Positions 1 through 64,000 of a DNA stretch of 64,000 nt are shown in pieces. A program made the position numbers and the translations under genes. The stretch covers positions 4,375,001-4,439,000 of the forward strand of contig NZ_CP015381.1 of the NCBI RefSeq assembly GCF_001854245.1, written 5' to 3'. Below the pieces are notes generated by a model. That model saw only the letters and a list, made by a program, of their open reading frames with translations, did not search any database and was not told where the DNA came from. This stretch comes from Desulfococcus multivorans. Its GTDB lineage: Bacteria > Desulfobacterota > Desulfobacteria > Desulfobacterales > Desulfococcaceae. Position 1 is the first letter of the stretch; each line of letters opens with the position of its first letter.

Positions 1-1
1 T

Positions 2-1330
2 CTCCCCATGACGGGCGGCACCGCCGTCCCCGTAGAGATCCACAACAGTCCTGACAGGCGTATGGAGATCATCCCCTATGTCGAACGTTCAAATTTCCCC
101 ATGACGGGAAACGGAATGAAATCAGGGGGGATGACCGGTTTGCAGGTATGCGAAGGCCCTGCCGTTATCATCGCCGATCCGACACCGGCGGATGTAATGC
201 GTCATGTGTCGGGATCAACCCTTGAAGCACGAGAACGCCTCGCCGAGACCACCGCTCGGGTCAGAATTTTCCTGGATACATCCGCGCCGACGGGCCTGAT
301 CCTGGTAGACACCCCCGGCATTGGTCCCGTGAACCGTGCAACCGTCGCCACCCGCTATCGCATTCTTCCCGGTTGCGACGACATTTTCTTTCTGCCCTTG
401 GATAGAGTGCTTTCATCGGCCGAACGAGCGTTTCTCGATAGTCCGGCACTGACGGGGCGTCGGATCAGATCATTGCTCCCCGGCGCCGGGTGGTCCCGAC
501 AAGACAGCGACGAGAGCTCGTCGTGGTCGGTGGCGGCCCACGACCGACGGTTCACTTTTGCCGTTCGTGCCGAACCGGTGATCCGTCACCAGGCGTTCCT
601 GGCCCGAACCCGTTGTGATGCGGAAATGAGCGCGCGGCGGAAGTCCGCGACGGAATGCAGACGCATCGAGACCGAGATCGGCATCCTGGAAACAGAAATC
701 CGTATTGAAGCGGCGAAGCAACTGTCCCGTCTGAACGTCGACCTCACAGCCCTGAAGACCCGGATGTCGGAAGTGATCGAACGAAAGATCACGACCGCCG
801 CGGAAGGCATTTCCCTCCCGGTCCTGACCACACTGGAATCGGCCGTAGCCGGCTGCACGGCGGAAACGATGGCGGCAATTCAATCCCTTGCCAAACAATA
901 CGAATCGAAAAGCCGGGAACTCCTCGCCCCCTGGAACGTTCTGATCCAACGCGAACTCGGCGTCGTCACCGTGCCGGGGGAGCACAGGGGATTTCATGCC
1001 CGGGTCCTGGCCGCGATCGCTCTGGCGCGAATAAACCCTTACAGCATTCTCGCGGATATTCTGCCTGGGATGCTGACCTGCAAACCTGCCGTCATCGTCC
1101 ACCGACTGGAGGCGATCGCAATGGATGTGCCTCGTCGCGTGGAAAGCGTTTTCCGCCCGGTCGAGGAGCTCTTTCCGGCGGAATGGAATGACGAAATAAA
1201 CGGTCGAATGAACACCGTTCGTCAAGGGATTTCCGCGGCCAGACGCGGGCCCATGGAATTCGAACGGGAGTCTCTGCTCAGAACGATCCGGACAAAACTC
1301 CATGCGATCGCAAGAAAAAACAGGTTGTAA
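2..1330 (+). CDS. Dynamin-like GTPase, C-terminal part (5' end outside window)
   Basis: The reading frame is open to the left edge, so the gene starts upstream of the window. The first visible residues (TGGTAVPVEI) resemble the switch-I threonine region of dynamin-family GTPases, and LILVDTPGIG is the G3 motif. The P-loop should therefore lie just outside the window. After the G domain comes a long charged helical stretch (about residues 200-330), as expected for a dynamin-like stalk. Such proteins act on membranes or cell division, but the role here cannot be told. The rhomboid gene follows 39 nt downstream on the same strand and may be cotranscribed. The family call is inference from motifs, because the most diagnostic motif is missing. 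Confidence 0.6.
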   Translation, partial: LPMTGGTAVPVEIHNSPDRRMEIIPYVERSNFPMTGNGMKSGGMTGLQVCEGPAVIIADPTPADVMRHVSGSTLEARERLAETTARVRIFLDTSAPTGLILVDTPGIGPVNRATVATRYRILPGCDDIFFLPLDRVLSSAERAFLDSPALTGRRIRSLLPGAGWSRQDSDESSSWSVAAHDRRFTFAVRAEPVIRHQAFLARTRCDAEMSARRKSATECRRIETEIGILETEIRIEAAKQLSRLNVDLTALKTRMSEVIERKITTAAEGISLPVLTTLESAVAGCTAETMAAIQSLAKQYESKSRELLAPWNVLIQRELGVVTVPGEHRGFHARVLAAIALARINPYSILADILPGMLTCKPAVIVHRLEAIAMDVPRRVESVFRPVEELFPAEWNDEINGRMNTVRQGISAARRGPMEFERESLLRTIRTKLHAIARKNRL

Positions 1331-1369
1331 CCGGGAAGCGAACGAAAAAACAGCGAAGAGGAGTGATCG

Positions 1370-2350
1370 ATGATTCCCATTCGAGATATCAACCCGTCAA
1401 GAACCGTTCCGATGGTCAATTATGCCATCATCGGGGTCAACGTGTTCGTATTTCTGACCGAGCTTTTTCAGGGCGGCGACATGGCCCGCTTCATTTATTA
1501 TTATGGTTTGGTCCCCGCCCGTTATTCCGTTCCTGAGATCGCCTCATACTTCAGCTTCGGGCAGCAGATCTTCTCATTCTTCTCTTTCATGTTTCTTCAC
1601 GGCGGCTTTCTTCACATCCTGGGAAACATGTGGTTTCTCTATATCTTCGGCGACAACGTGGAAGATCATCTGGGCCCTTACCGGTATTTGGCCTTCTATC
1701 TCCTCTGCGGCATATCGTCGGGCCTTTCTCACATGCTCCTCAACATCCATTCGAACGTCCCGGTCGTCGGTGCCAGCGGCGCCATTGCCGGCGTCATGGG
1801 AGCCTACCTGATTCTCTATCCCCGATCCCGTGTCCTGACCCTGGTTCCTATCATCATTATTCCTTTTTTCTTTGAACTGCCGGCTTTCATCTTCATGGGC
1901 ATCTGGTTTCTGATTCAGTTCCTCAATGCGGCGGGCAGTTTCGGCAACGCCACGGACATCGCCTGGTGGGCACACATCGGGGGGTTTCTCTTCGGCATCC
2001 TGTTCCTGCGGCTATTGGGGAGAGTTCCGTCTACCGGCGTCACCCATTTCACCCGGCAACTGGCTGAACGGAAAACCACCCATCGCCTCCAGGTCATTCG
2101 GCCCACCGGTCCCGTGGAAGACCAGAACCTTTACGGCACCATTCTGATCACCCCTCACGAAGCGCTTCGGGGTACCCAAAAGGTCGTCAACATTCCGTGG
2201 GGGTTTCACAACCAAATGATTCGCGTTACGGTTCCTCCCAACACCCGGGAAGGAAATATTCTCAGGCTCGACGGCATGGGCAAGCGGATGCCCGACGGAC
2301 GACGAGGGGATCTGATGCTCACGGTCAGATTCGAGGCCTATCACAGGTAA
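1370..2350 (+). CDS. Rhomboid intramembrane serine protease fused to a DnaJ C-terminal-like domain
   Basis: 326 aa, preceded by a GAGGAG ribosome-binding site. The first ~220 residues are a rhomboid domain: HGGFLHILGNMW in the second membrane segment, the catalytic serine in GASG (Ser136) and the catalytic histidine in AHIGG (His202), with about six hydrophobic segments. Residues ~250-326 match the DnaJ C-terminal substrate-binding fold: EALRGTQKVVNIP, then VPPNTREGNILRLDGMGK and GRRGDLMLTVRF. Rhomboids cleave membrane proteins within the bilayer. The cytoplasmic chaperone-like tail could present or retain substrates, which is inference. The stop overlaps the convergent cardiolipin synthase gene by 10 bp. 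Confidence 0.9.
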   Translation: MIPIRDINPSRTVPMVNYAIIGVNVFVFLTELFQGGDMARFIYYYGLVPARYSVPEIASYFSFGQQIFSFFSFMFLHGGFLHILGNMWFLYIFGDNVEDHLGPYRYLAFYLLCGISSGLSHMLLNIHSNVPVVGASGAIAGVMGAYLILYPRSRVLTLVPIIIIPFFFELPAFIFMGIWFLIQFLNAAGSFGNATDIAWWAHIGGFLFGILFLRLLGRVPSTGVTHFTRQLAERKTTHRLQVIRPTGPVEDQNLYGTILITPHEALRGTQKVVNIPWGFHNQMIRVTVPPNTREGNILRLDGMGKRMPDGRRGDLMLTVRFEAYHR

Positions 2351-3759
2351 GGCGTGAACAGCCAGGAAAACGAATCGCGAAGCTTGAGAGCAAGAGGCCT
2401 GGCCACCATCTCCTCGAGTGTGATCTCCCGAGCCTTCTCGAGTTGATGTTCGAAATGCGGCAGCAAGTCCTGAGCTACGCTGCGACCGTAGATTTCAACC
2501 ATGAGCTCGAAATTGAGGCGAAGACTCCGGGTATCGAGATTGGCGGAACCGATCTGAGCATAATGATGGTCGATGATGATCAGCTTGGTGTGGACAAATG
2601 GGGGGGGTTGAAAAAAGATACCAACCCCCCGCTCCAGCAGATCGGGAATCAGCCTCATGGAAGCCCAGTGAACGAAGGGAAGGTTGTTTTTTTCAGGCAG
2701 CAGAATCCGAACCGCCACCCCTTTGAGAGCGGCGGCTTGCAGGGCGCCGATAAGCTCTGACGACGGCAGGAAATACGGGGTCATGATGGAGATGGACTTG
2801 CGGGCGAAGGAGACGGCGCAAAGCAGCAGCATTTCCAGCCGGTCGATATGGATATTCGGACCGTCCACAACAACGCGACAGATCGTATTGCCCGTATTGA
2901 ATGAATGAACGGGGCCGGGAGTAAGTTGCTCACCGGTAGCAAAGCGCCAATCCTCAAGAAAGGCATGCTCGATCTGGCCGGCGATGGGACCGGTAAGCCG
3001 GAAATGGAGATCGATAACCGGGTGTCGATTTTCCGTCTTGTTGACCAGGTGCCCGTCGCGAATGTTCATGCCGCCGACAAAGGCAACCTTTCCATCGACG
3101 ACCAGAATCTTCCGATGATTACGAAGATTGATTCGAAATGTCGGAGGATAAAGCCTGGGCGGCAGGAAGCGGGCGAATCGAATCCCCCGCTTGGCGAGAA
3201 GCCTGCCCGCCCGTGGAATACTGTACCACTCCCCCACCCCGTCGATGATTACCCGGACGTCGACCCCGCGTTCCCGAGCATGAGTCAAGGCGTCGACAAA
3301 GATCCGTCCCGTCGAACGGGTCTCAAAAATATAGGTGCTCAGGTAAATGTATTTTTCAGCTTGTTCAATCGCCGAAATCATACTCGGATATGTTTCCTCG
3401 CCGTTCACAAGAGGCGTAATCATATTTCCGGCGATAAGGGGCCTCCGATTGACGGCATCCGACATCCGGACAATCTCATCCAGAGGAGGGGGGATCTGAA
3501 ATGCCATAATTTGCCGCTGGTCCCGCATTTCATGCTCGATCTTGAACGGCGAATTCACCTCCAGCTTTCTCGCCCGAGAGCGGATGCGGTTGACCCCGAA
3601 AAAAAAATAACAGACAGGGCCGGCCAAAGGAAATGTCAGACAGATAACAAACCACCCCAGAGCGGAGCGAGAGTCCTTCTTGAAAAGAAGAGCATGCCCG
3701 GCCGCAGGAATTGCGAGAACCGCATATATCAGCAGAAACCATCCATCAATCATAGGCAT
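2341..3759 (-). CDS. cls: Cardiolipin synthase (phospholipase D family)
   Basis: 472 aa. Two N-terminal hydrophobic segments (about residues 5-25 and 35-55) anchor it in the inner membrane. Two HKD motifs follow: H215-x-K217 with D222 in HRKILVVDGK, and H390-x-K392 with D397 in HTKLIIID, each trailed by the usual G(G/S)xN element. The family condenses two phosphatidylglycerols into cardiolipin plus glycerol. Length and two-domain order are standard for bacterial ClsA-type enzymes. No strong ribosome-binding site precedes the chosen ATG; a second ATG lies two codons downstream. It is convergent with the rhomboid gene. Confidence 0.9.
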   Translation of the reverse strand: MPMIDGWFLLIYAVLAIPAAGHALLFKKDSRSALGWFVICLTFPLAGPVCYFFFGVNRIRSRARKLEVNSPFKIEHEMRDQRQIMAFQIPPPLDEIVRMSDAVNRRPLIAGNMITPLVNGEETYPSMISAIEQAEKYIYLSTYIFETRSTGRIFVDALTHARERGVDVRVIIDGVGEWYSIPRAGRLLAKRGIRFARFLPPRLYPPTFRINLRNHRKILVVDGKVAFVGGMNIRDGHLVNKTENRHPVIDLHFRLTGPIAGQIEHAFLEDWRFATGEQLTPGPVHSFNTGNTICRVVVDGPNIHIDRLEMLLLCAVSFARKSISIMTPYFLPSSELIGALQAAALKGVAVRILLPEKNNLPFVHWASMRLIPDLLERGVGIFFQPPPFVHTKLIIIDHHYAQIGSANLDTRSLRLNFELMVEIYGRSVAQDLLPHFEHQLEKAREITLEEMVARPLALKLRDSFSWLFTPYL

Positions 3760-3919
3760 CTAAAAAACCATATCTTGAAAATTAGCAAGAAAAATCTGAG
3801 GTCGCCGTCCGGACCGGGTCTGAAACACCGCATCCGCCGGAGGAGGGCCGGTGCCCGCGAGGAATTGCAATCTCCGCGTCATTATGATACCGATCGGCAG
3901 AGGTGAGGTCTACATTGAA

Positions 3920-3982
3920 CTCAACTTTCGACTTTCATAAGCCGTATCTATCCGGTCAACATCATGAAAGTCGAAAGTTGAG
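3920..3982 (-). repeat. Dispersed hairpin repeat, copy 1 (shortened loop, inverted orientation)
   Basis: Perfect 19-bp inverted repeat: left arm 3920-3938 beginning CTCAACTTTCGAC, right arm 3964-3982, 25-nt loop. The loop is the reverse complement of the loop of the copies at 6069 and 49211 with 13 internal nt missing. It lies between cls and the selenoprotein gene. It could act as a transcription terminator or a REP/MITE-like mobile hairpin; the conserved loop favours the latter. Confidence 0.85.
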
Positions 3983-4142
3983 ATTGAATTTTAAAAACGT
4001 CTATACAATCCGACGGAAAACGGTGCTGCCATCGGTAAACCGGCGCCCGAAATGCGTGATCCGTCCGCTCTAAAACAGCCTTGAATTTTTGCCCATTTCA
4101 GGACTACGGGAAACCCCGACGGCAAGGGAAAGGATACTGGCT

Positions 4143-4796
4143 ATGGCCTGTGATGAACAGCAGCGAATTGTCGTATTTCAGCAGCATGCCTCCGGTGCCG
4201 GTAAAATTCGAGGTATCAGACTATATGGAGGTGGGCAGTTCAAAATTCAGACGATCTCCATTGACGACGACCTTCCCCCGATATTGGACGAGACGGACCG
4301 TTACTTTCCGAAGACCCTTTACGCGGATCTGGTCCTGAATTATCTCAACCATCCGGATCTGTCCTGTGATCTTGTGGAAAAATGCATAGCACAGGGGATT
4401 CCGGTAGTGGTTCCCGGCAAGAAAGGGGGCTTGAAGGGCGTCTATACCGCCCCCACCTGATGCGGTCTTACCCGGCAGGTCGGCCTGGGACGTTATGGTG
4501 AACACTTTGGTCTACCCGAGTACAGCATCGAAATTTGCCGCGAAAAAATCGCAGACATAAAGGTTGTCCGCGGCGCCCCTTGTGGCGCGACATGGCAGGC
4601 AGCCCGGCGGATTATCGGACTCGATGTATCGGCGGCCGTGACACGCATCGGCCTGGAGGCTCAGTTTTTCTGTATCGCGGATCCGGCCGCTTGGGATCCG
4701 ATCTATGGACACAGCCCCGTCCATTATGCCGGAGAATTCCACATTGCCGCCGTCCGTCGTGCACTCAAGGGATTGAAATCAAAGAGCGTTGGGTGA
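4143..4796 (+). CDS. dfsP: DUF166-family selenoprotein with in-frame UGA (selenocysteine at residue 106)
   Basis: Reading through one in-frame TGA (4458-4460) gives a 217-aa protein that matches the DUF166 family on both sides of the stop. Before it: HPDLSCDLVEKC and GIPVVVPG. After it: FGLPEYSIEI, RGAPCGATW, GLEAQFFC and DPIYGHSPVH. The UGA lies in APT-Sec-CGL, giving a Sec-Cys pair. Further conserved-looking cysteines are at 147 and 177. A SECIS-like hairpin starts within 11 nt of the UGA. ATG 4143 is chosen because GGAAAGGA lies just upstream; an upstream TTG at 4089 is possible. A Sec-Cys pair suggests redox or metal chemistry, but the function is unknown. The symbol DfsP is from memory of family naming, not from a search. 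The alternative is a nonsense pseudogene, which the hairpin argues against. Confidence 0.85.
4461..4493 (+). promoter_or_regulatory. SECIS-like hairpin for selenocysteine insertion
   Basis: Directly after the in-frame TGA, CCCGGC (4471-4476) pairs with GCC-GGG (4483-4489, with a bulged T at 4486) around the loop AGGTCG. The apical GCAGGTCGGC is nearly the same as the E. coli fdhF SECIS apex GCAGGUCUGC. The GGU starts 17 nt after the UGA, against 18 nt in fdhF. Bacterial SelB reads such a loop within the coding sequence. Pairing was done by eye; the lower stem is weak. Confidence 0.8.
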
Positions 4797-4971
4797 TGCC
4801 GTCAAGCATTCGGCAGGAGATCGTTTTCAACAGCGGTGATGATAGTCGCTTAAGGCCCATATACGGCTTTTTTTGAAAGCCTTTCTCGGAAAAATAAACC
4901 CACAGACAAAAACAAACACAGAATGATGCGAGATCATCTTTTTGATTTTCTTGTAAAAATTAAATATTTTT
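4797..4971. other. Intergenic spacer after the selenoprotein gene
   Basis: No gene is supported here. The sequence becomes AT-rich towards 4971, where the promoter of the next gene begins. Together with the 5' leader to 5329 the gene-free stretch is about 530 bp. Confidence 0.6.
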
Positions 4972-5000
4972 TTGACAAGGCCATGACTTTAAATTATATT
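4972..5000 (+). promoter_or_regulatory. Sigma-70-type promoter
   Basis: TTGACA (4972-4977), a 17-nt spacer and TATATT (4995-5000) in an AT-rich context. It points at the gene starting at 5330, implying a leader of roughly 320 nt. The leader holds the AAGAG repeat and no recognised riboswitch. Confidence 0.7.
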
Positions 5001-5276
5001 CCAGAATTCCGTCTCGCCAGGGTTGGTATTCCAGCTCCCTGAAAGGAGAAATTTATAACCTCCCGCACTATAGGGCAATCGACCATCTTTCATGAAGAAA
5101 CACCTCGTGGCAGAAGATCGGGCCCGAAAGGCATGCCGAATCGCTGCTTCGTCGGCCACGTTTTCCCGGCCACCCTGAACGCTCAAATGAAACCGAATCA
5201 CAGGCGATTCCGGAAAAAATACCTTGGATGGCATAGCCGCCCCGCATTCCGGACATTCCCGCCAAATCGGTAGGGT

Positions 5277-5302
5277 AAGAGAAGAGAAGAGAAGAGAAGA
5301 GA
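5277..5302 (+). repeat. AAGAG pentanucleotide repeat upstream of a start codon
   Basis: Five tandem AAGAG units lie about 28 nt before the ATG at 5330, between the promoter and the ribosome-binding site. Being outside the frame it could only tune expression, for example by changing leader structure. Confidence 0.8.
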
Positions 5303-5329
5303 CAACATACCAGGGAAAGGAAGGAAAAA

Positions 5330-5940
5330 TGAATGATTTTTTGAAAAGCCTCCGCTCCAACAGCAAGGACAAACGCTACGATCGCAATGACCGTAATGAA
5401 AGGCCGAATCGCCGGCAATACGGGAACGGCAACTACGGGAACTCGGCCTACAGCGGCAATCCCCAGTACAAGAACGACAGAAATAACGGCAATCTCAGAA
5501 AACCCCACAGACCTTTTGAGGACAACAGGATGTCCCTCTTGCTGGAAGAGGCCCTACCCGAAATCAAAGAGGCCGTATCGCGCCTGGCGAATGCAGGCGA
5601 ACGGCTGGTCGCAGCGGAAGAACGCAAAGCCAACGCCATGGAAAGGCTCTCAAATGCGCTTCAGGAACTCCTCCTGGGCGGTTCTCCCCTTGCGGTTTCA
5701 CGAAACGAGCCCCCCGGCATCGATGCCGCGTCGGCCGCAGCAGCACACGACAACGCACAAAAGCCGACCAACAACGTAACAAGAGAAGCCGTTCTCGACA
5801 TCATTCTGACGATGCGCGAAGAAGGTGCTACCTACGGCAAGATCGCCGACCATCTGGAATCGGAAAATATCCCGACATTCTCCAGGAAAGGAAAGTGGCA
5901 TGCCCAGACCATTCATCGGGTATGCCGGGAATGCGCCTGA
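5330..5940 (+). CDS. Small protein with low-complexity N-terminus and recombinase-type HTH C-terminus
   Basis: 203 aa, start fixed by AAAGGAAGGAAAA directly before ATG 5330; the frame is open further upstream but without support. Residues ~10-60 are rich in Asn, Arg, Asp, Tyr and Gly and look disordered. A helical region (~65-110) is probably a coiled coil (LLEEALPEIKEAVSRLANAGERL). The last 50 residues (TMREEGATYGKIADHL, then KWHAQTIHRVCREC) resemble the helix-turn-helix of the large serine recombinase 'recombinase' domain. It probably binds DNA or RNA. No catalytic domain is present. Function is unknown. Confidence 0.7.
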
Positions 5941-6068
5941 ATTCACATCCGTACCGATCGATTAAACGGCACTTGGTCGCGTCTTGCGAAAGCCACCACA
6001 AGACCGGCGATGTTCAACCCTCGCTCCTGTGTGATTTCAAGGAAAGCGATTCCGCAAAATGATGTTTA

Positions 6069-6144
6069 CTCAACTGTCGACTTTCATGATGGTGACCGGA
6101 TAGCGGTGCCGGTAGGATACGGCCTATGAAAGTCGACAGTTGGG
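6069..6144 (+). repeat. Dispersed hairpin repeat, copy 2 (full-length loop)
   Basis: Arms 6069-6087 and 6126-6144 pair over 19 bp (one G-T wobble) around a 38-nt loop. The loop is the same as in the copy at 49211 apart from one base and includes GACCGGATAGCGGTGCCGG. Arm substitutions here (CTGTCGAC for CTTTCGAC) occur on both sides, so pairing is kept. That is compensatory change and argues for selection on structure or for transposition as a hairpin. Confidence 0.85.
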
Positions 6145-6249
6145 ATGTTTGAAAAAAATGTTTCAGGGGATGGTGGGATTCAATGAAGCGGCGAGCTGAA
6201 AGCGGTTGTGCACCCCCTGGTCGAATCTTTTCCTTTCAACACGCCACAG

Positions 6250-6449
6250 ATTGACCGGGATCGATCCGCGACACAGACGCCATCACTTATTGCTGCTTCC
6301 TTCCGGACCTGACAAGGTTCGTGAGTGTCTGTTGCGCGGCGGCCGGTCAAAGCGGCACGTATCGGGGACAAGATCCTCGAGGGGGAATTCAGCCCCGCAT
6401 AAAGCGGATTTCGGGTAGAGGGCACCGCTAGCTCCCCGCCTAGCACAAC
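6250..6449 (-). ncRNA. ffs: Signal recognition particle RNA (4.5S) with 5' leader
   Basis: On the minus strand the SRP domain IV core GTCAGGTCCGGAAGGAAGCAGC (split here as GTCAGGTCCGG and AAGGAAGCAGC) lies at 6292-6313. GACCGG (6343-6348) and CCGGTC (6253-6258) close a hairpin of about 96 nt, the size of the short bacterial SRP RNA. Upstream, from about 6447, runs a leader beginning GTGCTAGGCGGGGAGCTAGC, a sequence I recognise from SRP RNA transcripts of several phyla. A promoter sits just beyond it. The mature 5' end is uncertain: transcript start near 6449, or processed near 6348. The RNA pairs with Ffh to target membrane proteins. Confidence 0.9.
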
Positions 6450-6455
6450 CACCTT

Positions 6456-6484
6456 TTTATACTCGAAATGATTTTGTTAATCAA
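6456..6484 (-). promoter_or_regulatory. Promoter of the SRP RNA gene
   Basis: On the minus strand TTGATT (6479-6484), a 17-nt spacer and TATAAA (6456-6461). Transcription would start near 6449, at the conserved leader of the SRP RNA. Confidence 0.75.
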
Positions 6485-6556
6485 GTGAAAAGATGTTTTC
6501 TTCTCTCCGCCGTCCGGATCCAACCCTTTATAAAGCGCCGAATGGGGGTTTTTCTG

Positions 6557-6591
6557 TTGACACCGCTCTCACCGCATCGTAAAAGTATATT
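6557..6591 (+). promoter_or_regulatory. Candidate promoter for the DUF3568-tilS pair
   Basis: TTGACA (6557-6562) is followed after 17 nt by TAAAAG and then directly by TATATT. The -10 assignment is ambiguous. The stretch 6592-6832 downstream holds no supported gene. Confidence 0.45.
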
Positions 6592-6832
6592 TTTTACAGA
6601 CAGATAGTACCAAACCGAAAAACAGGGATACACTCCCCATGCCCAGACATTCTTCAGCCCTGATCAGAAAACGTCCAAGGCTGCCCGGGCACCTCAAAAC
6701 CGGCGTTCCCCTGACATGCCGAACGGTGGGAGAATCGTGCGCCCCAGGTTCTGAAGCGATTCGACAGGGACAGACCTTTCGGATCTCCGCATCGAAGAAG
6801 CAACGGCGGTGGATGAGAGAAAGGTAAAAACC

Positions 6833-7237
6833 GTGAAACAGCACAACGCCATGCAGTCCTTGAAAATGGTCATTTCGATGCTCATCAGCTGTCAAACCAT
6901 CATCGGCTGTGCCTTTTTTGTTACCGGCGCGGTTGTTGGCGCGGGGGCCTACACTTACGTCAACGGAGAGCTGAAACGTTCATATCAGGCAGCCTATGAG
7001 CAAACCGTCCAGGCTTCCCTGTCCGCCATGAAAGAGATGAACATCGAGGTGATATCCATCGAAAAGCAGGGGTTGACAACAACTATAGAAGGAAACATCA
7101 ACGGAAAACCTGTCGTAACCCGCATCTCCAGAATGGATGTCAACATTTCCGAGGTCGCGGTTCGCTCCGGCTATGTGGGGGTATGGGATAAAAATTTTTC
7201 CACTGCGGTTCATGAAAAAATCGCCCTTCACCTGTGA
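6833..7237 (+). CDS. DUF3568-type small lipoprotein
   Basis: GTG 6833 is chosen because GAGAAAGG precedes it; it gives a 134-aa protein with a short N-terminus, a hydrophobic stretch and the lipobox IIGC (Cys26). It is therefore a likely lipoprotein exported by the Sec pathway. The rest (AGAYTYVNGELKRSY, then LTTTIEGNINGKPV and ISRMDVNISEVAVRSG) has the beta-rich pattern of the DUF3568 family, whose function is not known. The 3' end overlaps tilS by 26 nt, so the two are translationally coupled or at least cotranscribed. Confidence 0.75.
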   Translation: MKQHNAMQSLKMVISMLISCQTIIGCAFFVTGAVVGAGAYTYVNGELKRSYQAAYEQTVQASLSAMKEMNIEVISIEKQGLTTTIEGNINGKPVVTRISRMDVNISEVAVRSGYVGVWDKNFSTAVHEKIALHL

Positions 7238-8684
7238 TCATAACCTGATTCAAACTGTCGTTAAAACCATTGTCCGGCATGATATGCTCACGCCGGGAGA
7301 TGTTGTTCTGGTGGGTGTTTCAGGTGGTCCGGATTCCGTCGCCCTTCTTCATGTCCTGGTCCGGATAGCTGAACGATTGTCATTCTCCATCGGCGTGGCG
7401 CACCTCAATCACGGACTCCGCGGCGGGGCTTCCGACGGAGACGCCCGATTCGTGGCTGAGATCGCCGATGCACTTCATCTACCCTGCCACTCCGCGCGTC
7501 GGGAGGTAGCGGCTTATCGGCGGACCCGAAAACTTTCACCTGAAGAGGCGGCTCGCAGTGCGCGGTATGAATTCTTCGAGGACACTGCCGTAAGCCATGG
7601 ATACAACAAGATCGCACTCGGTCATCATGCCGACGACAATGCAGAACTCGTCATGATGTACCTTCTCCGAGGCAGCGGACCCGCAGGCATCGCAGGGATA
7701 CCGCCCGTCCGGGACGGTCGTTATGTAAGACCGATGTCAAATGTCAGCCGACGACAAATCATCGCTTTTCTATCGAAAAACGGGATTGGATACCGCATCG
7801 ATGGGTCCAACGCCGATGTGCGCTTTACGAGAAATCGCATCCGACATCGGTTGATCCCAATGCTTCAAAAGGACTACAATCCAAGGATTTCCCACACCCT
7901 GAATCGCCTGGCTGACATCCTCAGGGCCGAAGAGGAATGGCTGGATCCCCTTGTCCGGGAAATGTTCGAGCGTTGTCGGTTGAAGGGAAGTGTCGATTCC
8001 GTCGTCCTTTCCGTGCCGGAGCTCGACAGGATCGGATTGGCACCCCGGCGGCGGATAATCCGCATGGCTATTTCGAGGATCAAAGGTGATCTTCGGCGAA
8101 TCGAGCTGGCGCATATCGACCGGGTGTCGGTGGAGATGCTGGCGGTCTCTTCCGTGCGGACAAAGACCATCCACCTGCCGGATCGGATCAGGGTAACCCG
8201 GACGGATGCAGCGCTTTGCATCTGCCGTGAATCGGTCCCGCTCCGGCGAATGTCCCTGTCATCATCGCCCCCGGATTACGACTATCAGGTAGCCGACGTT
8301 CCAACCCATCGGAAACCGACAGAACTCCGGATCGCGGAGATCGGTGGGCGGTTGCAGTTTTCAATGGCGTCCGTCGAAGACGTGGACGGCTGGCGAAAGA
8401 CATCTCCAGATACCGCATTTTTCGACATGGCAGCGATCCATTTTCCTTTGACCGTCAGGAATTTCAGACCCGGTGACCGGTTCACCCCGCTGGGATTTTC
8501 AGGAACACAGAAGTTGAAAGCATTTTTCATCAACAACAAGATCCCCGTCGCGTTACGTCGGCAATGTCCCCTGTTGTTGAGCGATGAAAAGATTATCTGG
8601 GTCGTGGGGCACAGGATCGCCGAAAAGGCCAAAGTCGTCGCATCCAGCAAAAACCTGCTTAAGGTACAACTTTTGCTTGCCTAA
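7212..8684 (+). CDS. tilS: tRNA(Ile)-lysidine synthase
   Basis: 490 aa from ATG 7212, which overlaps the previous gene. The PP-loop SGGPDS is at residues 37-42, followed by LNHGLRGGASDGD and the family signature GHHADDNAE. The C-terminal part carries the TilS substrate domain (RNFRPGDRFTPLG, then KLKAFFINNKIP and WVVGHRIAEKAKV). The enzyme adds lysine to C34 of the CAU-anticodon isoleucine tRNA so that it reads AUA. It is an essential cytoplasmic ATP-dependent enzyme. The arrangement tilS-ftsH is common in bacteria. No strong ribosome-binding site is seen, consistent with coupling to the upstream gene. Confidence 0.95.
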   Translation: MKKSPFTCDHNLIQTVVKTIVRHDMLTPGDVVLVGVSGGPDSVALLHVLVRIAERLSFSIGVAHLNHGLRGGASDGDARFVAEIADALHLPCHSARREVAAYRRTRKLSPEEAARSARYEFFEDTAVSHGYNKIALGHHADDNAELVMMYLLRGSGPAGIAGIPPVRDGRYVRPMSNVSRRQIIAFLSKNGIGYRIDGSNADVRFTRNRIRHRLIPMLQKDYNPRISHTLNRLADILRAEEEWLDPLVREMFERCRLKGSVDSVVLSVPELDRIGLAPRRRIIRMAISRIKGDLRRIELAHIDRVSVEMLAVSSVRTKTIHLPDRIRVTRTDAALCICRESVPLRRMSLSSSPPDYDYQVADVPTHRKPTELRIAEIGGRLQFSMASVEDVDGWRKTSPDTAFFDMAAIHFPLTVRNFRPGDRFTPLGFSGTQKLKAFFINNKIPVALRRQCPLLLSDEKIIWVVGHRIAEKAKVVASSKNLLKVQLLLA

Positions 8685-8746
8685 TTTGCAATGATGGTTA
8701 GAATAGTTCAATTGTACCCATAATTACGTTGAGGAGGGATTTTTCC

Positions 8747-10693
8747 TTGAACCCGTTTTACAAAAATTTGGCTTTGTGGCTGGTCATCACCCTGATGATG
8801 ATCATGCTCTATAACTTGTTCAATCAACAGAATCTGGCCGAAACCAACGTCAGCTACACCGAATTTTTGGGAATGGTTAATGCGGGCGAGGTTTCGGAAG
8901 TGACCATACAGGGACAGGAAATCGTCGTCACGGATAGAAACCGAAAACGTTTCAAGGTCTACGCACCCGAGGACAACGACCTGATCCGCAGGCTGGAAAA
9001 CAAGGATGTCGTTATCAAGGCCAGGCCTCCGGCTGAATCTCCCTGGTACATGACAGTCCTCGTTTCCTGGTTTCCCATGATGATCCTGATCGGGGTATGG
9101 ATATTCTTCATGCGCCAGATGCAGTCAGGAGGCGGAAAGGCGATGTCCTTCGGGAAAAGCCGTGCCCGCCTGATGACGGACCAGTCGGCCAAGGTAACCT
9201 TCGACGATGTTGCCGGCATTGACGAGGCCAAGGAGGAGTTGGGAGAGATTGTCGAATTCCTTAAGGATCCGAAAAAATTCACTCGACTGGGTGGACGGAT
9301 CCCCAAAGGCGTTCTGCTTATGGGACCTCCGGGAACAGGCAAAACACTTCTTGGACGGGCCATTGCCGGTGAGGCCGGCGTACCGTTTTTCAGTATCAGT
9401 GGATCGGACTTCGTCGAGATGTTCGTGGGTGTAGGGGCCTCCCGCGTTCGGGACCTGTTTCTCCAGGGCAAAAAAAATGCACCCTGCATCATCTTCATCG
9501 ACGAGATTGACGCCGTAGGGCGACACCGCGGCGCCGGTCTTGGCGGCGGCCATGATGAACGGGAGCAGACCCTTAACCAGCTTCTGGTGGAAATGGACGG
9601 TTTCGAGTCCAATGAAGGCGTCATTCTGGTGTCTGCCACCAACCGCCCCGACGTTCTGGATCCGGCTTTGATGCGACCGGGGCGTTTCGACCGTCAGGTG
9701 GTGGTCTCCCTTCCGGATGTCAGAGGTCGGGAAAAGATACTCAAAGTACACATGAAAAAAACCCTCATCGCAAACGATGTAGATCCCGTGACCCTCGCCA
9801 AGGGCACGCCCGGATTTTCAGGGGCCGATCTGGAAAACCTGGTCAACGAGGCAGCCCTTTACGCTGCCAAACGGGATGCGGAAAAGGTCGCCATGGTCGA
9901 TTTCGAGGAAGCCAAGGACAAGGTCTACATGGGGCTCGCGCGAAAATCCAAGGTTATCAAGGACGAAGACCGAAAGGTGACGGCCTACCATGAAGGCGGA
10001 CACGCCCTCGTAGCCCGCTTTATGCCCCATACCAGCGTCGTGAACAAAATTACGATTATTCCCCGCGGTCGGGCCGCGGGCGTGACGTGGTTTCTACCGG
10101 AGGAACAAGACTTCAAATACAAGGATCAGCTGGAAAGCGAATTGGCCGTGGCCTTCGGCGGCCGGGCCGCGGAGGAAATTATCTTCAAGCGGATCAGCAC
10201 GGGAGCCTCCAATGACATCAAACAAGCCACCGAAATAGCCCAGAACATGATTCGGGCCTGGGGGATGAGCGAAAAACTGGGCCCCCTCTCGTACGCCAAG
10301 GGAGAAGAGCAGGTTTTCCTCGGTCGGGAGATCGCCCAGCATCGAGACTACTCCGAAGAGACGGCTCGGCTCATTGACAGTGAAGTATCCGCCCTCATCA
10401 ACGGCGCCTACCAACAAGCACGTAAGGTCCTCGAGGAAAACATGGACATTCTGCATAAGCTTGCGGAACTTTTGTTGGAAAAGGAAACCGTTATGGGATC
10501 TGAACTGAACGACCTGATCCTGACGATGCGCCCCGGCATCCGCCTCCCGTCGTTTCATCCTTCACCGGAAAACAAAGACGATGCCGATGACGCCTCTGCC
10601 GATGAATCCGACACCCTGAAACAAAAGTCGGACACTCCGGACGATGTGTCCGACTCCGGCAACGATGATCCCGAGCGACGCGGCAAGCATTAG
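8747..10693 (+). CDS. ftsH: ATP-dependent zinc metalloprotease FtsH
   Basis: 648 aa using TTG 8747, which sits 7 nt after GAGGAGGG; the ribosome-binding site decides this start. Two membrane segments flank a short periplasmic domain. The AAA+ module has Walker A GPPGTGKT (about residue 195), Walker [12 protein letters not shown] and the second region of homology ending RPGRFDR. The zinc site HEGGH is in [13 protein letters not shown]. The C-terminus is an acidic Asp/Ser-rich tail of ~45 residues. FtsH degrades unassembled membrane proteins and short-lived regulators at the inner membrane. folP follows 20 nt downstream. Confidence 0.97.
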
Positions 10694-10713
10694 TCGTCCA
10701 TAGAAAGAATCTC

Positions 10714-11592
10714 ATGAAACACTATACGTTAACCCTGAAAAACCGTCAGATGGAATTGGGAGAGCGGACCTGCATTATGGGAATTCTCAACATTACCCCA
10801 AATTCCTTCTCTGACGGCGGGCGTTTTTTCGACACTGAAACCGCCTTGGCCCATGCGGAGCAGATGGCCCGTTCAGGGGCCGATATCATCGACATCGGCG
10901 GGGAGTCCACCCGGCCTTTTTCCGATCCTGTTTCCCCTGAAGAAGAGATCAAACGGGTTGTACCGGTCATCGAGAAGCTTTCCGAACGCATCGATATCCC
11001 CATCTCCATCGACACCACCAAGGCGTCGGTGGCCCGCCAGGCCATTGCAGCCGGAGCCGCCGTCATCAACGATATTTCCGGTCTTCGCCTGGATCCGGAA
11101 ATTGCCGAGGTTGCGGCACAGTATGGCGCACCCCTGATTCTGATGCACATGAAGGGAACGCCCAAAACCATGCAGGCACATCCGCATTACGACGACCTGA
11201 TCGGCGAAATCGGGGAGTTTCTCGAAAACGCCATTGCAAAGGCACGAGCCGCCGGTGTTCCCCAAAACCGCATCATCGCCGATCCGGGGATCGGATTCGG
11301 AAAGACACTGTCCCACAACCTCTGCCTGATCAACCGTCTGAACGCTTTTGAACGCCTGGATGTACCGATCCTGGTAGGCTCTTCCCGAAAATCTTTTATC
11401 CGCAGCCTCCTCAGAAAGAACGATCAGCCGGATATCGATCCGGCCCACCCTCGGGTGGAAACCGGCACCCAGGCCACCGTGGCGGCCGCTATCCTGAGGG
11501 GCGCACACATCGTTAGAGTCCACGATGTGGAAAATACCGTCGTTACCGCGAGAATCATCGATGCCATACGAAACGTTTCCGACAACCCATGA
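10714..11592 (+). CDS. folP: Dihydropteroate synthase
   Basis: 292 aa. The pterin-binding signatures are clear: GILNITPNSFSDGG, then GADIIDIGGESTRP and PISIDTTKASVA, with DPGIGFGKT and LVGSSRKSFI towards the end. The enzyme joins p-aminobenzoate to 6-hydroxymethyl-dihydropterin diphosphate in folate synthesis and is the sulfonamide target. The ribosome-binding site (AGAAAGAA) is weak. It follows ftsH closely, a frequent bacterial arrangement, and is followed by a TPR lipoprotein on the same strand. Confidence 0.97.
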   Translation: MKHYTLTLKNRQMELGERTCIMGILNITPNSFSDGGRFFDTETALAHAEQMARSGADIIDIGGESTRPFSDPVSPEEEIKRVVPVIEKLSERIDIPISIDTTKASVARQAIAAGAAVINDISGLRLDPEIAEVAAQYGAPLILMHMKGTPKTMQAHPHYDDLIGEIGEFLENAIAKARAAGVPQNRIIADPGIGFGKTLSHNLCLINRLNAFERLDVPILVGSSRKSFIRSLLRKNDQPDIDPAHPRVETGTQATVAAAILRGAHIVRVHDVENTVVTARIIDAIRNVSDNP

Positions 11593-11661
11593 GGCTTTCG
11601 CCCCGTCCGCACCCGGATCACGCCGGGGATACCGCTGACGCCCTATGATGAGAACGAGGAC

Positions 11662-12429
11662 ATGACCAGCAGAAAACGGATCGGGATGATCATCATTCTG
11701 ATGATCGCCGTCATGGTTTCTTGTGCGCCAGGGAACAAGGTGTTGACGAATCGCCGGGCAGAGGCTTCCAGGGATCTGGGAGAGGCCTACATGCAGGAAG
11801 GAAACTACTCCGCCGCCCTGAGAGAACTTCTCAAAGCTGAAAAGGCTTTGCCGGCGGACCCTTTTGTCAAGAACGATCTGGGCCTGGTCTATCTCGCCAA
11901 GGAACGGCCCGAAACGGCCGTCAACTACTTCAAGAAAGCCATCGCCCTCAATCCTGATTACGCACCGGCACGAAACAACCTCGGTACGGCCTATCTCGCC
12001 CTTAAGGACTGGGATGCGGCCATCAAGACGCTGACGGTGCTGACGGATGACCTTCTCTATGCATCCCCCCATCTCCCTCTCTACAACCTGGGCCAAGCCT
12101 ATTACAACAAGCGGAATTTTACCACGGCCCTCAAATATTATCAGGAGGCTTTGGAGCGAAACCCTCAATTCGTTCTGGCCTATCGCGGTATGGGCCAGAC
12201 ATACATGGTTATGAACCAGTTTCCCAAGGCCATCGAAAACTTTGAAAAGGGTCTGGAGATCGCGCCGCGGTTTCCGCCGCTCTATCTCAATCTTGCCGAG
12301 GCTTACCAGGCGGCCCGAAATCGCCGGGCGGCCGTCGAAACATACCAGAAAGTGATCGCCCTCTTCCCCCATACGGAATACGCCGAAGCAGCCCGGAAAA
12401 GACTCGCGAACGAACGCGAACCGATATGA
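11662..12429 (+). CDS. TPR-repeat lipoprotein, PilF/PilW-like
   Basis: 255 aa. A signal peptide ends in the lipobox MVSC (Cys21), so it should be lipid-anchored. About six tetratricopeptide repeats fill the rest (for example NDLGLVYLAKERPETAVNYF and NPDYAPARNNLGTAYLALKD). Size and layout resemble PilF/PilW, the outer-membrane lipoprotein that helps assemble the type IV pilus secretin, but no pilus gene is in the window, so that role is only a possibility. It is convergent with the methionine gamma-lyase-like gene, with 17 bp between the two stops. Confidence 0.85.
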   Translation: MTSRKRIGMIIILMIAVMVSCAPGNKVLTNRRAEASRDLGEAYMQEGNYSAALRELLKAEKALPADPFVKNDLGLVYLAKERPETAVNYFKKAIALNPDYAPARNNLGTAYLALKDWDAAIKTLTVLTDDLLYASPHLPLYNLGQAYYNKRNFTTALKYYQEALERNPQFVLAYRGMGQTYMVMNQFPKAIENFEKGLEIAPRFPPLYLNLAEAYQAARNRRAAVETYQKVIALFPHTEYAEAARKRLANEREPI

Positions 12430-12446
12430 CATAGAAAGGATAGACG

Positions 12447-13637
12447 TCAGGAAATACCGTCCAGGGCCTGCTTGAGATCGCCCATGATGTCATCGGGGTG
12501 TTCGAGGCCGACGGATAGACGGATGAGTCCGTCCGAGATGCCCGCCAGTCGTCTCTCTGCCGGGGAATAAACGGCGTGGGTCATGGAGGCGGGATGTTGG
12601 ATGAGGGTTTCACAATCCCCCAGGCTCACCGCAAGAGTACATAAGGTTACGGTGTTCATCACCGTCTTTCCGGCAGGAATCCCACCGCGCACCTCGAACG
12701 CAATCATGCCCCCATACTTTTTCATCTGCCGCCGGGCAACCATATGCCCCGGATGGGTGGGCAGACCCGGGTAGAAAACCGCCGCCACCCGGGGATGAGA
12801 AGAGAGACGTTCTGCGATGGTGAAAGCGCTGTCGCTATGACGCGCCATCCGGAGGGCCAATGTCTTGATCCCTCTCAGGATCAACCATGCGTTGAATGGA
12901 CTCATGACCGGTCCGAAATGCTTCATGTAGGATGCCTTGATATGCCGAATCATTCGATCGCTTCCCACAATGACCCCTCCGATGAGATCCCCGTGGCCGC
13001 CCAGATATTTCGTGGCGGAATGAATCACCAGGTCCGCTCCCAGAGCGAGAGGATGCTGCAGGTAAGGCGAGGCGAACGTATTGTCGACGACGAGTGGGAT
13101 CCCATGAAACCCGGCCACGTCTGCCCATAAGGAGATGTCAATGATGTCGAGGGTCGGGTTTGCGGGAGTTTCAACATAGAGAAATCGGGTTTTGGCATCT
13201 ATTCGCTGCTCGATCTCTTCTCGGATACCGCTTAGCCGGGGTGAAATGAAACGGGCACGGATATCGAACCGCGCCAGGTCGGTATTGAACAGCGCGAAGG
13301 TTCCGCCGTACACGGTGCTGCAGGAGACAAAATTATCGCCGGGAGCTGCCAGGGTCATCGCCACGGCGGCAACGGCAGCCATGCCCGAAGCCGTGGCTGC
13401 CGAAGACTCCCCACCTTCAAGGACAGCGATTTTTCTTTCCAGAAGATCTACGGTAGGATTGCCGAGACGGGTATATATGTATCCGTCACGCTTTCCTGAA
13501 AAAAGGTCGGCACCCTGATCCACATCCTGAAATTTGAAGGTGGAAGTCATATGAATCGGGGGAACAAGATCAAGGGACGTGACAGGTTCCGCATGAATCC
13601 CGTGAACGATTTCCGTCTCTCTGGTGAGTTTTTTCAT
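12447..13637 (-). CDS. Methionine gamma-lyase-like PLP enzyme
   Basis: 396 aa from ATG 13637, preceded by AGGAG; the frame runs on upstream without support. It is a Cys/Met-metabolism PLP enzyme: Tyr110 in VYGGTFALF, the Schiff-base lysine K210 in HSATKYLGGHGD, and a C-terminal SLGDCETLIQHPASMTH followed by GLIRLSVGLE. Overall it tracks Pseudomonas methionine gamma-lyase closely. The active-site cysteine of classical MGLs (Cys116 in YGC) is replaced by Gly112, so substrate preference may differ. The family splits methionine to methanethiol, 2-oxobutyrate and ammonia; relatives work on cystathionine or O-acetylhomoserine. The gene stands alone, with a leader of unknown content (13638-13880). 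Confidence 0.85.
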   Translation of the reverse strand: MKKLTRETEIVHGIHAEPVTSLDLVPPIHMTSTFKFQDVDQGADLFSGKRDGYIYTRLGNPTVDLLERKIAVLEGGESSAATASGMAAVAAVAMTLAAPGDNFVSCSTVYGGTFALFNTDLARFDIRARFISPRLSGIREEIEQRIDAKTRFLYVETPANPTLDIIDISLWADVAGFHGIPLVVDNTFASPYLQHPLALGADLVIHSATKYLGGHGDLIGGVIVGSDRMIRHIKASYMKHFGPVMSPFNAWLILRGIKTLALRMARHSDSAFTIAERLSSHPRVAAVFYPGLPTHPGHMVARRQMKKYGGMIAFEVRGGIPAGKTVMNTVTLCTLAVSLGDCETLIQHPASMTHAVYSPAERRLAGISDGLIRLSVGLEHPDDIMGDLKQALDGIS

Positions 13638-13887
13638 CCGAAAGGCTCCTTTTTCTATAGGTCCCAGGAATTGGGAAAACAGTCTTCCACAGGCAGTTGT
13701 CCGAGATTGGTGCTGTCGAAGGATCAATCCAGGTTCATTATTGACAGGCCGCAGTCTCTTTTTCAAGCCATTCATGCGGCTTCATTCACTCCGGGTCTGC
13801 TTTTCCCGGCCGAACGATTGGGAGCGGGCCACCGGGTCTCTCGTGTCTTTTTGCTGCAGATTTAACGGCTTATCGTTTTTAACATTT

Positions 13888-13903
13888 TCTCAATATGTAG
13901 TGG
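13888..13903. promoter_or_regulatory. NrdR box 1
   Basis: TCTCAATATGTAGTGG matches the NrdR consensus ACACWATATATWGTGT at 12 of 16 positions. It is upstream of nrdJ and its centre is 32 bp from box 2, the three-turn spacing typical of NrdR operator pairs. Confidence 0.75.
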
Positions 13904-13914
13904 AACAAAATGTA

Positions 13915-13943
13915 TTGACATACAATATATTGTGTCATATTGT
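13915..13943 (+). promoter_or_regulatory. Likely nrdJ promoter
   Basis: TTGACA (13915-13920) with TATTGT at 13938-13943 after 17 nt. NrdR box 2 fills the spacer and box 1 lies upstream, so bound NrdR would block RNA polymerase. The -10 element is weak. A leader of about 270 nt follows, containing a nested palindrome around GATCCGCAATCGATTACGGA (14160-14181) but no B12 riboswitch that I can recognise. Confidence 0.6.
13920..13935. promoter_or_regulatory. NrdR box 2
   Basis: ATACAATATATTGTGT matches the NrdR consensus at 14 of 16 positions and contains the perfect palindrome ACAATATATTGT. It lies between the -35 and -10 elements of the likely nrdJ promoter. Confidence 0.85.
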
Positions 13944-14220
13944 TCATATTATATAGAATAAATCATAAAATCAACATTACAGGCCAGACCTCGAAATCCC
14001 CTATGAATGATCGTGTTGAGCGACACATGTTGATAATTCCTAAAGATTCCGAGCGCTGTTCAGATGCCGTCGCTTCAAGTCGAATGTTTTCCCATCGCTC
14101 GGATCGTTGCGAGCCTCCCGTTAAAAGACAAGATCTCCTGCTCGAAAACCGGTAAGCACCGATCCGCAATCGATTACGGATCCAAACAGCTGACCCAGAA
14201 TCCCAATGGAGAAAATTGGC

Positions 14221-16698
14221 ATGTCACAAATCCGTAAAATTTTAGTGACTGAAAAAGAACGGTTGATATTGAATACCCACCTATGGGATGACCGTCAATT
14301 TTCAGACATCTTTGTTCGTCACAACCCCGTCACCAGGGATCAAGCCGTGAGTATCAGTCGCTTTCTGCGGGAGGTGATCGGGAAGATGGAAGAGGAAACC
14401 ATTCCCCTGCCGCTCATCGACGAGATGATCCGGGAAAAAGCCATGTTATTGGGGTATCCGCATGTTTCTCCTTTAAAATTGGATAATGCCATGTTTCAAA
14501 ACAACGGACCGATAATTTCCGGCAATGCAAAAGTGGTCCTGGAAAGGCGGTATCTGAGGAAAAACGATCAGGGGGATCCCATCGAGACGCCGACGGACAT
14601 GTTTCGCAGGGTCGCTCATCATGTTGCCCAAGCGGAAATGCGTTACGGCGGTTCTGAGACCGCAGCGGAAATGGAAGCCATCTTCTACAGCATGATGACG
14701 GAGTTTCGGTTTCTGCCCAATTCACCCACCCTCATGAACGCCGGCCGCAGGCTCGGACAGTTGGCCGCCTGCTTTGTCCTTCCGGTGGAGGACAGCATGG
14801 AAGGGATATTCGATGCACTCAAGCATGCCGCCATCATTCACAAATCGGGCGGCGGCACCGGTTTTTCCTTTTCACGGTTGCGTCCGAAAAACAGTCGTGT
14901 GGGAACTACCGGCGGCGTGGCGTCAGGGCCTGTCTCCTTCATGAAGGTTTTCAACACCGCCACGGAACAGGTAAAACAGGGCGGCACCCGGCGGGGCGCT
15001 AACATGGCTATCCTTCGGGTCGACCATCCGGATATTCTGGAATTCATCCAATGCAAAGAAAAAGACAGTGATCTCAACAACTTCAACATATCTGTCGGCA
15101 TTACGGATGCGTTCATGGATGCCCTGAAAAAAGGGTCCGACTATGATCTCATCGATCCTCGGGAAAAGCGGATTACAAAAAAACTCTCAAGCATCGAGGT
15201 CTTTGATACCCTCGTTTATCACGCCTGGAAAAATGGTGATCCGGGGATTGTTTTTCTCGATCGGATCAACCGGGACAATCCCACGCCCGCTCTTGGCGAA
15301 ATCGAAAGCACCAACCCCTGCGGCGAACAGCCTCTGCTGCCTATGGAATCCTGTAATCTGGGTTCTGTCAACCTTGCCAAATTCGTTATGGAGAAAGAGG
15401 GCGCAGCCGTCATCGATTTCGAAGGGCTGTCACAAACGATCTACCATGCAATCCGCTTTCTCGACGATGTGATCGACATGTCCCTTTATCCGATACCCGA
15501 AATTGAGCGAATGGTCAAAGGCAACCGCAAAATCGGCCTCGGAGTTATGGGGTTTGCCGATATGCTCTACCAGCTGGAAATTCCCTACAACAGCGAAAAG
15601 GGCATAGAGACCGCCGAAACCCTGATGAAATTCTTCCAGGACACCGCTCATGATGCGTCGAGGGCGTTGGCCGAGACTCGGGGAACCTTTGAAAACTTCG
15701 AGCAAAGCGTTTACAAGGATCGAGAGGGCTGCGCCTATCGGAACGCAACCACGACAACCATAGCCCCCACCGGAACGCTCAGCATCATCGCCGGATGCTC
15801 TTCGGGTATCGAACCGCTCTTTGCCCTGAGCTTCACCAGAACCATCATGGACAACGACGAGATGATCGAGGTCAACCCTGTTTTTGAGGCAACGGCCAGG
15901 ACCAGGGGATTCTACAGTCTCGAACTGATGAAAATGATTGCCCGGAAAGGCGGCATCCAGGGCCTGGGTAATATTCCCGAAGACGTCAAGCGAGTCTTCG
16001 TCACGGCTCACGACATCACGCCGGAATGGCATGTCCGCATGCAGGCCGCTTTTCAGAAATACACGGACAACGCCGTTTCGAAAACCGTCAATTTGCATAG
16101 GAACGCCGAAGTGGCCGATGTGATAAAGGTCTACAATCTGGCCTACGACCTCGGCTGCAAGGGTGTCACTATCTACCGGGACGGCAGCAAGGACAGACAG
16201 GTATTGTCCGTCAACAAAAACGAAACGAAGGCCAAACCCGTCGTCAAGGAGCGACCCGAAACGCTTGAGGGCTTTACAACGAAAATCAAAACCGGGCTGG
16301 GTGATCTCTATGTGACGGTTACGGAAATGGATGGACAACCCTTTGAGGTTTTTGCGACCATCGGCAAATCCGGTCGGTCCACCACGGCCAAAACCGAGGC
16401 CATCGGCCGTCTGATCTCCCTCGCCTTCAGATCGGGCATCAAGGTGGAAAAGGTGGTGGAACAGCTCAAGGGCATCGGCGGTGAGCATCCTATCTTCCAG
16501 AAGGGTGGGATTGTCCGCTCCATCCCCGATGCCATCAGCCAGATTCTGGAGAAGCGCTATCTGGCAGGCAAAAATAACGGGACCCACGATGTCGCCAATG
16601 ACATCATGGGAACCTCATGCCCCGAATGCGGAGAGCCCCTCAGTTTTGAGGAAGGTTGCATGCTTTGCCACTTCTGTGGTTACAGTAAATGCGGTTAA
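14221..16698 (+). CDS. nrdJ: Adenosylcobalamin-dependent (class II) ribonucleotide reductase
   Basis: 825 aa from ATG 14221 (GGAG 9 nt upstream); ATG 14206 would add five residues but has no site. Visible signatures: PNSPTLMNAG, then ACFVLPVEDSMEGI, HKSGGGTGFSFSRLRP, the active-site NPCGEQPLLPMESCNLGSVN and TIAPTGTLSIIAG. The C-terminus has a class II-type cysteine cluster (CPECGEP followed by CMLCHFCGYSKCG) that re-reduces the active site. The enzyme makes deoxyribonucleotides using a B12 radical, with or without oxygen, which suits an anaerobe. The paired NrdR boxes upstream indicate repression when (d)ATP is plentiful. The stop converges on the TauE-type gene. Confidence 0.97.
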   Translation: MSQIRKILVTEKERLILNTHLWDDRQFSDIFVRHNPVTRDQAVSISRFLREVIGKMEEETIPLPLIDEMIREKAMLLGYPHVSPLKLDNAMFQNNGPIISGNAKVVLERRYLRKNDQGDPIETPTDMFRRVAHHVAQAEMRYGGSETAAEMEAIFYSMMTEFRFLPNSPTLMNAGRRLGQLAACFVLPVEDSMEGIFDALKHAAIIHKSGGGTGFSFSRLRPKNSRVGTTGGVASGPVSFMKVFNTATEQVKQGGTRRGANMAILRVDHPDILEFIQCKEKDSDLNNFNISVGITDAFMDALKKGSDYDLIDPREKRITKKLSSIEVFDTLVYHAWKNGDPGIVFLDRINRDNPTPALGEIESTNPCGEQPLLPMESCNLGSVNLAKFVMEKEGAAVIDFEGLSQTIYHAIRFLDDVIDMSLYPIPEIERMVKGNRKIGLGVMGFADMLYQLEIPYNSEKGIETAETLMKFFQDTAHDASRALAETRGTFENFEQSVYKDREGCAYRNATTTTIAPTGTLSIIAGCSSGIEPLFALSFTRTIMDNDEMIEVNPVFEATARTRGFYSLELMKMIARKGGIQGLGNIPEDVKRVFVTAHDITPEWHVRMQAAFQKYTDNAVSKTVNLHRNAEVADVIKVYNLAYDLGCKGVTIYRDGSKDRQVLSVNKNETKAKPVVKERPETLEGFTTKIKTGLGDLYVTVTEMDGQPFEVFATIGKSGRSTTAKTEAIGRLISLAFRSGIKVEKVVEQLKGIGGEHPIFQKGGIVRSIPDAISQILEKRYLAGKNNGTHDVANDIMGTSCPECGEPLSFEEGCMLCHFCGYSKCG

Positions 16699-16726
16699 GC
16701 CGAACGCGACGCGGTCTTACCGGGCA

Positions 16727-17524
16727 TCAGAGAATGCTCCAGAGCATCCGCGTCGCCACCAGCAACAACAGGACAGCGAAGATTCTCTTCAACCGGGCCA
16801 CCGGCAGGCTATGGGCCAGTCGGACCCCCAGGGGCGCGGTTATTACGCTGGCACAGACCAAACCGACGAGGGCGGGCAGATAGACATACCCAAGGGCATA
16901 TGAAGGAAGGCCGGAAGCTCCCCAACCGTTATAGATGTATCCCGCCGTTCCGGCAACAGCGATAGGAAAACCAATAGCTGCGGAGGTCCCGATGGCATGG
17001 TGTACGGTCATATTGCACCAGATCATGAACGGAACGGACAGCGTCCCGCCTCCGATACCCACCAGGCTCGATACAGCACCGATCACGCTGCCCACGCCGA
17101 ACATTCCGAGACTGCCGGGAAGCTGTCGGGAGCCCTTGGGCTTTCGGCCCGTCAGCATCTGAATCGCCACATAATAGAGGAACACGACGAAGAACCCCTT
17201 GAGAAACCCCGTGGACAAGCGAGCGGCGATGCACGTGCCCAGGAAGGTGCCGACGAGAATCCCGAGAACGATGCGTCGAACGACTACCCAGTGAACCGCT
17301 CCCCGCTTATGGTGCGCCCAGAAACTCGACACCGCCGTGAACACGATGCTGGCCATGGAGGTACCCAGAGCCAGATGCATTATCAGGTCGCTCGGCATCT
17401 TCTGCCAGGTGAAACAGAACACCAGCATGGGAACGATGACCAGGCCCCCGCCGATCCCGAGAAGCCCGGCTAAAACCCCCGCCACTGCGCCCATCGCCGT
17501 ATACAGCAGAACAATCGAATACAT
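16727..17524 (-). CDS. TauE/SafE-family sulfite or sulfonate permease
   Basis: 265 aa from ATG 17524, which has AAAGGA just upstream; an extension to 17596 is possible. It is hydrophobic throughout with about eight membrane segments and two copies of the family's glycine-rich motif (AGVLAGLLGIGGGLVIVPML near the N-terminus and SLVGIGGGTLSVPFM in the middle). Family members export sulfite, sulfoacetate or related organosulfur anions or import related solutes. In a putative sulfate reducer a sulfur oxyanion substrate is plausible but unproven. No neighbouring gene narrows the substrate. Confidence 0.88.
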   Translation of the reverse strand: MYSIVLLYTAMGAVAGVLAGLLGIGGGLVIVPMLVFCFTWQKMPSDLIMHLALGTSMASIVFTAVSSFWAHHKRGAVHWVVVRRIVLGILVGTFLGTCIAARLSTGFLKGFFVVFLYYVAIQMLTGRKPKGSRQLPGSLGMFGVGSVIGAVSSLVGIGGGTLSVPFMIWCNMTVHHAIGTSAAIGFPIAVAGTAGYIYNGWGASGLPSYALGYVYLPALVGLVCASVITAPLGVRLAHSLPVARLKRIFAVLLLLVATRMLWSIL

Positions 17525-17635
17525 CTCATCCTTTCTGAACAGATCGTCTTCCATGTGGTTTACAGGGCCGATATCACACATGAAAACACCACGCAACCGC
17601 TATCTTCGAAACGGGAAGCGCACGGGCGCACAGAC

Positions 17636-17668
17636 AAAAGAGCACCGGGTACCGATTCCCCGGTGCTC
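17636..17668 (-). terminator. Rho-independent terminator of hsp20
   Basis: GAGCACCGGG (17640-17649) pairs perfectly with CCCGGTGCTC (17659-17668) around a 9-nt loop. On the minus strand a short T run (17636-17639) follows. It lies 28 nt after the hsp20 stop. Confidence 0.85.
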
Positions 17669-17695
17669 ATGCGTTGCGATGTATAGCGTATTCCG

Positions 17696-18139
17696 TCAGT
17701 GCACCTTGATCTGTTTAGGCTTTTTCTCCTCCGGTCTTGGAATACTGACGGTCAGTATCCCGTTCTTGAACTCAGCCGTAATATTCTCGGACGCGACGCC
17801 CTCGGGAAGGGAAAACGAACGCTGGAAGCTGCCAAAAACCCGCTCCTTTCGGTGATACCGCTTTTCTTTGACCTCCGTTTCACTGCATCGCTCACCTCTC
17901 ACGGTCAGAATACCGTCCTTTACGTCTATGGTGATATCCTCTTTCTTCATACCGGGCAGTTCCGCTTTCACCACATAGGCATCATCGGTTTCGTACACAT
18001 CCACAGCAGGAAGCCACCGACCATTCGTCAGTTCCGAATCATCGTAGCGAGCGGGGAAGGCCGTGTCGCCGAGCATCCGATACAGACTCTTACCTAAAAG
18101 CCTCACGTCGTTCCATGGATTCCATCTGACCAGTTGCAT
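17696..18139 (-). CDS. hsp20: Small heat-shock protein, Hsp20 family
   Basis: 147 aa, with AGGAGG before ATG 18139. The N-terminal ~45 residues (RWNPWNDVRLLGKSLYRML) are the variable arm. The alpha-crystallin domain follows (PAVDVYETDDAYVVKAELPG to ILTVRGER and FQRSFSLPEGV), and the C-terminal ILTVSIPR carries the I-x-I-type oligomerisation motif region. It holds unfolding proteins for refolding by DnaK or ClpB. Its AT-rich upstream region is shared with a divergent gene at 18415. A terminator follows the stop. Confidence 0.95.
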   Translation of the reverse strand: MQLVRWNPWNDVRLLGKSLYRMLGDTAFPARYDDSELTNGRWLPAVDVYETDDAYVVKAELPGMKKEDITIDVKDGILTVRGERCSETEVKEKRYHRKERVFGSFQRSFSLPEGVASENITAEFKNGILTVSIPRPEEKKPKQIKVH

Positions 18140-18211
18140 AACTTATCCTCCTTGTCATCATTATTTTGACGGGTTGATACTATTTTTGAATGATGTTATT
18201 TTATCATTGGG

Positions 18212-18234
18212 TTTGACTTTAATTTAGTGTCAAA
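18212..18234. promoter_or_regulatory. Inverted repeat between hsp20 and the divergent gene
   Basis: TTTGAC (18212-18217) and GTCAAA (18229-18234) form an inverted repeat with an 11-nt centre in a very AT-rich divergent spacer (18140-18414). It could be an operator or simply contain a minus-strand -35 element (TTGACA). No CIRCE element is present. Confidence 0.35.
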
Positions 18235-18414
18235 ATGATCAATGTCAATTTATATTTTAACTTTTTTTGCACATTATTATTTTATCAATCAATAATAAGT
18301 AATACACCAAAACAGATAAAAACATAACCGGGGAATAAGAATTATGCAACTATCGAAACAGGACTATGACAATCGGATGATTTAAAGTAATATGCAGATG
18401 GAAAGGAATGAATC

Positions 18415-19020
18415 ATGAAGAAAAATGATGATGATCATATCCGTATTTCTCTGCCGGGAGCCAACGCATCGGATCTCAGGGGAAAACAATCGGTCCGGGC
18501 GACCTTCAAGTTGACTGAAGATGCCATCAATACCATCAGCATCGTCTCGATTCATCTGGGCATCAAACAGAAATCCCTCTTTGATCACCTGATTGAAGAT
18601 ATAAACGCTCTGGAAACGATCGCTCAGGAGATCGAACCCCGTGAGTTCAACCATCAGCAGCGAATTCAAAAAACTTTTGTTCTCAGTCGAAAAACACTCA
18701 TGTCTCTTGAAAAGGTCTGCCGGAATTTCAATGCTCCCCGGGACATCCTGGTGGAATATTCAATCCAGCGTTTGTTACCGGTGATTATCCGGGAGCAGGA
18801 ACGGCATCGACGGCGAAAGGAAATTCTGAAGGAATTGGAGGCGTTTCTCCGTCAGGGACAACAGATCCTGGAAAAATCGAAACACCTGCTCGGTGACGAG
18901 GACATGGTTTATGATCGCCTCGAACGGATGATGGGTGCCTGTACGACCACCTATGAACATGTGGCGGATTACATCGAACGGGGCAAGGTCATAGAGACGT
19001 TCAAAATCGATTCGGATTGA
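18415..19020 (+). CDS. Unrecognised protein with two ribbon-helix-helix-like repeats
   Basis: 201 aa, start ATG 18415 after GGAAAGG. I do not recognise the family. Residues ~27-60 (VRATFKLTEDAINTISIVS, then KQKSLFDHLIED) and ~83-120 (IQKTFVLSRKTLMSLEKVC, then PRDILVEYSIQRL) have the same pattern: a short strand, a helix, a turn and a second helix, like ribbon-helix-helix DNA-binding units in tandem. A basic helical region (~125-160) follows. A single chain with two such units could act as a pseudo-dimer. It is divergent from hsp20 and so may regulate it, which is inference only. Confidence 0.55.
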   Translation: MKKNDDDHIRISLPGANASDLRGKQSVRATFKLTEDAINTISIVSIHLGIKQKSLFDHLIEDINALETIAQEIEPREFNHQQRIQKTFVLSRKTLMSLEKVCRNFNAPRDILVEYSIQRLLPVIIREQERHRRRKEILKELEAFLRQGQQILEKSKHLLGDEDMVYDRLERMMGACTTTYEHVADYIERGKVIETFKIDSD

Positions 19021-19033
19021 ATTCCCGGCAGGA

Positions 19034-20035
19034 TCAAGGTCGCTTCAATCGCGAGTAGACGTCGTCGGTCATCTGCGACAGATCCCCCCTTCGGATATAA
19101 TGATAGCCTACAGCGGCAATCATCGCCGCATTGTCGCCGCAAAAATCCAGAGGTGGGACGTGAACCGAAATTTTTTTATCCGTCCCCTCGTGCAGCAGGC
19201 GGCACCGAAGACGCTCGTTGGCGGCCACGCCCCCCACCATGGCGATATCTCGACAGGCCGTGGTCTCGGCCGCACGGATCACCTTCTCGACCAGCACATC
19301 CACCACAGCTTCTTGAAATCCGGCTGCGATATCGGCTATCCGACCGTCAAGATCATCACCATGGCGTTTTATATACTGATTTACCGCCGTCTTCAACCCG
19401 CTGAAGCTGAAATCGAACCGATCTCTATCCAGGTAAGCCCGAGGGAATTTGATCTTTTCGGGATTTCCTCGGGCAGCCAGGCGTCCGAGCACGGCCCCGC
19501 CGGGATATCCCAGCCCCAACATTTTCGAGACCTTGTCAAAGGCTTCTCCGGCGGCATCATCCCGGGTCTGCCCCAACAGTTGAAAACAAGTGGGTCCGGT
19601 GACATAGTAGATGCTGGTGTGGCCGCCCGACGCCAAAAGCGCCACAAAGGGGAACGGCGGCGGCGCATCGCTCAGAAAAACCGAATGAAGATGCCCCTCC
19701 AGGTGATTAACCCCCCGCCAGGGCACCTTCAGCATCCGCGCCAACCCTTTGGCGAAGGAGAATCCCACCAAAAGAGCGCCAACCAGTCCAGGCCCTTGGG
19801 TGACGGCAATGCCGTCCAACCGGCTAAAGTCGATTTGGGCGTCCTCAAGAGCCTCTAATGTCACGGGAACAATGGATTCCAGGTGTTTTCGAGAAGCCAG
19901 TTCCGGCACCACTCCACCGTACCGGTGGTGAATATCGACCTGTGAAGCGACGATGGAAGAGAGAATCCGCCGACCATCTTCGACCAAAGCGGCCGCGGTT
20001 TCGTCGCAGGAGGTTTCAATGCCGAGTATGATCAT
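19034..20035 (-). CDS. tsaD: tRNA N6-adenosine threonylcarbamoyltransferase
   Basis: 333 aa from ATG 20035, giving the standard N-terminus MIILGIETSCDETAAALV; the frame continues upstream without support. Family motifs: YGGVVPELASRKH, the metal-binding HLEGHLHS, ASGGHTSIYYV, GLGYPGG and FSFSGLKTAV, with GGVAANERLR near the end. TsaD transfers the threonylcarbamoyl group to A37 of ANN-decoding tRNAs, working with TsaB and TsaE (not in the window). It is essential in most bacteria. It is the last gene of a minus-strand run that also contains the WecA/CapD fusion and purM. Confidence 0.96.
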   Translation of the reverse strand: MIILGIETSCDETAAALVEDGRRILSSIVASQVDIHHRYGGVVPELASRKHLESIVPVTLEALEDAQIDFSRLDGIAVTQGPGLVGALLVGFSFAKGLARMLKVPWRGVNHLEGHLHSVFLSDAPPPFPFVALLASGGHTSIYYVTGPTCFQLLGQTRDDAAGEAFDKVSKMLGLGYPGGAVLGRLAARGNPEKIKFPRAYLDRDRFDFSFSGLKTAVNQYIKRHGDDLDGRIADIAAGFQEAVVDVLVEKVIRAAETTACRDIAMVGGVAANERLRCRLLHEGTDKKISVHVPPLDFCGDNAAMIAAVGYHYIRRGDLSQMTDDVYSRLKRP

Positions 20036-20170
20036 GATGCATGGATCCCCGGGTCGGTTGTTTCGAGGAAAAACGTCGGCAAATTCCCTGAACAATCGTC
20101 TGTTGCATCAGTGGTGGAATAAAAACGACGCTGTCCCAAAAACAGGGCTGTCAAAATCAGCATAGCCTCA

Positions 20171-22009
20171 TCAATCAAGATCGATCTCCTCCAGGCAAAT
20201 CGAAAACCGCCTGAGTGAAAGGCCGTGATGTTTACAAAAGGCCTTCGCTGCGGAGATGGCGGCATCATTTTCTGCCGATGACATGAAAGAAATGAAAACA
20301 CTGCCAAAGCCATATTGCGTAAACAGGCGCTCGATATCCTCGAATGTCCCCAGGATCGGATAGCCCTGCAACCGCTTACCGGTTTTGACGGGGTCGTCGT
20401 CGATGAAGCCGACAGGATTGATGCCGTGGGATTTGTTGTTGACGATTTCCCGGAGGAGAATCTCTCCTCCCCGTCCGGCACCATAGATGACGGCTTTTTC
20501 TCCCCCAAGGGTCTTCCGGCTCATGAAATCCATGGAAATCCGGAATGATCCGCGAGTCCCCAGCAACAGTCCCGTGGTAAGCAACCAGTCAATGACGAAT
20601 AGCCCCTTCGAAAAGTCTCTGAAACGATAAAGGAAGGTTATGGCCGCAACGGTGAAGAGCGTTGCGAGAGTAGAGGCCTTGATAAAAGTAAACACGTCGT
20701 CTGCACTCATGAACCGCCAGAAACCGCGATAGACCCCTACAATAAAGAAGGCGATGAACTTGCAGGCAATGACGGCTGGAAGGGAGGACAAAAACAATTT
20801 GAAGTAAAAAGCAAATTCAGCATCACTGAACCGCAGGCGGTAAGAGAGATAATAGGAGAAGGCAATGAGTCCGAAATCGAGAAAGACCAGAACGATCTGG
20901 CGCTTATATGTCAGTTCCATGAGAATGGGCGTATAACCGTGATTTCTGAATACCGAAAACTCCTTTTCCTCGTATACCCGCAGTTGGGCTATATAAATAG
21001 CCATGAGCGACAAAGACAACCCCAGAGGAATGATGACGGCAGGCGAGGACAGCGTGTCGATATTGTTAACGACCATCGCGGCTATGCCGGAGATGATACC
21101 TACGCCGTACAGGAAGAGTACCGCCTGGCGCTGACTGAAGCCCATCAGAACCAAGCGATGGGAGGTATGGTCCCGCCCTCCGGTGGAGGCTTTCCGTCCG
21201 CTCAGAAGCCGTATGCTTGTCACCAGGATGGTGTCGAGAATCGACACCATGAGAACCATCACGGGAACACCATACAAGGCCATGGGTCCAGAGATAGAGG
21301 ACTCCGTATAGTGTATCCCCAGCATGGCCAGGGTGAACCCGATGACGAGACTTCCGCAGTCGCCCATGAATATGGAAGCCGGGTTGAAATTATAGACGAG
21401 AAATCCCGCGAGAGATCCCGCCATGAGAAGTGCCGCCGGAATACCGTTTTCGACCCCGGAAAAGGCGAAGAGAAGACCGAAGTAGACGGCGGCAATCATC
21501 CCGACGCCGGCACAAAGCCCGTCCATATTGTCAATGAGATTGAAAGCGTTGGTGATACCCACGATCCAGAAGAGGGTTATCAGGGTATCCAACGTCATGG
21601 AGTGAAACCAGTGGAGACGGAATCCCAAAAACGTCATCAGGGAAGCCGCGAGTATCTGGCCGATTAACTTGGTATGGGGCTTGATGCGAAGGAAATCATC
21701 CACTATCCCCAAAATGAACATGAGGGTGGCGCCTACCCATATGGCGGCGTCAATGGCAGGGGCGGTGGGCGGAACCCTCCCGCCGAAGATATAGTCCCAG
21801 AACCCGTCGAAGTCCGCCATGATACCAAGCGGAACGCCCATAGCGAGGTATATGGCGACACCCCCCATCAGCGCAGTCGGTGTCTTGTGCCAACGATCCT
21901 TGACAGGATAAGCGACCCAATCCCGTTGTCGAGCGAGGAACCTCACCGCGGGTGTCAGTACCACGCAGGCAAGGAAGGATATCAGAAAAATTGCATATGG
22001 CGGGATCAT
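20171..22009 (-). CDS. WecA/MraY-type sugar-1-phosphate transferase fused to a CapD-like N-terminal region
   Basis: 612 aa. Residues 1-~340 are a polyprenyl-phosphate glycosyl-1-phosphate transferase of the WecA/MraY superfamily, with ~10 membrane segments, NAFNLIDNMDGLCAG (the Asp pair) and the cytoplasmic HRLVLMGFSQRQA. The second part has ~4 membrane segments (~365-480), then VIYGAGRGGEILLREI, GFIDDDP and GYPILG. This is the nucleotide-binding domain that precedes the epimerase in CapD/PglF-type dehydratases. The catalytic SDR domain is absent, so the second half is probably regulatory or for binding. The protein likely starts an O-antigen or exopolysaccharide on the undecaprenyl carrier. 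Confidence 0.88.
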   Translation of the reverse strand: MIPPYAIFLISFLACVVLTPAVRFLARQRDWVAYPVKDRWHKTPTALMGGVAIYLAMGVPLGIMADFDGFWDYIFGGRVPPTAPAIDAAIWVGATLMFILGIVDDFLRIKPHTKLIGQILAASLMTFLGFRLHWFHSMTLDTLITLFWIVGITNAFNLIDNMDGLCAGVGMIAAVYFGLLFAFSGVENGIPAALLMAGSLAGFLVYNFNPASIFMGDCGSLVIGFTLAMLGIHYTESSISGPMALYGVPVMVLMVSILDTILVTSIRLLSGRKASTGGRDHTSHRLVLMGFSQRQAVLFLYGVGIISGIAAMVVNNIDTLSSPAVIIPLGLSLSLMAIYIAQLRVYEEKEFSVFRNHGYTPILMELTYKRQIVLVFLDFGLIAFSYYLSYRLRFSDAEFAFYFKLFLSSLPAVIACKFIAFFIVGVYRGFWRFMSADDVFTFIKASTLATLFTVAAITFLYRFRDFSKGLFVIDWLLTTGLLLGTRGSFRISMDFMSRKTLGGEKAVIYGAGRGGEILLREIVNNKSHGINPVGFIDDDPVKTGKRLQGYPILGTFEDIERLFTQYGFGSVFISFMSSAENDAAISAAKAFCKHHGLSLRRFSICLEEIDLD

Positions 22010-22107
22010 CTTGATTTATCGGATAACGGCGGTATCGGTCAGGGCAGGTATTCTGGAGACCCCTCATACACAAAATCGCGGAATCGCTTTTCGAGCGGTG
22101 CCGAGCT

Positions 22108-23154
22108 TCAATCGACCCATTTCACTTGAGGAGAGACACCTTTTCGAGCGATGATTTCACCGATGGCCCATGCCCTTTCTCCCAGGGCGTGAAGTCGATC
22201 CAAAACGTCCCCCGCCCGATCTTCGGGGACCACCGCGATCATGCCGATCCCATTGTTAAAGGTTCTGAGCATCTCGGTTTCGGAAACATTCCCACCGGAT
22301 TGAAGAAAATGAAAAACAGGCGGACGCTCCCAACTTCCCCGTCGGATGGCCACGTCACACGCCTGGGGAATGATGCGGACGATGTTTTCGGTGATTCCGC
22401 CGCCGGTGATGTGGGCAAGGCCGCGGATGGGCAGGTCGCGTATCAGCATCTGTATCGTTTCCGAATAGATCCGTGTAGGCGTGAGAAGCACCTCGCCTAT
22501 GGTCTGCTCCAGCTCGGGAACAGGGGTGTCGACGGTGAGTTTCATGATGTCGAAGCAGATCTTTCGTACCAGCGAAAAGCCGTTGCTGTGAAGCCCGCTG
22601 GAGGCGATGCCGATCAACACGTCCCCCATACGGATTTCAGCCCCGTCGATTATTCTGCTGTTGTCCACCAGGCCCACGGAAAATCCAGCCAGGTCATACT
22701 CGCCTGGATTGTACAGACCGGGCATCTCGGCTGTTTCTCCCCCGATGAGGGCGCAGTTGGCAAGCTTGCATCCTTCTCCTATGCCTTTTACAATGTCGGG
22801 AACGACGCTTTCGTCCAACACCCCCATAGAGACATAATCCAAAAAAAACAAAGGCTTGGCACCCTGAACCGCAATATCGTTGACACACATGGCCACGAGA
22901 TCGATTCCGATGGTATCGTGGATGTTCGTCATGAAGGCAATCTTGAGTTTGGTGCCGACCCCGTCCGTAGAACTGACCAGAACCGGTTTTTCATACCCGT
23001 CCACATTCAGAGAAAAAAGTCCGCCAAATCCGCCGATTTCGCCCATAACGCCTTGCCGGGGTGTTCCCTTGGCGATGTCCTTGATTTTGTCGACGAGTCT
23101 GTTGGCCTTATCAATATCTACGCCGGCTTCCGCATATGTGAGCGACTTTGTCAT
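22108..23154 (-). CDS. purM: Phosphoribosylformylglycinamidine cyclo-ligase (AIR synthase)
   Basis: 348 aa. Family signatures: SLTYAEAGVDIDKAN at the start, GGFGGLFSL, VLVSSTDGVGTKLKIAF, GIDLVAMCVNDI, LIGGETAEMPG and the C-terminal GLAHITGGGITENIVRI. The enzyme closes the imidazole ring of AIR in purine synthesis using ATP. The length is standard. It starts a minus-strand run with the WecA/CapD fusion and tsaD, and is divergent from hom. No purine riboswitch is seen in the 182-bp spacer. Confidence 0.96.
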   Translation of the reverse strand: MTKSLTYAEAGVDIDKANRLVDKIKDIAKGTPRQGVMGEIGGFGGLFSLNVDGYEKPVLVSSTDGVGTKLKIAFMTNIHDTIGIDLVAMCVNDIAVQGAKPLFFLDYVSMGVLDESVVPDIVKGIGEGCKLANCALIGGETAEMPGLYNPGEYDLAGFSVGLVDNSRIIDGAEIRMGDVLIGIASSGLHSNGFSLVRKICFDIMKLTVDTPVPELEQTIGEVLLTPTRIYSETIQMLIRDLPIRGLAHITGGGITENIVRIIPQACDVAIRRGSWERPPVFHFLQSGGNVSETEMLRTFNNGIGMIAVVPEDRAGDVLDRLHALGERAWAIGEIIARKGVSPQVKWVD

Positions 23155-23336
23155 GATTGTCCTTTTAATTATCTCGGAATACAGGAAATTAGTAGAAAAA
23201 AGTAAACCGATTTCCTTTAAATGTCAAAACAATTTTTTTGACATCGCCGCGCGCTTTGGGTAATAACGAATTCGGTGCATTGACGTGTAAGCTAGGCGAT
23301 CAGGAGCATCAAGAAAATACTTCAAGGAGCTTTCCT

Positions 23337-24653
23337 ATGAGACAGGTCAACGTGGGCGTGCTGGGATTCGGTACGGTCGGAACAGGCGTGGTCAGGATAC
23401 TGTTGGAGAACAACCACCTCCTCAAGGCGCGAGTGGGCGCGGAACTGAACCTGAAATATGTGGCGGATATCGATACTGAAACCGATCGCGGCATTCGGCT
23501 GGCTCCTGGTGTTCTGGTGAACGACGCCTTCAAGGTCGTGACCGATCCCGACATCGATATCGTCGTCGAAATGATCGGCGGCGAAGGGATCGCCAAAGAG
23601 CTCATCCTGAAAGCCATCGAAGGCGGCAAGCAAGTGGTGACCGCCAACAAAGCCCTGATTGCCGGTCACGGCAACACCATCGCTCGGGCAGCTGCCGAAA
23701 ACGGCGTGGACTTCGGATACGAGGCCAGCGTGGGGGGCTGCATGCCCATTATCAAATCGGTGCGGGAGTCCCTGGTCGGCAACCGTATCCATTCCATGGT
23801 CGGCATTCTGAACGGCACCTGCAACTATATTCTGACCCGGATCGCCGAATCCGGCAGCACCTTCGCCGAAGCGCTGGCCGAGGCGCAGGCCGAAGGGTTT
23901 GCCGAGGCCGATCCCACCCTGGACGTGGAAGGCTTCGATACGGCGCACAAATTGGCCATCCTGAACGCGCTGGCCTACGGCATGGAGATCAATTTGCACG
24001 ATATCTATGTCGAGGGGATTTCCGGAATCGATCCCGTGGATATCGCCTATGCCGGGGAGTTCGGTTACAAGGTCAAGCTGCTGGCCATCGGCAAGGACAA
24101 CGGCGATTCGGTGGAAGCCCGGGTTCACCCGACCATGATTCCCTTTGCGGATCCCCTCTCCAGCGTCAGCGGCAGCCTCAACGCCGTTTCGATCTCCGCC
24201 GACGCCGTCGATCGGATGATGCTGTACGGTCGGGGGGCCGGAATGATGCCGACAGGAAGCGCAGTCGTCTCGGATATTGTCGACATCACGAGGAACCTGC
24301 TTACGGGAAGCGTCGGGAGAATTCCGGTGTTATCCTATCAGCCGGAGGCCATCCACAAAATCCCCATCCTTCCGGTGGACGCGATACACACCCACTATTA
24401 TTTCCGCTTCGCAGCCGTCGACCAGCCCGGCGTGCTCTCGAAAATCTCCGGCATCCTCGGCGACAACGGCATCAGCATCCGCTCGGTACACCAGAAGGGA
24501 CGCCGATCCGAAGGTGCGGTGCCGATCGTGATGTTGACTCACAGAGCCAGGGAAGCTGCGGTGAAAAGGGCACTGAAGGAGATCGCCGATCTCGACATCG
24601 TCAGCGATCTGCCCGTGCTGATCCGCATCGAGGACGAAAACGGGGGCGAGTGA
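23337..24653 (+). CDS. hom: Homoserine dehydrogenase
   Basis: 438 aa from ATG 23337 (CAAGGAG upstream); the open frame further upstream is not supported. The NAD(P) site GFGTVGTGVVRIL is followed by VTANKALIAGHG, the family signature LNGTCNYILTRI and GFAEADPTLDVEGFDTAHKL. An ACT domain (about residues 355-430, FAAVDQPGVLSKISGILGDN) should bind threonine for feedback inhibition. It reduces aspartate semialdehyde to homoserine. thrH follows 57 nt downstream, so the pair supplies homoserine and its phosphate for threonine. Confidence 0.97.
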   Translation: MRQVNVGVLGFGTVGTGVVRILLENNHLLKARVGAELNLKYVADIDTETDRGIRLAPGVLVNDAFKVVTDPDIDIVVEMIGGEGIAKELILKAIEGGKQVVTANKALIAGHGNTIARAAAENGVDFGYEASVGGCMPIIKSVRESLVGNRIHSMVGILNGTCNYILTRIAESGSTFAEALAEAQAEGFAEADPTLDVEGFDTAHKLAILNALAYGMEINLHDIYVEGISGIDPVDIAYAGEFGYKVKLLAIGKDNGDSVEARVHPTMIPFADPLSSVSGSLNAVSISADAVDRMMLYGRGAGMMPTGSAVVSDIVDITRNLLTGSVGRIPVLSYQPEAIHKIPILPVDAIHTHYYFRFAAVDQPGVLSKISGILGDNGISIRSVHQKGRRSEGAVPIVMLTHRAREAAVKRALKEIADLDIVSDLPVLIRIEDENGGE

Positions 24654-24710
24654 TCATTCCCCGACCGTCAACATAACCCCCCTTATCGCCAATGAAAAAA
24701 GAGGTGCGCC

Positions 24711-25322
24711 ATGTACATTGTCTGCTCAGATCTGGAAGGAGTCTTCGTTCCCGAGATTTGGATCAACGTCGCCGAAAAGACGGGCATCGAGGAGCTTCGA
24801 TTGACGACACGGGATATATCGGACTATAATATTCTTATGCGGAAACGGCTGTCCATCCTGGATCGGCACGGTCTGAAACTCAAAGACATCACCGATGTCA
24901 TCGCCGCCATGCGACCGCTGGACGGCGCCCTTGATTTTCTCGACTGGCTAAGGGCGAAGGTATCGGTTATCGTGGTGTCGGACACTTTCACCCAGTTTGC
25001 CGGGCCTCTCATTGCCCAACTCGGCTGGCCGACCCTGTTTTGCAACACGCTGGTCGTCTCGCCAGTCGGCAGGATCACGGATTATCGTCTTCGGCAACCC
25101 GACGGCAAACGCAGATCGGTCGAGGCCTTGAAAAGTCTTAATTACAAAGTCATCGCCATGGGGGACTCCTACAACGACATCACCATGCTCAAAACCGCCG
25201 ATCACGGGATTCTTTTCAGACCGCCGTCCAACATAGTCGACGAGTTCCCTGAATTTCCCGTCACGACCGGATATGAAGAATTGAAACCCATCTACGAAAA
25301 AATTCTGGCATCGGAAGGCTGA
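24711..25322 (+). CDS. thrH: ThrH: phosphoserine phosphatase / phosphoserine-homoserine phosphotransferase
   Basis: 203 aa, HAD superfamily. Motif I is CSDLEGVFVPE, where a Glu follows the catalytic Asp-Leu as in ThrH, rather than the DxDxT of SerB. Motif II is VSDTF, and motif IV is MGDSYNDITML. Length and the start MYIVCSDLEG match Pseudomonas ThrH, which moves phosphate from phosphoserine to homoserine. Placed right after hom, it can provide O-phosphohomoserine without a ThrB kinase, although a ThrB elsewhere in the genome cannot be excluded. The thioesterase gene starts 4 nt downstream. Confidence 0.93.
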   Translation: MYIVCSDLEGVFVPEIWINVAEKTGIEELRLTTRDISDYNILMRKRLSILDRHGLKLKDITDVIAAMRPLDGALDFLDWLRAKVSVIVVSDTFTQFAGPLIAQLGWPTLFCNTLVVSPVGRITDYRLRQPDGKRRSVEALKSLNYKVIAMGDSYNDITMLKTADHGILFRPPSNIVDEFPEFPVTTGYEELKPIYEKILASEG

Positions 25323-25326
25323 CGCC

Positions 25327-25743
25327 ATGCCGACACATACGACCCGCTACCGGGTAATCTACGGCGACACGGATCAGATGGGGGTAGTCTATTATGCCAA
25401 CTACCTCCGGTTTTTCGAGATGGGAAGGGCAGCCATGTTCAGGCACCTGGGCGTTTCCTACCGTGAGATCGAAGCCAGAGGCTATGTCCTGCCGGTATCG
25501 GAGGCTTTCTGTAAATATCATGCATCGGCGCGTTACGATGACGTGATCCTTATTGAGACCGCTTTGGACTCGGGCATTCGGGGCGGTATAAAATTCAACT
25601 ATACCATCCACAGAGAAGCGGATGGGGTATCCCTCGCGACAGGCCATACCCGGCATGCCTGTATAACTTCCGAAGGACGGGTGGTTCGTCCTCCCCAATT
25701 TTTAAGGGAACTCCTCGTCCGAAAGGATGGGGGGGGCAAATGA
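25327..25743 (+). CDS. Acyl-CoA thioesterase, YbgC/FadM hot-dog family
   Basis: 138 aa. The start YRVIYGDTDQMGVVYYANYLRFFE is the YbgC-type signature with the catalytic Asp in GDTDQMG. The rest fits a single hot-dog fold. Such enzymes hydrolyse acyl-CoA or acyl-ACP esters in the cytoplasm. Some members sit beside tol-pal genes, but no tol gene is present here. It begins 4 nt after thrH, and its stop overlaps the hldE start (ATGA), so it is part of a tight operon. Confidence 0.9.
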   Translation: MPTHTTRYRVIYGDTDQMGVVYYANYLRFFEMGRAAMFRHLGVSYREIEARGYVLPVSEAFCKYHASARYDDVILIETALDSGIRGGIKFNYTIHREADGVSLATGHTRHACITSEGRVVRPPQFLRELLVRKDGGGK

Positions 25744-27194
25744 CGTCGGCCATGGACATTTCGGCCTTTTCAAACTGCCGCATTCTGGTTGTCGGCGATC
25801 TCATGATCGACGAATATGTCTGGGGAAGCGTTGATCGCATATCCCCTGAGGCGCCGGTTCAAGTCGTTATCGTAGACCGGGAGGAGTATACGTTGGGCGG
25901 CGCCGGCAACGTGGTCAACAACCTGGCGGCGCTGGGTGCCCAGGTTTCGGTTGCAGGCGTCATCGGTACCCGTGCCGACGGAGATCGACTCATGGGGATG
26001 TTCACGGCCATGGACGTCGATGCATCGGGAGTCGTTCGTGACCCCGTACGTCCTACTACCCGAAAAACCCGCATCATCGCCGCCAACCAGCATGTACTTC
26101 GTATCGATCGAGAGACCCGAAGCAGCATATCGGAGGACGCCCACCAGGCCCTGGACATGTTCATCCGTCGGAAATTGCCGCAATCGGATGTCATGCTGAT
26201 TTCCGATTACGGCAAGGGTGTCGTCACGCCTTCCTTGATTCAGACCGCCGTTCGAATCGCCGATGCCTGCGGTAAAATCGTCATCGGTGATCCCAAAGGT
26301 GTTGATTTTTCGAAATATGCCGGTCTGACGTTAATCACGCCGAATCAGAAGGAGGCGGCCCTCGCATCAGGTGTCGATATCGCGGACGATGCCGGCCTGT
26401 CCCAAGCAGCCCACCGGCTTCTGGATATCTCCGGCGTCAGGCATCTCCTGGTCACGCGAGGGAAGGACGGTATGGTGCTCTTCGAAGAGGGAAAATCGCC
26501 TTATGCCATTCCAGCCGAAGCACGGCAGGTTTACGACGTATCGGGAGCCGGCGATACGGTCATCGCCGTTTTCGGTCTGGCCGTTGCCGCAGGACGGTCC
26601 TTCCGGCAAGCTGCCGTAATGGCCAATACGGCGGCCGGTCTCGTTGTGGGAAAAGTGGGAACCGCCACCATAACCCCGGCCGAATTGTCAACCGCATTAC
26701 GCCATGACGCCATCTCCCGGAAGCACAAATCCCTGGCTGAATTGTCCAAAATCGTTTCCGAACTCCGACGAAAAGGCAACAGGATCATTCTCACCAATGG
26801 TTGTTTCGATCTTCTCCATGCCGGCCACATCCATCTGTTTTCAGCGTCCAAGGAAATGGGGGACGTTTTGGTTGTCGCCATCGACGACGATACTTCCGTC
26901 CGACGGTTGAAAGGAAACGGACGGCCGGTCATCGGCGCCCGGGAACGCGTCCGGATCCTGAGTGCGCTGGACAGCATCGACTACGTCGTGGTATTTTCCA
27001 GCGAGATGCTCCCGCAACTGATTGAAACCCTCCGACCCGACGTTCTGACCAAAGGCAGCAATTACACCGCCGACACCGTTCTCGGGCACGAACAGGTGGA
27101 ACGGATGGGTGGACGGGTGGCCTTGGTCGAGGTGACGGAAAGCATCTCCTCTTCGGAGATCATTCAGAGCATTCGATCCAACCCGGCAAAGTGA
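25740..27194 (+). CDS. hldE: Bifunctional heptose-7-phosphate kinase / heptose-1-phosphate adenylyltransferase
   Basis: 484 aa. The N-terminal ~320 residues form a ribokinase-type kinase: VGDLMIDEYVWG, TLGGAGNVVNNLAALG, and the anion-hole motif DVSGAGDTVIAV. The C-terminal ~140 residues are a nucleotidyltransferase with LTNGCFDLLHAGHIH and the following GNGRPVIGARERVRIL. The enzyme makes ADP-heptose for the LPS inner core, which shows that the cell has an outer membrane with LPS. Its ATG overlaps the previous stop. A DUF167 gene follows. Confidence 0.97.
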   Translation: MTSAMDISAFSNCRILVVGDLMIDEYVWGSVDRISPEAPVQVVIVDREEYTLGGAGNVVNNLAALGAQVSVAGVIGTRADGDRLMGMFTAMDVDASGVVRDPVRPTTRKTRIIAANQHVLRIDRETRSSISEDAHQALDMFIRRKLPQSDVMLISDYGKGVVTPSLIQTAVRIADACGKIVIGDPKGVDFSKYAGLTLITPNQKEAALASGVDIADDAGLSQAAHRLLDISGVRHLLVTRGKDGMVLFEEGKSPYAIPAEARQVYDVSGAGDTVIAVFGLAVAAGRSFRQAAVMANTAAGLVVGKVGTATITPAELSTALRHDAISRKHKSLAELSKIVSELRRKGNRIILTNGCFDLLHAGHIHLFSASKEMGDVLVVAIDDDTSVRRLKGNGRPVIGARERVRILSALDSIDYVVVFSSEMLPQLIETLRPDVLTKGSNYTADTVLGHEQVERMGGRVALVEVTESISSSEIIQSIRSNPAK

Positions 27195-27221
27195 CCTGAA
27201 TCAGCGACGAAGAGGGCATCA

Positions 27222-27530
27222 ATGTTTATCGACGAAAAAGAAAACGGCATTACATTCAAGGTGTTCGTTCAACCCAGATCCTCCCGGAATATGATCGTCG
27301 GATCCCACGGAGACGCCCTTAAGGTCAAATTGACCGCCCCTCCCGTAGGAGGAGCGGCAAACCGTATGTGCATCACGTTTTTCTCGAAAATTCTCGGGGT
27401 GCCAAAATCTTATCTCGAAATCCAGGCCGGACACGCCGGTCGAACCAAAATTCTTCGCGTTCTCCTGGACGAGGGGTGCAGTGACCGGAGGCGCATTCGA
27501 GAGCTCTTGAAAAAAATATCGGTTCAATAA
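27222..27530 (+). CDS. DUF167/YggU-family protein
   Basis: 102 aa. The family pattern is clear: FKVFVQPRSSRNMIVG, then LKVKLTAPPVGGAANRMCI and FFSKILGVPKSYLEI, with GHAGRTKILRV near the end. YggU-type proteins are small conserved cytoplasmic proteins of unknown function. It is the last gene of the hom-thrH-thioesterase-hldE run and is followed by the initiator tRNA gene. Confidence 0.93.
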   Translation: MFIDEKENGITFKVFVQPRSSRNMIVGSHGDALKVKLTAPPVGGAANRMCITFFSKILGVPKSYLEIQAGHAGRTKILRVLLDEGCSDRRRIRELLKKISVQ

Positions 27531-27582
27531 AAAATATTTCTTGACTTTATTCGCCGATGATATTAGTTTCGGGAATTGTTGA

Positions 27583-27659
<77 letters not shown>

Positions 27660-28160
27660 CACTTCTTCAAAACAAACGGTGCGATATCGATTCAGATCGA
27701 CGTATTACAGTGTACTGTTTTAATCACGATTAAAACAGGGTTGTATTTTATGTTGACGCTATGGAAACATTGACGCTATCCACCATGCAATGCGAATTAT
27801 TCAATTCACCTTTCCTGTTTTTATTGCCCATCCCTTCTACATACCACCCCTTCTATAAAAGAAGCGTAACGGTCGCGATGTGATGGAGATCCGAATGATA
27901 CACCCACCGATGTAATTGCGGTTTACAATCGGGCACAGTGTCGGCATGCCTATCCAGAACCGTAAAGGCCATCCCCGACAGAGGGATACAGTGTGTCGTT
28001 ACCGCTCTGAATATACATGCCGTCTGGTGAAAGCGTTTGTCGTCTGGATTGCCCAGGCAAACCGAACCGTTATAAAATCCGACCGCTCACGCCCGGAGCG
28101 TTCGACTTCGCCGGGTCGAAAAGCATCGCTTAACAACATTATCTTGAGGATGGTGTTTCC
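27660..28160. other. 500-bp intergenic region with a perfect hairpin
   Basis: No supported gene lies here; the short frame at 27916-28164 has no family resemblance. The main structure is CTGTTTTAATC (27715-27725) facing GATTAAAACAG (27728-27738), an 11-bp perfect stem with a 2-nt centre, which may end the tRNA transcript or be a protein-binding palindrome. The rest is AT-rich towards 27850 and holds nothing I recognise. Confidence 0.5.
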
Positions 28161-29642
28161 TTGAAAACCAAAACATCTCTATTTAAATTCCTGGAGTTCT
28201 TTCGTCACAAAAAGAATGGCTCATCAGCGCCGTCTCTTCTCTCGCCATTGTCCTTTCCGTCCCCCAGCGGACTGAGCGAGGAAACCTCCAACCGGTCCGT
28301 CAAGGGACTCATCATTGGCCTGCTGGCGGCACTGCCGCTCGTATATGGCTTTTTCTGGGGCGACTATTTAGAGATGCTGGAAATTTTCGTCTACCACCGG
28401 GAGACCTCGTGGTCTGTCGATGTGATCCGGATCTCCGTCTGGATCGCCCTGGCGGCCCTGGTGTGGCGCGTCTATCTCGTTTACACTTACCGTCCCGCAG
28501 CAGCCTGCACCGATCAGGAGCTGCCCCTCTGTTCGGTTATCGTGCCGGCGTACAACGAGGGCGCTCAGGTGCTCTATACCCTCCGCAGCGTGGCGGCCAG
28601 TGATTATCCCGTCGAGAAACTGCAGATCATCACTGTCGACGACGGCAGTAAGGACGACACCTGGCGCTGGATGAAGCAGGCCGAAAGAGAGCTGGGAGAT
28701 CGGGTGGAATTGATCCGCCTGGCTGAAAACAGCGGAAAGCGCCGTGCCCTTTATGAGGGGTTTCAGCGCAGCCGGGGGGATATTTTGGTGACCATCGACA
28801 GCGATTCCGAGGTGGATGCCTCGACCCTTCGCCATCTCGTCAGCCCCTTCGTTCGCGACCCCATGGTAGGGGGCGTCGCCGGCAACGTTCGGGTGCTCAA
28901 CACTGCGGCAGGCATCATTCCCAAGATGCTCGACGTCGGTTTTACCTTCAGCTTTGATTTCATCCGGGCCTCCCAGAGCCGGGTCAACACGGTGATGACC
29001 ACTCCGGGAGCGCTGTCCGCCTATCGGCGGAGCGTCGTCGCTCCAGTGCTGAAGCAGTGGCTCCACCAGACCTTCCTGGGTCGGCCCGCCAATATCGGCG
29101 AGGACCGCGCTTTGACTAATCTGATCCTCAAGAACGGCTACCATGTCCATTTTGCCAAAAAAGCCTTCGTATATACCGAGGTGCCCACCGCTTACATGGG
29201 GCTTGCCAAGATGTTTCTGCGATGGGCCCGCTCCAATGTGCGGGAGACGATCGTCATGGCGGGGTTTATCTTCAAACGGTTTCGCAGGACGCCGGCTCTC
29301 GGGGCCCGCATCAACCTGCTCCTTCATCTGCATCGCATGACCATCGGTGAAATCCTCAAGATCTGGTCCCTGGGCGTCATTGTCTTTTACCCGACGCTGT
29401 TCCTGCTCAACATGTTCACGGGCGCGATTCTCTTTTCAATGATCCCCGGACTGTTTTATCTTTACCGGCACAAGGACAGCAATTTTCTGTGGGCGATCCC
29501 CTACAGCCTTTTCTGGCTCATCGGCCTGTCCTGGATCAGTCTGTATGCCTTGTTCACGCCCCACCGCACGGGTTGGCTGACACGGGACCTGAAAGATCAG
29601 GCAACGCCTTTGCTCGCGGCCGTCCCCCAAAAAAGCAAGTAG
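28161..29642 (+). CDS. Processive family-2 glycosyltransferase (hyaluronan/cellulose synthase-like)
   Basis: 493 aa from a TTG start with GAGGAT upstream. Two membrane segments (about residues 48-70 and 90-110) precede a GT2 domain: SVIVPAYNEGAQVLYTLRS, ITVDDGSKDDTW, the DSDSEVD nucleotide-sugar site, the acceptor motif GED and RWARSN in place of the QxxRW motif. Three or four membrane segments follow (~380-470). This layout is that of processive synthases such as NodC and HasA, which polymerise and extrude a polysaccharide through the inner membrane. No cyclic-di-GMP PilZ domain is present. The polymer is unknown, and no export genes are adjacent. Confidence 0.87.
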   Translation: MKTKTSLFKFLEFFRHKKNGSSAPSLLSPLSFPSPSGLSEETSNRSVKGLIIGLLAALPLVYGFFWGDYLEMLEIFVYHRETSWSVDVIRISVWIALAALVWRVYLVYTYRPAAACTDQELPLCSVIVPAYNEGAQVLYTLRSVAASDYPVEKLQIITVDDGSKDDTWRWMKQAERELGDRVELIRLAENSGKRRALYEGFQRSRGDILVTIDSDSEVDASTLRHLVSPFVRDPMVGGVAGNVRVLNTAAGIIPKMLDVGFTFSFDFIRASQSRVNTVMTTPGALSAYRRSVVAPVLKQWLHQTFLGRPANIGEDRALTNLILKNGYHVHFAKKAFVYTEVPTAYMGLAKMFLRWARSNVRETIVMAGFIFKRFRRTPALGARINLLLHLHRMTIGEILKIWSLGVIVFYPTLFLLNMFTGAILFSMIPGLFYLYRHKDSNFLWAIPYSLFWLIGLSWISLYALFTPHRTGWLTRDLKDQATPLLAAVPQKSK

Positions 29643-29649
29643 CCATTCA

Positions 29650-29689
29650 ACGACCCGGGTCTGAAAAAGGACGGCCCGGGTCGTTTTTG
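29650..29689 (+). terminator. Rho-independent terminator after the glycosyltransferase gene
   Basis: ACGACCCGGG (29650-29659) pairs perfectly with CCCGGGTCGT (29675-29684), followed by a run of T. It lies 7 nt after the stop codon. Confidence 0.93.
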
Positions 29690-29807
29690 TCAGACCGCCC
29701 GATACACCTCGGATCGACCGCTGCAATTCCGATTACAATCCGCCATTTTTATCGGATCGACCCCATCTATTCAACGCTTCCGCCGGATATACCTGCATTG
29801 TAATACA

Positions 29808-31157
29808 TCATGACCGGTTCAAATCGGATAGAACCGACTCCACCAGACGCCGGATCTCCTTCAAGCGAGCCTCGGACACAGCCTCAAAGCGCAACACCAG
29901 GGCCGGTTGCGTGTTGGAGGCCCGCACCAACCCCCATCCGTCGTCAAAGAGAATGCGAACGCCGTCGATGTCGATGATGTCATAACGGGTTTTAAAATAT
30001 CCGATCGCTTTCTCCACGAGACCGAATTTTTTGTCGTCCGGACAATCAATCCGGATCTCGGGCGTCGTATAGGTTCGGGGAAGATCCGAGAGCAGGTCCG
30101 AAATCCGCCGACCCGTGGCCGCCAGAATCTCCAACAGACGGCAGGAGGCATAAACGGCGTCGTCGAAGCCCAGATAACGGTCTTCAAAAAACATGTGGCC
30201 GCTCATCTCGCCGGCCAGAACCGCCCGTTCCTCTTTCATTTTAGCCTTGATCAGGGAATGGCCGGTCTTCCACATCACGGCACGTCCGCCCCGCCTTTCG
30301 ATGTCGTCATACATCACCTTGGAGCATTTGACCTCGGAAATAAACACCGATCCGGGTCTTCGGGAAAGGATTTCCCTTGCATAGAGGACCATGAGTTTAT
30401 CACCGTAGACAATCTTGCCTGTTTCGTCCACCACGCCGATGCGGTCCCCGTCTCCGTCGTAACCGATGCCGACATCCAACTCATGCTTTCGAACAAGAGC
30501 GATAAGGTCTTTCATGTTATCGAGAACCGTGGGATCGGCTTCGTGATGGGGGAAGGTGCCGTCCATCTCACAGTAGAGTTCATGAACCTCACAGTTGAGA
30601 TTCTTCAAAATGGGTACCGCTACCACGCCGGCCGTGCCGTTGCCTGCATCGATGCCCACTTTCAACGGTCGGGCGAGAATGATGTTCTCCTCCACGAATC
30701 GCTGATATTCAGGGATGATTTGAGCATTTGAACAAGACCCCACCCCCCTGATGAAGCGACCCGCCTCTACGATTTCGCGGATCGTCTGCAGATCTTTTCC
30801 ATGTACGGAATCGGACCCGATGCAAATTTTAAAGCCATTGTATTCCTTGGGATTGTGACTCGCCGTGACCATGACGCCGCCGTCCTGTTTCAGGCTTTGA
30901 ATAGAAAAATAGAGCACGGGAGTCGGACAAATGCCGATATCCGTAACCTGACACCCTGCGGCAATCAAACCCTCGATCAAAGCCCCTGCAAAATCATTTG
31001 ACGAAATACGGCAGTCGCGTCCAACCGTCATCTTGCGACACTCCCTTTGGACCATAAAGGTACCAATCCCCTGGCCCAGCCACCGGACCTCTTCAATCGA
31101 GATGTCCTTGCCGGCAATCCCTCTGATATCATATTCTCTAAAAATTTCAGGATTCAT
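29808..31157 (-). CDS. Phosphomannomutase / phosphoglucomutase
   Basis: 449 aa of the alpha-D-phosphohexomutase family, close to AlgC/ManB. The start NPEIFREYDIRGIAGKDI is typical. The phosphoserine loop is VTASHNPKEYNGFK, the metal loop is GYDGDGDRIG, the sugar-binding loop is AGEMSGHMFF, and the phosphate-binding loop at the C-terminus is VRASNTQPALVLRFEA. It interconverts hexose 6- and 1-phosphates for nucleotide-sugar synthesis. The nearby glycosyltransferase on the opposite strand suggests a shared role in polysaccharide formation. The variant RASNT in place of RxSGT/RASNTEP is normal for this branch. Confidence 0.93.
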   Translation of the reverse strand: MNPEIFREYDIRGIAGKDISIEEVRWLGQGIGTFMVQRECRKMTVGRDCRISSNDFAGALIEGLIAAGCQVTDIGICPTPVLYFSIQSLKQDGGVMVTASHNPKEYNGFKICIGSDSVHGKDLQTIREIVEAGRFIRGVGSCSNAQIIPEYQRFVEENIILARPLKVGIDAGNGTAGVVAVPILKNLNCEVHELYCEMDGTFPHHEADPTVLDNMKDLIALVRKHELDVGIGYDGDGDRIGVVDETGKIVYGDKLMVLYAREILSRRPGSVFISEVKCSKVMYDDIERRGGRAVMWKTGHSLIKAKMKEERAVLAGEMSGHMFFEDRYLGFDDAVYASCRLLEILAATGRRISDLLSDLPRTYTTPEIRIDCPDDKKFGLVEKAIGYFKTRYDIIDIDGVRILFDDGWGLVRASNTQPALVLRFEAVSEARLKEIRRLVESVLSDLNRS

Positions 31158-31273
31158 CGATATTCCTTTATTGATATGGCTTTGATGCGGTTTACCGCGG
31201 TCCGCTATTTCAAATCAACGATTGTCCAAAACGGCCGGCCATGTGTGGGACGACCGTCATCGATCCGATATCG

Positions 31274-31303
31274 AGAAAAACCCGAAGCACATGGCTTCGG
31301 GTT
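31274..31303 (-). terminator. Terminator downstream of the subtilase gene
   Basis: AACCCGAAGC (31279-31288) pairs with GCTTCGGGTT (31294-31303) around a 5-nt loop. On the minus strand the stem is followed by TTTTTC. It separates the protease gene from the mutase gene. Confidence 0.88.
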
Positions 31304-31338
31304 GTAGATTACAGGGTTGATATCACTCAGATCTTCAG

Positions 31339-31382
31339 AAAAAATCATTGCATCAACAGACAGCTCCGGACAGCTGTCTGTT
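31339..31382 (-). terminator. Hairpin directly after the subtilase stop, possible first terminator
   Basis: AACAGACAGCT (31355-31365) pairs with AGCTGTCTGTT (31372-31382) over 11 bp with a 6-nt loop. The stop codon abuts it. The T run on the minus strand begins about 10 nt after the stem, so termination may be weak; it may protect the mRNA end. Confidence 0.45.
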
Positions 31383-33053
31383 TCAGTTCAAGGCAGCCCT
31401 TCTGGCGGCTTTGATCTTTGCTTTCAATCGTTTTCTGTAATGCTTCTTACTGTTGTCGCCGCGGGACGCGTTGTCGCCAAGTCGGAAGATAACCTCCTCC
31501 AAGGCAGCAACCAGATTCAGGTCACCGACAGTAGATCCCCCCGCCATGAGATGTGCCGTTCCGGTAAGAATTTCCCTTATCTCTTCAGAATTCATATCCG
31601 GATCAACAGCGAGCATCATCGCTACGGCAGCTGTGACATAGGGTACCGCCATGCTGGTACCGCTCGTAATCCCAAGACCTTTCATGGCATCACCATTGGT
31701 AATATCCACAGATAGAATATTGGCGCCCGGCGCCAGAATGTCTATCTCATCTCCAAAATTACTGAACGTCGCCAACCGACCGTAGGCATTGCTTGCGCCA
31801 ACGGCAATGACTTCCGGATATCTTGCAGGATACATCACTGAGAACTTCGGGAGAGCATTATTCAAATCACCATCCGCCGATCCGCCATCCGCCGATCCGC
31901 CATCCGCCGATCCGCCGTCCGCCGATCCGCCGTCCGCCGATCCGCCATCCGCCGATCCGCCGTCCGCTGATCCGCCATCCGCTGATCCGCCATCCGCAGT
32001 AATTTTCAGCGTAATATTTGGATCATAATTGGATTTGTTTCCTGCGGATGCCAACATGATAACACCGGCTTTGGCACTCTCCTGGATCGCCCGCCTCACG
32101 GCCGGGCTGTCCTGACGATAAGCGATGCTCATGTTGACGATCTTGATGTCGTTATCAATGGCCCACTGAAGGCCATAGATAATATTGGAGAGAAAGCCCA
32201 TGCCGTCATCACCCAGAACCTTGACGGAATAAAGATCAATATTCGCTCCTGCTCCCCATCGATGTTGGGGGTCCAGAATTCCGCCGATGATACCGGCGAC
32301 ATGACTCCCGTGACCGTTATCATCAAAGGCCGTTTCAGTTTTGAGTTTAAATATATCGTCGCTTTCAACGAATTCCACGACGTTAACAGCGCTTTCTGCA
32401 ATACGCCATAAATAACGATGATACGCTTGCATACCCGTATCAAAAATGGCGACGGGTGCGCTGTTCATTTTTAATTTTTTCAATGCAAAAGCAACCGGAT
32501 CCGGAATGTTATCGTGTTGAAGCACGCCAGAAAAAAAACGATCGTCATAGGGTTGGTCAAACAGTTTGAGAACGCTCCAGGGCGCCTCGTAACGATGTTG
32601 CTGCCTGTCCAGAAAAGGCGAACGCGTCAACGGCCTGATAAAACTGACGCCCTGGCCGTACAGACTTTCGTTGCCGGACAGTTCAAGATCGCTCTCTATG
32701 GATGAAATACGATAGTCCGCAGCCATTTCCGCATCGCTCACGCGCTCCGGAACCCCCATCACCAGTCCGTCGATGATGGGAATTTCCATGAATGTGACAA
32801 CACCCCGTTGTCTCCATTCCCTGGCGTAAGCCCGAACGTCTGACCAGGTTCTGCCTTCATTGAACAGAACAATCTTTTTCCGGTAATTGTCAAGGAGATG
32901 CCTCGGGTTCCGGTGATTATCAAGGATATGTCTCAAGTTCCGGTGATTATCAAGGGGATACCTCGAGCTCTGGGCGCAAAGGGGTGTAAGCCCCACGAAC
33001 ATCAAGCCCGTCAGGGCAACAGCCGTATACCACATCAATTTCAAATATTTCAT
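31383..33053 (-). CDS. Secreted subtilisin-family (S8) serine protease with in-frame minisatellites
   Basis: 556 aa with a signal peptide (hydrophobic to about residue 24, ending in PLCAQ). The catalytic triad is Asp205 (IFDTGMQ), His248 (NGHGSHVAG) and Ser467 (GTSMAVP); Asn339 (SAGNKSNYD) forms the oxyanion hole. Two tandem repeats are in frame. A 10-residue unit with DNHRN lies just after the signal peptide (residues ~32-60), and eight ADGGS units (residues 353-392) sit in a surface loop between Asn339 and the serine. The N-terminal ~180 residues are probably an inhibitory propeptide. The C-terminus is strongly basic. GGGGGAAGAG precedes the ATG. Two hairpins follow the stop. Confidence 0.92.
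   Translation of the reverse strand: MKYLKLMWYTAVALTGLMFVGLTPLCAQSSRYPLDNHRNLRHILDNHRNPRHLLDNYRKKIVLFNEGRTWSDVRAYAREWRQRGVVTFMEIPIIDGLVMGVPERVSDAEMAADYRISSIESDLELSGNESLYGQGVSFIRPLTRSPFLDRQQHRYEAPWSVLKLFDQPYDDRFFSGVLQHDNIPDPVAFALKKLKMNSAPVAIFDTGMQAYHRYLWRIAESAVNVVEFVESDDIFKLKTETAFDDNGHGSHVAGIIGGILDPQHRWGAGANIDLYSVKVLGDDGMGFLSNIIYGLQWAIDNDIKIVNMSIAYRQDSPAVRRAIQESAKAGVIMLASAGNKSNYDPNITLKITADGGSADGGSADGGSADGGSADGGSADGGSADGGSADGGSADGDLNNALPKFSVMYPARYPEVIAVGASNAYGRLATFSNFGDEIDILAPGANILSVDITNGDAMKGLGITSGTSMAVPYVTAAVAMMLAVDPDMNSEEIREILTGTAHLMAGGSTVGDLNLVAALEEVIFRLGDNASRGDNSKKHYRKRLKAKIKAARRAALN
31868..31998. repeat. 15-bp coding minisatellite in the subtilase gene
   Basis: Eight near-perfect 15-bp units (on the plus strand GATCCGCCATCCGCC with A/G and C/T variants) encode the ADGGS repeat. 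The units differ at two silent positions, so the array is not brand new but is nearly homogenised. Confidence 0.95.
32881..32970. repeat. 30-bp tandem repeat at the 5' end of the subtilase coding region
   Basis: Three 30-bp units starting at 32881, 32911 and 32941 (core GGTGATTATCAAGG) encode the LDNHRN-type repeat directly after the signal peptide. The first unit is diverged. Confidence 0.85.
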
Positions 33054-33387
33054 CTCTTCCCCCCATGATTATCGATTCAATTCGATACTTGTTTTTTAAA
33101 ATATTATAAAATGTTACGCATTTAGAAGATGTCACCCGTCAAAAAAGCATATGAATTTAATTATAAAATGATTTTAAAAAAAATCTCCTCTTCCGACAAG
33201 GAACAATTCATTTATATTTTGTTCGGGAATTGCCAAAATAATTCAGGCAAATCGTGGAAAGCCGAAATACGGCGCATTGCCGATCGGCCGGCGCAATGCC
33301 TTCTGATCAGGGTACGGGTACCCAATCAGATACCGAGGAATTCAGCCATATGCTCGACATTTTCGGTCAAACATAATGTCTACGTCC
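33054..33387. other. Intergenic region upstream of the subtilase gene
   Basis: Gene-free 334 bp, very AT-rich from 33090 to 33200. It should hold the minus-strand promoter of the protease gene, though I cannot place -35 and -10 elements confidently. The short plus-strand frame 33129-33404 has no family resemblance. Confidence 0.5.
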
Positions 33388-35010
33388 TCATTTTTGAGGC
33401 TTGAAATCAATCCATACCTTGCGGAAAGGGATGTAAGCGCCTCCCAAATAGCTGATTTCAACTCCTTTTACCCACGGCTGAAACAGATAGTTGAAGCTGT
33501 TGACATGTTGCGTGATGATCGGCGCTTCCGACATGACCAGACGTTGGACCTCACGGTAGATTTCGACCCGTTTCATATAGTCCATCTCTCGTCGGGCCTC
33601 TTCAAGTGCCTGATCAATGATGGGATTTGAATATCCCATCCGGTTGGTTCGGCTCCTGGAATGACAGAGCACATAAAGAAAATTATCCGGATCCGGATAA
33701 TCGCCATACCAGGCGGCATAAAACAGCGGTACTTTTTTTTCGTCGATCAAGGACAGGAAATGCTGCCAATTATCGGCCACCCTGGGGATCACCGTAATAC
33801 CGACGGCCTTCAAATATTTCTGGTAGGCCTGAAGTTCAAGCTGAACGCTCTCGGATTTGGAAAAGGTCCACAGTTCAAGCGGCGGAATCCCCTTACCGTT
33901 GGGAAAACCAGCCTCCTCCAGAAGCTGTTTGGCCTTATCCAGATTATAGGTATATCCAACAAAATCCGGATTGAATCCGGCCAGACCGGGCGGGAGGATT
34001 CCCTTGGCCCTGATGCTTCCCCGCTTGGTGATCTCCTTCACGATCGTATCGGTGTCTACCGCATAGGAGATGGCCTGACGAACCTTAATATTGTCCAAAG
34101 GCGGTATGGTGACGTTTATTCCGACATAAACAAGGTTGAGCAACGGCTTGCTGACAAGGTTATATCGTTTTGCATAATCCGCACTGGACTTGATCATTTC
34201 ATACTTGTCACTGGGAATGATGGACTCTTCCAGATACCCCCGCTCGAAATCGCTGAAAATATTTTCGAGTTCATTGTTCGGATATATCTGAAAATATAGA
34301 GTGTCAAGGAAAGGGCTCCCGTTAAAATATCCGTCATTTGCCGAGAGAATGATGCCCTTTCCCGATGTCCATGTCTCGAAACGAAACGGCCCGGTTCCCA
34401 CAGGATTTGTCCTGAAATCTATTCCTACAGCCTCTTTGGGTATCACTTTGGCGTTTGCCATGGCGAGTATCGAGAGGAAAGGCGCATAAGGCTGCTCAAG
34501 TCGGATGAGCAGCGTCTGCGGATCCTTGGCGACGAGCCCGGTGACCCTATCGGCGAGTCCCTCGCGAAACGCTTTAGCGCCTTCGATGTTCAAAAAGAAC
34601 GAAGCCACAGGGGATCGGGTCGCAGGATCGAGGATCCTTTGAAATGAATAGACAAAATCCTCAGCCGTCACCTGTCGGCCATTATGAAATCGCACATCCT
34701 TTCGAAGGAGAAACGTATAGGATTTGTGATCTCTCGCGATCTTCCAGATATCCGCTATGGCGGGAACGATATTCAAATCCTTGTCATACTCCACAAGACC
34801 GTCGAAGATGTTGTTAGCCACATTCACGGCATAGATATCGGTAATATACGCCGGATCGAGCGAATTGGGTTCCCCGGAAAGGGGAATATTGTATTTTCCT
34901 CCGGGAACCGGTCCTGGAGCCGCCCAGGCCAAGGTAGCCCACACCCCCCATGTGAGCGTCGCCAAAAACGTCAATAGATGTCGTTTACGGATCATGTTTA
35001 ACAGTCTCAT
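33388..35010 (-). CDS. ABC transporter peptide-binding protein (SBP_bac_5 family)
   Basis: 540 aa. A signal peptide (basic MIRKRH, hydrophobic core, cleavage near LAWAAPG) exports it to the periplasm. Family-5 solute-binding features follow: GEPNSLDPAYITDIYAVNVANNIFDGLVEYD, RKDVRFHNGRQVTAEDFVYSFQRILDP, IRLEQPYAPFLSIL and NPVGTGPFRFETW. The C-terminal lobe includes NPIIDQALEEARREMDYMKR. It most resembles OppA/DppA-type oligopeptide-binding proteins. No permease or ATPase gene is adjacent, so it is an orphan binding protein. GGAG precedes ATG 35010 at a rather long distance; ATG 34995 is an alternative. Confidence 0.92.
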   Translation of the reverse strand: MRLLNMIRKRHLLTFLATLTWGVWATLAWAAPGPVPGGKYNIPLSGEPNSLDPAYITDIYAVNVANNIFDGLVEYDKDLNIVPAIADIWKIARDHKSYTFLLRKDVRFHNGRQVTAEDFVYSFQRILDPATRSPVASFFLNIEGAKAFREGLADRVTGLVAKDPQTLLIRLEQPYAPFLSILAMANAKVIPKEAVGIDFRTNPVGTGPFRFETWTSGKGIILSANDGYFNGSPFLDTLYFQIYPNNELENIFSDFERGYLEESIIPSDKYEMIKSSADYAKRYNLVSKPLLNLVYVGINVTIPPLDNIKVRQAISYAVDTDTIVKEITKRGSIRAKGILPPGLAGFNPDFVGYTYNLDKAKQLLEEAGFPNGKGIPPLELWTFSKSESVQLELQAYQKYLKAVGITVIPRVADNWQHFLSLIDEKKVPLFYAAWYGDYPDPDNFLYVLCHSRSRTNRMGYSNPIIDQALEEARREMDYMKRVEIYREVQRLVMSEAPIITQHVNSFNYLFQPWVKGVEISYLGGAYIPFRKVWIDFKPQK

Positions 35011-35236
35011 CTTCTCTTCTTCTCCTTTTCATCGGGATTCCATTTAAGGAAATAACACCCTCCAGGCTTCATGGCTCTTTCCTGAAACTCACTCGAAAAC
35101 CGCCTGTTATGCGACAGGCCTCAGATCACATCTACCCGGGAAGGGTTCACCGAACGGCCACTATAAATCAGGATATCGCAGTCGCTGTCCAATCGGCCAC
35201 AAAAGCGTAAAACTGGTCCAGGGCGCTTTTCCAGGG

Positions 35237-37180
35237 TCAGGTTCGTTTGGCGATCGGCAGTTGAATCAATCGGCTTTCTTCAAATAATTCGTGTGGGTTT
35301 CTGACTGCCAACTGCTCTTCATAAATTTCCAGAAGGACATCCACCACATCGGAGTCAAATTGTTGTCCTTTATTGTTGACCAGTTCGGTTTTGATAAGGA
35401 GCGCCGGAAGCGTATCCCGATAGCTTCTTCTGGAATTCATGGCGTCGAATGCGTCGGCTGCGATGATGATCTTTTCCGATACAGAGAGCTGATGGCCCAT
35501 CAATCCATCCGGATACCCTCGTCCGTCCTCTCTTTCGTGGTGATGACGGACGATGCGTCGTTCCTCTCTGAGAGATACGATGGGTTGAAGAATTTCCTCA
35601 CCAATGACGGGATGCTGCTGGATCACTTGACACTCCGACCTATTCAATCTACTGCTTTTATTTAGTATATTATCCATGATCCCGATTTTCCCGATATCAT
35701 GAAGCAACGCGGCGTTGTAGAGGACCTGAAGGGAATGAACGTCCAGGTTGATCCGTCTGCCGATTTCTCGACTCAGGTTGGCCACCCGTTCTCCATGACC
35801 GTGGGTGTATTTATCCTTGAATTCCAGTGATTTGGCGAGAGATTTGATGGAACTGATATAGGCGTTTTCCAGTTGAGCGAATAATTTAATATTTTCGATG
35901 GACGTAGTGGTCTGACTGGCCAGGACACAGAGGGTCTGTATCTCCCCCAGCATCATGATGCTTCTCTGACGGCGGATAAGATTGATGAATCCCGCAATCT
36001 CCTTGGACTGACGCAGTGGTATCGAGATGCGTTCGAGTTCAGGAAAGGAACTGATGCCGGACTTGACGAACGGTGAACCGAGACCGGATATAGAAGCATT
36101 TTCACTGATAAACATAAGAGGCTCCGCATCCAGCAGCGGCGGCTTTTCAAGAAGCCGATGATATTTCACGCGATCGTTCTCGTTCACCGAAGGCTTGATG
36201 ACGCTTGCCACCATTCGAGTCGAGTCATCCGGCTCTACGATCAAAAGTGATGCAGCCATGGTATCGGTGGCCGAAAGTACCACTTCCAGAATCTGGTCAT
36301 AAAGACGATCGTGGTTTTTGAGGGAGGTCATGGCCTGACTGGCATCAAAAAGATACCTGAGCCGTTGGTTCGTGAGGGTCAGTTCCGCATTGGAATTCTC
36401 TATGATTCGAATGTGATCCTTCAGCTTTTCCTGCATATTTCCGAAACGGCGCGCTAAATAACCAATTTCGTCTCGGGATTCCACCCGAATCTCCTGGTCA
36501 TAGTCTCCTTTTGAAATACCCTCGACATGTTTCATCAATGTGGCGATCGGCCGGGTAATGCGTGTCGAAAAAAGCACGGAGATCAAACAACTTATGATGA
36601 GAACGATACCGCCCAGAATCAGAAGTGTTCTCCGGGTCTGATCAATGCCGGCATTCATGGACTCGAGGGACAACCCGATCCGTACGGTGGCCCAATGTTT
36701 TTTGAGGACGGTAATAGGTGCGGAAATTTCGCAGATATTCTGTTTAGGGTCATTATCCAGGACGAGGTATCGGACCGAGACGCTTCCAGCGTCAGACACT
36801 TGGGTGGCGGGCAGCGATTTTAAGAGGGACGCCTTGAAGCGAGGGACACCTTTATAGGCTGCCGTCTCACCGTCAAAAAGCTGGATCGAGGCATATACGA
36901 GTTCATTTTCCGAAACGGTTTTGGCTACGTTCTGTTCCATGCCGACATAGTTGTATGTCGAGACGAGGCTCGTATTCACGGCGGCAAGGTTTTTGGCGAT
37001 GGTGACCCCTCGTTTCAGGAATTCCTCTAAAATCGAGTTGTGCATCCTTCGCTCCACGACCATGATGGTAATGGTCATGATCATGCACTCCAGGAGGATG
37101 ATGCCGATCATGAATTTGGTCTGCAGGCGAATGCCAATATCAGCTCTCTGTTTTGGTGCTATCGATTTCATGATCAACAT
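35237..37180 (-). CDS. Membrane sensor with HAMP, GAF and HD-GYP domains (cyclic-di-GMP phosphodiesterase)
   Basis: 647 aa. One membrane segment near residues 23-42, a periplasmic sensor region (~45-190), a second segment (~195-215), then a HAMP domain (RITRPIATLMKHVEGISKGDYD). A GAF-like region (~275-430) follows, and then a C-terminal HD-GYP domain with HGERVANLSREIG, LLHDIGKIGI and HHEREDGRGYPDGL. HD-GYP enzymes hydrolyse cyclic di-GMP, lowering it in response to the periplasmic signal. All the metal-binding His/Asp residues expected can be seen. A CRP-like site lies ~315 bp upstream of the start. Confidence 0.92.
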   Translation of the reverse strand: MLIMKSIAPKQRADIGIRLQTKFMIGIILLECMIMTITIMVVERRMHNSILEEFLKRGVTIAKNLAAVNTSLVSTYNYVGMEQNVAKTVSENELVYASIQLFDGETAAYKGVPRFKASLLKSLPATQVSDAGSVSVRYLVLDNDPKQNICEISAPITVLKKHWATVRIGLSLESMNAGIDQTRRTLLILGGIVLIISCLISVLFSTRITRPIATLMKHVEGISKGDYDQEIRVESRDEIGYLARRFGNMQEKLKDHIRIIENSNAELTLTNQRLRYLFDASQAMTSLKNHDRLYDQILEVVLSATDTMAASLLIVEPDDSTRMVASVIKPSVNENDRVKYHRLLEKPPLLDAEPLMFISENASISGLGSPFVKSGISSFPELERISIPLRQSKEIAGFINLIRRQRSIMMLGEIQTLCVLASQTTTSIENIKLFAQLENAYISSIKSLAKSLEFKDKYTHGHGERVANLSREIGRRINLDVHSLQVLYNAALLHDIGKIGIMDNILNKSSRLNRSECQVIQQHPVIGEEILQPIVSLREERRIVRHHHEREDGRGYPDGLMGHQLSVSEKIIIAADAFDAMNSRRSYRDTLPALLIKTELVNNKGQQFDSDVVDVLLEIYEEQLAVRNPHELFEESRLIQLPIAKRT

Positions 37181-37627
37181 GTTTTCGCACGAGAATAAAA
37201 CAGGTTCATAGCACGGGATATCAACATCGGATCCATTACGTCACGACTCCACCAAAACCACGGTTTATACAATCAGACATTGTTGCCCGTCATCTGAATC
37301 GAAACCAAGGCATTTTTTACCAGGAAGACCATAATTGTTCAGACAATGCGCATTCCTCCATTTTGTTGATATAAAAACGTAAATCAGTATCAACAGCACG
37401 CGATCGACGGTCATGCACTTATGATCGGATCAGTAACGTATAACCCTGAAAAAAACACTATAACTTTTTTTATATTCTTCTTGGCCAAGAATATGTGAAA
37501 TACATCACAAAAACTCGGAAATTTCAAACATAAATGCACCGGCCTCATTCGAAATCAGATTAATTCATAATTCCTCGAGCCGGATATCGGCGGTTTTGAC
37601 CCTGAAATCGATCGATACGAACGCACA
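37181..37627. other. 447-bp regulatory spacer between rtcB and the HD-GYP gene
   Basis: No gene is supported. AT-rich around 37440-37560, where a palindrome and a CRP-like site lie; otherwise I see nothing. It is upstream of the HD-GYP gene and downstream of rtcB, both on the minus strand. Confidence 0.6.
37478..37509. promoter_or_regulatory. CRP/FNR-type operator next to a perfect palindrome
   Basis: TGTGAAATACATCACA (37494-37509) is exactly TGTGA-N6-TCACA, the CRP consensus core. Adjacent is the perfect 14-bp palindrome TTCTTGGCCAAGAA (37478-37491). Both lie upstream of the HD-GYP gene on the minus strand, with AT-rich sequence containing TATAGT just downstream. A CRP-family regulator is likely, but its identity is unknown. 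Confidence 0.6.
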
Positions 37628-39067
37628 TCAGCCCTTCACCACGGCCATGGGCCGCAACCGTGCCACCTTACGAGAAAGGCCCGCGCCGTGCACAACCGCC
37701 ACAACCTGGGAAATGTCCTTATAGGCATCCGGCATTTCCTCGGCCATCGTGCCGCGGCCGGTCCACCGGACCAGGATACCTTTGTCCTCCAACTCCCGAT
37801 AAATGGCCCGGCCTTTGGCGGCCTTTTTCGCGGCTGTCCGGCTCAACACTCTGCCGGCACCGTGACACGTGGAGCCGAATGTCTCCGCGAGAGCCGTCTC
37901 CGTTCCCACGAGAACATAGGACGCCCTCCCCATGTCGCCGGGAACCAGCACCGGCTGCCCAACCGACCGGTAGGCGGCGCAGACCGCCGGGTGACCGGCC
38001 GGAAACGATCGGGTCGCCCCTTTCCGGTGAACACAAACGGTGCGACGTTTACCCTCGATCAGATGTTCTTCTTTTTTGGCGATATTATGACAGACGTCAT
38101 ACAACAACCGCATGGCAAGGTCTCGGGGTGAAATATGCAGCACATTCAGTAACACCTCCCGAGCCAGGTGCATGAGGATTTGACGATTCGCCCAGGCGTA
38201 ATTGGCGGCGCAGGCCATGGCGGAAAGGTAGCGCTGACCTTGGGGAGACTGGATCATGGCACACGAAAGTTGACGATCGGGCAGATCAAATGGAAGGGTC
38301 TGGACATGTCGTGCCATGACGGCCAGGAAATCGTCGCAGATCTGATACCCCAGGCCCCGGGACCCCGTGTGAATCATCAGCGTAACCTGCCCTTCATAGA
38401 GGCCGAACGACCGAGCCACCGTATCGTCGTAGATCTCGTCCACCACACCGACTTCGAGAAAATGGTTGCCCGATCCCAGGGTTCCCAGTTGCTTTTTGCC
38501 CCGAAGCATCGCGCGGTCGCTCACTTCACCGGGATCTGCACCGGGAAGCACTCCCCCCTCCTCGGTGTGCTCGATATCCCTCTCTTCGCCGAAGCCGTTC
38601 TCGACCGCCCATCGACTGCCGGTCCTGAGAACGGTTTTTTCATCCCGCTCGGTGAGCTTGACGCTCCCCTGGGAGCCGACTCCGGAAGGAATGTTCCGAT
38701 ATAGCCCGTTCACCAGGTCTTCCAGACGCGGCCTCACATCCCCCTCCGCCAGCCGGGTAGTCGCCAGCCTCACCCCGCAGTTGATGTCATATCCGACGCC
38801 GCCGGGAGACACGATGCCGTCCTGCCAGTCAAACGCCGCCACTCCACCGATGGGAAATCCGTAACCCTGATGAACATCCGGCATGGCCATGGAGGCCTTC
38901 AGGATACCGGGAAGAGAGGCCACATTGGCCACCTGTATCAACGTATCTTCCTGCCGTATCGCCGCGATCATGTCCCCGTCGGCATAAATTCTGCCCGGAA
39001 CCCGCATATTGCCGGTCCTGGGCAACTCCCACACATAGTCATTGATTTTGATGAGTTCCCTTGTCAT
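37628..39067 (-). CDS. rtcB: RNA-splicing ligase RtcB
   Basis: 479 aa from ATG 39067 (GGGGAGG upstream; the ATG one codon earlier is possible). Family motifs: MPDVHQGYGFPIGGVAAFD, SPGGVGYDINCGVRL, the metal-site LGSGNHFLEV, MIHTGSRGLGYQI and the catalytic-histidine region STCHGAGRVLSR. RtcB joins 2',3'-cyclic phosphate or 3'-phosphate RNA ends to 5'-OH ends using GTP and Mn2+, in tRNA or rRNA repair. Its activator archease is encoded at 43078-43509 on the same strand, separated by two plus-strand genes. Confidence 0.96.
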   Translation of the reverse strand: MTRELIKINDYVWELPRTGNMRVPGRIYADGDMIAAIRQEDTLIQVANVASLPGILKASMAMPDVHQGYGFPIGGVAAFDWQDGIVSPGGVGYDINCGVRLATTRLAEGDVRPRLEDLVNGLYRNIPSGVGSQGSVKLTERDEKTVLRTGSRWAVENGFGEERDIEHTEEGGVLPGADPGEVSDRAMLRGKKQLGTLGSGNHFLEVGVVDEIYDDTVARSFGLYEGQVTLMIHTGSRGLGYQICDDFLAVMARHVQTLPFDLPDRQLSCAMIQSPQGQRYLSAMACAANYAWANRQILMHLAREVLLNVLHISPRDLAMRLLYDVCHNIAKKEEHLIEGKRRTVCVHRKGATRSFPAGHPAVCAAYRSVGQPVLVPGDMGRASYVLVGTETALAETFGSTCHGAGRVLSRTAAKKAAKGRAIYRELEDKGILVRWTGRGTMAEEMPDAYKDISQVVAVVHGAGLSRKVARLRPMAVVKG

Positions 39068-39423
39068 CATTACCTCCCCTTTTTCGGTTTGGCGGCAACC
39101 GGCGTCCTTTCATCGGCTTCAGCGCCGAGATATCAGCCACCCGGTTCCATTCTCCGGATCGGCATGACCTGCGAGATGGCGGGATGCTTGCAGCAGCGCT
39201 GAATCTTTTTGAAGAAAGGCCGCATGAATTCGAACATTAATAATTTCGAACATTAATAATAAAGATATGCCCGGTTCCAGAAAAAACCAAAGGTCAATGC
39301 CGTCGCAACCCGTTGAATGATTTCTGATCCACCGGGATATCCATATTTCCATGGACGTCTAAACGAATTTGTAATATCATCCGGTTGTTCGTAACGCCTA
39401 TCGCCTCCTCTTGAGGAAGTCCA
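39068..39423. other. Intergenic region with a short direct repeat
   Basis: 356 bp between divergent rtcB and the GDPD gene, with no supported gene. TTCGAACATTAATAA occurs twice at 39229-39243 and 39245-39259, a 16-bp period direct repeat of unknown role. Confidence 0.55.
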
Positions 39424-40194
39424 ATGAAAATAGACGGTCTCCGATATCCATTGATCATCGCCCACCGGGGCTACAGCGCGAGATATCCGGAAAACACCTT
39501 GATCGCCTTTGAAAAAGCCCTCGAATCAGGAGTCCAGATGATCGAACTGGACGTAACGCTGACACGCGACCGGAAAATCGTGGTCATTCACGACGAAACC
39601 CTTTACCGAACGACAAGCGGCCGCGGCAAGGTTGCCGATTACACCCTCACTGAATTGAAGATGCTGGATGCGGGCGGTTGGTTTTCAGATCGTTTCTCGG
39701 GGGAAGCCATCCCTGTCTTGACGGAAGTGTTGACGCTGGCAGGGGGTCGGGCCACCGTCAATATCGAAATCAAACCCGAGGCCTACGACCCTCGACACCC
39801 GAAAGACGCCATCGAACGTCAGATATGGCGTATGTTGCATCATCGACACCTTCTGACGGATGTATTGGTTTCCAGTTTTGAGGCGGAGATTCTTGCAGAG
39901 TTGGCTCGGATGACCCCGAAACCCAATTTGGCGTTTCTGACGAAAGGCAGAACCGACACCGGTGTTTTCGATACCTGCCGAAAAATTGACGCCTTTTCCT
40001 GGAATGCCCACTACCGCGATTTGAATCGAACCCGTGTTGAAAACGCCCACGATCTGGGACTGAAGGTCTTTGCCTACACGGTCAATGCACCCGACGACAT
40101 TCTGGCACTGATCGACATGGGGGTGGACGGCATCTACACGGATGATCCCACGGCGGTCGATATGGACCTGAGATGCGGGCGTAGGGTTTCATAA
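39424..40194 (+). CDS. Glycerophosphodiester phosphodiesterase
   Basis: 256 aa with GAGGAAG before the ATG. GDPD signatures: IIAHRGYSARYPENTLIAFEKAL with the first catalytic His, IELDVTLTRDRKIVVIHDETLYRTTSG with the second His and metal ligands, NIEIKPE, and the C-terminal YTVNAPDDILALIDMGVDGIYTDDP. No signal peptide is seen, so it is UgpQ-like and cytoplasmic. It releases glycerol 3-phosphate from glycerophosphodiesters. Its stop TAA is directly followed by the ATG of the 954-aa gene, so the two are probably translated together. Confidence 0.95.
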   Translation: MKIDGLRYPLIIAHRGYSARYPENTLIAFEKALESGVQMIELDVTLTRDRKIVVIHDETLYRTTSGRGKVADYTLTELKMLDAGGWFSDRFSGEAIPVLTEVLTLAGGRATVNIEIKPEAYDPRHPKDAIERQIWRMLHHRHLLTDVLVSSFEAEILAELARMTPKPNLAFLTKGRTDTGVFDTCRKIDAFSWNAHYRDLNRTRVENAHDLGLKVFAYTVNAPDDILALIDMGVDGIYTDDPTAVDMDLRCGRRVS

Positions 40195-43059
40195 ATGGGG
40201 AGGTGGGTGGATCGAAGACGCGGCCGGTTTAGACGATGGCTCAACCGTCTCATCGATGCGGTAAGCTTCAACGACCAGATCCGGGATCTGGCGGAGATGC
40301 TCAATCGGAAAGTCGAGCAGTCCGAAGAAGCGACGCCGGATATAGTCTCCCATCCCGGCGGATTCAACCGTGCGTTTCGAAAGCGGCGAATGGGTATTGC
40401 CGAATCCTATATCCGGATCGCCCAGAAACTGGTGCGCAGCGAAGTACACAACCGGCTTCACGCTCTCAAAACCCTGGTGATGCTATCTCTGCACGCCAAA
40501 ACCATCAGTATGCCCCTCAATACCGCCCGCGTCCAGACGGAAATCATGAAGGAAGCCGTCAAGAACATCCGAAACCGCCGTCGGCAGATGGAGATGATCG
40601 CGGATTTTTCCCTGGCCTCTTACGGTCATGAGGCCACCATCCGAAGATTTCTGAAGGAGCTGAAGCGGCTGGAGGTTCCGGAAACCGGCCAACCCCTGAA
40701 GAACCTCGACATGGGGTGGGACGCCCACGTCCACGACAACCTCTCAGAGGGCAGAAAAACCCCGAGTCAGTTGGTTCTGGACGCCTTCATCAAGGGAATC
40801 TCACGCCTCACCCTGGCCTATTACGACATTCCCCACCGGGATATTGTTTTTGAAGCGATGGAAGCCGGAAGGATACTGGGTGTCGAGGTATCCATCGGCA
40901 TCGAGTTCAGCGTAGGGCGTCGAACCCGCAGAAAACACTTTCTCTTTCTTCCGCCCGCCGTCACGTTTGAGGCCTTTTTGGAATTCTTCAATTCGAACTG
41001 CGCGGTGCTCGCCCATTTTTACGACGGACTGGATGAAAATCGAAACCATCGACGGCGGGTTATCACAGAGATCCTGGAACATTTCAACCGGACCCACCTC
41101 ATCAACATCAACCAGGGATTCGCCGAAGACAGCATCTTCGCACTTCAGCCGCTTCAGCTCGCGGACCTCGAAAAAATCGTTCCCTACGATCAATTTTCCC
41201 GAAACCATCTGAGCGAACTGCTTTATGAGCAACTGAAAGCCGTCCTGAAAAGACGGGTGCTCCTTCTGAAAGCCCAATTCGAAATCTCCCGACAGCTCTT
41301 CAGAGAGGACACCCTTACCGGATGGGAACTGGAGCAGATTTCGGCAACCTATCGTCGCATCCGGGAACTTTACACGACCTTAAGCCCGGCACACATCAAA
41401 AGCGAATACTTTTCAGGAAAAAATATCTTCGATTACGATTCCGCTTTTGCCTCCGAAGCCGACATCATGCCGGACCTGAAACAATCCGGGGCCCTCATCA
41501 CCTTCAACCACCCCCTGGAACACGGGTTCGAATCGGCCGTGGAAACCGTTCTTGCCGCTCACCCTTACATCGACCAGATCGAGTTGATGAACATGCGGGA
41601 CAGCATGGGTCGGGACCCTTCTGAAATCATGCGCCTGACGCGCTTCGTGAGCCTGATCAACACCGGCACCTTGTCGGAAGCAAAGCAATTCCTGGAGGAT
41701 CTGAACCGACGCCCCATAGACAAATCCCGCCTCGAAAGCGCCTTTGAGAAATACCATCGGAATCTTCTGGTTCCCATAGCCGCCAGCGCCGCCACCGGGT
41801 GGAAGCCCCAGGTTCCGGGTATGGGATTCATTCGGGAATCGCGCATTCCGAAAAAATCCCGCAAATATTTTTGTCAGACCCATTATCGCCTGCCCCGACC
41901 TGTTTCAGATCTGATCAACGGCGGGGGACGCAGATCGAGTCCGGATCCGGAAAACGACAGGGCGACCGGTACCGTTGACGAGATTTACTGCCTGGGCAAA
42001 AGCGGCCATTTCAGACCCAACCTGGTGGGTGACGAAGCACCAATCGAAAATATCGGACTGCGGCGAGCCTGGCGCTACCTCAACCCAGCCCTCAAGAATA
42101 TGATTCGCGTCGTCATCGGCTTGTTGCCGGCCTACCTCTGGATCGGCTGGGAATATACCTTGATCTGGTTCGGGATTACCTTTTTCCGGAACGTCTTCGT
42201 GGATCTCGTCGCCTTTTCAGGTCCCCGCCCCAAGGCATGGTCCTTTCGGGACGTCAATCTCGACAACACCACCCAATCCCTCTTCTGGACCGGCTTTTCA
42301 GTTCCCGTCCTGGGAATGGTCAAGCTGGGATTCGACTATTCCTGGCACTTCGCCTTCACCGGGCTCCTTTTCGTGTGGCTCAAATTTCTGGTAATCTGCA
42401 TCGCCAACGGCCTTTATATCTCGGCGCACAACAAAATCAGGCGGTTCGACAACCGCGTCATTCGCGCCAATTTCTTCAGGAGCATCCTGGCGTGGCCGTT
42501 TTCAGCCGCCTTTTCCCCTGTCGGCAACCTGATGCAGGTGCCCAGCATCGTCCAGGCCAAGTTCTGGTCCGACGTGGTCGCAGCCGTTATTGAAGGCACC
42601 GGGAAGTTTCAGCAGAAAATCGTTCTCAGAAAACGGGACTACCGCGAAATCCTGCCCCAGCTCCGGTCCGGGGACAGGGATGCCCGCATGACCGCGATGA
42701 TGGATACCCTCTATATCTGGGGCAAGCGCCAAAGGGGCGCCAGCGGGCTTTCACAGATCCTTCTGGGCAGAGGCGGCCTCAAGGCGGCTGTTTTGGGGGT
42801 TTTCAGAAAGGGTGATGCCAGGGATCGGGAACGGCAGGCAGCATCCGGTGCGGCGGATCTCGATCTGATGATCGAGCGTTTCGCGCCCCACCACGTCACC
42901 CCGGCGCTTTCCCGGTTCATCCTATCCAAATACACCCATAACGAAGCCATCGTGCTGATCGACATGCTCGACAGCCATCTGATCGATTTCCACGCGTGGT
43001 TGAAAAAGCTCCGGAAAAAATCCAGGGGCGGCAAACCACCGAATATCACCGCTTCCTGA
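40195..43059 (+). CDS. Large membrane protein with a PHP-like domain, function unknown
   Basis: 954 aa, starting directly after the GDPD stop. A basic helical N-terminus (~1-165) precedes a PHP-like phosphoesterase region: GWDAHVHDNLSEGRKTPSQL (D176, H178, H180), then EAMEAGRILGVEVSIGIEFSV and, much later, ITFNHPLEHG (~440). The usual TDHD motif is replaced by YYDIPHRD, so some metal ligands differ. Three or four membrane segments (~640-780, such as VVIGLLPAYLWIGWEYTLIWFGITF) follow, then a basic C-terminal region. I know no named family. Coupling to GDPD suggests phospholipid or phosphodiester turnover at the membrane, as inference. Confidence 0.7.
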   Translation: MGRWVDRRRGRFRRWLNRLIDAVSFNDQIRDLAEMLNRKVEQSEEATPDIVSHPGGFNRAFRKRRMGIAESYIRIAQKLVRSEVHNRLHALKTLVMLSLHAKTISMPLNTARVQTEIMKEAVKNIRNRRRQMEMIADFSLASYGHEATIRRFLKELKRLEVPETGQPLKNLDMGWDAHVHDNLSEGRKTPSQLVLDAFIKGISRLTLAYYDIPHRDIVFEAMEAGRILGVEVSIGIEFSVGRRTRRKHFLFLPPAVTFEAFLEFFNSNCAVLAHFYDGLDENRNHRRRVITEILEHFNRTHLININQGFAEDSIFALQPLQLADLEKIVPYDQFSRNHLSELLYEQLKAVLKRRVLLLKAQFEISRQLFREDTLTGWELEQISATYRRIRELYTTLSPAHIKSEYFSGKNIFDYDSAFASEADIMPDLKQSGALITFNHPLEHGFESAVETVLAAHPYIDQIELMNMRDSMGRDPSEIMRLTRFVSLINTGTLSEAKQFLEDLNRRPIDKSRLESAFEKYHRNLLVPIAASAATGWKPQVPGMGFIRESRIPKKSRKYFCQTHYRLPRPVSDLINGGGRRSSPDPENDRATGTVDEIYCLGKSGHFRPNLVGDEAPIENIGLRRAWRYLNPALKNMIRVVIGLLPAYLWIGWEYTLIWFGITFFRNVFVDLVAFSGPRPKAWSFRDVNLDNTTQSLFWTGFSVPVLGMVKLGFDYSWHFAFTGLLFVWLKFLVICIANGLYISAHNKIRRFDNRVIRANFFRSILAWPFSAAFSPVGNLMQVPSIVQAKFWSDVVAAVIEGTGKFQQKIVLRKRDYREILPQLRSGDRDARMTAMMDTLYIWGKRQRGASGLSQILLGRGGLKAAVLGVFRKGDARDRERQAASGAADLDLMIERFAPHHVTPALSRFILSKYTHNEAIVLIDMLDSHLIDFHAWLKKLRKKSRGGKPPNITAS

Positions 43060-43077
43060 AGGCCGCCGCCCGAAACG

Positions 43078-43509
43078 CTAAATATCGAAAACGACCCGTG
43101 CGGTCCACCCTCCCGATGACGGGGCGACACGGATCTGGTGATAGGTGACGGCCTTGATTTCCTGGAGAACGGTATGGCGGACGGGGTCGAAGGTTTCGTA
43201 GTGAAGTCGGGCCGAGAGGACAAATGCCGACAGAGACAGGATCTCGACCTTCACAACGAAGCGATCCTCGCCGGTCCACTGATAGAGGACCTCTCTGAGC
43301 CAGTTGACCATGAGATCGGGCCAGTCGTCGCCGGAAACCTGAACAACGAGGGTCTCGGATTTCGCGGCTCCGGACTCGCGAATCTCGGCGACCACGTCAA
43401 AGAGAGCGAGAACGGTGTCCGCAAAGAGCGACGCCAGATCCGCGGCCGTCACCTCGAGGCCGAAATCGGCCGGATGATCGATGATCTGATAGGTCATGGC
43501 CCGTTTCAT
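43078..43509 (-). CDS. Archease (RtcB activator)
   Basis: 143 aa from ATG 43509, or 139 aa from ATG 43497; the longer open frame upstream is unsupported. Archease signatures: YQIIDHPADFGLEVTAADLASLFADTVLALFDVV with the metal-binding Asp-His-x-Ala-Asp, LMVNWLREVLYQW, and the C-terminal EIKAVTYHQIRV followed by GWTARVVFDI. Archease helps RtcB form its guanylylated intermediate and turn over. It shares strand and function with rtcB 4 kb away; the GDPD-PHP pair lies between on the other strand. Confidence 0.93.
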   Translation of the reverse strand: MKRAMTYQIIDHPADFGLEVTAADLASLFADTVLALFDVVAEIRESGAAKSETLVVQVSGDDWPDLMVNWLREVLYQWTGEDRFVVKVEILSLSAFVLSARLHYETFDPVRHTVLQEIKAVTYHQIRVAPSSGGWTARVVFDI

Positions 43510-43816
43510 ATCATTTTTCGCTGAATTGGGCGAGGAATAAAAAACAGACCTCAAACAGCCTTGAAAAACCGAACACCGTCGTAACATTCCAAACATGTTC
43601 GAATACGCGCCGGAACTGGAAACGGTTCCGGCGTTTTTATGCCCGGAAAGCCGCTTCGCCTCAACCCAGGCAATGCTGCCGGTATGGGAAAACCCGCCCG
43701 AAATCCTCAAAAACCTCTTGTAACCCGATCCAAAAAAAGATATAAAGTACTGTTTACGGATATTGTTTTCAATCAGTTCGCCTCTGCAGCGAAAGCACCT
43801 TTTCCCACGGAGATTC
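43510..43816. other. Divergent spacer between archease and rdgC
   Basis: 307 bp without a supported gene. It contains the hairpin-terminator at 43608-43638 and a moderately AT-rich segment from 43730 to 43780 that may hold the promoter for the rdgC-dnaN-gyrB run. Confidence 0.5.
43608..43638 (+). terminator. Terminator-like hairpin ahead of the rdgC-dnaN-gyrB run
   Basis: CGCCGGAAC (43608-43616) pairs with GTTCCGGCG (43625-43633), followed by TTTTT on the plus strand. No plus-strand gene ends just before it apart from the 954-aa gene 550 bp upstream, so it either stops that transcript or acts as an attenuator in the leader of the rdgC run. Confidence 0.7.
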
Positions 43817-44431
43817 ATGGGCATACTATCATCCACGGTGTCCATCACCCGCTATCGGGTCGATGGAAAGATCGAAGCGCCGGTGTTGGAAAACATCACC
43901 AGGGGCCTTGCCGGAAATGCCATTACGGAGATCGATGACGAAGCTTCGGAAAAATCCGTTGGGTGGACCGCCCTGGAGAACCCTTTCCGACCGGATTTCA
44001 GCGGGTCTTCCTTCGTCATCGGCGCCTATCTGGTCTTCTCCCTCAGGATCGACAAGAAGACCATCCCGGCCAAGATCGTCAAAAAACACTACCAGATCGC
44101 ACTGGCCAGGCGGATGACCGACACCGGGCGGGACCATCTCACCAAAAGCGAAAAACAGGAAATCAAGGAAGGGGTGGTCCAGGGGCTCAGTATGCGAATC
44201 CCGGCGACCCCCAATGTCTTCGACGTCCTGTGGAATATCGAAGGACAATCGCTTTGGTTTTATTCCACCCAGAAAGCCGCCAATGAGGAGCTCGAAACCC
44301 TCTTCGCCAAATCATTCAAATGCAATCTCATCCGGCTCTTTCCTTACACTGTCGCCGAGCTTACCGCCGGGCTTTCGGACGCTGAACGGGATGCCCTGGC
44401 CACCCTCACCCCCACGCGGTTTGCGGAGTAG
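43817..44431 (+). CDS. RdgC-like protein, N-terminal part
   Basis: 204 aa from ATG 43817. It resembles the first two thirds of E. coli RdgC: SEKSVGWTALENPF matches the RdgC MGWVPP region, and KTIPAKIVKKHYQIALARRM to LTKSEKQEIKEGVVQGL matches LPSPVIKQALEAK and LKKTEKDSLKDEVL. It then has VLWNIEGQSLWFYSTQKAANEELETLF, as in MMWIDTVNGLIMVD. RdgC forms a DNA-encircling ring and limits RecA action. At 204 aa it is shorter than the ~300-aa E. coli protein; the missing end seems to be in the next gene. dnaN and gyrB follow. Confidence 0.75.
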   Translation: MGILSSTVSITRYRVDGKIEAPVLENITRGLAGNAITEIDDEASEKSVGWTALENPFRPDFSGSSFVIGAYLVFSLRIDKKTIPAKIVKKHYQIALARRMTDTGRDHLTKSEKQEIKEGVVQGLSMRIPATPNVFDVLWNIEGQSLWFYSTQKAANEELETLFAKSFKCNLIRLFPYTVAELTAGLSDAERDALATLTPTRFAE

Positions 44432-44440
44432 GAGTAGAAC

Positions 44441-44965
44441 ATGTTGGACATCGCCGTCGCCTACAATCGATACGCTTTTCTGGGATATGAATTTCTGACC
44501 TGGCTGTGGTTCGTTGTGGAAAAAGACCGGGATCTTCTGACCGCCATAGAACCCGAAATGACGACCCTCGCCCTCGGCAACCGCGTCGTCCTCGAAAACA
44601 GGATTCAGGAAGCCGTGGAGAGCATCACCATAAAGGGCGACGACGCAGGTCTGGAAGAAGGACTTCTCGCCTTGAGGAAAGGAGCGGTCGTTACGGAGCT
44701 CAACCTTGTTTACAGGATCGGGGAACAGGAATGGCGCGTTACAGTAAAAGGGGAAAGCTTCAATATTTCCAATCTCAAAACCCCGGAAATCGGGGCCATC
44801 GAAACCCGGGACGATATCGAGGGGTTTCTGCTGGAGAAGGTCTACCTGTATGAAAAGGTCGTCCGGCTCATCGATAAGCTTTACGCCGGGTTTCTCCGAC
44901 ACCGGCTTTCCGCGGACTGGAACGAACGGGTGCTTCCGTTGTTGAAGCAGTGGATCCATGAATAA
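44441..44965 (+). CDS. Probable C-terminal half of a split RdgC
   Basis: 174 aa, beginning 9 nt after the RdgC-like gene. Most of it is unfamiliar, but LEEGLLALRKGAVVTELNLVY followed by EWRVTVKGESFNISNLKTPE has the pattern of the RdgC C-terminus, in which a 'I-x3-L-x2-GK-x-VT-x-LAL' stretch leads into a strand and a terminal LKRLK. I infer that the two genes together make up RdgC, or that this one is a dedicated partner. Both are packed tightly before dnaN (15 nt), suggesting a role at the replication fork. Its own N-terminus (residues 1-45) is extra. Confidence 0.55.
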   Translation: MLDIAVAYNRYAFLGYEFLTWLWFVVEKDRDLLTAIEPEMTTLALGNRVVLENRIQEAVESITIKGDDAGLEEGLLALRKGAVVTELNLVYRIGEQEWRVTVKGESFNISNLKTPEIGAIETRDDIEGFLLEKVYLYEKVVRLIDKLYAGFLRHRLSADWNERVLPLLKQWIHE

Positions 44966-44980
44966 CAGAGGGTTTCCTTT

Positions 44981-48543
<3,563 letters not shown>

Positions 48544-48639
48544 CACGAGTATTGTCCGTAAATCGGTTTTTATATTGAGCTCCGATGGACGCCGGGGCAC
48601 CCAAAGCGCAACGATTGGCTCAAGGAGGTGGACCGTCAC

Positions 48640-49119
48640 ATGATACCCCTGTTATCCGACCCGAACGATCCCGTCTCCATTATTGAAATCATCAAAAGTG
48701 TCGTCGGTCTTGTTGCTACCTGCCTGGGTCTCATCGTCATCCTTATCGGGCTCCGGTACGCCATGCAGATTTTCCAACTCGTCTTCACCATTCTCAATTC
48801 CCCATCGTATCTGAACGGCGTCATTCACGAGATGGCGGAGAGCATCGGTGGAAGGGCGTTCGATATCCGGCTGGACGGCAGAGCCGTTCCCCTGGCCAAT
48901 CTCATGGCCCTCACGGTTTACTGCTGCGGGGCCTTCCTGGCCGCATGGCTGACCTTGGCATTGATGCACACCGGCGCGAAAATCGTATCGCTCACGGCAG
49001 GCGACCGAAACGCAGTGAGGGAGATTCTGAAAAACGTCTTCCCGAAATCCCTCCAAACGAAAGGGGCCACATCGAATCAAGACCCCGAACCCCGCTCTAC
49101 CGCCCGTCACCCGTCCTGA
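48640..49119 (+). CDS. Small membrane protein of unknown function
   Basis: 159 aa from ATG 48640 with AGGAGG 11 nt upstream; a GTG at 48628 overlaps that site and is less likely. Two clear membrane segments (about residues 18-45, VGLVATCLGLIVILIGLRYAM, and 87-110, LTVYCCGAFLAAWLTLALM) surround a ~40-residue loop. The C-terminus is basic and Ser/Pro-rich. I do not recognise the family. It follows gyrB by 97 bp on the same strand and may be cotranscribed. A dispersed hairpin repeat lies downstream. Confidence 0.7.
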   Translation: MIPLLSDPNDPVSIIEIIKSVVGLVATCLGLIVILIGLRYAMQIFQLVFTILNSPSYLNGVIHEMAESIGGRAFDIRLDGRAVPLANLMALTVYCCGAFLAAWLTLALMHTGAKIVSLTAGDRNAVREILKNVFPKSLQTKGATSNQDPEPRSTARHPS

Positions 49120-49210
49120 ACCCCATCGGTCCGGACGGCGGAATCTGGATTCATAACCATGGAATCGGTTTCGTGCCTGAAATACCAACAGAAAAGCGTA
49201 CCGAAAAAAA

Positions 49211-49286
49211 CTCAACTTTCGACTTTTGTGATGGTGACCGGATAGCGGTGCCGGGAGGATACGGCCTATGAAAGTCGAAAGTTGAG
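49211..49286 (+). repeat. Dispersed hairpin repeat, copy 3
   Basis: Arms 49211-49229 and 49268-49286 with the same 38-nt loop as the copy at 6069 (one base differs). The loop-proximal three bases of the left arm differ, leaving 16 paired bases. It lies between a plus-strand gene and the minus-strand tRNA-Pro terminator. Confidence 0.85.
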
Positions 49287-49290
49287 AGAG

Positions 49291-49328
49291 AGAAAAAAAA
49301 CGGGTAACCGCTTTCGCCGTAACCCGTT
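49291..49328 (-). terminator. Terminator of tRNA-Pro
   Basis: On the minus strand AACGGGT (49322-49328) and ACCCGTT (49299-49305) close a stem with a GAAA-type inner loop, followed by a run of eight T (49293-49300). It begins 10 nt after the tRNA end. Confidence 0.85.
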
Positions 49329-49337
49329 GATTTTATC

Positions 49338-49414
49338 TGGTCGGGGCGGAGGGATTTGAACCCCCGGCTTTCTGCTCCCAAAGCAGACGCGCTACCAGGC
49401 TGCGCCACGCCCCG
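49338..49414 (-). tRNA. tRNA-Pro (UGG)
   Basis: 77 nt with encoded CCA. The acceptor stem CGGGGCG pairs with CGCCCCG, the anticodon loop is TTTGGGA (anticodon TGG) and the T arm has GGTTCAAATCC. A terminator follows. Confidence 0.96.
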
Positions 49415-49510
49415 ATGTCTTTGACGTGATTGCGTTAGCATGATCCTCGCCGGAATGCAAGATTTTGTTGAACGAAAAACCGGGATAACCACTTCTTTTT
49501 TCAATTTTTC

Positions 49511-49539
49511 TTGACACCTAAATCGTTAGGTATTAGATT
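49511..49539 (+). promoter_or_regulatory. Promoter of tRNA-Leu
   Basis: TTGACA (49511-49516), 17 nt, TAGATT (49534-49539). The spacer contains the palindrome CCTAAATCGTTAGG. The tRNA begins 110 nt downstream. Confidence 0.55.
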
Positions 49540-49648
49540 ACAAGGCTGTATATCTTAATAGTGGTTATTTCAGGCTATTATCGCATTTTACCAACCAAAG
49601 CGAGGGCAACACGGGCTGTTTGGCGGGTTTTTGGCAAATACGACAAAT

Positions 49649-49735
49649 GCGAGAGTGGCGGAACTGGTAGACGCACTGGACTTAGGATCCAGCTCTGGGG
49701 ACAGAGTGGGAGTTCGAGTCTCCCCTCTCGCACCA
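49649..49735 (+). tRNA. tRNA-Leu (UAG)
   Basis: 87 nt with encoded CCA and the long variable arm of a class II tRNA. The anticodon loop is CTTAGGA (anticodon TAG), and GCGAGAG pairs with CTCTCGC in the acceptor stem. The trigger factor gene follows 75 nt downstream. Confidence 0.96.
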
Positions 49736-49810
49736 AGATAAGGTTTCAATTCAACGTGCCTGAAGGGGGTGTCTGACTTCAGGCATTTGATTTATTTGGA
49801 GAGGATAACG

Positions 49811-51142
49811 ATGGAAGTGAATGTGGAAGATCTGAGCAGCGTGAAAAAAGTTTTGCATATTGAAATCCCGCAGGATGTGGTTAAACGCGAGATCGACAAT
49901 GCCTACAAAGAACTCAAGAAAACCGCAAAGATCAAAGGTTTTCGTCCTGGAAAGGCCCCGCGGCAGGTGCTGGAGCGACACTATAAAAAGGATGTGCATG
50001 CGGATGTCTCCTCCAAATTGATCCAGGACTCGTTTGCCGAGGCCGTGAAGGAAAACAACCTGGAGGTCATCGGAAGCCCTCAGATCGATCCCCCGGATCT
50101 GGCCTATGACAAACCCTATGCCTATGATGCCGCCGTCGAGATCCGACCTGTACTCGACACCATCGATTTTTCGGGTATCCAGCTGAAGAAGACGATCTAT
50201 AAAGTTACGGACCAGGAGATCGACACGCAGCTGAAAGCCCTTCAGAAAAATCTGACCCGGCAGGAAAAGATCGACGAATTCCGTCCGGCCCGGTCCGGCG
50301 ATTTTGTTCTCATCGACTACGAAGGATTTAAAGACGGCAAACCCTTTGAAGAAACTCAGATGACGGAGAACTTCACCCTGAAGATCGGGGCCGGACAGAT
50401 CGCGGATGCGATGGACGACGCGATCGTCGGCATGAAGCCCGATGAAACCCGGACCGCGACCGTGACATTTCCCGAGGACCATGCCAACGACAAACTGAAG
50501 GGTCAGACGATCGAATTCAATATCACCCTCAAAGAGATCCGCAAGGAAGTTGTTCCGGAAATAGATGACGATTTCGCTAAACAATTCGGCAAGTTCGAGA
50601 CCCTGGATGCGCTGAAGGCCGAAATTATCCAGAATCTTTCCCAGGGATACGAGAAGCGGACGGAACAGGAATTGAACGAACAGATCTTTTCGACGCTTCT
50701 GGAGCGGATAGCCTTTGAGGTGCCGGATGCCATGATCGAATATGAGCTTGAGGGCATTGTTTCGGATGCCGAACGGACCTTCAGCTACCATAATATGAGC
50801 ATGGAGCAGATCGGCATGACCCACGAGACCCTTCGCGAAAAATATCGGGACACGGCCCTCAAGCAGGTCAAACGCCATCTGATTCTGGGCAAGATCATCG
50901 AGCAGGAACCGTTGGAACTCTCGGAAGCCGAACTGGTCCAGGGTTTTGAAAACATGGCGAAGACCTTCCATCAACCGGCGGAAGAAATCCGGAAATACTA
51001 CGAAGCCCCGGAAAACCAGGAACGGCTCGCCTATTTCAAACACACTTTACTTGAAAAGAAAGCGATAGAACTTATTATTAACAAGAGTGATATCGAAGAG
51101 GTACCAGCGGAAATCGCCGCGGAAACAGAAGAAAGCGTTTAA
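49811..51142 (+). CDS. tig: Trigger factor (ribosome-associated chaperone)
   Basis: 443 aa from ATG 49811, which has GGAGAGG upstream; the 14-codon extension in frame is not supported. The N-terminal ribosome-binding domain carries GFRPGKAPRQVLERHY, matching the GFRxGKxP signature that docks to L23. The FKBP-type prolyl isomerase domain follows (~155-245, SGDFVLIDYEGFKDGKPFEE), then a helical C-terminal chaperone domain. It shields nascent chains at the exit tunnel. It heads the tig-clpP-clpX-lon cluster. Confidence 0.96.
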   Translation: MEVNVEDLSSVKKVLHIEIPQDVVKREIDNAYKELKKTAKIKGFRPGKAPRQVLERHYKKDVHADVSSKLIQDSFAEAVKENNLEVIGSPQIDPPDLAYDKPYAYDAAVEIRPVLDTIDFSGIQLKKTIYKVTDQEIDTQLKALQKNLTRQEKIDEFRPARSGDFVLIDYEGFKDGKPFEETQMTENFTLKIGAGQIADAMDDAIVGMKPDETRTATVTFPEDHANDKLKGQTIEFNITLKEIRKEVVPEIDDDFAKQFGKFETLDALKAEIIQNLSQGYEKRTEQELNEQIFSTLLERIAFEVPDAMIEYELEGIVSDAERTFSYHNMSMEQIGMTHETLREKYRDTALKQVKRHLILGKIIEQEPLELSEAELVQGFENMAKTFHQPAEEIRKYYEAPENQERLAYFKHTLLEKKAIELIINKSDIEEVPAEIAAETEESV

Positions 51143-51150
51143 TCGTAAGT

Positions 51151-51181
51151 GCAGATACCTGAAGTCGTTTCAGGTATCTGC
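51151..51181 (+). terminator. Hairpin between tig and clpP
   Basis: GCAGATACCTGAA (51151-51163) pairs perfectly with TTCAGGTATCTGC (51169-51181), 13 bp with a 5-nt loop, 8 nt after the tig stop. No T run follows, so it may be an mRNA-stabilising or partial attenuating hairpin rather than a full terminator. Confidence 0.6.
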
Positions 51182-51331
51182 TTCGGCATCCCCTCTGTTA
51201 TCCTGATTCTCTCTTCTAATCACCTGTTGACTTACATGAGTTCTCATGAATCCTCTCCCCATGAAAATGCCCATGGGTCGACGGGGTTCCGTCAGATGTC
51301 CCACATTAACGATTAAAACAAGGAGTGTACT

Positions 51332-51946
51332 GTGCCGTTAATCCCAATGGTCGTTGAGCAGAGCAGCAGAGGCGAGCGCGCTTATGACATTTATTCGAGG
51401 CTCTTGAAAGACAGAATCATATTTCTGGGCACGGCGATTACGGATGAAGTGGCCAATCTTTTGATTGCCCAGTTTCTTTTTCTCGAATCCGAAGATCCGG
51501 AAAAAGACATCAATTTTTACATCAACTCCCCCGGCGGCGTCGTCACATCCGGCCTCGCCATCTACGATACAATGCAGTATATCAAACCCGATATCGCCAC
51601 CGTGTGCCTCGGCCAGGCGGCGAGTATGGGTGCCGTTCTTCTGGCCGCCGGCGCCAAGGGAAAGCGGTATGCCCTTCCCAATTCCCGGATTATGATCCAT
51701 CAGCCCATGGGCGGTTCCCAGGGGCAGGCGTCGGATATCGCCATCCAGGCCAAGGAGATCCTTCGCATGAGGGACGCTCTCAACGAAATCCTGGCGAAGC
51801 ATACCGGCCAGGATTTGGAGCGGGTCCAGCGCGATACGGACCGTGATTTCTTCATGTCCGGTCAGGACGCCAAAGAATACGGGATCATCGACCACGTCAT
51901 GGCCAGTCGGGATGATCTCGATCATCTGGAAGAGAAAAAGGAGTAA
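51332..51946 (+). CDS. clpP: ATP-dependent Clp protease proteolytic subunit
   Basis: 204 aa from a GTG start preceded by AAGGAG. The catalytic triad is Ser98 (GQAASMG), His123 (MIHQPMGG) and Asp172 (DTDRDFFMS). The N-terminal [19 protein letters not shown] is the loop region that docks with ClpX. Fourteen subunits form the closed proteolytic barrel. clpX starts 5 nt after the stop. Confidence 0.98.
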
Positions 51947-51951
51947 ATGCG

Positions 51952-53196
51952 ATGAGCAGAAAAAACGAGGAAAACGACAATCTCTTCTGTTCCTTTTGCG
52001 GCAAAAGCCAGAATGAGGTCAAGAAGCTGATTGCGGGTCCGGCCGTGTATATATGCGATGAATGTATTCAGCTGTGCAGTGAAATCATCGAGGAAGAGAG
52101 CGAGAAGGACGCCCGGGAAACCGAGATCGCTATGATTCCAAAGGAAATCAAGAAGATGCTTGATGAATACGTCATCGAACAGGAGGATGCCAAAAAGGTT
52201 CTGTCGGTGGCGGTATACAATCATTACAAGCGACTTGAGTCCCACGTGGTATCGGGCGATGTGGAGATTCAGAAAAGCAACATCCTCTTGATCGGCCCTA
52301 CGGGTTCAGGGAAAACCCTCCTGGCCCAGACCCTGGCCCGGTTTCTCAACGTCCCCTTCACCATTGCGGATGCCACAAGCCTGACCGAGGCCGGATATGT
52401 GGGGGAAGATGTGGAAAACATCATCCTTTCCCTGCTTCAGAACGCCGACTATGACGTCGAGAAGGCTAAAAAAGGGATTGTTTACATCGATGAGATCGAC
52501 AAGATCGCCAGCAAATCGGACAATCCCTCCATCACTCGAGATGTCTCGGGGGAGGGCGTTCAGCAGGCGCTTTTGAAAATCATCGAGGGAACCACGGCCA
52601 GCGTTCCCCCAAAGGGGGGCCGAAAGCATCCCCAGCAGGATTTCGTGAAGGTCGACACCTCGAATATTCTTTTTATTTGCGGCGGCACCTTCAACGGGCT
52701 CGACAAGATCGTTCGGCAGCGGACCGGCTCCAAGACCATGGGCTTCGGTTCCAAGATAACGCAATCGGACGATCGCAATATCGGCGACATCCTGAAAGAC
52801 GTTCAGCCGGAAGACCTTATCAAGTTTGGTCTCATCCCCGAATTTCTGGGACGTCTGCCCGTCATCGCGACCCTGGGAGAGCTCAACGCTTCCTCTCTGA
52901 TCCGCATCCTGACCGAGCCCAAAAACGCTTTGGTCAAACAGTACCGGAAGCTCTTCGAAATGGAAGGCGTCAACCTGAGATTGACAGACAGCGCCCTCTC
53001 CGCTATTGCACAGGAAGCCCTGAAACGCAAATCAGGCGCGCGCGGGCTTCGGGCGATCATGGAAGGCTGCATGCTCGGTATCATGTACGAAATCCCCTCC
53101 ATCGGGAACGTCAAGGAATGCGTCATCGGTGAGGATGTCGTTCTGAACAAAGAGGAGCCCATTCTCCTATATGAGCAAACCAAAAAACAGGCTTAA
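51952..53196 (+). CDS. clpX: ATP-dependent Clp protease ATP-binding subunit ClpX
   Basis: 414 aa with AAAGGAG upstream. The zinc-binding domain uses Cys13, Cys16, Cys35 and Cys38. The AAA+ core has Walker A GPTGSGKT (about residue 115), Walker [12 protein letters not shown], the ClpP-docking loop type region and sensor elements ([14 protein letters not shown]). The pore loop GYVGEDVE threads substrates. ClpX unfolds tagged proteins and feeds them to ClpP. lon begins 18 nt after. Confidence 0.98.
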
Positions 53197-53214
53197 GGAT
53201 CCACTGATAGCATA

Positions 53215-55668
53215 ATGATCAATTTTCCGAAAATCTTACGTAAAGAAGACGATTCCGGTTCGACGAACCTGGTGCTGCCCCTTTTGCCGCTGAGAGACAT
53301 TGTCGTATTCCCTCATATGGTAGCGCCGCTCTTCGTGGGACGGACCAAATCGGTGAATGCACTTGCCGATGCCATGAACAGCGAGAAAAGCGTGTTTCTC
53401 GCCATCCAGAAAAAAGCGGGAATCGACAAGCCGGAGCCCAAGGACATTCATTCCATAGGAACCGTCGGCAATGTGCTGCAGCTCCTTCGCTTGCCTGACG
53501 GTACCGTAAAGGCTCTGGTCGAGGGAAAAGTCAGGGGGGTGATCCATAATTTCATCCCCAACGACGACTTTTTTCAGGTGGAAGCCTCCATTTTGGCGGA
53601 GCCGGTCCCCGATGAACCCGATGTCGCCGCCCTCACCCGGGCCATCATCGACAGCTTCGAGGAATATGCAAAATTAAACAAGAGCATCTCCAAGGACCTG
53701 ATCAACAATGTTTCCGCCATAACGGACCCTTCGAAGCTGGCGGACACCGTCGCGGCCCATTTCTCCTTCAAGATCGAGGACAAGCAGCGGCTGCTGGAAG
53801 AGATCGATCCATATAAGCGGCTTTCTTATCTGCTCGGCCTGATCAAGATGGAGGTCGAGGTCTACGAAATGGACCAGCGTATCAAGGTCCGGGTCAAGGA
53901 ACAGATGGAGAAGACCCAGAAAAACTATTATCTCAACGAGCAGATGCGCGCCATCAAGAAAGAGATGGGGGCTGAAGACGACGGGGCGGAGGAACTGGAT
54001 GAACTGGAAAAGCGGATCAAGCGCAAGCGAATGACCAAAGAGGCCAAGGCCAAGGTTTATCAGGAGTTCAAAAAACTCAAGCTGATGACCCCCATGTCGG
54101 CCGAGGCCACGGTGGTGCGCAACTACATCGAATGGATTATCAGCCTTCCATGGTTCGACCGCAGCCGCATCACCACCGATATCGATGCGGCGGAAAAAAT
54201 TCTGGACGAGGATCATTACGGGCTCGAAAAACCCAAGGAGCGGATCATCGAGTACCTGGCCGTTCAATCCCTGGTGAAAAAGCTCAAGGGACCCATCCTT
54301 TGCCTGGTGGGGCCGCCGGGAGTGGGAAAAACCTCCATCGCCAAGTCTGTTGCGAGGGCCACGGGCCGGAAATTTGTCCGCCTCTCCCTGGGGGGCGTTC
54401 GGGATGAGGCGGAGATTCGCGGCCACCGGCGGACCTACATCGGTGCCATGCCCGGAAAGGTCCTCCAATCCCTCAAAAAAGTGGGCGTAAACAATCCGGT
54501 CTTCTGTCTTGACGAAGTCGACAAAATGAGCATGGACTTCAGAGGGGATCCTTCGGCGGCGCTTCTGGAGGTGCTCGATCCCGAGCAGAACAACGCCTTT
54601 AACGACCATTACCTGGATCTGGATTACGATCTCTCGGAGATATTTTTCATCACCACGGCCAACACCCTGCCCGACATTCCCCTCCCCCTCCAGGATCGGA
54701 TGGAGATTATCCGTCTGCCGGGGTATACGGAGTATGAAAAATACCACATCGCAAAGGGGTATCTGGTCTCCAAACAGATCGAGGCCAACGGGCTTTCGGG
54801 AAAGGATATTCAATTCAACAAAAGTGCCATATACACGATCATTCAACAGTACACCCGCGAGGCCGGCGTTCGAAATCTCGAGCGTGAAATCGCATCCATC
54901 TGTCGAAAGATCGCCCGGGAATTCATGAAAGATCCTTCCATCGAATCCTTCCGCGTCACGCCCAAATCGGTTCAGAAATATCTGGGCCCGCCCCGCTTCC
55001 GGCACAGCCAGCTGGAGGAGAAGGACCAGGTGGGTATCGTCAACGGACTCGCCTGGACCCAGTTCGGCGGGGAACTCCTCTGCGTGGAAACCGCAATCAT
55101 GCCGGGCAAGGGAAACCTGACCGTCACCGGAAAACTGGGGGACGTCATGAAGGAATCCGCCCAGGCCGCTTTCAGCTATGTTCGCTCACGGGCCAACACT
55201 CTTGCCATCGACGTTGATTTTTACAAAAAAATCGATCTCCACATCCACGTTCCGGAGGGGGCTATCCCCAAGGACGGCCCGTCCGCGGGCATCGCAATGG
55301 GGGTATCGCTGGCGTCGGCGCTTACCGGACGTCCTGTCCATCGAGACATCGCCATGACCGGAGAGATCACCCTCCGAGGCCGGGTGCTGCCCATCGGAGG
55401 CCTCAAGGAAAAAATCCTGGCGGCTCATCGGGCCGGCATCCGAAAGGTCTTGATGCCCAAGGAGAACGAGAAAGACCTGAAGGACATCCCTGCGGCGGTA
55501 TCCAAGCAAATCGAAATCGTTCCCGTGGATCACATGGATGAGGTGCTCTTCCATGCCCTGCTGCCGCAACAGGCCGACAAAAGCCCCGTGGCGGGGGATG
55601 CGGCGATGTCCGTCGAGATGATCCCCAAAGAGCCGGACGACATGGTCCAGGGCTCCACGATCAATTGA
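53215..55668 (+). CDS. lon: ATP-dependent protease Lon
   Basis: 817 aa. The LON N-terminal domain begins [24 protein letters not shown]. The AAA+ domain has Walker [16 protein letters not shown] (about residue 365), Walker [10 protein letters not shown] and [16 protein letters not shown]. The protease domain carries the catalytic Ser in PKDGPSAG and the Lys in [14 protein letters not shown]. Lon removes damaged and regulatory proteins in the cytoplasm. It ends the tig-clpP-clpX-lon cluster; the tRNA-Val promoter follows. Confidence 0.98.
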
Positions 55669-55700
55669 TGGAAAAATAAAGAGAGACCGATAAATTTATC

Positions 55701-55729
55701 TTGACATCCCTTGATCAAATTGGTATTTA
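55701..55729 (+). promoter_or_regulatory. Promoter of the tRNA-Val/tRNA-Asp pair
   Basis: TTGACA (55701-55706), 17-nt spacer, TATTTA (55724-55729), about 34 nt before tRNA-Val. Confidence 0.75.
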
Positions 55730-55762
55730 CTCTTCGCTTTTGACGGAAACGTTGCGGAGCAA

Positions 55763-55835
55763 GGGCGGGTAGCTCAGTTGGGAGAGCATCGGCCTTACAA
55801 GCCGAGGGTCACAGGTTCAAGCCCTGTTCCGCCCA
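55763..55835 (+). tRNA. tRNA-Val (UAC)
   Basis: 73 nt to the discriminator base; CCA is not encoded. GGGCGGG pairs with TCCGCCC, and the anticodon loop is CTTACAA (anticodon TAC). Confidence 0.95.
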
Positions 55836-55869
55836 TCATCAGTCGCTTGACATTCTAAAGTTACCATTC

Positions 55870-55947
55870 GGGGGCGTAGTTCAGTTTGGTTAGAACGCCG
55901 GCCTGTCACGCCGGAGGTCGCGAGTTCGAGTCTCGTCGCTCCCGCCA
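55870..55947 (+). tRNA. tRNA-Asp (GUC), integration target
   Basis: 78 nt with encoded CCA. GGGGGCG pairs with CGCTCCC (one G-T), and the anticodon loop is CTGTCAC (anticodon GTC). The integrase frame on the other strand ends inside this gene, which marks it as the attachment site used by the adjacent accessory region. Confidence 0.95.
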
Positions 55948-57041
55948 CAAATTCCTAATAAGTTCGACGCATTAGCCACCTTCGGGTGGCTTTTGCCGTT
56001 GTAGGTATGTTGTAGTTTTCGGGCCTCGGCATATGCTGCCTTGGCATTGGCCGACTGCCCTTGAAAATATCGCTCGAACGCCGCGTTGGTGCTGTGCATC
56101 GTTCCGTGTTTGATCTGCTCCGGGCTCATCACCTGGCCGAGCGCCGTTACCGTGCTGTGTTTTGTCCCGCCGTAAAGGTCCACGCCCTCGATACCCAAGT
56201 TCTCACAGGCCCGCGTCCACCACTTGTAAAACATCCGCTTTCCGAATGGCTGCCCCGCCTTCGCGCCGTTTGCGGTCTTGTCATGCCGAAAAAAATGCAG
56301 ATCCGGCAGACCGCGCGGCATCGCCTTCAGGGCCTCGATGTCTTCATCGAGCAGTGGGACCACCTTCGGCCGTTTCTCTTTTGGTGATGGGATCACGATT
56401 GCGCCGAGTTTGTGGTTGATCTGCCCTTCTCTCAGTGAAAGCATTTCCGCCGGCCGTATGGACACATACGTTGCAAGCCAACGGATACCCAGGGCGATCT
56501 TAGGCGATATGTGCACCGATATCCGGCCCACCTCATCAATGATGGCCTGCTGTGTCTCCAGGTCGATGATATTCCTCCAGCCAAGTTCGAATCGGATCTC
56601 GGGAAATCTCGGCATCGCCTCAAGAACATCCCGCCGGACAAGCCATGTCCAGAAGGCATGAAGTGCGCTCTTCATGTCGGCCCTGGTCTTGTCGGAAAAA
56701 TCCTGTGCCCATAACAGGTCTTCTATCTCAGCGTAGCCTATGTTTTTGATGTTCACCTCCCCCCAGGCGTCAGTGGCCCTAGTCAAATAATTGTTGATGT
56801 TCCGGAATGACGCCGGCTTGACCTTCGTTTTTTTGAAGGCAAGATACTTGGTCACAAGGTTTGATACGGCAAGCGGTTTGTCCTTGGCGTAATCCCGAAG
56901 GTCAAACGTGCCCTTGTCCATCTCGTACCGAAGGCCGGTCAGAAAGCGTTCAGCCTCCGGCCTGGTCTTGAACCACCTGGACACAGATCTACCGAACCGA
57001 ACAACAAACCCCCCACGGTTTTCATAGATTTGTCCTTTCAT
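55890..57041 (-). CDS. Tyrosine recombinase/integrase ending inside tRNA-Asp
   Basis: 383 aa from ATG 57041 (AAAGGAGGG upstream); longer frame unsupported. The N-terminal ~60 residues look like an arm-binding domain (GQIYENRGGFVVRFGR), then a SAM-like core-binding domain (~70-165), then the catalytic domain with the first Arg in YVSIRPAEMLSLREGQ, a His in HSTVTALGQ and a likely nucleophile Tyr in FERYFQGQ. The HxxR box is degenerate to the eye. The last ~18 residues (ETRTRDLRRDRP) are the reverse complement of tRNA-Asp, so the stop lies in the attachment site. It is the only integration gene of the accessory region. Confidence 0.88.
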   Translation of the reverse strand: MKGQIYENRGGFVVRFGRSVSRWFKTRPEAERFLTGLRYEMDKGTFDLRDYAKDKPLAVSNLVTKYLAFKKTKVKPASFRNINNYLTRATDAWGEVNIKNIGYAEIEDLLWAQDFSDKTRADMKSALHAFWTWLVRRDVLEAMPRFPEIRFELGWRNIIDLETQQAIIDEVGRISVHISPKIALGIRWLATYVSIRPAEMLSLREGQINHKLGAIVIPSPKEKRPKVVPLLDEDIEALKAMPRGLPDLHFFRHDKTANGAKAGQPFGKRMFYKWWTRACENLGIEGVDLYGGTKHSTVTALGQVMSPEQIKHGTMHSTNAAFERYFQGQSANAKAAYAEARKLQHTYNGKSHPKVANASNLLGICGGSDETRTRDLRRDRPAF

Positions 57042-57493
57042 GCAAAGCCCTCCTTTCGAGGGAAGGCTATTATGTCGGCGTCGGGCAGTCAAGAGATACC
57101 TCGATACGGTATACGGCACATCAAACGCGCCTGGTCGCATGGCGAGGCATTATCCCAGTCAAGGGTGCAGGGATTTTTTGTCTGTAGGTCTTCGAGCGGT
57201 CTGAAAAGATATGGATCGCCAACGAACGCAAGATGGTCAGTTGGGGTCCACTTTGGTTTGCGTGGAAAAACTCTGATTTGGTTGCCCATCCGAATTCCTC
57301 TGAGATGGGCGGGGCTTTGGTGTGGCAGGATCAGGATAAAAAAATAATTTGGGGGTGTCAAGGGTAAAATTCAAAGCATAACATAATAGCCCGAGCCAAT
57401 TTTTAGTTCCTTCCGATTTGTCCCGGTATTGTCCCGGAGATAGACGGTATAAAATGTGATGGTGTGGGATAAAAACTTTAGGCGGTTCTATTA
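57042..57493. other. Spacer between integrase and fic genes
   Basis: 452 bp without a supported gene. No second copy of the tRNA-Asp 3' end is seen here. The sequence becomes AT-rich towards the fic gene. Confidence 0.5.
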
Positions 57494-58639
57494 TTAAACC
57501 CTAACCAACTCCATCAATGGCTCAAAAGAATATAACGCTGGCTTTCTGCCCGAAGCATCTTCCACTGTAACAATCAGATTTTTTTCCAATAATACTCTTG
57601 TAAATCTTGCAGCGGTCGCAGGAGAAATTCCACTCTTATGTGTAAATTTGTTGTTTCTGAATACTGGATTTGTGAAAACAAAATCAAGCGCGTTGACACT
57701 CCATTTAGAAGATAAAGCATCTGAAAAAACTATTTTCATATTTTCATATAATGCCCTTATGCTCTCCGCTATAGTAAGATTCCTAATGGCCTGCTGCTCA
57801 ACAGCTTCCATAAAAAAAATGCACCAGCTTTCCCAATCACTATTTTCGGATACATTTCGCATTGTGTCTATGTAACGATCTTTATTGTCTTCCAAATACC
57901 CACTTATATAAAAATGAGGCGCAGATATAGTTCCTGAATCCCATAACATCAATGTAATTAACATTCGTCCAATACGCCCATTACCGTCCTTAAATGGATG
58001 CAGTGCCTCAAATTCAATATGGGCTATAGCTGTTTTAACCAATGTTGGATGTGGGCCTTCTTCTATGTATAAGAAGAGCTTATCCAACCCCTCCTGCAGT
58101 TTTTCAGGGCTAATTGGGATAAATAATATATTTCTTTTCAGCTTATCGGCTATATAGTTTTGTTCATTCTTAAACATTCCTGGCGATTTTGAGGCGCCAC
58201 GCCCGTAAAACAGTAATCGCTGGTGGATTGCTTTAATCAACGATTTGGATAATTTGTAGCCATCTTTCATTGCTGCTTGCGTAGCTTTCAACGCTCTCTG
58301 ATAAAGTATCGTTTCAATAACTTCTGACCTTACGTTTGTAGAACTCCCTGCTTCGATGTCACAATCTGCCTCATGCTTGATGCCACAATCTGCCTCATAC
58401 TTGAGGATTTCATCCATTGTACTCACAGTACCTTCCATTCTTGACGATATAACGGCCTCTTGATTGCGCAAAGGAGCTAATAGTATTTCACTGTTGTGCA
58501 TATTTTTTAACATTTGATCGTATCTTGCAACAGCATCGGTGGCTTTCACTAAAGGCTCAATAAATCGTTCATAACGAATACTACCTGGTGGGAATTTGTC
58601 ATAATGATAGTTAACAGCGTTTTCCAAATTGAGATCCAT
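57494..58639 (-). CDS. Fic-family AMPylase-like protein with winged-helix C-terminus
   Basis: 381 aa. The Fic core motif HPFKDGNGRIGRML is intact, so the catalytic His is present. The N-terminal region holds the inhibitory-helix motif SSRMEG ([S/T]xxxE[G/N]), which places it among self-inhibited class II Fic proteins. The C-terminal ~70 residues (GISPATAARFTRVLLEKNLI) look like a winged-helix domain. Fic enzymes transfer AMP to target proteins. An 8-residue tandem duplication (EADCGIKH/EADCDIEA, from a 24-bp repeat at 58355 and 58379) sits after the inhibitory motif. The gene is much more AT-rich than its surroundings, a sign of transfer. Confidence 0.93.
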   Translation of the reverse strand: MDLNLENAVNYHYDKFPPGSIRYERFIEPLVKATDAVARYDQMLKNMHNSEILLAPLRNQEAVISSRMEGTVSTMDEILKYEADCGIKHEADCDIEAGSSTNVRSEVIETILYQRALKATQAAMKDGYKLSKSLIKAIHQRLLFYGRGASKSPGMFKNEQNYIADKLKRNILFIPISPEKLQEGLDKLFLYIEEGPHPTLVKTAIAHIEFEALHPFKDGNGRIGRMLITLMLWDSGTISAPHFYISGYLEDNKDRYIDTMRNVSENSDWESWCIFFMEAVEQQAIRNLTIAESIRALYENMKIVFSDALSSKWSVNALDFVFTNPVFRNNKFTHKSGISPATAARFTRVLLEKNLIVTVEDASGRKPALYSFEPLMELVRV

Positions 58640-58720
58640 CGCTTTATCCTCAATGATTTGATATAAACATTTTACATTAAAATAGTGTCAAAGAAGCTTG
58701 TGGTCAATATTACTATAATT

Positions 58721-58896
58721 TTTGAGAGACAAAAACAATAGGCCTTAATTAATTCAACCCAAAAGCGCTTGTCTATCATATTCAGCTCTATTTGAGAGAC
58801 AAAAACAATAGACCTTAATTGATTCAACCCAAAAGCGCTTGTCTATCATATTCAGCTCTATTTGAGAGACAAAAACAATAGACCTTAATTGATTCA
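58721..58896. repeat. 70-bp tandem repeat, 2.5 copies
   Basis: Units begin at 58721, 58791 and 58861 with TTTGAGAGACAAAAACAATA; the third stops after 36 bp. Units two and three are identical over their shared length, and unit one differs at two positions. No spacers are present, so it is not a CRISPR array. It lies between the fic gene and the end of an IS21-type remnant. Confidence 0.95.
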
Positions 58897-59056
58897 CTTG
58901 GACGCTAAAGAAAACGGACCCGTATGTGCTCAGATAAATTGACCCACCGTGTGCGCACTTTTTTTCTTTCAATGTGGATAAAATACGCTGGATCGATCCT
59001 GTTTTTTGCAGAAGAGAGGTATTTTGGAGATCAGAAAGTCGTTTTTTGGAAGGGCC

Positions 59057-59800
59057 TTATTTTTCCGCTGTATCGCTTTCCGGCACCCTGAGTGATGCGC
59101 CATCGATGCGGATGGTGATGCATCGGTGTTTGAGCCGATCCAGGAGGGCGTCAACGAGGGGTTTTTTCTGGAACAGATCGTACCATTTCGGGTAGTCGAG
59201 ATTGGTTGTTATAATTGTGGACGCTTTGCCGTAACGTTCACCCATCAGCTTGAAAAAACTGTTGACCTGTTCGGGCCTGAGGGTGAGATAATCGAGTTCG
59301 TCGATCAGCAGGACGGGGTAGTTGCAGAGCCGCTGGATGAGCTTGGGAGTGGATCTGTCCGCCAGTGAGGCATACATCTCGTCGAGCAGATCCTGGGCAT
59401 GATAAAACCGGCCTCGATATCCATCGATGAGCGCCTGGCGCAGCAGGCCGATGGCCAGGCCGGTCTTTCCGGTTCCGGGATTGCCGATAAAGACGATATT
59501 CTCGGCGCGGTCAATAAACGAGAGGTCCGCCAGTCCCATGATATGCGATTTGTCGACGGCCGGCTGTTGGTCAAACGGGAAGGTTTTCAGGGTCCAGTCG
59601 TAGGGGATTTTTGCCTGATTGAGCCGGTAGATCATGCTGCGCTGCTGCCGCCATGCCTTCTCTTCACACAAGCGTCGCCACAGCACCTCCGTTGTGGGGA
59701 TCCCTTCTTTATCCGCCTCTTCAAGCATGCGATCGAGCCCGTCGGCCATGCCGGCAAGACGCAGTTCAATGAGCAGTTGACGGAGTTTTTCGCGCATCAC
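59057..59800 (-). CDS. istB: IstB ATPase of IS21-type element
   Basis: 247 aa. IstB signatures: LRLAGMADGLDRML near the N-terminus, Walker A GNPGTGKTGLAIGLL, Walker B LLIDELDYLTL, and STIITTNLDYPKWYDLF. IstB is the DnaA-like AAA+ helper that guides the IstA transposase to target DNA and gives target immunity. It is intact here, but its partner gene is broken, so the element should be immobile by itself. Its start overlaps the istA stop by 4 bp (ATGA). Confidence 0.95.
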   Translation of the reverse strand: MMREKLRQLLIELRLAGMADGLDRMLEEADKEGIPTTEVLWRRLCEEKAWRQQRSMIYRLNQAKIPYDWTLKTFPFDQQPAVDKSHIMGLADLSFIDRAENIVFIGNPGTGKTGLAIGLLRQALIDGYRGRFYHAQDLLDEMYASLADRSTPKLIQRLCNYPVLLIDELDYLTLRPEQVNSFFKLMGERYGKASTIITTNLDYPKWYDLFQKKPLVDALLDRLKHRCITIRIDGASLRVPESDTAEK

Positions 59801-60076
59801 TCGTCCGGGGCCAGATCAAAAAAGTCGCCGGCCACAAATGTGAGGATCAAATTTTCGAGCCGGACGAGATCATACAATCCATAGTGCAGCGCCTGTTCAA
59901 CGGCTTTTCTGAACGCGTCGGCCGGGTAGGTGCGTTTCAGATCGAGCAGCGTTTTGAGTTTTCGCCTGCCGATGCCTCGGGTCCGTTTTTTTAAACCCAC
60001 CACATATTGATCCAGGGTCGGGCAGCTTCCCATGAGCGCCTGTTGCTCCTCTGAGGAGAATTTTTTGCCCTTTAAT
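59797..60076 (-). pseudogene. istA transposase, 3' fragment
   Basis: The last ~93 codons of IstA (ending with FRKAVEQALHYGLYDLVRLENLIL and a short tail) remain. The frame is open through LKGKKFSSEEQQALM to position 60076 and is cut there by the inverted repeat of the IS1380-type element. The rest of istA, including the DDE domain, is not found on the other side of that element. Confidence 0.85.
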
Positions 60077-61616
60077 CCTAAAACAAGCGTGATTTTATAG
60101 CATAAAGCAAAAAAATACTCGAAATATCCGTCTTGTCAGCGTATTATGTGTTTGCCAAAACCTATAATGCCGTCAAGAAGGAGTATTTCGAGTGACACCG
60201 ATTATCTCTAAAAAGCTGAAGAACCGCAAGCGAAAAATCACGCGACGAACCCGAAGAAGAAACTGGGAAGACCGGCCGCGGCCGATGATTTCGGGGTCCA
60301 ATATCCATTATGAATTTGACGGTCGCAGCAAAGGCATTGCCGGCGGCGGGATCGGCATCATTCACACCCTGGCTGAACGAACCGGCTTGATGGATGAACT
60401 CGATGAGCGGCTTGAGATCTTGAAGCGGCATTTGCCCTACCATGAATCGGACCATGTTCTTGACATCGCCTATAACCTTCTTGCCGAAGGCAGTTGTCTT
60501 GAGGATATTGAATTGCTCAGGAATGACGAGGCCTGGCTCAATGCGCTGGGCGCTGAGCTCATCCCCGATCCAACAACCGCCGGCGATTTTCTGAGACGCT
60601 TTGATGAAGATCAGATCATCGAGCTGATGGAAGCCAAAAACGAGATCCGGAAGAAGATATGGCGCCGGCAGCCCCGGTGCTTCAGGAAAGAAGCGGTCAT
60701 CAATGTCGACGGTACGATTTCCGAAACATCGGGGGAATGCAAGGAAGGCATGGACATCTCTTATGACGGGAGATGGGGATATCATCCCCTGGTCGTATCC
60801 CTGGCCCAGACGCGGGAACCCCTCTATCTGGTCAACCGGCCGGCCAATGCACCGTCTCATCTGGATTCGGCCGTCTGGATCGACAAGAGCCTGGATCTCG
60901 TGAAAGGGATCTTTGGCACCGTCAAGCTCCGGGGAGACACCGATTTCGGTCTGACCGCCCATTTTGATAAAGATGTACGCTATTTTTCTATATCACCAAT
61001 GATGCCAAAAACTCAAAAGAGCAGATTCTTGAATTCTATCGAAAGCGGGCTGATCACGAAAACGACATCGAGCAGCTGAAAAACGGGGCCTGCGCCCTCA
61101 AGGCGCCGTCAAACACGCTGCTTTCCAACTGGGCCTACATGGCCATTGCTTCGACGGCATGGGATTTGAAAGCATGGTACGGATTGCTGATGCCGTATCG
61201 GCACTTGGGAAAACGGATCGTACGCATGGAATTCAAAAGGTTCATCCATACCTTTATCCGGATCCCGTGCCTGATCATCAGAACCGGCAGGAAAATTGTC
61301 TATCGGCTCGTGGGATATAATCATTCCCTGAAACACGCTCTGAATTGTTTCCACGCCTTGAAACAGTTCAACTTTCCATAGCGGTATTTTCCGGGGCAGG
61401 AATTGCATGACGCAATTGTGAGCCCGCTTTTAAACCACGGAAAGGAGAGCGCTATGCAGCAACACGACAATCCGGCCTGAACATGAAATACAGGGTGATC
61501 CGCGCCCTGATGACGGCCCGGTTCGACTTTCAGAAGTTAGAAATTTCACAGGAAATAGAGACGAACCCAATTTTTCTCATTTGAGTTAGTCGTATTGTAA
61601 ACGCGCTTGTTTTAGG
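60077..61616 (+). mobile_element. IS1380-family-like insertion element, degenerate
   Basis: Bounded by perfect 13-bp inverted repeats CCTAAAACAAGCG (60077-60089 and the reverse complement 61604-61616), 1540 bp overall. The flanks TTAAT and CCTAA do not match, so no target duplication is visible. The transposase gene inside is frameshifted and internally shortened. After it, 61382-61603 holds no gene. Confidence 0.85.
60192..61381 (+). pseudogene. IS1380-family transposase, frameshifted and deleted
   Basis: GTG 60192 follows AAGAAGGAG. The first frame (to 61079) gives an IS1380-type transposase N-terminus and centre, including [18 protein letters not shown] and [11 protein letters not shown]-like [13 protein letters not shown]. 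Two lesions are visible. LTAHFD runs directly into KDVRYF, which in the family normally lies ~100 or more residues later, so an internal deletion is likely. Then a run of five T at about 60981-60985 needs one more T to continue the frame (YFFYITNDA). After that correction the protein continues through [21 protein letters not shown] and RMEFKRFIHTFIRIPC to a stop at 61379-61381. Confidence 0.88.
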
Positions 61617-62144
61617 CCTAACTATTTGTTATCATGTAGATTCAACATAACCATCCGATATTGAAGGGTATTCATGCCATTTCTTCTCCCTTTGATATCA
61701 GCCACAGTCCACCCATGCTCCACCCCGAAAACAAAAAAAGCCCCACCATCACCACCGATGGGAGACTTATTTAAAAAACAGTAATAGAATTCCCCACGCC
61801 TTGTCCTTCCCTTGGGGGGCTTTAGCACTCCTTCTCTTCTTCGTTAAGCGTTATAAACCCGTTTTGTTGCTATGGCAATAAAAAAAGTTATTATTGTCAT
61901 TGACGCCCTACAGCTTCTCCGTATTCCTCCACATCCATATTATCCTGCCGACGCACAGATCGAGCCAGTCAAGGCCTGTCACCTTTGGCGAAAAATCCGG
62001 GTTGTCGCTGATCGGCACAAATCCTTTTTCCCACCGCTGAACCCGCTTCACCGCGGGAAAGACTGCTTGATAGAAAAGTCGGGTTGTCGTCAAGGAACTG
62101 CTGCGAGAACTAACGAACGCAGACACGCCGGCGGCAGTTTATCC
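61617..62144. other. Unassigned stretch after the IS element
   Basis: No gene is confidently supported. Two minus-strand frames, 61622-61828 (68 aa, with FYYCFLNKSPIGGDGGAFFV) and 61908-62126 (72 aa, with WEKGFVPISDNPDFSPKVTG), have protein-like composition and may be remnants of accessory genes, but I recognise neither. Neither continues istA. Confidence 0.4.
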
Positions 62145-62173
62145 TTGACAAATGCTCAGAAGCACTTTAATAG
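62145..62173 (+). promoter_or_regulatory. Promoter of the 3-hydroxyacyl-CoA dehydrogenase gene
   Basis: TTGACA (62145-62150), 17-nt spacer, TAATAG (62168-62173). The leader to the start codon is about 110 nt. Confidence 0.7.
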
Positions 62174-62288
62174 CTGTAATGTAGTTGTTTTGTATTTTTT
62201 GTCAGGGAAACAGTTCCAGATCCGGTTAAATCGATGGTGTTTATTTTTCCATATATGTTCAATCTGTTAAACAAAAAAGGAGCGGTGA

Positions 62289-63245
62289 ATGGATCCTAAA
62301 AGCGTAAAGAAGGTCGGCGTTATCGGTCTCGGAAAAATGGGAGCGGATTGGGTTGCGAATTTTCTGGAGACCGGTTTTGAAGTTATCGGTTATGATGCCA
62401 ATACCGAGATGTTCGAAAGATCCAGAAAACAGGTGGCCGGCGACTTGAATTGGTTGAAGAAGAAGAAACACGCCGATGATGCGGATTTTGATGTGGATGC
62501 CTGTCTGGCGAAATACAAAATCGTCGAAACCGAAGACGCGTTTGTTGCCGAGCTGCAATCGTGCCAGATTTTTCTCGAGGCGATTTTTGAAGACATCACA
62601 CTCAAATGCGACATGCTCCAGAACTTAACCCCCAAAATGCCGGCCGGGATTGTCCTTTGGAGCAACACGAGTTCCCTGAGCGTGCTCACCATGGCCGAAG
62701 CCTGCGGCAAACCCGAAATGTTTGTCGGCACCCACGGGATGAACCCGGTACATCAGATGCCGGCGGTGGAAGTGGTCCGGCACAAAAAAGTTTCCAACGA
62801 GGCGCTTCAATTTACCGTTGATGTTTTGACACTCATGGGCAAAAAGCCTTTTGTCGCCACCGATGTCAGCGGCTTCTGGGTCAACAAACACCTGATGCCC
62901 TTCATGTTCGAGGCCTACCGTGCCCTTGAACGCGGTGAAGTGACCGTCGCCGATGGAGATTGGGGACTCAAAGGCAGCCTGGGCCACCCGCAAGGGGTGT
63001 TCAAGCTTTCCGATTTCATTGGTATGGACACCATGTACCGGGTGGGTATGTCCATGTATCTGGCCACGCAGGATCCCCGTCTGTATCCCCCGCTGATCGT
63101 GATGCGGATGATTGCCAGAAACGAACTCGGCGTTAAAACCGGGAAAGGGTTTTATGAGTGGGACGGATTTAAAATTGTCAAGGAAAGAGATTTTTCCGAC
63201 CTGGTCATCAAGGACGCCAACAAGCTGATCATGATTAAAGAATAA
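62289..63245 (+). CDS. 3-hydroxyacyl-CoA dehydrogenase family protein
   Basis: 318 aa with AAAAGGAG upstream. The NAD-binding motif is VGVIGLGKMGADW near the N-terminus. LEAIFEDITLKCDML and the catalytic-region LWSNTSSLSVLTMAE followed by GTHGMNPVHQMPAVEVV match the family, with His in the THGMNP position where FNP is usual. The C-terminal domain has GFWVNKHLMPFMFEAYRALE and GVKTGKGFYEW. Family members oxidise 3-hydroxyacyl-CoA using NAD in beta-oxidation or reduce acetoacetyl-CoA; the exact substrate is open. The gene stands alone with its own promoter and a strong terminator. Confidence 0.9.
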   Translation: MDPKSVKKVGVIGLGKMGADWVANFLETGFEVIGYDANTEMFERSRKQVAGDLNWLKKKKHADDADFDVDACLAKYKIVETEDAFVAELQSCQIFLEAIFEDITLKCDMLQNLTPKMPAGIVLWSNTSSLSVLTMAEACGKPEMFVGTHGMNPVHQMPAVEVVRHKKVSNEALQFTVDVLTLMGKKPFVATDVSGFWVNKHLMPFMFEAYRALERGEVTVADGDWGLKGSLGHPQGVFKLSDFIGMDTMYRVGMSMYLATQDPRLYPPLIVMRMIARNELGVKTGKGFYEWDGFKIVKERDFSDLVIKDANKLIMIKE

Positions 63246-63292
63246 TTGAAACCCGCTTTAAAAGCATTCTGTCTTTTGAATCATTGAAACAG

Positions 63293-63335
63293 TGCCGTGC
63301 ATCGGTCCGAAGGATTGGCCGATGCACGGCATTTT
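63293..63335. terminator. Strong terminator between convergent genes
   Basis: TGCCGTGCATCGG (63293-63305) pairs perfectly with CCGATGCACGGCA (63319-63331), 13-nt loop, followed by TTTTC on the plus strand. It lies between the stops of the dehydrogenase gene and the minus-strand symporter gene and may serve both. Confidence 0.9.
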
Positions 63336-63375
63336 CATTGAGATGACCTCCCGATTCCAGAGAGCATCAGATCAT

Positions 63376-64000
63376 CTAGGCAACATGACCTTCCTTTTGT
63401 TCGAGTTCCTCCGGAACATTCACCAGGGCGATCGGCCTGAAAATCGGCGCTTCTTCCAATGCGGGATGAAAAAACAGGGCCAGGCTCCGTTTTTCAACCG
63501 CTCCCGGCTGGGTGAGCATGCAAACGCCGAAGAAAACAATGCCCGAAATAATCAAAGAAAACAAAAAGCCGTTCAGGTTCAAAAGCAATGGACTCGGAAA
63601 CAACACCATCTGCTTTCCACCGATGAAAAACAGCGCCACGTTGCTACCCACACCGATGATGGTAGCCCAAATCGCGCCCTGGGCTGTGGCACGCCGCCAG
63701 AAATAGGCGCCCCATAACGGGAAAATCGTCACCGCAATCATACCGAATGCAATGACGGACAGCTCGGCCACCGGCGTGTTCGGATTCCAGCCGATCGCCA
63801 CACACGCCGCCATGATGACAAGGACACAGAGTTGGGCGATTCTGATCAATCTGTGGGAAGACAGATCCGGAAAAATCAACTTGCAGAGATCGTTGGTGAT
63901 ATTCATGGCATTGCCGAATACCATGCCGTTGACCGTGGACATTGCCGCCGTAAACCCGCCTGAAACGATAATCGCCGCGATGACCTGGGGAAAGGTTCTG
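63376..64000 (-). CDS. Sodium:solute symporter (SSS family), C-terminal part
   Basis: The frame is open to the right edge, so the start lies outside the window; ~208 C-terminal residues are seen. IIVSGGFTAAMSTVNGMVFG is the SSS-family signature near the eighth or ninth membrane segment (usually GLLAAxMST). At least four more membrane segments follow, and the tail is charged (PEELEQKEGHVA). The family imports acetate, proline, pantothenate and other solutes with Na+. The substrate cannot be told from this part. The neighbouring acyl-CoA enzyme is on the opposite strand. Confidence 0.88.
   Translation of the reverse strand, partial: RTFPQVIAAIIVSGGFTAAMSTVNGMVFGNAMNITNDLCKLIFPDLSSHRLIRIAQLCVLVIMAACVAIGWNPNTPVAELSVIAFGMIAVTIFPLWGAYFWRRATAQGAIWATIIGVGSNVALFFIGGKQMVLFPSPLLLNLNGFLFSLIISGIVFFGVCMLTQPGAVEKRSLALFFHPALEEAPIFRPIALVNVPEELEQKEGHVA

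Follow-up and report, generated by a model that had tools for sequence, protein, structure and literature searches.

The dfsP locus

The window discussed here, that is, the whole stretch of 64,000 nucleotides from the Desulfococcus multivorans genome (C1:4375001-4439000), carries near its beginning a gene that an ORF caller sees as two pieces. The standard ORF call ends at 4460; once the TGA is read through, one frame of 217 amino acids extends over 4143-4796, with the pair U106-C107 and with C147 and C177 (Table 1). The earlier note on this DNA had described the same cut at 4460, family-like sequence continuing past the UGA to 4796, and a Sec-Cys pair accompanied by Cys147 and Cys177, and in all three respects our analysis agrees with it.

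Both family profiles span the interrupting codon. Pfam DUF166 (PF02593) matches residues 11-209 as a single domain across the UGA (133.1 bits), and the separate parts score 40.7 bits before the UGA and 90 after it. The corresponding COG is COG1810. The NCBIfam model NF041372, named 'DUF166 family (seleno)protein DfsP', is matched over its entire profile (1-203 of 203) with 322.4 bits at a cut-off of 200, and the Sec/Cys position stands ahead of the invariant Cys. The gene, dfsP, is the sole above-cut-off DUF166 match in the D. multivorans genome and has one internal TGA; a tblastn search of the plasmids gave no dfsP match. Two reviews have DUF166 in their tables of prokaryotic selenoprotein families (PMC9312934, PMC13188914), and the reference list of the former credits the DUF166 selenoprotein to Zhang and Gladyshev 2007. 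Because reviews list DUF166 and NCBIfam has an equivalog model, dfsP is a further member of a known family, very probably a selenoprotein of an already catalogued family and not a new one. In the literature searched (partial coverage), we found no statement on the fold or function of DUF166, nor the term 'DfsP' together with 'selenoprotein'.

Table 1. Features of dfsP and of the decoding genes in D. multivorans (positions without prefix are those of the window; C1 marks contig coordinates)
Feature	Position	Strand	Basis or remark
RBS-like AAGGGAAAGGA	4124..4134	+	8 nt ahead of the dfsP ATG; read from the sequence
dfsP CDS with in-frame UGA, 217 aa	4143..4796	+	Readthrough frame, Pfam and NCBIfam profiles; final stop TGA 4794-4796
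N-terminal half, Rossmann/receiver-like by prediction	4143..4433	+	AlphaFold model m212eae1ea948
C-terminal half (residues 98-217), IscU/SufU-like by prediction	4434..4793	+	AlphaFold model mdb181ae8d573
UGA codon 106, putative selenocysteine	4458..4460	+	UGA 88 / Cys 22 of 110 copies
Cys107 codon	4461..4463	+	Kept in DfsP and in 9/9 distant DUF166
SECIS apical hairpin, CCCGGC-AGGTCG-GCC-T-GGG	4471..4489	+	6 pairs, bulged T, 6-nt loop; comparison with relatives
Cys147 codon, APCG motif	4581..4583	+	9/9 distant, 54/54 DfsP-like rows
Cys177 codon	4671..4673	+	9/9 distant, 54/54 DfsP-like rows
His194 codon	4722..4724	+	9/9 distant, 54/54 DfsP-like rows
selA	C1:4307744-4309111		619 bits
selB	C1:4316369-4318261		361 bits
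selD, in-frame TGA	C1:392680-393600
selD, in-frame TGA	C1:2844887-2845810
tRNA-Sec	C1:2485614-2485707		77.2 bits; also tRNA-SeC(tca) by ARAGORN
Second SelB (P0002, selB*)	C1:1714445-1716397	-	TIGR00475 274.3 bits, cut-off 242.25
Opal tRNA, anticodon UCA	C1:1716415-1716502	-	Directly ahead of selB*; tRNA-Sec model 45.6 bits

By eye, dfsP stands alone in the window, and the ORF upstream of it, on the opposite strand, is phospholipase-D/cardiolipin-synthase-like. Gene neighbourhood was considered as a clue to function and set aside, as no neighbour is general in the loci of the best 80 of 276 relatives. Companions in those 80 loci, named by eye on a crude gene calling that includes false ORFs, are an ABC-F-like ATPase gene near dfsP (12), a 127-aa protein just upstream (12) and, upstream in the same orientation, a formate-dehydrogenase-like gene (7). 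Just upstream of dfsP (3920-3982) also lies one of three window copies of an inverted repeat, CAACTTTCGACTTTCAT ... ATGAAAGTCGAAAGTTG, whose perfect arms measure 16-19 bases, the others being at 6071-6142 and 49211-49286. The repeat 19-mer has 242 matches with at most 2 mismatches in the whole genome and the reversed pattern has none; the element is highly abundant and resembles REP or MITE sequences.

The Sec/Cys column among DfsP relatives

A search with the NF041372 profile across 395 genomes of the phylum gave an above-cut-off match in 57. Of these, 24 contain a copy interrupted by one TGA, and in the other 33 every copy is stop-free by the stop column. Eight of the 33 were included in the 30 fetched loci, each with Cys at the column. 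Together with the best 80 of 276 relatives from a scan of named genome contigs, the 30 loci (which include the D. multivorans copy itself) make up 110 copies. Codon 106 is TGA in 88 of them, TGC in 15 and TGT in 7, with no other codon, and these shares are not population shares because the two locus sets partly overlap (some genes are in both) and hold best-scoring copies. The residue after the column is Cys in 110/110. A quick tree built from 102 distinct proteins requires U and C to have exchanged at least 11 times. Positions invariant in 59 DfsP rows include Cys81, Cys/Sec106, Cys107, Cys147, Cys177, His194 and His200.

Outside the DfsP branch the column looks different. We fetched 11 further DUF166 proteins from the phylum, two of which turned out to be DfsP-like with Cys-Cys; the nine distant ones have Phe (6) or Leu (3) at column 106, together with an insertion ahead of the Sec column that is absent in DfsP. 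All nine keep Cys107, Cys147, Cys177, Asp185 and His194. Because distant DUF166 proteins have Phe or Leu here, Sec/Cys characterises the DfsP branch and not DUF166 as a whole, and by these alignments Sec is an addition of that branch to an older DUF166 site. The earlier note had proposed to look at this column in DUF166 homologs, taking an unrelated, non-Cys residue without conservation after the UGA as evidence against a selenoprotein. Such residues do occur in the nine distant proteins, but UGA or Cys is found throughout the 110 DfsP copies.

Some genomes hold two dfsP copies. A UGA copy is paired with a Cys copy in G132 (one copy with TGA, one without) and in the TRIP AH-1 record; among the pairs L068/L120, L091/L125 and L076/L092, the first are both UGA and the last both Cys.

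The SECIS hairpin

In its likely form, the dfsP hairpin has six pairs and one bulged U, with the apex GCAGGTCGGC at 4475-4484 and the loop AGGUCG starting 16 nt after the UGA. The earlier note had likened it to the hairpin of fdhF, a comparison that holds for the apex and the spacing, with differences in the stem. The E. coli fdhF SECIS (MG1655) has 9/10 apex letters equal to dfsP, the loop letters AGGUC in common and its loop 17 nt after the UGA against 16 in dfsP. On the other hand, dfsP is without the long lower stem of fdhF, and compared with fdhF the bulged U lies on the opposite side of the stem, which in dfsP is the 3' side, or is missing. Folding the region downstream of the UGA, which that note had suggested as a check, lent no support: the hairpin alone is no more stable than shuffled sequence (4455-4510, z +1.65, 197/200 shuffles at least as stable; 4460-4500, z +1.03, 178/200). 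Because its stability does not rise above chance, the dfsP SECIS rests on its relatives and not on its own energy.

In the alignment of relatives, numbered from the U of UGA, the stem consists of positions 13-19 with 26-32 and the loop of 20-25, and the 101 distinct 75-base stretches comprise 81 Sec and 20 Cys copies. Standard pairs make up 89.2% in the Sec copies against 82.5% (sd 0.8) in shuffles, none of 1000 of which reaches that value, in a test that is inflated by the kinship of the rows; sliding the partner by 1 to 3 lowers the share to 22-66%. In the Cys copies the share is 60.7%, which 80/1000 shuffles reach. Mean folding energy over positions 10-39 is -11.4 kcal/mol in Sec copies vs -6.7 in Cys copies (p 1e-6), the loop GG at 21-22 is present in 81/81 vs 3/20, and the five core pairs are complete in 61/81 vs 1/20. 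Judged from these sequences, Sec copies preserve the hairpin, and in Cys copies it has decayed. Within the stem, pair 15-30, usually formed by two third codon positions, is C-G in 49, A-T in 23 and G-C in 4 of the 81 Sec copies, the remaining 5 having other combinations, and its type changes at least 8 times on the tree of 102 proteins. A covariation test with independent pairs of rows gave 2 supported pairs (4 ignoring support), too few for significance.

The D. multivorans copy fits this picture, as comparison places after its UGA a hairpin with GG in the loop, a feature for which energy alone gives no support. It shares the UGA/Cys column of DfsP (NF041372), and the only feature setting it apart is a C-U mismatch at pair 16-29, which also occurs in 27/81 Sec copies. 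Elsewhere, a Cys copy (TGT, L112:5038-5646) still carries the hairpin letters of Sec copies, which suggests that Cys has recently replaced Sec here and that the SECIS is a remnant.

Selenocysteine machinery

The earlier note saw no selenium genes in the window and supposed that the machinery, for which it proposed a genome search, would lie elsewhere. This is borne out: selA, selB, two selD (374 and 372 bits) and tRNA-Sec are all found above their cut-offs and all outside the window. The two selD matches, each containing a TGA, stand alongside one selA match in the genome. When the tRNA-Sec search was extended to 198 genomes of the phylum, it gave many tRNA-Ser/Leu-like false matches.

In the mechanism that we propose, UGA 106 would be decoded as Sec by the ordinary tRNA-Sec, SelA, SelD and SelB, and the SECIS at 4471-4489 would direct the insertion. 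The sequences show the frame, the family, the Sec/Cys exchange, the SECIS by comparison and the presence of the machinery; from these we infer that Sec is inserted in the cell, and since the UGA is read as selenocysteine in this mechanism, dfsP very probably continues past its apparent stop.

Protein architecture and the predicted IscU-like fold

The AlphaFold models have a mean pLDDT of 91.1 for the whole protein and 90.4 for the C-terminal half alone. Structural matches of the N-terminal half lie at model residues of about 4-143, none of them significant. With the C-terminal half as query, the Foldseek list opens with IscU/SufU entries throughout ranks 1-26 (E 0.088 to 0.94, none significant alone), with few different proteins behind the 26 rows and, for entries in complexes, the short chain taken as the scaffold by its length; rank 27 is a xanthine oxidase. 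VIA likewise aligns this half with ISCU2 (Z 7.7, rmsd 3.1, 92 residues), a Z below 8 that may mean little, as unrelated folds give such values, and the CO dehydrogenase medium subunit comes nearly level (Z 7.4). For the full-length model the best VIA Z is 7.8, with ISCU2 tied with response regulators and others, and the fold search against the PDB, run to E 10, gave 1301 matches, of which none lies at or below 0.001 (best 0.013). The DfsP profile had no match among PDB sequences up to E 5.

At the level of sequence, we looked for proof of IscU kinship and obtained none, as the hhalign and profile matches all fall short of significance. With hhalign, NifU_N ranks first of 32 against the wide DUF166 alignment (E 0.003, probability 10%, collinear over 92 columns) in a set that included 30 unrelated families and one reversed; the run in the opposite direction is weaker still, and against the DfsP rows alone NifU_N ranks 7/32. 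In a Pfam scan of DfsP up to E 10, DUF166 is the sole match and NifU_N (PF01592) is absent, and because this family profile has no match, DfsP is not filed under IscU. Distant DUF166 proteins weakly match the LplA C-terminus (E 0.044) and TIGR03905 TSCPD (E 0.046), both under the cut-off and both on the same stretch as the IscU match. The LplA C-terminus and TSCPD families probably share the SufE/NifU fold.

What DfsP would have in common with IscU, SufU and NifU_N is the predicted fold of the C-terminal half and a set of three Cys and one His. Scaffold proteins use such a three-Cys, one-His site to hold zinc or to build a cluster. There are also differences: DfsP has an extra Sec and an extra N-terminal domain, and the last cluster Cys of IscU/NifU_N stands beside the His, whereas in the hhalign alignment DfsP has no Cys after His194. 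One may ask whether DfsP is a selenoprotein whose C-terminal half has an unrelated fold with a zinc or thiol site. In favour of this, the structural and profile matches to IscU all lie below the usual significance. Against it, Foldseek and VIA both rank IscU first for the isolated half and the weak LplA C-terminus and TSCPD matches, under their cut-offs as they are, fall on the same stretch; we hold it to be distinctly the less likely case. The model comparisons make an IscU-like fold of the C-terminal half likely, if with a good deal of room for doubt.

A second SelB and an opal tRNA

The genome also encodes a second SelB, 29% identical to the first, directly preceded by an opal tRNA whose score for tRNA-Sec (45.6 bits) is just below the Rfam gathering score of 47. 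Read by eye, this tRNA has an 8-bp acceptor stem and an encoded CCA, and its two ends are AGGGGCAA and UUGCCCCU, the latter followed by U and CCA, giving A1-U72 and U73. The review PMC7609411 describes selC* tRNA-Cys with U73, which in Desulfobacterales has A1-U72 and an opal anticodon and is followed by a second selB, and it describes a shortened CysRS* beside selB*. The D. multivorans pair matches these described marks of tRNA and second SelB, but unlike the described loci it has no CysRS* adjoining selB*: no CysRS was seen among ORFs of at least 150 aa in C1:1706000-1724000. The two CysRS matches in the genome each cover nearly the whole profile; one is part of a 758-aa frame that joins a cysteine-synthase-like part to CysRS (L147:1495-3771, around C1:1621157-1622521, TIGR00435 370.6 bits) and the other stands separately at C1:2514675-2516063.

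Because the second SelB adjoins an opal tRNA with selC* marks, Cys could in principle enter at UGA, though for this genome a second, Cys-giving reading of the codon would be no more than a possibility. For dfsP, this would mean that its UGA is read as Cys by SelB* and the selC*-type tRNA, either always or under selenium shortage. Column 106 evidently accepts Cys, and among 20 scanned SelB loci (14 at 40% identity or more to P0002, the rest at 33-37%) a tRNA-Cys(GCA) is nearby in 11, a UCA tRNA in 7 and neither in 2. Moreover, DfsP is commoner where P0002-like proteins (at least 40% identity, 15/395 genomes) occur, namely in 7/15 genomes vs 50/380 others (p 0.002), but this association is uncorrected for kinship and five of the seven genomes belong to one family code (f76). 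Twenty of the 24 UGA-dfsP genomes have no P0002 match at E 1e-100, and of the other four, two are of the GCA type (G162, G187) and two of the UCA type (G000, G132); because of these 20 and the two GCA cases, the P0002-type SelB cannot be the general reader. With a full Sec system present, a hairpin that fits the ordinary SECIS type and no shortened CysRS* beside selB*, we regard Cys reading of dfsP as improbable and the ordinary Sec system as the likely reader of its UGA. A two-way codon, read as Sec through SelB or as Cys through SelB* and yielding a selenium or sulfur form of the IscU-like protein according to selenium supply, seems to us slightly more improbable still. That the UGA is a true stop, with gene decay or an error in sequencing behind the downstream part, as the two pieces of the ORF call and the instability of the hairpin alone might suggest, is barely conceivable given the same UGA codon in 88/110 copies, its repeated exchange with Cys codons on the tree and a conservation after the UGA that equals that before it.

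Proposed role and perspective

Taken as a whole, we consider it quite probable that dfsP is a Sec-decoding gene whose product joins a Rossmann-like N-terminal half to an IscU-like C-terminal half and places Sec106 beside a common Cys/His site. That site, Cys107, Cys147, Cys177 and His194, would be the one shared across DUF166, and Sec106 would be an extra, highly reactive selenolate next to Cys107, added by the DfsP branch. A Sec beside the first Cys may supply a fourth group of thiol type, one with greater reactivity or with redox activity. By analogy with the scaffold proteins, the most likely work of the protein would be that of a metal or Fe-S site, or of a site carrying sulfur or selenium, in which Sec106 would be redox-active or a ligand. 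The earlier note had suggested a redox or metal enzyme, a suggestion that is still an inference and that we make more specific here as a possible IscU-like site.

A proposed fold and active site could matter for DUF166, a domain of unknown function. Should the C-terminal half prove to be IscU-like, DfsP would count among proteins of the scaffold type, with a Sec adjoining a ligand Cys, and one could test DUF166 for an Fe-S or sulfur-carrier function. With an opal tRNA-Cys/SelB* pair and a Sec system together in one genome, the role of SelB* would likewise become testable on a defined UGA codon.

As to the surroundings of this pair (C1:1706000-1724000, by eye), the opal tRNA and selB* stand beside a ribose-type ABC transporter, two double-cubane-like genes of the 2-hydroxyacyl-CoA-dehydratase type with an activator ATPase, and XdhC-like, MobA-like and YedF-like genes.
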